IMG/VR virus record: IMGVR_UViG_3300020454_000085
Location: 1 to 23,902 of that record
DNA: 23,902 nucleotides
Reading direction: 5' to 3' (one strand)
Origin: a virus
Shown: positions 1 through 23,902 of the stretch, in pieces
How positions within the stretch are numbered: the stretch's first letter is position 1
Layout: every line of letters starts with the position of its first letter
Notes under the pieces: generated by a model
The model's database searches: none
What the model was told of the DNA's origin: nothing
The model's input: the letters and a program-made list of their open reading frames with translations, nothing else
Translations under genes and position numbers: made by a program

Positions 1-1493
1 AGAGATATCTTCTTCGCCATTTGTATGTTGTTGCACCTTGCAATTTCTTTAACAAGATCTTGCGTTGGTGTCTTCTCGTATTTCTTCTTGGCATCGATCA
101 TCCTCCTCTTAAAAATAACACGCTCGTTATACATCTTCTCCATGAGTTCGGGAAGAAAACCACGAATGTCTTTACGGTACTGTGCTCCATTAGCACATGT
201 TGCATACTCCTTGCTGATCTCAGTCTCTTGATTTAGAAACCTTTCAACGCTTGAACTGGGACATCTAGCCTCCCTGAGGGTTTCTGGTGAGATATTGTAC
301 TGCATAATAAGATGAGGGTACAAGCTATTAAGGTCAAAACTGACCACCCAATCATACTTTCCTGGAATCGGTTCCTTGACATAAGCTCCTGCGTACTTTT
401 CATCCTTATCGGATCTCTCCTTAGGTGGGATGACGATGTTCCGCTTTTTAAGATAGTTGTATATGATGTTGTCCCACATTCGGACTTGATAGAACACATC
501 AGAGTAATTAACTTTAGCATCATATGCCATAGTCAATGCTAACTGAATCAGTCCCATCTTATCCTCAAGACGGTCAACAAGTTCCACATCGATTATATTA
601 TATTCTACAAATTTTTGCCACCCATTTGTGTAGAAATCCTTAAAGGTATCAAACTCTGAGTGATCAAGTTTCTTTTGTCCCAGTTCAACACTTGCAATAT
701 AATCCAACCTATAAGACTCCTGTGCCTTATATGTAAACTTCTTATAGAGATCAAGATAATCTAACTGTGTTATACCACCAATATCGTAGGTGTTATATCT
801 ACGACCTTTGATATAAATTTCTCTTTGTGATACTAAACCCCAAGGTGATAACCTACGAGTTAACTTCTCACCAACAATCCTATCAAGTCTTTTAGTAAGG
901 TATGGTATATCAAACAGTTGAATGTTCCATCCAGTCACAATGTCTGGAGTGTTGGTCATCCACCAATTAATAAAATCATTCAATAAATCATATTCATTAT
1001 TGAACTGCCTATAAACAACATTATCTTTCTTGTTCTTAAATGAACCTACACCCCATGTGATAATATCTTTTGTATTATAATTCTGCATTGATATTAGTAG
1101 AATCTCTTGATCAGCAGATTCTACATCGGGGAATCCATTCTCCGATCTGGTTTCAATATCAATTGTGTACAAACGAATTTTACTGATATCAAACTTGATC
1201 TCATCCTCAGGATAAGTATCAGAAATATATTGATAGATGAATCTATCTTGCCCATAGACATCAAAGTTTTCTACAAACTCATATCTCTTTACAAAATCTC
1301 GTGACTCTCTTACAGTACCAGGTTTAATCTTCTCAACATACTCTCCTTCTAGGGTTTGGTACTTTGTTTTTTTCTTTGCAGATACAAACAAAGTAGGAGA
1401 GTATTTCTCACGGAACTGGAAATACTCTCCTCTGTCATAACCACGAACGAGGAAGTGATCCCCGATCATAACTACATTAGTATAAAACTTCAT
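1..1493 (-). CDS. 43: DNA polymerase gp43 (3' part beyond the window)
   Basis: Family B replicative DNA polymerase of T4 type, with proofreading exonuclease. About 497 residues are visible from the ATG at 1491-1493, and the frame runs off the left edge, so the palm motif C and thumb are missing. The exonuclease I motif DIETRSENGFPD is read near 1110-1150. The polymerase motif A region reads VVSFDLNSLYPHLIMQYNIS near 290-350, matching the T4 DLTSLYPS segment. The start overlaps the stop of the upstream 88-residue gene as ATGA, which suggests translational coupling. The gene closes the replication block that also holds RegA, gp62, gp44 and gp45. Identity is certain from the motifs; only the C-terminus cannot be judged. 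I saw no split or intein in the visible part. Confidence 0.96.
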   Translation of the reverse strand, partial: MKFYTNVVMIGDHFLVRGYDRGEYFQFREKYSPTLFVSAKKKTKYQTLEGEYVEKIKPGTVRESRDFVKRYEFVENFDVYGQDRFIYQYISDTYPEDEIKFDISKIRLYTIDIETRSENGFPDVESADQEILLISMQNYNTKDIITWGVGSFKNKKDNVVYRQFNNEYDLLNDFINWWMTNTPDIVTGWNIQLFDIPYLTKRLDRIVGEKLTRRLSPWGLVSQREIYIKGRRYNTYDIGGITQLDYLDLYKKFTYKAQESYRLDYIASVELGQKKLDHSEFDTFKDFYTNGWQKFVEYNIIDVELVDRLEDKMGLIQLALTMAYDAKVNYSDVFYQVRMWDNIIYNYLKKRNIVIPPKERSDKDEKYAGAYVKEPIPGKYDWVVSFDLNSLYPHLIMQYNISPETLREARCPSSSVERFLNQETEISKEYATCANGAQYRKDIRGFLPELMEKMYNERVIFKRRMIDAKKKYEKTPTQDLVKEIARCNNIQMAKKIS

Positions 1494-1756
1494 TCAATAA
1501 CCTTTTCGTATGCCTCTAGCAATTCTTTTGCAGGGTCTAACAAAGTAAGTATAGCATCTGATGATATCATACACTTATTATCTGTTGTTAAATTCTGACC
1601 TGGCCACCTATGCAATCTTTCTTTCCAATCACCTTCACCAACAAACTCAACAGGATCTGTTAGTTCACAATCGGGTTCACCAATTTCAGCACCAACTTCT
1701 CTGATCTTTGAGATCAATACTTTTTTGTCATATTTTAAAACAAGAATCTTAACCAT
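1490..1756 (-). CDS. small beta-rich protein, paralogue A (Sm-like?)
   Basis: 88-residue protein of unknown function directly upstream of gp43. It starts with KILVLKYDKKVLISKIREV, has DPVEF in the middle, then a Trp followed by an acidic turn, and ends with LDPAKELLEAYEKVIE. This layout matches the next gene upstream (1756-2067) and the gene at 19717-20127: a first strand plus a turn and an 'IxEV' strand, a Pro-hydrophobic-Glu strand, a Trp strand, a closing strand, then a short helix with Tyr. I infer a small barrel of Sm-like type, but this rests on pattern only. The start is set by a TAATG overlap with the upstream gene, and the stop overlaps the gp43 start as ATGA. It is therefore probably co-translated with the polymerase. 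A role in replication or RNA binding is a guess. Confidence 0.8.
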   Translation of the reverse strand: MVKILVLKYDKKVLISKIREVGAEIGEPDCELTDPVEFVGEGDWKERLHRWPGQNLTTDNKCMISSDAILTLLDPAKELLEAYEKVIE

Positions 1757-2067
1757 TAGTCTCTCCTCCCATTAGTTAGATCTTCATACATTTTTCTGAG
1801 ATCACCCATAGGTTCACATACAACAGAAACTGTAGAGGGGTTCAAGATGTATGTATCATCCTCAGATATCTCTAACCAAGTTCTAAGACCAATCTTTTTA
1901 ACCTCACCACCTGCTGTATTATTTTCCTCTTTGAGTTTTAATTCTGTAGTGTAAATAATTTCAAAAGGTCTGATAACTAAGTACTGACGAATATCACCAT
2001 CAGTTACTTCTTTGATGTCAGCAAGGATCTGTGTTCCATCGTTTAACACAGCAATTTTAATTGACAT
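1756..2067 (-). CDS. small beta-rich protein, paralogue B (Sm-like?)
   Basis: 103-residue protein without an assigned function. The N-terminus IKIAVLNDGTQILADIKEV is close to that of the downstream neighbour, and the segment VIRPFEIIY parallels its DPVEF. The C-terminal half has WLEISEDDTYIL, then a segment ending in EPMGDLRKMYEDL. The same order is seen in the protein at 19717-20127 (KLVSGEEVVA, KPLKVEL, WITIPDDDKEVYSV), so these are three divergent copies of one family. It is the first gene downstream of the structured RNA at 2098-2280 and its promoter, and it overlaps the next gene as TAATG. No clear Shine-Dalgarno sequence precedes the ATG (only AAAGAA). If the RNA is a leader, this gene, paralogue A and gp43 are its likely targets. 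Confidence 0.82.
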   Translation of the reverse strand: MSIKIAVLNDGTQILADIKEVTDGDIRQYLVIRPFEIIYTTELKLKEENNTAGGEVKKIGLRTWLEISEDDTYILNPSTVSVVCEPMGDLRKMYEDLTNGRRD

Positions 2068-2097
2068 TTCTTTATAACAAAAATTTTGGGGTGGGAG

Positions 2098-2280
2098 GTT
2101 GGGTTCCTGTGTACCAACAATAGATGGGCATTTCTACAGTTAGAAAATCATCTATGCCTGAGACCCGACTGGTAAGTCGATTCTGCTCTCGCAGCAGCAC
2201 CACCTGTGTCTCATCACCTTAACCAGCTATATGCCAGTAAGTTTATTCAGTCACTCCCGTGTCAGTTCCGTCGAACCAAC
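2098..2280 (-). ncRNA. structured RNA, leader or independent small RNA
   Basis: This holds no gene but folds compactly on the minus strand. The ends pair (2273-2280 with 2098-2106, GTTGGTTC against GAACCCAAC, one bulge). A helix TGAGAC/GTCTCA (2208-2213 with 2159-2164) encloses two hairpins: CTGC-GAGA-GCAG at 2183-2194, which has a GNRA loop only on this strand, and a 5-bp hairpin at 2166-2179. A third arm pairs 2149-2155 with 2120-2126 (7 bp) and, inside it, 2141-2146 with 2131-2136 (6 bp, 4-nt loop). The 5' end falls at the predicted start of the promoter at 2287-2315. A second GTTGG near 2112-2116 could compete for the closing CCAAC, so a switch is possible. It may be a 5' leader of the gene at 1756-2067, since no terminator is seen after it. 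The RNA class is not recognised. Confidence 0.62.
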
Positions 2281-2286
2281 AAATAT

Positions 2287-2315
2287 ATTATACATTAAAA
2301 AAGGGGGTATGTAAA
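2287..2315 (-). promoter_or_regulatory. sigma70-type promoter for the structured RNA
   Basis: On the minus strand TTTACA (2310-2315) lies exactly 17 nt from TATAAT (2287-2292). This gives a predicted start at about 2280, the first base of the RNA's closing helix. The -35 box lies in the loop and 3' arm of the Hsp20 terminator. Host RNA polymerase could use it, so early expression is likely. Confidence 0.75.
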
Positions 2316-2322
2316 CCCCCTT
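2296..2322 (-). terminator. intrinsic terminator after Hsp20
   Basis: A GC-rich hairpin (AAGGGGG against CCCCCTT, 7 bp, 8-nt loop) is followed on the minus strand by six Ts. It begins 4 nt after the Hsp20 stop codon. Confidence 0.85.
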
Positions 2323-2325
2323 GTG

Positions 2326-2754
2326 TTAGATCCAGTCTTTACGCTGGTGATGGTCTGGAACAACCTTGCCAAGTGTGACAGTTAGTAGTCCGTCCTCAAA
2401 GTTGACTTCTTTGACGACAGTATCATCAGCAATAGTCCATGATCTGTTAAAGGATCTTCGAGCAATCCCTCTATGTGAATAGTTTGCTTCTTCCTTTTCT
2501 TCCTTTTTACTTTCTACAACAAGTTTACCGTATTCTGTATAGACTTTAACCTCATCCTTTTTAAATCCTGCTAGAGCAATCTCTAGTCTAGATTCTGTGT
2601 TACTTACATTGATGAGATTGTAAGGTGGGTAGTTTGAACTTGTTTGTAAATCGAAGAAACGATCAAAATAATTGTCGAGTCCTATGCTGTTCTTGGTGAT
2701 CCTATCCATAAGATCAGGCAAATTTTCAGCATGAAATCTTTCTATGTTAGTCAT
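2326..2754 (-). CDS. hsp20: small heat shock protein Hsp20
   Basis: 142-residue alpha-crystallin family chaperone that would bind unfolding proteins without ATP, in the host cytoplasm during infection. The alpha-crystallin domain spans about residues 43-135: a strand set beginning YNLINV, LEIALAGFKKDEVKVYTEYG, the SHRGIARRSFNRSW segment and the closing GLLTVTL signature. The N-terminal arm is short and the C-terminal tail has no clear IxI motif. A good Shine-Dalgarno sequence (AAAGGAGA) precedes the ATG. A CTAAATA motif and a 7-bp hairpin lie upstream, and a strong terminator follows, so it may be expressed partly as its own unit. Hsp20 is common in T4-like marine cyanophages. Confidence 0.93.
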   Translation of the reverse strand: MTNIERFHAENLPDLMDRITKNSIGLDNYFDRFFDLQTSSNYPPYNLINVSNTESRLEIALAGFKKDEVKVYTEYGKLVVESKKEEKEEANYSHRGIARRSFNRSWTIADDTVVKEVNFEDGLLTVTLGKVVPDHHQRKDWI

Positions 2755-2784
2755 AGCAGTCTCCTTTAAAAGCGAGTGTGAATT

Positions 2785-2809
2785 GTATAGTCCCTTACGG
2801 CAACTATAC
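2785..2809 (-). other. hairpin across the phosphomannomutase stop, Hsp20 leader
   Basis: A perfect 7-bp stem (GTATAGT/ACTATAC, 11-nt loop) covers the stop codon of the upstream gene and lies 31 nt before the Hsp20 start. There is no T-run after it, so it is not a standard terminator. It could be an RNA processing or translational control element. Confidence 0.4.
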
Positions 2810-3505
2810 TTTATTTAGTTTCATCATAGTATCTTTCCAATCTTTTACACAGTGGGAATGACCGCCCCTTTCTTGTACTGCTTGCCCTAAAGCATAGTCA
2901 TTCTGACCCTTTTCCATCATATCACCATAGAAATATAATTCATCTTCTTCTACAAAGTCTCTTAAGATCTGACTCTTGTTACTACCTGGTGCTCCTAAAT
3001 CTAAACCAGTCTGTCCACCTATATTAACTTCCAACTCTGGAAATTTCAACTTAAGTCTTCTAGCAATATCTTTTCTCTCATCGGTCATCTTATCCCATTT
3101 AACATACTCTTCTCTTTCTACAAAACAAACATTGTTTCTGCCTAGAATACTAAAGTTAACACCACCTGGTCTCCTTTCAATATGTAATCCATTACGAACT
3201 GGAAACTTACTGAATAGTAATTCATTCTCAAGATGACGCTCTACATCTAGTGGTAATTCCCAATCATCTCTATAGACACTAAGATCCCCTTCATACACAT
3301 CAGAACCAGAACAGTTATAAACTCTGGTGCAAAGATTGTATATGTAGGGTGTAACCTGTTCTATTGTCTTATCTCTATCGCTACCAGTGACAAGATAAAC
3401 ATCATGGTCTCCAATAAACTCACCAAAAAAATCTAAGAACTCAAGTTCAATAGGTTTTCTCGCAGGTGTCAAAGTCCCATCAACATCAAAAATAAATTTT
3501 TTCAG
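2804..3505 (-). CDS. phosphomannomutase-like HAD hydrolase, probable CTG start
   Basis: About 233 residues with the layout of eukaryote-type phosphomannomutase (HAD family), which interconverts mannose 6- and 1-phosphate. The catalytic motif FDVDGTLTPAR is near residues 6-16, followed by LVTGSDRDK, the cap domain with SILGRN, GGQTGLDLG, and the metal-site segment YFYGDMMEKGQNDYA. No ATG, GTG or TTG precedes the catalytic motif in frame; the first TTG lies inside it and would delete the nucleophile. The best start is CTG at 3503-3505, 7 nt after a GGAGG, overlapping the RegA stop as CTGA. It may feed sugar nucleotides for glycosylation, which fits the carbamoyltransferase nearby. The family assignment is firm; the exact substrate is inferred. 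Confidence 0.85.
   Translation of the reverse strand: MKKFIFDVDGTLTPARKPIELEFLDFFGEFIGDHDVYLVTGSDRDKTIEQVTPYIYNLCTRVYNCSGSDVYEGDLSVYRDDWELPLDVERHLENELLFSKFPVRNGLHIERRPGGVNFSILGRNNVCFVEREEYVKWDKMTDERKDIARRLKLKFPELEVNIGGQTGLDLGAPGSNKSQILRDFVEEDELYFYGDMMEKGQNDYALGQAVQERGGHSHCVKDWKDTMMKLNKV
2812..2818 (-). promoter_or_regulatory. candidate late promoter CTAAATA upstream of Hsp20
   Basis: CTAAATAAAG resembles the T4 late box TATAAATA and lies 58 nt upstream of the Hsp20 ATG, inside the end of the preceding gene. The distance is larger than for the other candidates in the window. Confidence 0.35.
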
Positions 3506-3936
3506 GATTCCTCCTCCGTCTTTTTGCGTCCTATATTATACTTGGTTTCTAAAATCCAGTCACCTTTATCTTTATAAGATAAAACTTTGATCTGATTTAA
3601 TGGTGCGATCTCCTGTATTTGATCTACATTGAGTATCTTAATGAGTCCCCAATCAGCAAGAAGCTGAGAAATACGGTTCCGACGCTGCACATCGTTAGAA
3701 GTAAGGTTAGCTCTTTTTCCATCTAAGGCAAATAATTCTTTGAAGTGGACAATAAAATATCGTCCCTGTTTATGTAGTATGTGGCAAGATTGATATAATT
3801 TCTTTTCTTTACGGGAAGCAACACCTATTCTTGTTAGTGTTTCCCTTACCTTTAAAAAATCGTCGGGTTCTCCGAGAGAGACTTCTACCATTTGATCGGC
3901 AGACCAGTCCACTGTATTTTCAGTCACAACACTCAT
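3502..3936 (-). CDS. regA: RegA translational repressor
   Basis: 144-residue homologue of T4 RegA, the RNA-binding protein that represses translation of many early phage mRNAs, including its own and clamp-loader genes. The core matches T4 closely: EPDDFLKVRETLTRIGVAS, LYQSCHILHKQGRYFIVHFKE, RRNRISQLLADWGLI and a C-terminal KYNIG. The protein has about 15 residues before the usual T4 N-terminus (T4 begins at the position of MVEVSL here). The internal ATG at 3889-3891 is therefore an alternative start, but neither has a clean Shine-Dalgarno sequence. A CTAAATA motif lies 30 nt upstream. The stop overlaps the CTG start of the phosphomannomutase gene. Confidence 0.95.
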   Translation of the reverse strand: MSVVTENTVDWSADQMVEVSLGEPDDFLKVRETLTRIGVASRKEKKLYQSCHILHKQGRYFIVHFKELFALDGKRANLTSNDVQRRNRISQLLADWGLIKILNVDQIQEIAPLNQIKVLSYKDKGDWILETKYNIGRKKTEEES

Positions 3937-3964
3937 CTTCTTCTATTAATATAGATCATATTTT

Positions 3965-4732
3965 CTATTTAGTAATTGCGTTTTTTCCCTTGGTAATGTA
4001 CTCTGTAACTTGTGCATAGTATTTTTCCATCTCATATTTTCTATTAAATTTATTAAGGTCTACCTTGTTACCAGTCATCTCTTCATAGACTGTCATGAAT
4101 GTACCTATCATATGCCAGTGTAGTGGTGGTACATATCCTGGTGACTGACACACAAATATCTGATCAAACTTACAGTCAGAAGCAAAGTCATATTGTTCTC
4201 TAGTACAGAATCTAAAATTGTTAATATATTTTTCTGCAAAAGGAACATGAACTAAGTTATGACTATCTGCATTACCTATCCAAGTAAAAGATTTTAATCT
4301 ACCTTTAGTCTGTAACCACATACCCCAGTTACCTTCCATAACTCTATCAAATTTATTAAGAGCATCTATCTCTGACTCAGGATGACCAAAGTTTCCTGAG
4401 AATATATCATCATGGTGATCTATATTTACAATCTCTATATCTGTATGACCCTCTAACCCATATAGTATATTGTCATGATCATACCCAAAATGAACATCAC
4501 TACAATTTTTTAATGCTCTAAGGTATGCTCGTAAACAGTATTGATAATTTTCAATACTTATCTCATGGGAAAATTCTTTGGGATACTTATCAAACAACTC
4601 TGCCCATTTAGGCACTGGCCACATATCTGTTCCATCCAGTTCATCCTGTGATTGCAATTCTCTAAGTTTGTCATCATTATGATTGATAGCAGGACCAGAA
4701 ATATAATCTAGATCTATACTTAATATTCTCAC
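3965..4732 (-). CDS. arginase-fold-like protein (UPF0489-like)
   Basis: 255-residue protein with a pattern suggesting a metal-dependent hydrolase of the arginase/deacetylase fold. It starts with RILSIDLDYI, has GYDHDNILYG around residues 83-92, and VNIDHHDDIFSG around residues 101-112. These Asp and His clusters resemble the metal ligands of arginases and the UPF0489 family. The C-terminal half is less typical (WIGNADSHNLVHVPF, FVCQSPGYVPPLHWHM). The start is GTG, 6 nt after GGAGG, and overlaps the gp62 stop as GTGA. It is inserted between gp62 and RegA, which are adjacent in T4. The proximity to a carbamoyltransferase suggests a shared small-molecule or modification pathway, but the substrate is unknown. 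Fold confidence is moderate. Confidence 0.6.
   Translation of the reverse strand: MRILSIDLDYISGPAINHNDDKLRELQSQDELDGTDMWPVPKWAELFDKYPKEFSHEISIENYQYCLRAYLRALKNCSDVHFGYDHDNILYGLEGHTDIEIVNIDHHDDIFSGNFGHPESEIDALNKFDRVMEGNWGMWLQTKGRLKSFTWIGNADSHNLVHVPFAEKYINNFRFCTREQYDFASDCKFDQIFVCQSPGYVPPLHWHMIGTFMTVYEEMTGNKVDLNKFNRKYEMEKYYAQVTEYITKGKNAITK
3966..3972 (-). promoter_or_regulatory. candidate late promoter CTAAATA upstream of RegA
   Basis: CTAAATAGA is 30 nt upstream of the RegA start and includes the stop codon of the upstream gene. It is similar to the T4 late box. RegA is an early gene in T4, so a late role here is uncertain. Confidence 0.35.
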
Positions 4733-5103
4733 ATCATTCCTCCAGTATCAAGTTTCTTTTTAATATATTTAACCTGATCCCTAGTAAGAATTCTCAATGC
4801 CTGTTCTGCTTTCTCTGTACTATATTGATAATATTTTTTGACTGCCATCAGATCCTCAATCTTTTCAGTCTTCAACCACGGTGCAAATCTCCTCTTCTTT
4901 CTAAGAGAATTTCTTAAAAAATCATACTGTAGTTGTTTATCTAAGTGAGGATTTTTATTCATCTCGTTAGCAAACATAATAGAATCCAACATTCCTGACA
5001 AACATTTATTGATAATGAATGGTGGGTACTTCTTTATGTCATCAGGATCCTCAGGAGTTTCCTTAGTAAAATTTATAGAATTTAACCAGTCCTTTAATTC
5101 CAT
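4729..5103 (-). CDS. 62: clamp loader small subunit gp62
   Basis: 124-residue non-ATPase partner of gp44 in the sliding-clamp loader that places gp45 on primed DNA. It is shorter than T4 gp62 (about 187 residues), as I recall for cyanophage homologues. Recognisable segments are MELKDWLNSINFTKE, PFIINKCLSGMLDSIMFANEMN, LRKKRRFAPWLK and the terminal LTRDQVKYIKKKLDTGG. The start overlaps the carbamoyltransferase gene by 10 nt, with GGAG 10 nt upstream. In T4, gp44 and gp62 are adjacent; here three other genes separate them. The stop is shared with the next gene as GTGA. The assignment rests on sequence memory and position. Confidence 0.85.
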   Translation of the reverse strand: MELKDWLNSINFTKETPEDPDDIKKYPPFIINKCLSGMLDSIMFANEMNKNPHLDKQLQYDFLRNSLRKKRRFAPWLKTEKIEDLMAVKKYYQYSTEKAEQALRILTRDQVKYIKKKLDTGGMM

Positions 5104-6779
5104 AGTAAGTAATCTCCTATAACGAGTAGATCTAAATCCATCTTCTCAAATGCTATTATAGCATCATCTGGTGTTTCTATGATAGGTTCTCCATTATCAT
5201 TGAAGGATGTGTTAAGTAAAACAGGATCCTCAAACTTACGAAGTAGTTCACACAATTTAGGATTTAGTTCATCATTAACCGTTTGTATCCTACAAGTTTT
5301 ATCCTCATGAGTAATGGCAGGAATTCTATCATTTGTAGAGTGTTGAGAGAACAGCATATAAGGAGTATCATACGCTTCTAAGAAGTAATCTCCAACACGA
5401 TCTTCTAGTATTACACCAGCAAAAGGTCTCCAATACTCTCTATGCTTAACCCTTTGATTAATAATATCTTTATTCTCTGCTCTACTAGGACTCATTAAAA
5501 TAGATCTAGATCCAAGAGCACGAGGACCATGTTCTGATCTTCCTTGAAACCATCCCACTATTTTATTTTGATTGATTGCTGCAGCAACTACATCACACAG
5601 TTCACCAAAGTTTTCATAATGAATCATTCCTCCCCTTGGCATAAAATCATCATAACTTTTACCTAGCAATGCTATGTTATGTGGTAGTTCTATAGTCTCA
5701 TGAGTTTTATATGTTGCATATATTGCTGCACCAAAATGAACTCCTGAATCATTTGTAAATGGAGGTATCCAAATACGATTAAACCATTGCTTGAGTAATG
5801 AGTTAGCACAAACATTTAAGAAACATCCACCAGCAAAACAAACATCCTCTGTAAGATAATTTTCTTTTCTTAGTTGAGATATCCATTTAACAATAGCTTC
5901 TTCATAATGATATTGAATATAGTAAGCAATATCCTCCTTAGATAAACCTTTTAGATGATCAAATACTTCATTATATTTGTGGAAGTTAATCCATGAAGGA
6001 CCATAATCATACTTGTCAATCTCCATTGTCTTTAATGGAAACTCCTCAGAGAATGTGTATGGTGGATTTCTATCACATGGTTTACCATATGCAGATAGTC
6101 CCATAACCTTACCCTCTGCACTAAAGGTTACTACATCCTCATAGTCTTGTTTATTTTTATAGTGATACCTATCACCTTCTTCTTTAACTGCTTTAGCCAT
6201 GTTATATGTCATGACTGCCATGTTCATATAATAATCACCAAAAGAATTTTCACCTGATCCAGACTTCATAGTTTGGTTTGTGAATATTCTTTTATCTTTA
6301 TCAAAATATCCTATACTATTATTTTCATATCCCTTAGTCATTCCTGCTGCAAAATCCCATTGGGCAGCACCCATACCATCTAATGTCAAATAACTTCCAG
6401 AGTTAAATGGTGAGGTATAAACAGAAGATGCAGCATGGCACATATGATGACTAACATACCATAACTTTGCATTTGGAAATTGATTTTTAATAAATCTAGC
6501 AACTGTTGCATCAGCAGTATGTTTATTGCATAGATGAACTGCACTAGGAACATACACTACAATATCAATATCTTCTTTAGGAACATCTCCTAGTACATAA
6601 TCAATTGATCTATATGGCCATGTACCATCATATTTTATTCTACTTAATCTTGCCTCATCAATACTACAAATGTGTTTACCGTTGTCAAAGAAAGTTGCTC
6701 CAGAATCATGGATCCTAGAGAACTCATTTACATTGTTACCTTCCCAAGTAACAGAACTATGCAGACCCAGTATTTTCAT
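5094..6779 (-). CDS. carbamoyltransferase (NodU/TobZ family)
   Basis: 561-residue enzyme with the two-domain architecture of O-carbamoyltransferases, which move a carbamoyl group from carbamoyl phosphate through an adenylate to a sugar hydroxyl. The N-terminal YrdC/Kae1-like domain has the metal-site segment SHHMCHAASSVYTSPF and LTLDGMG, followed by GKVMGLSAYGKP and CFAGGCFLNVCANS. The C-terminal domain has QGRSEHGPRALGSRSIL, HREYWRPFAGVI and NTSFNDNGEPIIETPDDA, all hallmarks of the family. Length is normal, with no truncation. It overlaps the methyltransferase gene upstream by 23 nt and gp62 downstream by 10 nt. Its acceptor is unknown; candidates are a glycan, a modified nucleotide or a host metabolite. 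Confidence 0.92.
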   Translation of the reverse strand: MKILGLHSSVTWEGNNVNEFSRIHDSGATFFDNGKHICSIDEARLSRIKYDGTWPYRSIDYVLGDVPKEDIDIVVYVPSAVHLCNKHTADATVARFIKNQFPNAKLWYVSHHMCHAASSVYTSPFNSGSYLTLDGMGAAQWDFAAGMTKGYENNSIGYFDKDKRIFTNQTMKSGSGENSFGDYYMNMAVMTYNMAKAVKEEGDRYHYKNKQDYEDVVTFSAEGKVMGLSAYGKPCDRNPPYTFSEEFPLKTMEIDKYDYGPSWINFHKYNEVFDHLKGLSKEDIAYYIQYHYEEAIVKWISQLRKENYLTEDVCFAGGCFLNVCANSLLKQWFNRIWIPPFTNDSGVHFGAAIYATYKTHETIELPHNIALLGKSYDDFMPRGGMIHYENFGELCDVVAAAINQNKIVGWFQGRSEHGPRALGSRSILMSPSRAENKDIINQRVKHREYWRPFAGVILEDRVGDYFLEAYDTPYMLFSQHSTNDRIPAITHEDKTCRIQTVNDELNPKLCELLRKFEDPVLLNTSFNDNGEPIIETPDDAIIAFEKMDLDLLVIGDYLLWN

Positions 6780-7599
6780 AATTAAAAACTAAAAGTTCTT
6801 TGCGATCTTGTTGATCACTCATGTAGTCTCCAACGGATCTCATAGTATATGTATGATCAAATTCGGAGACATTCCAATCTTTAAATCTATCCTTAATAAG
6901 TTGACTACTATTATAAGAAATTAATTGACTAGCAGCATGTTGATCACATGTTTGTGCAAACTCTTGATGATCAAAATACTTGTGCATAGAACCCTTCTTA
7001 CCATAAAGATTATCACTAATCTCGTAAGGAGGATCTAGGTACATGAATACATCTCTAGAATTACTATAGAGTTCTCTATAGTCAAGTTTTGTAATCTTCC
7101 AGTTCTCTATCAACTTAGAATATTCTGCTAACTTTTCAATTCCACGGTAGGAGAAGTTTGAGTTGGAAGCTTGGGGAGAGAAGGATGAACCCTCTGTAAG
7201 ACCACTAAAGGAACACTTATTAAGAACATAAAAAATAACGGCACGATAGAAATCGGATTTTGTTTCATCGTTAATTTCCTCCTTAGATTGCTTGAATAGT
7301 TCTCTAGCAGAGTCAGGGTCAGGATGTTTATCTTTCAAAGACTTAACTTCATCCTGTAGTTCTTGACCAGAATGTTGCAACTGTTGCCAGAAGTTTGTTA
7401 ACGGTTTATATAAATCGTTTACCCAAATATCTAGGTCAGGATTTAACTTACTAACAAACAATGCTACGGAACCACCACCTAAGAATGGTTCACGATACTC
7501 TTTGTATTGTCTAAAGTCAGGAAAACTAGTAGAAATTTTCGTACAAGCACGAGACTTTCCACCAGGATATCTAAGGGGTGTTTTAAGTGTCTTGCTCAT
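6757..7599 (-). CDS. DNA adenine methyltransferase (Dam/D12 class)
   Basis: 280-residue N6-adenine methyltransferase of the D12 class. The N-terminal PLRYPGGKSR is at residues 8-17, the AdoMet-binding FLGGGS at 39-44, and the catalytic DPPY at 189-192, with a target-recognition region between. I place the start at the ATG at 7597-7599, just before the conserved motif; a TTG 7 codons upstream is less likely. The start lies inside the end of the upstream 68-residue gene (17-nt overlap). It probably protects phage DNA or marks it, with a GATC-like site possible but not provable from sequence. There is no nearby restriction enzyme, so it is an orphan methylase. Confidence 0.92.
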   Translation of the reverse strand: MSKTLKTPLRYPGGKSRACTKISTSFPDFRQYKEYREPFLGGGSVALFVSKLNPDLDIWVNDLYKPLTNFWQQLQHSGQELQDEVKSLKDKHPDPDSARELFKQSKEEINDETKSDFYRAVIFYVLNKCSFSGLTEGSSFSPQASNSNFSYRGIEKLAEYSKLIENWKITKLDYRELYSNSRDVFMYLDPPYEISDNLYGKKGSMHKYFDHQEFAQTCDQHAASQLISYNSSQLIKDRFKDWNVSEFDHTYTMRSVGDYMSDQQDRKELLVFNYENTGSA

Positions 7600-7789
7600 G
7601 TTCTTCAATAATAGATTCAAGTTTTTCTAAATGCTCAGAAACATCAATAAGATTATCGATGCTTGCTAAGTAATCAGCAATGTGCTTACTAATGTAAGGT
7701 TTCTCACTCCTTGCAGCAAATGCTAACGCATTACGCAAATTTGACTGTGCCTCTCTTAGAGAGTCTTCAACTTGTTTTGATAGGCTCAT
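7583..7789 (-). CDS. small coiled-coil-like protein between gp44 and the methylase
   Basis: 68-residue, mostly helical protein with heptad-like Leu spacing (LSKQVEDSLREAQSNLRNAL, then IDVSEHLEKLESIIEEHEQDT). It is acidic at the C-terminus. No known domain is recognised. The ATG overlaps the gp44 stop as ATGA, so it is probably translated by coupling with the clamp loader. The reading frame is uninterrupted between two well-supported genes, which supports it as real. Confidence 0.72.
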   Translation of the reverse strand: MSLSKQVEDSLREAQSNLRNALAFAARSEKPYISKHIADYLASIDNLIDVSEHLEKLESIIEEHEQDT

Positions 7790-8730
7790 TTGAATTCACA
7801 CTCCACCATGATTTCGGTTAATGCTGCTAGAAGATTTATCTCTTGATCAGCAACAAATGCTATTTGATATTGATACTTAGCAATTATAAGAACAGATGCA
7901 GCAATAGAAGGACCATCAAGACTTGAATATAAAGCATCGTAGAGACGACGAAGAAGGACAGCAGGATCATTGTCCATATTAGATACCACCCACTTTCTGA
8001 CGGCAGGGAAATCTTTTTTCTTAAGCGTCTTAATAAGATCTTCAATTTTAACATCAGAAAACTCTGCTAGAATTGCACTGTCAATTTTACCGCCAACACT
8101 ATATCTTTGCAACTCATTAAGAACCCTCCTCCAATCAGGAAAATGTTTGTTAATAAGTTCTGCTAAAACTTTCTTATCTACTTCTACATTTTCTCTATCT
8201 AAAATCTCTACAAGTCTATTAAAAAAACCTACTGCAACTTCTTGTTTATCTCTACCCTTAATACCAAACTCAACCACAGCACATCTCGAATGGAGGGGTT
8301 CAATGATTTTATTTTTGTAGTTGCATGTGAAAATGAATCTGCAGTTTTTTTGGAACTCCTCAATACTCGCTCTGAGAAGGAGTTGTACATCGGGAGTGGT
8401 ATTGTCTGCCTCATCGATGATGATGACTTTATGTTTCGACTCACTCGTGAGAGATACCGTAGACGCAAAGTTCTTGGCATTATTCCTAACAGTGTCGAGA
8501 AACCTGCCTTCATCAGATCCGTTAATGACATAAGAATCTACTCCCAATTGCTTGCACAGTGCCTTAGCAACTGTAGTCTTTCCACATCCAGCAGGACCAG
8601 AGAGAAGCAAGTTTGGCACTTCTCCTTTATTTAGAAATTCTCTAAAGGTTTTCTTAATACTCTCAGGGAGAATACATTCATCAATTGTTTGGGGTCTGTA
8701 TTTTTCAACCCATAAAAAATCATTGTTCAC
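7786..8730 (-). CDS. 44: clamp loader ATPase gp44
   Basis: 314-residue AAA+ ATPase, large subunit of the clamp loader that opens gp45 with gp62. The Walker A motif GPAGCGKT is at residues 45-52, Walker B IIIDEAD near 101-107, and the SRC arginine-finger motif in EPLHSRCAVVEFG. The N-terminal FLWVEKYRPQTIDE is the usual RFC-like box. The start is GTG at 8728-8730, overlapping the stop of a 27-codon upstream ORF as GTGA. The nearby ATG at 8721-8723 is out of frame. The stop overlaps the 68-residue gene as ATGA. Confidence 0.96.
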   Translation of the reverse strand: MNNDFLWVEKYRPQTIDECILPESIKKTFREFLNKGEVPNLLLSGPAGCGKTTVAKALCKQLGVDSYVINGSDEGRFLDTVRNNAKNFASTVSLTSESKHKVIIIDEADNTTPDVQLLLRASIEEFQKNCRFIFTCNYKNKIIEPLHSRCAVVEFGIKGRDKQEVAVGFFNRLVEILDRENVEVDKKVLAELINKHFPDWRRVLNELQRYSVGGKIDSAILAEFSDVKIEDLIKTLKKKDFPAVRKWVVSNMDNDPAVLLRRLYDALYSSLDGPSIAASVLIIAKYQYQIAFVADQEINLLAALTEIMVECEFK

Positions 8731-8810
8731 TTTTTAATAAGTCCCAATTTGTAAATTAGATATAGAGACAATATTGTCCAAAATAGTATTTCTAAAGCAG
8801 GGTTAGTCAT
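8727..8810 (-). CDS. 27-residue membrane micro-protein
   Basis: Short ORF of 27 residues that is mostly one hydrophobic helix: MTNPALEILFWTILSLYLIY followed by KLGLIKK. The predicted membrane segment covers about residues 5-22, with a basic tail. The ATG overlaps the upstream gene's stop as ATGA and its own stop overlaps the GTG of gp44 as GTGA. It therefore exactly bridges two genes with no spare base. This double coupling is the main evidence that it is translated. The function is unknown; it could be a membrane anchor or a lysis-related peptide, or serve only to couple gp44 translation. Confidence 0.6.
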   Translation of the reverse strand: MTNPALEILFWTILSLYLIYKLGLIKK

Positions 8811-9343
8811 TTGATCCAAGAGGGTTTTCTGGATGGGTCACGAAGATAATTAGATGCAACCCAAGGTTTGCTGCTAATGTAATTCTTGTAAGCAGTAAAA
8901 GTGTCAATGCTTGTGTCATGTTTATAGACATCTGGCATGGCACGAGTAAAGTGTTCAACCATACTATAACATACTATTACATCATTTGTCATCTTATGAA
9001 ATGTTTTCTTTGCTTCAAACAAAGCATTGGCACAACCATGAACTTTATTATAGCGATGAGTATATTCATCAACTAAAGCACATCCATGTTGAATCAACCA
9101 TGCTGTATTGTATTTGCTATCTGCTGCCCATTGAGTACAAGGATGATTACGGAAAGCACCCTTAGAGGTCTTGTATGCTGTGCCGTCTTTCTTCTTAACT
9201 AAATCATCACCCCAGTCATAATACCAGTGTGAGAAGACGATAGAGAGCATCTGACATGTCTCTAAAGGCATTTTTACTATATGTTTGTCAGGTAATGATT
9301 TTGCTGATACCTGTGGATCAGGATTTGTCACAAAGATGTTCAT
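8807..9343 (-). CDS. conserved-looking phage protein of unknown function
   Basis: 178-residue protein starting at the ATG at 9341-9343 (MNIFVTNPDPQVSAKSLPDK). A TTG two codons upstream is possible but unnecessary. The N-terminal block SLPDKHIVKMPLETCQMLS and the segment AFRNHPCTQWAADSKYNTAWL are rich in His, Cys and Trp and look like a folded enzyme core. The C-terminus ends RKPSWIK. The Asp-x-His pattern near the start loosely recalls the pyrimidine-dimer glycosylase fold, but I cannot support that assignment. It overlaps the small membrane gene upstream by 26 nt and the 27-codon ORF downstream as ATGA. Confidence 0.8.
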   Translation of the reverse strand: MNIFVTNPDPQVSAKSLPDKHIVKMPLETCQMLSIVFSHWYYDWGDDLVKKKDGTAYKTSKGAFRNHPCTQWAADSKYNTAWLIQHGCALVDEYTHRYNKVHGCANALFEAKKTFHKMTNDVIVCYSMVEHFTRAMPDVYKHDTSIDTFTAYKNYISSKPWVASNYLRDPSRKPSWIK

Positions 9344-9530
9344 AATCAATAGAAGAAGGGGTGTCGTTCCAATGACGAATCACCCCTGCTGTAATAAAAC
9401 AATTAGTAGTAAGATAAGTAAGGAAGATGAAAGATCGTACAATGAGTACAATATTATCATACCTTTTGGTTTGAGAGTCAGAGAATGAACCCAACGCATA
9501 CTTCCATACCTTCCATGCTTCACTCATCAT
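9318..9530 (-). CDS. small membrane protein downstream of gp45
   Basis: 70-residue protein with one or two likely membrane segments (NIVLIVRSFIFLTYLTTNCF and ITAGVIRHW, about residues 26-54). The N-terminus MMSEAWKVWKYALGSFSD would be cytoplasmic. The ATG pair lies in the last codons of gp45, giving an 11-nt overlap. The C-terminal end overlaps the next gene by 26 nt, unusually long for this region, so the last codons serve two proteins. No function is known. Confidence 0.75.
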   Translation of the reverse strand: MMSEAWKVWKYALGSFSDSQTKRYDNIVLIVRSFIFLTYLTTNCFITAGVIRHWNDTPSSIDYEHLCDKS

Positions 9531-10197
9531 ACACTGAATCTGGTTCTAGTGCAATAAAGTAATCAAGATTGTATTGACTGTTGGTAAACTTAGATAATAG
9601 TTTCTTTGAAATCTGGACATCATATGAACCAGGAATCAATTTAATGTTTTCTATCTTGAAATTAAATTCAAATACGCTGTCAGTATCACCAACAACAAGA
9701 GAAAATTCATTTGAGTTATCGTTCTTACGATCTGATACGACCATCTTAATTTCTTTACCATTACCAACTGCTGCTAGATCTGGCAATTGATATACAGATG
9801 ATGCCTTGAGTAGTTTACCTAACTGTGCACTATCAAGTGCAAATGTTACATCACTTGATGGTAATGTAATTGGTTTTTCTGGTGGAGTAATAATAACATC
9901 AGGATCTGCAAAAGCAAACTTAACCTTAGTTGACTTACCCTCACGAATGATCATGTATGTTTCATTCTTAAGATCCAGATCAGGATCCTTCATAAGATTA
10001 ACACCATTAAGAAACTGAGGAAGATCATAGATCCCAAAGTCCCTTTCAAAGTTTTCATCCACATCTGCTTCAGCAAGAATGTTCTTCATCACACTGATAG
10101 TGCGAAGTTTAGAACCTCTTTTCACCAGAATGGATTGATTGATTGAGGAGAAGTTCTCCAGCAAATTAATTGTTTTTTCAGAAAGTTTCATATCCAT
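9520..10197 (-). CDS. 45: sliding clamp gp45
   Basis: 225-residue processivity clamp of the T4 type, a trimeric ring that tethers gp43 and, in T4, also activates late transcription with gp55. Matching segments include MKLSEKTINLLENFSSIN at the N-terminus, FGIYDLPQFLNGVNL, ITPPEKPITLPS, and the C-terminal YFIALEPDSVYDE, which parallels T4's VVALEADSTHDF. Two ATGs are possible (10195-10197 and 10189-10191). The first has AAGGA about 10 nt upstream and is used here; the second gives the T4-like MKLS start. It overlaps the DUF3310 gene by about 20 nt. Confidence 0.95.
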   Translation of the reverse strand: MDMKLSEKTINLLENFSSINQSILVKRGSKLRTISVMKNILAEADVDENFERDFGIYDLPQFLNGVNLMKDPDLDLKNETYMIIREGKSTKVKFAFADPDVIITPPEKPITLPSSDVTFALDSAQLGKLLKASSVYQLPDLAAVGNGKEIKMVVSDRKNDNSNEFSLVVGDTDSVFEFNFKIENIKLIPGSYDVQISKKLLSKFTNSQYNLDYFIALEPDSVYDE

Positions 10198-10645
10198 TGG
10201 TAGTGTCCTTGGTGTCTAATCCTTCAAAGTGGTATAGAAGTACAGCATAGTGTATAATCTTCTCAATGTCAAGCCTTGCTGTGCCTTTTTTGTCATATCT
10301 TGATGCATACTTAAGTATGTTACTACGACAAAAAGCAGCAGCATCGCCAACTGCATCAATAAGATCTAATGTCTGTACACTGTTGTTAGCATAATGAGAA
10401 CTATATGTTCTTCCAATATACTCTTTAATTGTTTCTAGAATTTTATCCTCATTGTACTTGTAATGTACATTGCGTTTGTTCAACTCTGCTGGACAATTAC
10501 TATCATCAATAGTAATTTCAACTTCACCGCTAAGTTGATCAATCCATCCACCTTTAGTGTGTGTTCCAACTCCTGTCATAATAGGGTAATCCTCATCAAA
10601 TGTTCCATCTAAAATAGATGCTGCTAGTGACCATGCATTTACCAT
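10178..10645 (-). CDS. DUF3310-like protein
   Basis: 155-residue protein with the DUF3310 signature in its C-terminal half: SSHYANNSVQTLDLIDAVG, FCRSNILKYASRYDKKG and DIEKIIHYAVLLYHFEG (a His-Tyr start, an internal Lys-Tyr-x-x-Arg, and a terminal His-Tyr helix). The family is widespread in phages and is often annotated near nucleotide metabolism, but its activity is not established. The N-terminal part is unique. I start at the ATG at 10643-10645, which follows AAAAGGATG with about 8 nt spacing and begins 4 nt after the upstream stop; an ATG 10 codons earlier lacks a binding site. Confidence 0.82.
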   Translation of the reverse strand: MVNAWSLAASILDGTFDEDYPIMTGVGTHTKGGWIDQLSGEVEITIDDSNCPAELNKRNVHYKYNEDKILETIKEYIGRTYSSHYANNSVQTLDLIDAVGDAAAFCRSNILKYASRYDKKGTARLDIEKIIHYAVLLYHFEGLDTKDTTNGYETF

Positions 10646-10649
10646 TATA

Positions 10650-11282
10650 TCATCCTTTTTGAATATTGTGTACATTGAAACTCATAGTGATCCTCTCTAC
10701 ATCGCTAGTAAACGGATAGACAGTATGTCTAAGAGTTGCTGGAAACAAATAAAGTTCACCTGTTTTTGGAACAACTTTAAATGATCCAGAGTATTCAAAA
10801 CCATCTTCACCATGAATAAATTCCAATTGACCAGAACAGGGCATATTAGTTTTAACAGTATTCTTTGCTTCTTCCCGAATGACTTCGGGTATATCAATAA
10901 AGATTACTGAACTTAATTGTCCACTGTGATTGTGGATAGGATTAAACTCATTTCTACGCTGAAAATTAATCCAAGGACCACTACCTAGATCAAATGCAAT
11001 GTGATGGAATAGTGGTGGTGAAACAATATCAGTAAGGTTTGACATTTTTGTTTTATGTTCATGAGATTTTTCCATGTAATCATGAACATGTGGATAGACA
11101 AATTTTACAAATGCCTGACCATCTATTTTTAACTGTAATTGTTCATCAATATTTCCTGCTAATGAGTCTCCTACATTAACAGGATTAATTCTAGAGTCAT
11201 CTGCTGCATCCAGTAAAAATTGATGAAACTCCCCTGATATATTTTCTTTATATACCAGAGGAGAAAAAGGTTGTAGAATCAT
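10650..11282 (-). CDS. 2OG-Fe(II) oxygenase (HxH type)
   Basis: 210-residue putative 2-oxoglutarate, iron-dependent oxygenase. The core is NPIHNHSGQLSSVIFID, with likely iron ligands H117 and H186 and 2-oxoglutarate-binding R197 (RHTVYPF then ERITMSFN). The residue after the first His is in an H-N-H-S-G arrangement rather than the usual HxD, as in phage-type oxygenases of this group. The substrate is unknown; such enzymes in cyanophages are thought to act on proteins, nucleic acids or metabolites. The ATG overlaps the CobS stop as ATGA. Confidence 0.85.
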   Translation of the reverse strand: MILQPFSPLVYKENISGEFHQFLLDAADDSRINPVNVGDSLAGNIDEQLQLKIDGQAFVKFVYPHVHDYMEKSHEHKTKMSNLTDIVSPPLFHHIAFDLGSGPWINFQRRNEFNPIHNHSGQLSSVIFIDIPEVIREEAKNTVKTNMPCSGQLEFIHGEDGFEYSGSFKVVPKTGELYLFPATLRHTVYPFTSDVERITMSFNVHNIQKG

Positions 11283-12379
11283 TCTTCTTCAGATGCATTG
11301 ATGTCAACATCAGCATCTACTTTATCATATAATTCCAAGAATGATTGTTTTGTTTCATCATCGAAACGATTCAAACATACTTTGATTGATTTTAGTTTGT
11401 CATTCCAGATACTATAAGCACGAATGATATGTACTAGACGACGAGTTGAGATAACCTCATCTATACCACCATCGTAGAATGTCTTACGAATGATGTCTGC
11501 CCAGTCTGTAAGTTTCTTACAGAACTCACTATCTTTTACTCCTAAGTTATTAGCAATACCTAGAAGGATTTTATTCTCTGTAGCAGAGTGTGGATACTCT
11601 TGCTCAAAGGTTACAGGGAATCTCTCAAGGAATGCTTCATTAAGAACATTAGTTCCTATGAATTTACCATCATCAGATCCTTTACCTTTAGTATTTGCAG
11701 TTGCAATAACATTGAATCCTGTAGCAGGTTGAACAAACTTACCAGTCTTCTTAAGGAAGATACCTTTACCTTCAAGGACTGGTTGTAGACACAATATTTT
11801 ATTTGATGCTAGGTCAATCTCATCTAGAAGGAGGATAGCTCCCCTCTCCAAAGCTTCGATAACGGGACCATTGTGCCAAACAGTGTTACCATCAACAAGA
11901 CGGAACCCACCAATAAGATCATCTTCGTCTGTTTCAATTGTAATATTAACTCTAATTAACTCCCTATTTAGTTGTGCACATGCCTGTTCAACAGAGAATG
12001 TTTTACCGTTACCTGACAATCCAGTAACAAAAGATGGATAGAATTGCTTTGATTGAATTACTTTTTTTATGTCAGTAAAGTTACCAAACTTGACAAATGT
12101 ATTATCTTTTTCAGGTACAAGATTCTGTTTAACAGGAGCAGTTGAAGTGATCTGTTTCTCGAATGATTTTCTTGCTTCAGCAACAGTCAAATCCCATTTA
12201 CCTAATCCAGTCTTGTAAGATTTGATGTGCTTAGTGAGTGTTCTGTAATTGCGATTGTTCTTAGCACAATATACTTTGACATTATCTGATGTAATCTTGT
12301 TACCAAAAGATGATCTTAGACCGTCAACTAGTTCTGCAGTCACATAACGAGGTTGAGATTTTTTTTGAATTTTTGCCAT
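11279..12379 (-). CDS. cobS: CobS-like MoxR-type AAA+ ATPase
   Basis: 366-residue AAA+ ATPase of the MoxR/CobS group. The Walker A GLSGNGKT is at residues 120-127 and Walker B ILLLDEID about 186-193, with sensor 1 in FNVIATANTKGKG. The N-terminal 100 residues are a Lys-rich region not needed for ATPase activity. Cyanophage genomes usually label this gene cobS, after the cobaltochelatase subunit that inserts cobalt in vitamin B12 synthesis. The cobaltochelatase large subunit CobN is not seen in this window. The neighbouring VWA/metalloprotease protein is the expected partner, as MoxR ATPases pair with VWA proteins. It has its own promoter and a short leader (see 12391-12434), and its stop overlaps the oxygenase as ATGA. 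Confidence 0.9.
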   Translation of the reverse strand: MAKIQKKSQPRYVTAELVDGLRSSFGNKITSDNVKVYCAKNNRNYRTLTKHIKSYKTGLGKWDLTVAEARKSFEKQITSTAPVKQNLVPEKDNTFVKFGNFTDIKKVIQSKQFYPSFVTGLSGNGKTFSVEQACAQLNRELIRVNITIETDEDDLIGGFRLVDGNTVWHNGPVIEALERGAILLLDEIDLASNKILCLQPVLEGKGIFLKKTGKFVQPATGFNVIATANTKGKGSDDGKFIGTNVLNEAFLERFPVTFEQEYPHSATENKILLGIANNLGVKDSEFCKKLTDWADIIRKTFYDGGIDEVISTRRLVHIIRAYSIWNDKLKSIKVCLNRFDDETKQSFLELYDKVDADVDINASEEE

Positions 12380-12390
12380 TTGTAATGTCT

Positions 12391-12412
12391 GTTGTGTATA
12401 TAGACATTATAA
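12391..12412 (-). repeat. 22-bp shared promoter element, copy 1 (CobS)
   Basis: The minus strand reads TTATAATGTC followed by TATATACACAAC. It matches 21 of 22 positions of the element at 15241-15262 in front of the CobT-like gene. It covers the -10 box and the predicted start site. The core is an imperfect palindrome here (GTCTATATACAC). Confidence 0.8.
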
Positions 12413-12434
12413 TAGAATACAATGCCTATATCCA
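12406..12434 (-). promoter_or_regulatory. promoter of CobS
   Basis: TATAAT at 12406-12411 with a weak -35, TGGATA (4 of 6 matches to TTGACA), 17 nt upstream at 12429-12434. The predicted start near 12399 gives a leader of about 20 nt without an evident Shine-Dalgarno sequence. Confidence 0.6.
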
Positions 12435-12461
12435 CTACTAGTGGACACTTATTTAAGTGTC
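12431..12461 (-). other. tandem hairpins between two genes
   Basis: The first is a palindrome GACACTTA-TT-TAAGTGTC (12444-12461) that contains the upstream gene's stop codon. It folds in RNA as 7 bp with a 4-nt loop. The second is a 6-bp hairpin TCCACT/AGTGGA (12431-12445). They share two bases and so are alternatives in part. No T-run follows, so termination is doubtful; RNA processing is possible. Confidence 0.45.
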
Positions 12462-12973
12462 ATAGTGATCGATTGAACTCCAGCATTTTTCAACTGAGCG
12501 ATCACATTTTCTAGTCCATCATTCTGTTGTGGGAATGATGTATCTAGAGATTCTGAGATAGGATCTACAGACTTAACAGCAGCAAAAGATAACTGCTGTT
12601 CAACAGCAGAGTTCTTTGCATGACGACCAGGAAGATAACTGGTTGCCTTCTGTTTGTTTATGATACTAGGAAATGTTTTTCCAAATATTCCATTTCTAAG
12701 TCTATCAGGTCGTTGTCCTGCAGCACGACTCATAAGAGTACGCATGTAGTCACGAGGAGATGTCTTAAAGTTATTATGTTTAAGAACATCTAATAGGTGT
12801 AGGTTTTGTTCGCAAAATTTGTCGAGACCATACATCTGTCTCCATTGAGTAAGAGGTAACTGAGTTTCTCCAGCTTTTGCATTCTCACGGATTTCAGCAG
12901 TATTGGAACTCGCCCATCTTGCATATGTTTCAAGGGTGTCTATAACCCATGTCAGTCTTTGAAGGGTGTTCAT
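12449..12973 (-). CDS. unknown protein between CobS and the CobT-like gene
   Basis: 174 residues from the ATG at 12971-12973; a TTG two codons earlier would add two residues. No known domain is recognised. The N-terminal half looks helical (NTLQRLTWVIDTLETYARWA, then QWRQMYGLDKFCEQNLHLLD), the middle is basic (RAAGQRPDRLRNGIFGKTF), and the C-terminus is low in charge with QLKNAGVQSITMTLK. It sits between two genes whose products probably act together and has a near-perfect promoter inside an inverted repeat. It is probably a third component or regulator of that pair, but this is inference from position. Confidence 0.78.
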   Translation of the reverse strand: MNTLQRLTWVIDTLETYARWASSNTAEIRENAKAGETQLPLTQWRQMYGLDKFCEQNLHLLDVLKHNNFKTSPRDYMRTLMSRAAGQRPDRLRNGIFGKTFPSIINKQKATSYLPGRHAKNSAVEQQLSFAAVKSVDPISESLDTSFPQQNDGLENVIAQLKNAGVQSITMTLK

Positions 12974-12981
12974 CTCCAATT

Positions 12982-13019
12982 GTGAAAGAGTACTATTATT
13001 ATATAGTACTCACTTTCAC
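12982..13019 (-). repeat. inverted repeat around a promoter (candidate operator)
   Basis: Arms 12982-12996 and 13003-13019 match over 15 bp (GTGAAAGAGTACTAT and its complement) with a 2-bp insertion (CA, 13011-13012) in the right arm. The 6-bp centre carries part of the -10 box. As DNA it could be a repressor site; as RNA in readthrough transcripts it would form a 15-bp hairpin. Confidence 0.7.
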
Positions 13020-13026
13020 ATGTCAA
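12998..13026 (-). promoter_or_regulatory. perfect sigma70 consensus promoter
   Basis: TTGACA (13021-13026) and TATAAT (12998-13003) with exactly 17 nt between them. The -35 box includes the stop codon of the CobT-like gene. The predicted start near 12991 gives an 18-nt leader before the ATG of the 174-residue gene. Confidence 0.85.
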
Positions 13027-15233
13027 GCAACTAGATCAACAAACTCAGTCAAAACTTTTTTGTTAGTCTTCTTTGCTTTGAATGATTTTACAAATGCTCT
13101 CTTGATTTCTGCTTTAGTCATCGCATCATTTGTCTCTTCATCAAAGTCATAGTCACTGTTTAGTGATGTGGATGATAGTGCAAAGTACTTTTGATAACCA
13201 GTATTTTCTAGAGAGAATGATTTGTTTTTTCTCCACTCAGCAGTCTTCTTGTCAATCTGCCCCCAGTCATCAGTACCGTACATATATCTACGGATGAAAC
13301 TACTTGCATCACGACTTGCAAGAACTCTGAATCCTATAACATTAACACTGGGATGTACACTCCTAAAATCTTCTAATAGTAATTTAGTAAAATCATGAAA
13401 TGAATGATTAAATCTAGTTACATTACCAGTCTTACGATTCCTTAGGAAACAATTAGAGTTGATGGATGTAGTACCTAAGAAAGGTTCTGACTCCCAGTGA
13501 CGATCAACATAAGAATTTCTGCGAAGACTCTGTGCTTCACCATCAGTTAATATTACAACATTAACTTTCTCTACACCAGTTTTGTTTTTGAACTGAGGAA
13601 TTAAATCATTCAAACAGATGATTGATTCATTAAGAGGTGTACCAGATAAAGAAAGACCATTTGGTATTGTAAAAGCATGATTTCTCCACCCATCATAGTA
13701 GGCACACATTAAGAATAGATTTTTTATATCTGTGTCTATGTCTTTAGAACTACTAGATACAAAATTTAGTAGTGAGAAATCAGAACCAATATCAATTGTA
13801 TTTGCAACACGATCATATACTGGTGGAAGATCTGTTCTACTTGAATAGGATGACTGTCTACCCTTCCACTCATTACTGAAAGCATATACATCAAATGGGA
13901 TTTGAACTTTCTTACAAAACCAGATCAATTGTAACAACTGTTTACCTGTATCAAGTAATATATTTGACATAGATCCAGACCAGTCAAGTATGAAAACTAG
14001 ACCGTGATTTTTACCATTAGGAACAACAGTTATCTTTTTAAAAAGATCTTCATTAAACTTATATGTATGGAGTTTAGTGCAGTCTAGAACACCAGTTTTA
14101 GATGTTGTAGCACGAGCATATGCACTAGCAGATTTCTTACACTCAAACTCTTTAACTAGATAAGAAACTTCTTTAGCAGAATCTTTTTTGAATTGCTCAA
14201 ACTTTTCAATCATACCTTGTCTTGTATTAGTTCTATACTCATCTGATTCGTAATAAGATTTTGGTAAAGATGCTTCATACTCTGTTCTTCTTGAATCTTC
14301 CTCTTTCCAATGCTCATTCAATGAATTACGGATTTCATCGGTGGAAATGACAATGCGATCTAAATGTAGCTTTGGTAGCTCTAAGTATACACTCTCTGCT
14401 GCACCAGTGTCTACTAGATCCTGCAATTTAGACTCAAGTGCATCTACTGTTGTTGTATCAAACTCGTCAGATCCCTCTGGTGATGCGGATTCTGGTTGTG
14501 GTTGCTTCTTACCACTGTCATCTTGCTGGTGTGGTAATCCTTCTGACAAATCTTCTAGGTCGTTACCTTCAGATTCCTCTGATGGTTCATCTACATCCTC
14601 AGTTTCCTGTTTACCTTCTAGATCATTGTTACCAGATCCATCTAAATTCATCTTTACCTTGACTTCTTCTTCAATTCTTTCTTCCTGTTGTTGTTTGCAG
14701 AATTCTTGCAACTCTTTAGCGAGTACACAAACTTCATAGAATGTTTCTGCCTTCTCAATTCTGTCTACTAGATCCTGCTCAGTGTCAGTAAACTCAACAC
14801 ATAGGAAAGGACCTATCTTAGAGTATAGATTGATACGATCAGGGAAACTAAACTCATCTATTGGTCTATCAATTTCAAAAAAGTCATCTTCATGCAACTG
14901 ACCATAACCACGATAGAATGTTTTAGCAAGACCTTCGTATCTACGCTTCATTAACTTCTCAATTCTAACATCCTCAATAATATTAACAAAGGAATGTGGG
15001 ACTCCAACAAATTCTTCTTGCTCGAACCATGCATCACAAGGTGTGTATAGAGCATGTCCTACCTCATGAGCAATCAAAGCATCATAAACAGACTCTTGAG
15101 AAATCTTCCAAAGAGGTAGTGTCAAAACTCTAGTCTCAACATTGAATTGAGCAGTCTCTACATTCTTGTGTTCTACTACAAGGTTCTCTGTAGCAAGGAG
15201 TCTTGCAAGTGTTCCTTTAATATTGTGTTGCAT
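13023..15233 (-). CDS. CobT-like protein with metalloprotease motif and VWA domain
   Basis: 736-residue protein starting at the ATG at 15231-15233, as the predicted transcription start is near 15249. The N-terminal domain carries a zinc-protease signature HEVGH at residues 56-60 and, further on, NIIEDVRIEKLMKRRY, where the Glu could be the third zinc ligand. A long acidic, low-complexity linker follows (many Glu, Asp, Ser, Gln). The C-terminal part has a von Willebrand A domain with the metal-site motif DWSGSMS and later ILTDGEAQSL. CobT of cobaltochelatase and NorD-type proteins have similar VWA ends and pair with MoxR/CobS ATPases. It shares a promoter element with CobS. It is more likely a remodelling or protease machine than a true B12 enzyme. 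Confidence 0.85.
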   Translation of the reverse strand: MQHNIKGTLARLLATENLVVEHKNVETAQFNVETRVLTLPLWKISQESVYDALIAHEVGHALYTPCDAWFEQEEFVGVPHSFVNIIEDVRIEKLMKRRYEGLAKTFYRGYGQLHEDDFFEIDRPIDEFSFPDRINLYSKIGPFLCVEFTDTEQDLVDRIEKAETFYEVCVLAKELQEFCKQQQEERIEEEVKVKMNLDGSGNNDLEGKQETEDVDEPSEESEGNDLEDLSEGLPHQQDDSGKKQPQPESASPEGSDEFDTTTVDALESKLQDLVDTGAAESVYLELPKLHLDRIVISTDEIRNSLNEHWKEEDSRRTEYEASLPKSYYESDEYRTNTRQGMIEKFEQFKKDSAKEVSYLVKEFECKKSASAYARATTSKTGVLDCTKLHTYKFNEDLFKKITVVPNGKNHGLVFILDWSGSMSNILLDTGKQLLQLIWFCKKVQIPFDVYAFSNEWKGRQSSYSSRTDLPPVYDRVANTIDIGSDFSLLNFVSSSSKDIDTDIKNLFLMCAYYDGWRNHAFTIPNGLSLSGTPLNESIICLNDLIPQFKNKTGVEKVNVVILTDGEAQSLRRNSYVDRHWESEPFLGTTSINSNCFLRNRKTGNVTRFNHSFHDFTKLLLEDFRSVHPSVNVIGFRVLASRDASSFIRRYMYGTDDWGQIDKKTAEWRKNKSFSLENTGYQKYFALSSTSLNSDYDFDEETNDAMTKAEIKRAFVKSFKAKKTNKKVLTEFVDLVA

Positions 15234-15402
15234 GTGATTCGTTGTGTATATACACATTATAAGACCCCCGACGAGGATCGGAGGTCTTGAGTAGACACTT
15301 TATCAACTGTCTACGCCTCTCTCTTGCAGAGCGTAGTGCTTGTGGTTTAAGGTGGCGTTTCTTTTCCTTTTTGGAATGATGCTGCCAGTTTGGAGTATTC
15401 AT
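15217..15402 (-). CDS. small basic ORF, uncertain
   Basis: 61 codons, very basic in its first half (KKEKKRHLKPQALRSARERR). The ATG overlaps the oxygenase stop as ATGA, which favours coupled translation. Its last third runs through the hairpin at 15261-15288, the shared promoter element and the first codons of the CobT-like gene, where the reading frame may be a by-product. It could be a small nucleic-acid binding protein. No homology is recognised. Confidence 0.42.
   Translation of the reverse strand: MNTPNWQHHSKKEKKRHLKPQALRSARERRRQLIKCLLKTSDPRRGSYNVYIHNESHATQY
15241..15262 (-). promoter_or_regulatory. 22-bp shared promoter element, copy 2 (CobT-like)
   Basis: The minus strand reads TTATAATGTG followed by TATATACACAAC and contains a perfect 12-bp palindrome GTGTATATACAC. 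TATAAT is at 15256-15261 with no recognisable -35. The predicted start near 15249 gives a 16-nt leader without a Shine-Dalgarno sequence. Compare 12391-12412. Confidence 0.75.
15261..15288 (-). terminator. hairpin terminator candidate overlapping a promoter
   Basis: An 11-bp stem (AAGACCTCCGA/TCGGGGGTCTT, one G-U pair, 6-nt loop) lies downstream of the oxygenase and small basic ORF. Only two Ts follow, so it may be weak. Its 3' foot overlaps the -10 box of the CobT-like gene. Confidence 0.5.
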
Positions 15403-15929
15403 TTGAACATACAGGATACAGATACTCTCCAGAATGGAGTATCTACCTTGATAGGTAGAGCATCATGGAGTTTGTTCGACCTAAACACTATAAAGTCTCC
15501 AGGTCCATATGTAAAGGTCTTGTCTTCAATTTGCAATTCTCCACCCCATGAAGGATCCCATTGGGGTGTTAGAAATCCTACTGCACTCCACACATGAGGA
15601 CCATTACCATCAGCATCAGTATGAAACTCTGGTACATTACCCTTTCGTTGTGCATTAAATCCTATAGCAGCAACACTTTGTGTGGGTAAAATAAACCCAT
15701 GTTGATTCTGTAGTCTATCTCTAACTCTAGCCATGGTAGCAATAAAGTACCCTGCTAGAAATGGATCATGCATACCTTTCTCATCCATTGCTTGCATCCT
15801 AGGATACATTAACTCTGGATTGTCAAGACCACCATATGCACTATTTATTTTCCACAAACTATTTTCTATAACATGATTATAGATTTGCATGACATCCTTA
15901 TTGGACATCACATCATGAAGTACATACAT
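15399..15929 (-). CDS. 2OG-Fe(II) oxygenase (HxD type)
   Basis: 176-residue 2-oxoglutarate and iron-dependent oxygenase. The iron ligands are visible as EFHTDADG (H103, D105) and H155 in SNKLHDALP, with R168 in FWRVSVS for 2-oxoglutarate. The fold order strand-HxD-strand-H-strand-R is complete, so it should be active. The substrate is unknown. It starts 2 nt after the gp46 stop and couples to the next ORF as ATGA. It differs from the oxygenase at 10650-11282 in its ligand pattern, so the two are not recent duplicates. Confidence 0.88.
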   Translation of the reverse strand: MYVLHDVMSNKDVMQIYNHVIENSLWKINSAYGGLDNPELMYPRMQAMDEKGMHDPFLAGYFIATMARVRDRLQNQHGFILPTQSVAAIGFNAQRKGNVPEFHTDADGNGPHVWSAVGFLTPQWDPSWGGELQIEDKTFTYGPGDFIVFRSNKLHDALPIKVDTPFWRVSVSCMFK

Positions 15930-15931
15930 AA

Positions 15932-17659
15932 TTACTGCTCCACAGCACTCTTAGTAGCATAAGAGAATCCACCTTTCTTAGTAAATTCTATCATAGTTTG
16001 GAATCTATCTAACATATCTACCTTATGTGATATAACAAATACATTAGCATCTTTAACAACATACTTAATAATCTTAATGAATTCATCTGTTCCCAATCCA
16101 TCTAACGATGAATCAAATACCTCATCCATAATAAGAAGGTTAGTATTCGTAGAATTTTTAAACCTAGCAACCTCTCTCCATGTGAACAGGAGTGCTAAGT
16201 CAATTCTCATCTTCTCACCCTCAGAGAATGAAGAGTATGTAAACTTGTCATGAATAGGATTTTCTATTGTTTCATTAAACTCTTCATCTAATCGAAAATT
16301 GATATAGAAATCCATCATCTGCAGATACCTATTGACCTGCTGATTGATAAGAGGAAGATACTTCTTAATTATTTTTCCTTTGACACCACCATCCCTCAAT
16401 AGTTCATAGGCATGGTCATTATATGTTATCTCGTCATTCTGTTTTGCAAGATTGCCAAAGCAAGACTCCAGATCTTTTTTATATTTCTCTAGCTTCTCAT
16501 GTTCAGTATTTTTATTTTTAAGGTTGTCGGTAAGAATTTGAATTTCCTGTTGTAAATCTCCTGTCTGTTGCTGTAGTCCATTAACCCTAACACTGTTTTG
16601 AGAAATGCCATTTGTGAGTTCTGTAATCTCCTTAGATAGTTTGGTGAAGTGACGCTCTCGGATACCTTCTTCTGTTATCGACTCCTCAAGCTTTTGATAG
16701 CCATCTCTGAGTTCCTTTGCTTTATTTTGAGCGTCATCAATTCTATTTAACCGAAACGATTCTTCTATATTCTGGCTGCATGTAGGACATACCGTATTGT
16801 CTGTGAAAAACTTATGCTCTTTAGTAATCCTTGATACTTTATTGGATATCTTTTGCTTCAAAGAACCTAGTTTTACCAAGCGTTTTGAAGCATCTGATAC
16901 AGTTTCTAATTGTGTTTGAACGCTGTCCAAATCTTTACTTAAGGATTCATTTTTACTTAATAATTGATTAACATCTAGAGCAATTGTATCAAGTTTTAAC
17001 TCCTTTTCTTTAATATCATCTTCACTTCTAGTATTCATCTTATCGATAAAATTTTCTTGCATTGAAACTTTATCTTTAAGAGTTTCTTTCTTAAGTTCTA
17101 ATGTTCTTACAATCTCTCTATTTGATCTAAGTTTTTCTTTTAGGATTAGATTCATAGCGGAGAAAATTTTAATATCTAATAGATCTTCAATAACTTCTCT
17201 ACGGTTAGGAGCACTTAGTTGCATGAAGGGTACAAAGTTGCTACTACCTAGTATTACAATTTGAGTAAATGATTTATAGTTTAATTTTAAAATCTGTTCT
17301 TCTAGGATTTTTTGATTGATTCTATCGTCTGCTTCTTTGTTACGCATTCGACCATCAATTTTAATATCAAATAGATTAGGTTTAATACCTCTAGTCACAT
17401 TATATTCTGTATTACCTATAGAAAAATCAATCTCAACAAGAGTTCCTTTCTCATTGGTAGTATTGATTAGTTGTGATTTTGTGATCTTACGATATGGTTT
17501 ATTAAATAATACAAAGCACAAAGCATCCAATATGGTAGATTTACCAGCACCATTTGTACCAACAACTATTGTTGTACCATCAGAATTTAAATCTATCTCC
17601 GTCCATTTATCACCAGTAGATAGAAAATTTTTAAACTTTACCTTTTTAAACAGAATCAT
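15932..17659 (-). CDS. 46: recombination endonuclease subunit gp46
   Basis: 575-residue SMC-like ATPase (Rad50/SbcC type) that works with gp47 to resect DNA ends during recombination-dependent replication. Walker A GTNGAGKST is at residues 34-42, and a coiled-coil region surrounds a zinc-hook CPTC at 291-294. The ABC signature is in YSSFSEGEKMRIDLAL and Walker B in LLIMDEVFDSSLD. The start overlaps the DUF3110 gene by 14 nt. It is complete and of normal family length. Confidence 0.96.
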   Translation of the reverse strand: MILFKKVKFKNFLSTGDKWTEIDLNSDGTTIVVGTNGAGKSTILDALCFVLFNKPYRKITKSQLINTTNEKGTLVEIDFSIGNTEYNVTRGIKPNLFDIKIDGRMRNKEADDRINQKILEEQILKLNYKSFTQIVILGSSNFVPFMQLSAPNRREVIEDLLDIKIFSAMNLILKEKLRSNREIVRTLELKKETLKDKVSMQENFIDKMNTRSEDDIKEKELKLDTIALDVNQLLSKNESLSKDLDSVQTQLETVSDASKRLVKLGSLKQKISNKVSRITKEHKFFTDNTVCPTCSQNIEESFRLNRIDDAQNKAKELRDGYQKLEESITEEGIRERHFTKLSKEITELTNGISQNSVRVNGLQQQTGDLQQEIQILTDNLKNKNTEHEKLEKYKKDLESCFGNLAKQNDEITYNDHAYELLRDGGVKGKIIKKYLPLINQQVNRYLQMMDFYINFRLDEEFNETIENPIHDKFTYSSFSEGEKMRIDLALLFTWREVARFKNSTNTNLLIMDEVFDSSLDGLGTDEFIKIIKYVVKDANVFVISHKVDMLDRFQTMIEFTKKGGFSYATKSAVEQ

Positions 17660-17912
17660 CTTGTAGGGGTGGCATCACAAAATCGTTAGGGGTTACGATA
17701 GTATACTTATAATTATACATCTCACACGCTTTTATTGCAACATCTTCGTCTACTTCGACTACTTCCATTATAGCATCTTCTTCGGATTCTAGTTGCATTC
17801 TGTATCGTTCTGCATCATCTTCTTGTTCAAATAAGAACAAAACCTTATCATTATTGATGTCCTTAACAGCGTAAGCACCCTCACGCTTGCCATCTTCACA
17901 TAATAACCACAT
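17646..17912 (-). CDS. DUF3110 domain protein between gp47 and gp46
   Basis: 88 residues from the ATG at 17910-17912 (MWLLCEDGKREGAYAVKD), chosen because it overlaps the gp47 stop as TAATG with GGTGGAG just upstream. The core VLFLFEQEDDAERYRMQLE is the DUF3110 hallmark, known from cyanobacteria and plant plastids. It is followed by an acidic strand and DVAIKACEMYNYKYTIV. The function of DUF3110 is unknown. Its insertion between the two subunits of the gp46/47 nuclease is common in marine cyanophages as I recall them, and it supports a cyanobacterial host. Confidence 0.85.
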   Translation of the reverse strand: MWLLCEDGKREGAYAVKDINNDKVLFLFEQEDDAERYRMQLESEEDAIMEVVEVDEDVAIKACEMYNYKYTIVTPNDFVMPPLQDDSV

Positions 17913-18970
17913 TACTCCACCTCGCATGCTTGAGCGTACAAACCTCCCACAAGTTTTTTAATTCTAGTTTTGTCAAGATCAATCTCTGATTCTTCTATAA
18001 ACCTATTTAACAAAGCAATTGTATTCTCATCTTCATCTGCATTGAAATCTGATGCATGAATATAACCATGATTCCAGTCAGCACTTTCGATGACCTTTAG
18101 ATCTTCTACACCAACAGAATGTAGTTTATCAATAAACTTTTCAAAATCTTTAGGGTTAGATCTTTGTCTAACTATGACTTTGACAATCTTACCTGCATAT
18201 TCTGTAGCATCAAAGATTTGATATGGAGTATCATCATAGTATATCTTATAGAACATTCTATGAGGATTATTAATAGGTTCTAAATCATATGTTTCTGTAT
18301 CAAAAATATGAAATCCACGAGTGTCTTCACAATCATTCCAGAACATTTCATATGGATTACCTAAGTAAAATATTTTACCATCATTGGATCTTGTATGATA
18401 ATGTCCAGTAAATACTCTATCAAATTTCTCAAACATATCTGCATCACCACTAGCACCATGATCTTGTGTATATCCTTTGTATACAGCATAACCATTTAGT
18501 TCTAGGTGACCAAATGCGACCTTCGCCTTTGTTGATTTAACTTTTCTTTTTATCTTACCTTTATTCTCTTCGTTAATCCAACCTAAGAAAAGACATTTTG
18601 TGTCGCCAATCTGATACTCTGCGTGATCTCTGACAAGCACCATATTAGGATACTCTCGTAGTAGTAAATCAATTGTATTAACATCGTTTTTGTTTTTAAA
18701 ATAGGCAGTGTGATTACCGACAACAGAGTACACAGTAATCCCCATATCACGAAGACGGTCAAAGTAATGCGTTTTGCACCATTCCAAAGACCATAAATCA
18801 ATCGACCTACGATTATCAAAAGTGTCCCCCATATCGATAAGCGTTGTAATCCCCTCTCGTTCCAGTGTTGGGAAAAAAATGTCTTCATAAAATCTTTGAA
18901 AGTATTCATGGAATAACCTACTACCTTTCCTCATACCAAAATGTTGGTCTGTAATTATTGCTACTCTCAT
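17912..18970 (-). CDS. 47: recombination endonuclease subunit gp47
   Basis: 352-residue Mre11/SbcD-type nuclease, partner of gp46. The metal-binding motifs are all present: TDQHFG near residues 7-12, DMGDTFDNR, VVGNHTAYF, FGHLELNG and TGHYHTR. It starts at the ATG at 18968-18970, overlapping the 59-residue gene as ATGA, and ends with a TAATG overlap. It is complete. Confidence 0.96.
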   Translation of the reverse strand: MRVAIITDQHFGMRKGSRLFHEYFQRFYEDIFFPTLEREGITTLIDMGDTFDNRRSIDLWSLEWCKTHYFDRLRDMGITVYSVVGNHTAYFKNKNDVNTIDLLLREYPNMVLVRDHAEYQIGDTKCLFLGWINEENKGKIKRKVKSTKAKVAFGHLELNGYAVYKGYTQDHGASGDADMFEKFDRVFTGHYHTRSNDGKIFYLGNPYEMFWNDCEDTRGFHIFDTETYDLEPINNPHRMFYKIYYDDTPYQIFDATEYAGKIVKVIVRQRSNPKDFEKFIDKLHSVGVEDLKVIESADWNHGYIHASDFNADEDENTIALLNRFIEESEIDLDKTRIKKLVGGLYAQACEVE

Positions 18971-19146
18971 TTTTTAGATGTGCTACTACGAGTTCTATTA
19001 ATTATACTAATAAATTTGTCACCTGCAAATGTTCCACCTAGACAAACATCTAACTCATCACCATCTTTCCAGTTGACATCACCATTCATTTTAGTGTGGG
19101 TCATTGCAATTTGAATCTTGTCAATGACTTCTTGTGTTAATCTCAT
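18967..19146 (-). CDS. 59-residue protein between gp55 and gp47
   Basis: Short ORF: MRLTQEVIDKIQIAMTHTKM, then NGDVNWKDGDELDVCLGGTF, then AGDKFISIINRTRSSTSKK. The predicted start and stop overlap both neighbours as ATGA, so it is fully coupled between gp55 and gp47. No domain is recognised. The tight fit and sensible composition make it likely to be a real gene. Confidence 0.78.
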   Translation of the reverse strand: MRLTQEVIDKIQIAMTHTKMNGDVNWKDGDELDVCLGGTFAGDKFISIINRTRSSTSKK

Positions 19147-19619
19147 CTGTTTGAGTTCCTGTATTGTATGTTATCTTTAATAGTATTATAATCAGATGAA
19201 GTACCACCTGCACCTTCTTCAACTACCATAACTTGTTCAAAACCAGTACGCTCTATGATTTTAGTTTTAATCTCTAACTGTTTCTTTTCTTTTTGTATTC
19301 TTCTTAAAAATGCATAGTATATAATCTGAGTAAAATATGCAAAGGGATTAGAAGATTTCTCTGGATTAAAGTTGTGTATGTATTGTACACAGTTTTCAAT
19401 GCCGTCCCCGATCATATCCTCACGGAACATATAGTTTACAAAGTTAGGTTTATAAGATAAATGTGTTGCAATCTTAAGAAAACATTCTCCAAGATAGTTA
19501 CTAATAGGTGGTGGATCAATCCCCTTTTCTTTTGAAATAGCAACTTTCTTGCGATAGACAACCATCGCCTCAAGGAGTTCTTTATTATTTACATAATGAT
19601 CAGACCTTTTTCTAGGCAT
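19143..19619 (-). CDS. 55: late sigma factor gp55
   Basis: 158 residues from the ATG at 19617-19619; a longer frame upstream is unlikely because a promoter overlaps it. It resembles T4 gp55, the sigma-like factor that directs host RNA polymerase to late promoters. Shared segments are YVNNKELLEA, GDGIENC, FNPEKSSNPFAYFTQIIYYAFLRRIQKEKK. It ends before the T4-type C-terminal clamp-binding tail can be seen clearly. The gene overlaps the 59-residue ORF as ATGA. It is the likely reader of the CTAAATA boxes in this window. Confidence 0.93.
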   Translation of the reverse strand: MPRKRSDHYVNNKELLEAMVVYRKKVAISKEKGIDPPPISNYLGECFLKIATHLSYKPNFVNYMFREDMIGDGIENCVQYIHNFNPEKSSNPFAYFTQIIYYAFLRRIQKEKKQLEIKTKIIERTGFEQVMVVEEGAGGTSSDYNTIKDNIQYRNSNR

Positions 19620-19641
19620 AAGTTTGTCCGAATCTGTAGGT

Positions 19642-19670
19642 ATTATAACACAGCTTGACACAAGTAGCAA
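19642..19670 (-). promoter_or_regulatory. promoter of gp55
   Basis: TATAAT at 19642-19647 with TTGCTA (4 of 6) at 19665-19670, spacing 17 nt. The predicted start near 19635 lies 16 nt before the gp55 ATG. This supports the short gp55 start. Confidence 0.6.
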
Positions 19671-19716
19671 TTACCTGTACAATTAGCCTTGTGGCGGTTC
19701 AAAGGAACACTAGTAT

Positions 19717-20127
19717 CTATACAGTAGTAGATATTCCAGAAAATATTTTTTCTAAACTAGATCTAGTTTTTTCTACATTACCTTTATAACCCATCTTTTC
19801 ACTGATACTAACCTTTTGAGTATCTCTAGTTTCTCTACTTAAATTATAATGATTATATGCATGAGTCATCTCATGGTCTGCTTCTAATTCAGTCATAGTA
19901 ATAATTTTATCAAACCCAACACTATAAACTTCTTTATCATCATCTGGAATAGTAATCCAAGGAACCAATCTTACTAAAGTATTTGTTCCTTTATGTGTTA
20001 GTTCTACCTTAAGGGGTTTTGTTAGGAAAAATGCTGGTTCCACACCAGTATCATCAATTCTAGTGGCAGCGACGACCTCCTCGCCAGAAACCAATTTGAA
20101 TACAAAGTAGGTTATGATTTCATCCAT
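19717..20127 (-). CDS. small beta-rich protein, paralogue C (Sm-like?)
   Basis: 136-residue protein related to the two small proteins upstream of gp43. Its first 80 residues contain FVFKLVSGEEVVAATRIDD, LTKPLKVEL, WITIPDDDKEVYSV and IITMTELEADHEMTHAYNHY, in the same order as in paralogue B. It has an added C-terminal region rich in Ser, Lys and Arg (GYKGNVEKTRSSLEKIF), which is absent from the other two. The ATG has AAAGGAGA upstream and overlaps the UvsW stop. Position between UvsW and gp55 suggests a role with nucleic acid, but the function is unknown. Confidence 0.85.
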   Translation of the reverse strand: MDEIITYFVFKLVSGEEVVAATRIDDTGVEPAFFLTKPLKVELTHKGTNTLVRLVPWITIPDDDKEVYSVGFDKIITMTELEADHEMTHAYNHYNLSRETRDTQKVSISEKMGYKGNVEKTRSSLEKIFSGISTTV

Positions 20128-21586
20128 GTTTCTCCTTTAATAAAACTCTCACAAGGTCATAGTTAAAATTTTCTTCATTGTATATTTTGATTCGTTCGAC
20201 TAAATGGTTTAGTGTATAATTTTTTTTACTATCAGTCGAACAGTCATCTGCTATGTCATACAAAGTTGCTTTGAATTTATTGGTTCCTTTTCTTAGAACC
20301 CTTCCAATACTTTGTAGATTCCTAATCTTCGACTTCGATGGTGAAGCAAAAATTACATTATGCAGGTTTTTGATATTGATACCAGTAGAGAAAGTTCCAT
20401 ATGATGCAACAATGATTGCATTTTTCTCTCCCTCTGTGATAGAACGAGTTAACTCTCTATCATGTACATCAACTCCACCGTGAATAAAGAATACTTTACG
20501 ATCATCATTATTATTTATGAGATTATATAAAACCTCTCCGTGGGTTTCTACTCTACTGTATAGGATTAAAGTATTACCTTTCAAGTCTAACGCTAGGTTT
20601 TTAATAAATTTATTTCTTTGTTCATGATTAATTAGATACTGTATTTCCTCTTCATAAGTATCAAATGGAGTTGCTTTATGTTTTAACAATATAATCTTAG
20701 CATTTAGTCTTGCTAGATAACCTTTCTCCATCAACTCATGAGTTTTAATAGTTTTATATGATGGTCCGAACAGTCCTTCTAATACTAACTTGTGTGTTTG
20801 TGTGCCGTCTAGCGTACCAGTAAAACCATAACGATACTTTGCTTGATGCAACTTAGTCATAATTTTTACGAGCGACGCTGATTTGAATTGATGTGCTTCA
20901 TCACCTACTACAACTTCAAATTTTTCAAAATATGTTTTTGGTAACTTATAGATAGATTGCCAGGTTGTAATAACCACAGGAGAATTTATTTCTTTTTCTT
21001 TACCAGCGTATATTTTTTGACAATATGAATCAGCGTCCCATCCATAAGAAGCAAAGTCCTTATGCATCTGCTCTACCAGAGATGTCGTTGGAACAACTAT
21101 CAGAGTCTTTTTATTTTGCTCTGCGAAGTAACGAACGATTGCGTAAATCATCAAAGATTTGCCAGAGGCAGTGGGGCTTATCACTAATCTTCTATTGTGT
21201 CTTAGAGCATCGTATACTCCCTCTATTTGATAGTCTCGTGGAGTTGTCTTAGATATTGCATTCATGTAATCTTTAACACCCTCTAATGAAATCATTTCAT
21301 TGACTTCAAAGGGAGTACCATAAAACTTACTATCTTCAAATTTATATTCATACTTATGATGCTTGCAAAAAGATACTATCTTATCAAGCAATCCAACATA
21401 TATTTCTCCTGTCTGTAGATTAAATAATCTTATCTTACCATCCCAGTACCTTTTTCTATACTGAGGCATATACTTAGCACCAGGTATATCAAAGGTAAAC
21501 TGATCAGATAACTCATGAGCAACATGAGGTTCCGAGACGATCTTTAAAAAGACCTCATTCTTTTTTGTGATAGTAAGGTCGGACAT
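20120..21586 (-). CDS. uvsW: UvsW helicase
   Basis: 488-residue superfamily 2 helicase that unwinds branched DNA and R-loops and helps switch T4 replication to the recombination mode. Motifs in order: SPTASGKSLMIYA (Walker A), VVVPTTSLVEQM, VVVGDEAHQFKSAS (DEAH box), GFTGTLDGT, ILYSRVETHG and QSIGRVLRKG (motif VI). I start at the ATG at 21584-21586, which overlaps the UvsY stop as TAATG. The TTG seven codons earlier is less likely. Confidence 0.95.
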   Translation of the reverse strand: MSDLTITKKNEVFLKIVSEPHVAHELSDQFTFDIPGAKYMPQYRKRYWDGKIRLFNLQTGEIYVGLLDKIVSFCKHHKYEYKFEDSKFYGTPFEVNEMISLEGVKDYMNAISKTTPRDYQIEGVYDALRHNRRLVISPTASGKSLMIYAIVRYFAEQNKKTLIVVPTTSLVEQMHKDFASYGWDADSYCQKIYAGKEKEINSPVVITTWQSIYKLPKTYFEKFEVVVGDEAHQFKSASLVKIMTKLHQAKYRYGFTGTLDGTQTHKLVLEGLFGPSYKTIKTHELMEKGYLARLNAKIILLKHKATPFDTYEEEIQYLINHEQRNKFIKNLALDLKGNTLILYSRVETHGEVLYNLINNNDDRKVFFIHGGVDVHDRELTRSITEGEKNAIIVASYGTFSTGINIKNLHNVIFASPSKSKIRNLQSIGRVLRKGTNKFKATLYDIADDCSTDSKKNYTLNHLVERIKIYNEENFNYDLVRVLLKEKHG

Positions 21587-22008
21587 TAGCCACTCAATTG
21601 TTGCCAATCAATAATGTTTTTTAGTTGATAACTTCTATTGTTTATTTGCCTAACAATATCTTCGAGATAAGTTAGCATCACATCATAGTATTTAATTTTT
21701 AGTGTAATTTCTTGTAGTCTTTTATCAGCATCTAAATGTTGTTTAATTACATCTTTCTCTCTAACTCTATATGGAAAAGGTTCGGCCTCATACACTTCAG
21801 GAGAAGATTTTCCAGTGTAATAATTATATCTTTCTAATCTAATACTTGACTCTTGTGTTTTTGCTTTCTCTCGCAAAAGTTTTAGAGTGTTATATACATC
21901 CCAGTATTTTGCATGAAGGGAAGGTATCTTCGCTGCCTCATCATGTATTTTAATTTGATCAATCTGTGAGTCTTTCTCCCACATACTTTGTATAGTCTCA
22001 AGGTTCAT
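21586..22008 (-). CDS. uvsY: UvsY recombination mediator
   Basis: 140-residue homologue of T4 UvsY, which loads the UvsX recombinase onto single-stranded DNA covered by gp32. Similar segments are MNLETIQSMWEKDSQID, KIHDEAAKIPSLHAKYW, RYNYYTGKSSPEVY, and QLKNIIDWQQLSG at the C-terminus. It lies directly upstream of UvsW and couples to both neighbours (ATGA and TAATG). Confidence 0.9.
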   Translation of the reverse strand: MNLETIQSMWEKDSQIDQIKIHDEAAKIPSLHAKYWDVYNTLKLLREKAKTQESSIRLERYNYYTGKSSPEVYEAEPFPYRVREKDVIKQHLDADKRLQEITLKIKYYDVMLTYLEDIVRQINNRSYQLKNIIDWQQLSG

Positions 22009-22580
22009 GCTGAATTAATAGATGACGATTTTACCTTGAATTGAGTATCAAGGATTTCATACAACAAATACTTAAAGGTAACTGTTGCTGTAAAGTATGT
22101 ATAATCGTTTTCTTGGGCAGTAAATTCTAAAGTACTTAGTGATACAGGGAACATATCAGTAAACCTGACATATGCCATTGGATTAAAATTACTATTTAAT
22201 ATGCTAAGTGTACCATCACTAAATTGTTTTAAGTTATCAATATCACCTGTATTTCTATCTAAAACAATTTGTTTAAATTGGTCTACAGATTTAGGATACC
22301 CTAATCCATATATCCAGTTGTGTATTTCTAAATAATTTTCTAAACTCTCATCGACAAGAAATGATAAGGTAAGATCTTCAAACTGAACTTGATCACCAGG
22401 AACAGGGACAGACTTTAAATAATTTCCAACATTAATTTCTCCCAATGTAATACCAGGAATTCTTGCACTATTAGAAAAGAAATCAACCTTTGGTGCTCTT
22501 GCCAAATTAAATTGAAATCCAGTAGGAGACAAGAAATTTCTATTCTTAATCTGCCTATCATAGAATGTGCTAGATGACAT
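22005..22580 (-). CDS. probable virion tail protein
   Basis: 191-residue protein with features of a T4-like tail or baseplate protein: FLSPTGFQFNLARAPKVDFF, NSARIPGITLGEINVG, DLTLSFLVDESLENYLEIHNWI, LNSNFNPMAYVRFTDMFPVSLS and TFKYLLYEILD. The alternating-strand composition fits the tail-tube fold family. Its position between gp23 and UvsY is where several cyanophages have a tail-completion gene, possibly gp3-like, but I do not assign a symbol. A CTAAATAAT box lies 26 nt upstream, consistent with late expression. It overlaps the UvsY start as ATGA. Confidence 0.8.
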   Translation of the reverse strand: MSSSTFYDRQIKNRNFLSPTGFQFNLARAPKVDFFSNSARIPGITLGEINVGNYLKSVPVPGDQVQFEDLTLSFLVDESLENYLEIHNWIYGLGYPKSVDQFKQIVLDRNTGDIDNLKQFSDGTLSILNSNFNPMAYVRFTDMFPVSLSTLEFTAQENDYTYFTATVTFKYLLYEILDTQFKVKSSSINSA

Positions 22581-22605
22581 TAAACTAAACAGTTGTAATC
22601 TTAAT

Positions 22606-22612
22606 TATTTAG
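22606..22612 (-). promoter_or_regulatory. late promoter candidate CTAAATAAT for the tail protein
   Basis: The motif is 26 nt upstream of the ATG and includes the stop codon of the preceding gene. It is the most convincing late box here because of its distance and the structural gene it precedes. Confidence 0.55.
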
Positions 22613-23208
22613 CAGTCTTTACTGAACTCTTCTGCCATACCGCCACCAATCTCTGCACCTTGGTTACCACCAAACATTGCTACCCATCCTGCTGCTAACC
22701 ATCCTACAAATGGTATACCACTCAAGGCAGGAGCTGCTGCTGCACCAACACTAGTTCCTACAAGTCTTCCCGATTGTTCGCCACCACCGACTGCCTTGAT
22801 ACAGGCTTCGGTTCTGGCAGTTGACTTTCCCCCTGCGTCACCTCCTGTAATTGCAAGTGCTGCTGGATCTATCCAAGCACTCTTCGTACTAACAGGACCG
22901 CCATGATGTATAGCACCATCCATTGTATACTCTTCAACAACTTTTTGTGTGTTGTTAGATAGTCCTAGGAATCCACCTTTAGTTTTAATATCTTTAGTAG
23001 TGTACATAGTTTTAGGGTCATTTGCTCTATAAGCAATTTTATACCCATCCTCTGTTACTTCTGCCTGATATGTTGTATAGTTACCTGTAGGTATATTTAA
23101 ATCGGGCAACTTACCATTATTTCTAGTGGCAAGCATACCAATCATACCAATATGGGAGGCAGCAAACAAACTACCAACTACTCCGATTGATATCCATTTA
23201 GCGTTCAT
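22609..23208 (-). CDS. membrane-associated glycine-rich protein, function unknown
   Basis: 199-residue protein. An N-terminal hydrophobic segment (WISIGVVGSLFAASHIGMIG, residues 5-24) looks like a membrane anchor or signal. The middle is polar, with several Tyr/Thr and a GGFLGLSNNTQK stretch. The C-terminal 60 residues are Gly/Ala-rich and hydrophobic (VGTSVGAAAAPALSG, VGWLAAGWVAMFGG), resembling glycine-zipper membrane inserts. A CTAAATA box lies 39 nt upstream, so it may be a late virion or envelope-acting protein. No homologue is recognised. Confidence 0.8.
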   Translation of the reverse strand: MNAKWISIGVVGSLFAASHIGMIGMLATRNNGKLPDLNIPTGNYTTYQAEVTEDGYKIAYRANDPKTMYTTKDIKTKGGFLGLSNNTQKVVEEYTMDGAIHHGGPVSTKSAWIDPAALAITGGDAGGKSTARTEACIKAVGGGEQSGRLVGTSVGAAAAPALSGIPFVGWLAAGWVAMFGGNQGAEIGGGMAEEFSKDC

Positions 23209-23229
23209 TTCAACACACTCATTCTACTA

Positions 23230-23343
23230 CTATATATCTGCGTCTTTATTTAGCAATTCTATCCATTCTTCATCAGGAGTAAAAACGATAGGACCTTCTA
23301 GGATTCTTTCTTTTAATTCATCCTGAAGTTCTTCGTCGTTCAT
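23230..23343 (-). CDS. 37-residue ORF upstream of the glycine-rich gene
   Basis: Short acidic ORF: MNDEELQDELKERILEGPIV, then FTPDEEWIELLNKDADI. It begins 28 nt after the end of the pseudoknot RNA and precedes the glycine-rich gene by 21 nt. The end of the ORF contains the CTAAATA box used by that gene. Its composition is sensible for a real protein and no stop interrupts it, but the binding site before the ATG is weak (AAAGA). It may be a regulated small peptide or a spacer ORF. Confidence 0.55.
   Translation of the reverse strand: MNDEELQDELKERILEGPIVFTPDEEWIELLNKDADI
23247..23253 (-). promoter_or_regulatory. late promoter candidate CTAAATA for the glycine-rich gene
   Basis: CTAAATAAAG lies 39 nt upstream of the ATG at 23206-23208, inside the 37-codon ORF. 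Confidence 0.5.
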
Positions 23344-23370
23344 AAATCTTTATATTCTTTATTATATAGG

Positions 23371-23447
23371 TTGGTAGGTTCCTATAGCCGCTTATCCTGA
23401 ACCTACCAAAGGGGATAACCGCAGTCGTAGGTAGCGAAACAAACGAC
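23371..23447 (-). ncRNA. predicted pseudoknot RNA upstream of a 37-codon ORF
   Basis: On the minus strand a 5-6 bp hairpin (GTCGT/ACGAC, 23443-23447 with 23424-23428) is followed by an 11-bp helix TTGGTAGGTTC/GAACCTACCAA (23399-23409 with 23371-23381). The loop of that helix holds GGATAA (23392-23397), which can pair with TTATCC (23413-23418) just upstream. That makes a classical H-type pseudoknot. The RNA starts at the predicted start of the promoter at 23454-23462 and ends 28 nt before the 37-codon ORF. It is a strong candidate for a cis-regulatory RNA; its class is unknown. Confidence 0.62.
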
Positions 23448-23453
23448 TCATAC

Positions 23454-23462
23454 ATTATAACA
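23454..23462 (-). promoter_or_regulatory. extended -10 promoter before the pseudoknot RNA
   Basis: TGTTATAAT on the minus strand (TATAAT at 23454-23459). The predicted start near 23447 coincides with the first base of the RNA's 5' hairpin. I see no clear -35 box. It lies between the Leu tRNA and the RNA. Confidence 0.65.
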
Positions 23463-23467
23463 CAAAA

Positions 23468-23540
23468 TAGGAGTGGTGGGAGTCGAACCCACACTGTAGA
23501 GATTTTAAGTCTCCTGTCTCTGCCGTTGGACTACACTCCC
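23468..23540 (-). tRNA. tRNA-Leu (anticodon UAA), short variable arm
   Basis: 73 nt with a 7-bp acceptor stem (GGGAGTG/CACTCCT, G1-U72), a short 3-bp D-stem, an anticodon stem GGAGA/TCTCT around CTTAAAA, and a T-arm GTGGG-TTCGACT-CCCAC. The anticodon is TAA, for UUA. The variable region is only 5 nt, whereas bacterial Leu tRNAs normally have a long arm. No CCA is encoded. Confidence 0.85.
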
Positions 23541-23544
23541 TAAG

Positions 23545-23617
23545 CGATTCAGGTAGGACTCGAACCTACAACCAATTGCTTAGAAGGCAATTGCTCTATC
23601 CTTTGAGCTACTGAATC
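23545..23617 (-). tRNA. tRNA-Arg (anticodon UCU)
   Basis: 73-nt cloverleaf: acceptor GATTCAG/CTGAATC, D-stem GCTC/GAGC, anticodon stem ATTGC/GCAAT with loop CTTCTAA, T-arm GTAGG-TTCGAGT-CCTAC, discriminator G. The anticodon TCT reads AGA and AGG. No CCA is encoded. Confidence 0.95.
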
Positions 23618-23620
23618 AAA

Positions 23621-23692
23621 TAGGACTACCGAGAATTGAACTCGGTTCACACCGTTATAAGCAGTGGGCATTAACCAATATGCGATAGTCCC
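23621..23692 (-). tRNA. tRNA-Ile (anticodon UAU)
   Basis: 72-nt cloverleaf: acceptor GGGACTA/TAGTCCT (G1-U72), D-stem GCAT/ATGC, anticodon stem CACTG/CGGTG with loop CTTATAA, 4-nt variable loop, T-arm CCGAG-TTCAATT-CTCGG, discriminator A. The anticodon TAT reads AUA directly, which is rare in bacteria. No CCA is encoded. Confidence 0.88.
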
Positions 23693-23708
23693 TTGTCTTG
23701 ACTGATGA

Positions 23709-23717
23709 ATTATAGCA
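23709..23717 (-). promoter_or_regulatory. extended -10 promoter for the tRNA cluster
   Basis: TGCTATAAT on the minus strand, predicted start about 10 nt before the Ile tRNA. It lies directly after the T-run of the gp23 terminator. Confidence 0.6.
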
Positions 23718-23718
23718 C

Positions 23719-23748
23719 AAAAAAAAGACCCCCCGAAGGGAGTCTCTT
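23719..23748 (-). terminator. strong terminator after gp23
   Basis: A hairpin with the arms GACTCCC and GGGGGTC (one G-U pair) and a UUCG loop is followed by a run of eight Ts on the minus strand. It begins about 22 nt after the gp23 stop. Confidence 0.93.
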
Positions 23749-23770
23749 AAAGAAATATGTAATTTCTGAA

Positions 23771-23902
23771 TTACATGAGGTTCTGAACAACAGTACGCTG
23801 ATAGTAGCGGTTGCTGTTAGATGTGATGCGTCCAAGTCCTTGAGCAGTACCTTCAGCGAATGGGTTTGAAACAAGACCGTATCTTGTCTTAAATCCAATT
23901 TT
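23771..23902 (-). CDS. 23: major capsid protein gp23, C-terminal 43 residues
   Basis: The last 43 codons of a gene cut by the right edge. The sequence KIGFKTRYGLVSNPFAEGTA, then QGLGRITSNSNRYYQRTVVQ and NLM, matches the conserved C-terminus of T4-like capsid proteins (RYGxVSNPFAEG ... NKYYRRxxVxNLM). Only the end is visible, so the rest of the fold cannot be assessed. The stop is TAA at 23771-23773. Confidence 0.93.
   Translation of the reverse strand, partial: KIGFKTRYGLVSNPFAEGTAQGLGRITSNSNRYYQRTVVQNLM

Follow-up and report, generated by a model that had tools for sequence, protein, structure and literature searches.

A full-length manA RNA in a marine cyanophage record, probably one copy of a free-standing phage RNA gene

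In the 23,902 nucleotides of virus DNA analysed here (positions 1 to 23,902 of IMG/VR record IMGVR_UViG_3300020454_000085, hereafter the window), we identified a full-length manA RNA, a member of a family already catalogued from marine cyanobacterial viruses. Comparison of this copy with its relatives suggests that manA is probably a free-standing phage RNA gene acting in trans, of which the window would carry a cyanophage member. We favour this reading because a cis-regulator should track its gene; manA stays single-copy and retains its promoter while its location shifts, in some cases into tRNA arrays.

Identity and conserved structure of the RNA

The Rfam search called for in a preliminary description of this DNA (cmscan, Rfam 15) returned a single strong match over the region 2098-2280. 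This match, to manA (RF01745), covers 2281-2088 on the minus strand and positions 1-192 of the 192 in the model; its score of 179.3 bits is well above the gathering threshold, 55.2 bits. The RNA had been left unassigned, with manA and wcaG named as possible kinds but neither matched to it; manA proved to be the right one, and neither wcaG nor GOLLD gave a match in the window. The 3′ limit, placed earlier at 2098, moves to 2088. As previously stated, no gene overlaps the element, at least none with an open reading frame (ORF) of 50 aa or more. The record carries T4-like genes (DNA polymerase, regA, and hsp20), in keeping with the marine cyanophage origin of the family.

Relatives were collected with two exact-pattern scans of IMG/VR, which yielded at least about 200 manA loci, or 173 after the removal of near-duplicates; strongly diverged copies are under-represented in this sample, because it was chosen by two conserved motifs. 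Folded by itself, the region beats shuffled sequences modestly (z about −2), and we accept the structure because the covariation is decisive. Among 43 diverse relatives, 27 of the 47 conserved pairs are changed on both sides, and 94.6% of the cells are paired, compared with at most 49% in controls slid by 1-3 columns. The conserved sequence and covarying pairs that the preliminary description proposed to look for were thus found.

The minimum-energy fold of the window copy is the same structure as the conserved multibranched form. It begins with the 5′ hairpin P1 (2260-2281, minus strand; TGTTGG/CTGACA), seen both in the alignment to the family model and in the minimum-energy fold. The multibranched core (2093-2258, minus strand) follows, closed by helix 1, GGGAG(2258-2254)/CTCCC(2097-2093), for which the relatives show the compensatory variants GGGTG/CACCC and AGGAG/CTCCT. 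Near the 3′ end lies the hairpin of helix 11 (2098-2118, minus strand; GTTGG(2118-2114)/CCAAC(2102-2098)), in which all cells are paired. The hairpin with a GNRA loop (GAGA) and the long two-part arm described earlier are both present in the family alignment, which also contains long invariant unpaired stretches. Two earlier proposals did not survive this comparison. A closing helix between GTTGG(2280-2276) and CCAAC(2102-2098) had been suggested, but the 5′ GTTGG pairs locally in P1, and CCAAC pairs with the GTTGG at 2118-2114. A switch in which two GTTGG copies compete was also rejected: each has its own local hairpin partner, and among the matches listed GTTGG occurs in P1 of 99 of 161 members and is absent from 62, and is therefore no family feature.

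We also considered mimicry of 16S rRNA, as the 11-mer ACAGGTGGTGC (2197-2207, minus strand) is common to manA and Prochlorococcus 16S rRNA. This candidate was dropped; the match is probably due to chance, because about 5% of dinucleotide shuffles (53-58 per 1000) do as well.

Promoter, genomic positions, and an additional 3′ hairpin

On the minus strand, TTTACA(2315-2310)-17-TATAAT(2292-2287) is the strongest candidate promoter in the region and matches the sigma-70 consensus at 11 of 12 bases. It has a predicted start at ~2280, as the preliminary description had it, and the claim of a structured phage RNA starting at a promoter is borne out by this site together with the manA match and the covariation. 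Such a promoter is a family trait. Among the matches listed, 157 of the 163 dereplicated copies with 75 nt of upstream sequence have a near-consensus site (10 or more of the 12 consensus bases) at the same position, just 5′ of the first helix; in random windows of the same loci, a promoter of this standard was found in 21 of 924. In 140 of 159 copies, again among the matches listed, the end of the −10 box lies 4-6 nt 5′ of the start of the first helix. Two of the other copies score 9 and four score 8 or less. Of these four, L140 and L166 are preceded by a tRNA that ends at the base before manA, L113 by a tRNA one base away, and L042 by a tRNA-like sequence not called by the tRNA model. What was found is hence either an own promoter or, in the promoterless copies, a place behind a tRNA or tRNA-like sequence from which the RNA could be released. 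On a separate point, a terminator-like hairpin behind hsp20 (2301-2322, minus strand) holds the −35 hexamer in its loop, and this compact overlap recurs in 56 of the 157 promoter-bearing relatives among the matches listed.

Isolates with manA include P-SSM2, P-SSM4, P-SSM7, P-HM1, P-HM2, and S-SSM7; no match was found in Syn9, S-PM2, S-SM1, S-ShM2, and Syn33, and none above the cut-off in S-SM2 and S-RSM4. The copy number is exactly one in each of the 14 complete phage genomes that carry manA and in each of 25 contigs of 22-210 kb. The location varies: behind gp23 (P-RSM4, P-HM1, S-SSM5, MED4-213, and MbCM1), near talC (P-RSM6, P-TIM68, P-SSM3, P-SSM4, and P-TIM40), 5′ of gp32 (P-HM2), between regA and a gene annotated as purL (P-SSM2), or behind psbA and ferredoxin (P-SSM7). 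It differs even between P-HM1 and P-HM2, which are one species according to NCBI. A collection of prokaryote genomes (84,980 species) gave 20 pattern matches, of which 13 were scanned with Rfam and two are manA. One (L257, 2633-2820, minus strand) is on a contig with T4-like recombination and helicase genes from a Prochlorococcus single cell, the other (L256, 126-327, minus strand) on a contig with tail-like proteins from a Flavobacteriales bin. Both contigs look like phage DNA because of these genes, and on the strength of the 13 matches scanned we rejected the idea of bacterial carriers.

In the window, the next gene (1756-2067, minus strand) encodes a DUF6561 protein of 103 aa, and its ATG lies 20 nt behind the RNA, so that this copy, like about half of its relatives, would by its position lie in a 5′ UTR. 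A second DUF6561 gene (1490-1756, minus strand) follows in tandem. Among the matches listed, the downstream ORFs fall into 48 clusters, the largest being gp32 (31), talC (20), DUF6561 (12), an unknown (10), phosphomannomutase-like (8), and Hsp20 (7), and cores that are 100% identical precede different genes. A phosphomannomutase-like gene, found directly 3′ of manA in those eight other loci, is also present in the window just upstream of hsp20 (2804-3472, minus strand). Related cores do share a downstream gene in 38 of 155 nearest neighbours among the matches listed, against about 10 by chance, an excess that shared descent alone would give. A tRNA lies directly 3′ of manA in S-SSM7 and in ten loci (L002, L021, L033, L034, L064, L094, L104, L109, L113, and L134), with L113 forming a tight tRNA-manA-tRNA array. 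With tRNA neighbours, 48 clusters, and a single copy per genome, manA does not track a target gene or pathway.

Of the 164 copies with enough downstream sequence among the matches listed, at least 81 are followed next by a tRNA, a terminator, or a 40-nt hairpin; this is a lower bound, because some tRNAs detected with the Rfam model escaped ARAGORN. In the other 83, the window copy included, none of these was recognised, and in many of them an ORF lies 10-60 nt beyond the RNA. The 40-nt hairpin (RACCUAAGAUGCAACUC-loop-GAGUSGGGCAGAKGGUY), which lies just 3′ of manA in 38 of the 164 copies listed (~1/4) and is absent from the window copy, is a new, previously undescribed part of manA and one that can be tested. 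When IMG/VR was searched with a pattern built from the hairpin alone, 96 distinct instances were obtained in the loci examined. In 95 of them manA is upstream, nearly always 8-21 nt away, and the remaining instance is cut by a contig end. Examples among the about 95 loci are L013 (3724-3752) and L026 (1160-1189, minus strand). Rfam 15 has no entry for the hairpin, and a search of 50,697 phage records turned up no more than a weak partial match. In its helices 98.2% of the cells are paired and 4 of 12 pairs are changed on both sides; its internal-loop bases are nearly invariant. It may act partly as a terminator, because a U-run often follows.

Candidate functions of manA

As a free-standing gene, manA would be transcribed by the host sigma-70 RNA polymerase from ~2280, probably early in infection, into a multibranched transcript about 190 nt long. 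This RNA of marine T4-like cyanophages would most likely work in trans, its conserved junction core probably binding a host protein or RNA; transcription may also run on into the gene behind it, but this would be secondary. The fuller proposal is that marine T4-like phages carry manA as a single-copy, trans-acting RNA gene that shifts its genomic position, is sometimes cut from tRNA arrays, ends in the 40-nt hairpin in a large subgroup, and takes over a host factor; we put this forward with slightly more confidence than doubt.

The published assignment is different: manA is treated as cis-regulatory in Weinberg 2010 (PMC2864571; also the Rfam class) and in PMC9964418, where we found no transcript evidence either way. 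The RNA-seq paper on P-HM2 does not discuss non-coding RNA, and we found no published transcription-start map for a manA-carrying phage. A leader, perhaps a riboswitch, controlling the gene behind it (here DUF6561) could account for the half of the copies that reach the next ORF with no recognised end, and base pairing between the closing-helix strand CTCCC and a ribosome-binding site of sequence GGAG is conceivable in principle. The downstream ORF is on the manA strand in 155 of 161 cases among the matches listed, although long same-strand runs are usual in these genomes. These points count against the free-standing reading, as does the fact that a riboswitch core can likewise be identical before different genes. 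Nevertheless, a single copy per genome at varied sites, the copies in tRNA arrays that have no ORF immediately 3′ of them, the unrelated downstream clusters, and the many copies whose terminator lies clear of the core make a leader unlikely as the general function of manA, while about half of the copies, that in the window included, may act as leaders. Still less probable, in our view, is a role as a 5′ stabiliser or insulator: manA would then accompany a strong early promoter and shield any transcript behind it, and would sense nothing. The promoter and RNA do occur together before different early genes and tRNAs, but such a device would hardly be kept at one copy per genome or be closed off by terminators, as some copies are, and the long invariant unpaired stretches exceed the needs of a cap.

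Since 2010, annotations have given manA as a probable riboswitch, a label repeated in cyanophage papers. Should the RNA instead prove to be free-standing, a hunt for a metabolite ligand would be misdirected, and its maintenance as a single copy per genome in many cyanophages would make its host partner worth searching for.

Comparison with known phage RNAs

The window copy agrees with the published manA (RF01745; PMC2864571) along the whole model, in its sequence as well as its fold, and both come from marine phages; proximity to ibpA/hsp20 had been noted there as well. They differ in interpretation, as the published reading is that of a cis-regulatory riboswitch candidate, whereas the anatomy of the relatives favours a free-standing gene. 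The same paper described wcaG (RF01761), another structured cyanophage RNA. It is a family separate from manA. Within manA, a subgroup that does not include the window copy has the extra 3′ hairpin, which lies outside the RF01745 model. GOLLD RNA offers a parallel to the free-standing reading, as a structured RNA that stands alone and has been reported in the vicinity of phage tRNA genes, but it is much larger than manA.

Follow-up and report, generated by a model that had tools for sequence, protein, structure and literature searches.

The structured RNAs manA (RF01745) and wcaG (RF01761) were proposed as cis-regulatory riboswitch candidates (PMC2864571) and are still described in those terms (PMC9964418, PMC9602691); for manA, this cis-regulatory assignment is shared by Rfam and by its discoverers (PMC2864571). 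A further point of reference is provided by the theta ribozymes, HDV-like RNAs that are associated with tRNAs, at tRNA 3′ ends, and have been reported from gut phages (PMC10879173). Here we analyse a stretch of viral DNA of 23,902 nucleotides (IMG/VR record IMGVR_UViG_3300020454_000085, positions 1 to 23,902; hereafter the window), in which a first-pass annotation had proposed a pseudoknotted riboswitch ahead of a small peptide. Judged by comparison with its relatives, this pseudoknot RNA is a real, previously undescribed folded RNA family of marine cyanophages. Its fold, covariation, promoter position, copy number and gene contexts were read from sequence, and we infer its ends, its release and its action in trans.

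A pseudoknotted RNA beside a viral tRNA

An extended −10 promoter, a 5′ hairpin at the predicted start, an 11-bp helix and a 6-nt pairing upstream had all been annotated at the locus, and all are present on the minus strand. The features used below, including a manA RNA elsewhere in the window, are as follows.

23462 to 23371, minus strand: RNA locus with promoter, comprising an extended −10, a 5′ hairpin and an H-type pseudoknot (from sequence)
23454..23462, minus strand: extended −10 promoter TGT-TATAAT, with TATAAT at 23459-23454 (from sequence)
23424..23447, minus strand: P1, the 5′ hairpin GUCGU...ACGAC, whose first G is the predicted transcription start
23413..23421, minus strand: 5′ strand of pseudoknot helix S1, CGGUUAUCC, with compensatory changes at five pairs
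23410..23412, minus strand: L1, the conserved CCUU of the family, here partly taken into a longer stem
23399..23409, minus strand: 5′ strand of S2, UUGGUAGGUUC, with compensatory changes at six pairs, 99.3% paired
23389..23397, minus strand: 3′ strand of S1, GGAUAAGCG, pairing with 23421-23413
23382..23388, minus strand: L3, GCUAUAG, highly conserved (family form GCGAUAG)
23371..23381, minus strand: 3′ strand of S2, GAACCUACCAA, pairing with 23409-23399
23230..23343, minus strand: 37-codon open reading frame (ORF), starting 27 nt after S2
23468..23540, minus strand: tRNA-Leu(UAA), 73 nt, directly upstream of the RNA (ARAGORN and Rfam)
2088..2281, minus strand: manA RNA (RF01745), before an Sm-like gene (Rfam, 179 bits, E 1e-48)

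At this locus the first G of P1 lies 6 nt past the −10, and the core after P1 is CUGCGGUUAUCCCCUUUGGUAGGUUCAGGAUAAGCGGCUAUAGGAACCUACCAA (23424-23371, minus strand), numbered so that its first C is position 3; in this numbering, S1 joins positions 6-14 with 32-40. The loop GGAUAA (23397-23392) pairs with UUAUCC (23418-23413), and the annotated 6-nt pairing is thus real, but the helix to which it belongs is longer, running over nine steps with a G.G mismatch. S2 has 11 bp in the window and mostly 8-12 bp among relatives. Folded alone, the window sequence has a z score of −1.67, which is only mildly unusual, as 12 of 200 shuffles fold equally well, and relatives were therefore needed for proof of structure.

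Leucine tRNAs are expected to have a long variable arm. The tRNA-Leu(UAA) at 23468-23540 (minus strand) is without one, as are its counterparts in P-SSM7 and P-RSM6; the version in S-SSM7 is 84 nt.

Distribution and copy number

Three pattern scans of IMG/VR, together with named phages that were fetched, gave at least 243 members in at least 242 loci, a few of which repeat a record. At least 242 marine viral records contain the RNA, among them P-SSM2, S-SKS1, Bellamy, ACG-2014f and S-B43. With the RNA region of the window as query, BLAST recovered the core from P-SSM2, P-SSM5, S-SKS1 and two single-cell viruses (86-96% identity), all of which hold it in gene contexts other than that of the window, and queries with divergent members brought in Bellamy, S-B43, S-B05, RB11-B, S-H68, SynMITS9220M01, S-SCSM2R and S-SM2, along with many ACG-2014f genomes. 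A bacterial origin was rejected, as a scan in which each GTDB species was represented by one genome yielded only two matches, whose R1 E-values (0.035 and 0.77) are at the level of chance. Across IMG/VR, the GTDB-based scan and BLAST, cyanophages and viral contigs were the only sources of the family.

One copy per record was found throughout records W04-W14, which include P-SSM2, S-SKS1, Bellamy, S-B43, RB11-B, SynMITS9220M01, S-SCSM2R and ACG-2014f. Two copies were seen only in contig G001, where they score equally and lie on opposite strands, and in contig L103, which holds both subfamilies described below (CUGCGG-type and CUGCUG-type), at 8706-8760 and 10691-10743.

No copy is found in S-SSM7 or P-SSM7. 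The latter, which of the phages found comes closest over the tRNA stretch of the window (92%), has three tRNAs without the RNA; at the tRNA site, the RNA is absent from P-SSM7, P-RSM6 and S-SSM7, the closest phages there. Synteny at this site therefore cannot test the RNA, and the comparison of the gp23-tRNA-UvsY region that had been suggested at first pass would have misled.

None of the 4227 families in Rfam 15 fits the RNA in the window, in 33 further loci or in two core regions, and cmscan of the window locus and two divergent relatives, likewise proposed with the annotation, returned no family match to E 10. The earlier view that this could be a new class, unlike the glutamine riboswitches, is borne out by these searches. 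No published description of the RNA was found in the literature within reach, which mostly did not extend to subscription papers and preprints.

Covariation and the conserved fold

In an alignment (A2) of 83 distinct cores among the matches listed, 99.5% of pair cells are standard pairs, and in 8 of 15 pairs both partners change. Covariation is 0.366 compared with 0.137 in shuffles, and none of 500 shuffles reaches the observed value. A wider set, of 85 distinct cores among the matches listed, is 99.5% paired with a covariation of 0.508 versus 0.180 (0/500 shuffles), and 99.7% of its S1 cells are paired once the G.G step is excluded. Any position that a search pattern specified is invariant by construction; the first pattern, however, specified just the loop side and the 3′ strands and left the 5′ strands free, and 5′-strand pairing is therefore a real test. 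An independent test is provided by cultured phages found by BLAST outside A2: pair 12-34, invariant within A2, is C-G in place of U-A in Bellamy, S-SCSM2R, RB11-B and S-H68, and so is pair 9-37 in SynMITS9220M01. Covariation of both helices had been the proposed check of the structure, and compensatory changes are found in both, at a level that 0/500 shuffles attain; loss of a helix without compensation, which would have spoken against it, was not seen in the relatives.

The exact extent of S1 emerged from the divergent phages. In S-B43, RB11-B and S-H68, CUGCUG...AGAGG replaces CUGCGG...AGCGG, an exchange that suggested pair 7-39, and a scan for the variant then gave a second large subfamily. 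Pair 7-39 (alignment columns 5/37) is GC in 58, UA in 25 and UG in 2 of the 85 cores, with 0 mismatches, and the G8.G38 step is replaced by C-G in three of the 85. S1 is therefore a nine-step helix with a single G.G mismatch, laid out as C6-G40, G7-C39, the G8.G38 mismatch and then six pairs.

A P1 stem of at least 5 bp ending at the same base occurs in 72 of 83 distinct upstream regions, compared with 24% in shuffles; its pair types vary at positions 2-5, and the stem persists even in loci where the preceding gene runs over its 5′ strand. CCCUU is invariant in alignments A2 and A3 (in members from the third search pattern it is fixed by construction), and a relaxed pattern recovered the L3 variants GACAG and GAAAG beside GCGAUAG.

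Promoters and downstream genes

Among the matches listed, the −10-to-P1 spacing is 6 nt in 118 of 150 distinct regions that have a −10 and P1 if the best-scoring −10 is taken, and in 82 of 150 under the stricter choice of the nearest −10-like site. Judged from this spacing, P1 would usually start where transcription is expected to begin, or right beside that point. A stand-alone small RNA would be expected to have a promoter to itself and its first helix at the transcription start; this arrangement is found in these loci and not in those without a −10. No −10 was recognised in 29 of 182 upstream regions among the matches listed, some of them with P1 inside the preceding gene, where the 5′ end would need processing. 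In the S-SKS1 group, TTGACA-N17-TATAAT precedes the RNA and, 4-5 nt after it, TTGACT-N17-TATAAT serves the next gene; three loci (L067, L070 and L135) have the order promoter, RNA, tRNA-Pro and second promoter. Several copies stand after a gene with no promoter seen and a tRNA next.

A tRNA is the next element after the RNA in 66 of 183 distinct loci among the matches listed (Arg-UCU 54, Pro-UGG 11, Lys-UUU 1), and the gap between S2 and the tRNA is 2-3 nt in 60 of these 66. In the remaining distinct loci among the matches listed, the RNA stands ahead of more than 20 gene kinds, including Sm-like, purM and its neighbour, pstS, a HAD-type hydrolase, a tail protein and small membrane proteins; several of these names were read from protein sequence only, and other downstream genes are of no recognised kind. 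Wherever a gene was recognisable, the members examined lie just upstream of it and codirectional with it, and in protein-gene loci among the matches listed the start codon is mostly 17-22 nt after S2. Most loci of subfamily A precede protein genes with the structure strictly conserved, and 18 contigs of the hsp20/Sm-like type scanned with Rfam contain no tRNA. In the 70 nt that follow the RNA, none of 168 distinct loci among the matches listed has a terminator; the RNA is therefore not a terminator-type switch, and this result (0/168), with the stem mostly 17-22 nt from the start codon, reveals no conserved expression platform of a metabolite riboswitch.

These contexts bear directly on the proposed peptide. 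The 37-codon ORF does lie behind the RNA in the window (23343-23230), but a link between the two is not supported, as the window, L012 and L048 are the sole cases among the matches listed in which this ORF comes next. It has weak relatives in a stretch of S-SSM7 and of S-SSM6a (53-56% identity, E 2e-4 to 7e-4), and since S-SSM7 is without the RNA, the pairing of RNA and peptide in the window looks incidental. The layout of a riboswitch with a downstream peptide is likewise not supported, given the variety of genes and tRNAs that follow and the next gene's own promoter in the S-SKS1 group.

Two side observations concern neighbouring sequence. In L085 (minus strand), within the 200 bases after the RNA, and likewise in L075 and L100, one or two RNA-like units bounded by GTTAAGG...CCTTAAC precede the next promoter; one such unit in L085 resembles a tRNA remnant. 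In L027 (2000-2560) and L086, the tRNA after the RNA looks split after its D-arm by a stretch encoding a zinc-finger-like protein of 153 aa (MNSCLKCGSPTKTKFC...), perhaps through homing-endonuclease insertion.

Neighbourhood of manA, wcaG and Sm-like genes

Many of these phages have in common a region running from regA to hsp20, a slot and an Sm-like gene. The slot holds manA in the window and the pseudoknot RNA in many relatives, in which manA, if also present, lies after regA; the two RNAs thus swap slots between phages, and each stays single copy. In ACG-2014f, the pseudoknot RNA (126902-126954) is followed by tRNA-Arg from 126955, manA at 127030-127240 and tRNA-Asn from 127242, and the order in S-H68, S-B43 and RB11-B is pseudoknot RNA, tRNA-Arg, manA and tRNA-Thr. 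The pseudoknot RNA is not itself manA, whose model has no match at the locus and whose true copy in the window is at 2088-2281. Neither is it wcaG, whose model also gives no match and which S-SKS1 carries at a locus separate from that of the pseudoknot RNA (L007, 2619 and 2001, respectively).

manA (window 2088-2281, minus strand; L211-L213) is single copy in every tested phage that has it. It lies between two tRNAs in four phages, with about 1 nt on either side, and elsewhere its 5′ end is about 6 nt after TATAAT, as for a separate RNA gene. The wcaG model matches above its gathering score in six of seven further phages. A strong intrinsic terminator lies within 10-12 nt of wcaG (L007 2619-2750; L214, L215 and L216 after about 1600) in four phages, namely S-SKS1, Bellamy, SynMITS9220M01 and S-SCSM2R, with a −10-like sequence just after it in three; this arrangement suggests that wcaG may be transcribed on its own and not as a 5′ UTR.

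In the window, the gene after the RNA slot (1756-2067, minus strand) matches DUF6561 and, weakly, Sm_like (PF16243), and the next gene (1490-1756, minus strand) is similar. Sm-like RNA-binding proteins would be natural partners for the pseudoknot and manA RNAs.

Candidate roles of the pseudoknot RNA

We give a slightly better than even chance to the pseudoknot RNA being a small stand-alone phage RNA, itself the product and acting in trans, rather than a peptide switch. An RNA of about 75 nt would be transcribed from its own promoter, with P1 as its 5′ end. Where a tRNA follows, RNase P would cut the RNA from it; where an mRNA lies downstream, other nucleases would cut the RNA free, or no cut would be made. 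Once made, the RNA would use its invariant unpaired CCUU and GCGAUAG to act in trans on a host or phage partner. A small RNA gene fits best because the RNA is single copy, has its own start, is tightly packed against tRNAs and promoters and moves freely between slots.

The leading alternative, credible although we consider it unlikely, is a cis-acting leader, a structured 5′ UTR controlling the stability, translation or read-through of whichever transcript carries it, for example by 5′-end protection, as a put-like antiterminator or as a protein-binding operator. The usual position of the RNA, right after a promoter and ahead of a codirectional gene with mostly 17-22 nt to the start codon, is as such a leader would have it and would count against a stand-alone RNA, but small crowded phage genomes would give the same gap and codirectional layout anyway. 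Only a single transcript per phage carries the RNA, and which one varies, whereas a general stability or antitermination leader should occur at more than one; a general leader is therefore disfavoured. Further difficulties are the second promoter after the RNA in the S-SKS1 group and the several copies without a visible promoter that precede a tRNA, where RNase P would cut the RNA off.

The metabolite riboswitch with an H-type pseudoknot aptamer, as proposed in the first-pass annotation, is improbable. The compact pseudoknot with invariant loop bases does have the look of SAM-II or preQ1, and some copies stand ahead of purM. A gene-specific riboswitch should, however, track a pathway, and no common pathway lies downstream of this RNA. 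In a third of loci among the matches listed, only a tRNA is directly behind it, from which RNase P would part it, and the gene-specific reading is therefore disfavoured. There is likewise no terminator platform and no Rfam riboswitch match, and nothing suggests a hidden start codon, the stem ending mostly 17-22 nt before it.

We regard as very improbable a signal for tRNA operon expression or processing only, with the protein-gene copies as remnants after tRNA loss: a third of loci among the matches listed abut tRNAs and the RNA in the window follows a tRNA trio, but strict structural conservation in the mostly protein-coding contexts of subfamily A, together with the 18 tRNA-free hsp20/Sm-like-type contigs, argues otherwise. 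Least probable of all is a self-cleaving ribozyme maturing tRNAs or mRNA 5′ ends, which would accord with the pseudoknot, its tight apposition to tRNAs and the tRNA association of theta ribozymes in phages (PMC10879173), but not with the 5′ side of the tRNA that the RNA occupies where theta ribozymes occupy the 3′ end (PMC10879173), with the single base where an HDV-like P3 is needed or with the lack of an Rfam ribozyme match.

The stand-alone reading can be extended, tentatively and at somewhat less than even chances, to a set of single-copy structured RNAs of marine cyanophages, comprising the pseudoknot RNA, manA and perhaps wcaG, which would be expressed from their own promoters or excised from tRNA operons, and would act on the host in trans during infection. 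Whatever its role, the pseudoknot RNA is a well-supported family not represented in Rfam and carried by viruses that rank among the most abundant in the sea, cultured phages included.

Comparison with known systems

SAM-II and preQ1 aptamers are compact H-type pseudoknots whose overall topology is like that of the pseudoknot RNA, which differs from them in matching no Rfam family and in having contexts unlike those of metabolite control. The glnA (RF01739) and Downstream-peptide (RF01704) RNAs resemble it in their cyanobacterial and phage setting and in the short ORF downstream in the window; a glutamine riboswitch of this kind was rejected, with no cmscan match to E 10 and no consistent downstream peptide or nitrogen-assimilation gene. 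Theta ribozymes also recall it as a pseudoknotted RNA beside phage tRNAs, at the opposite, 3′ end of the tRNA and with a different topology. In HDV-like folds, P3 with its loop has to fit between the second strand and the third, whereas here one base separates the S2 5′ strand from the S1 3′ strand; the HDV-like or theta topology was rejected for want of room for P3 and because the RNA is not at a tRNA 3′ end. With rnaC and rnaD, stable RNAs of the T4 tRNA cluster and thus non-tRNA RNAs of T4-type phages beside tRNA-Arg, the analogy is one of place only: their sequences differ and they do not match model R1 (best E 0.68), so homology was rejected.

The closest parallels are manA and wcaG. Like the pseudoknot RNA, manA has a promoter, about 6 nt and then its first helix, with the next gene 15-20 nt on, and it occurs as a single copy in the same phages; unlike it, manA measures about 190-210 nt and folds differently, and the two show no sequence match. 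wcaG is likewise present in one copy in S-SKS1 and in all seven further phages tested, and differs in its length of 98 nt and its fold. All three RNAs are single copy in the tested phages and not bound to one gene, and in several phages they are separate units beside tRNAs, promoters or terminators. The comparison thus calls into question the reading given to manA and wcaG since 2010, and offers a concrete alternative for all three, as phage small RNAs instead of riboswitches.
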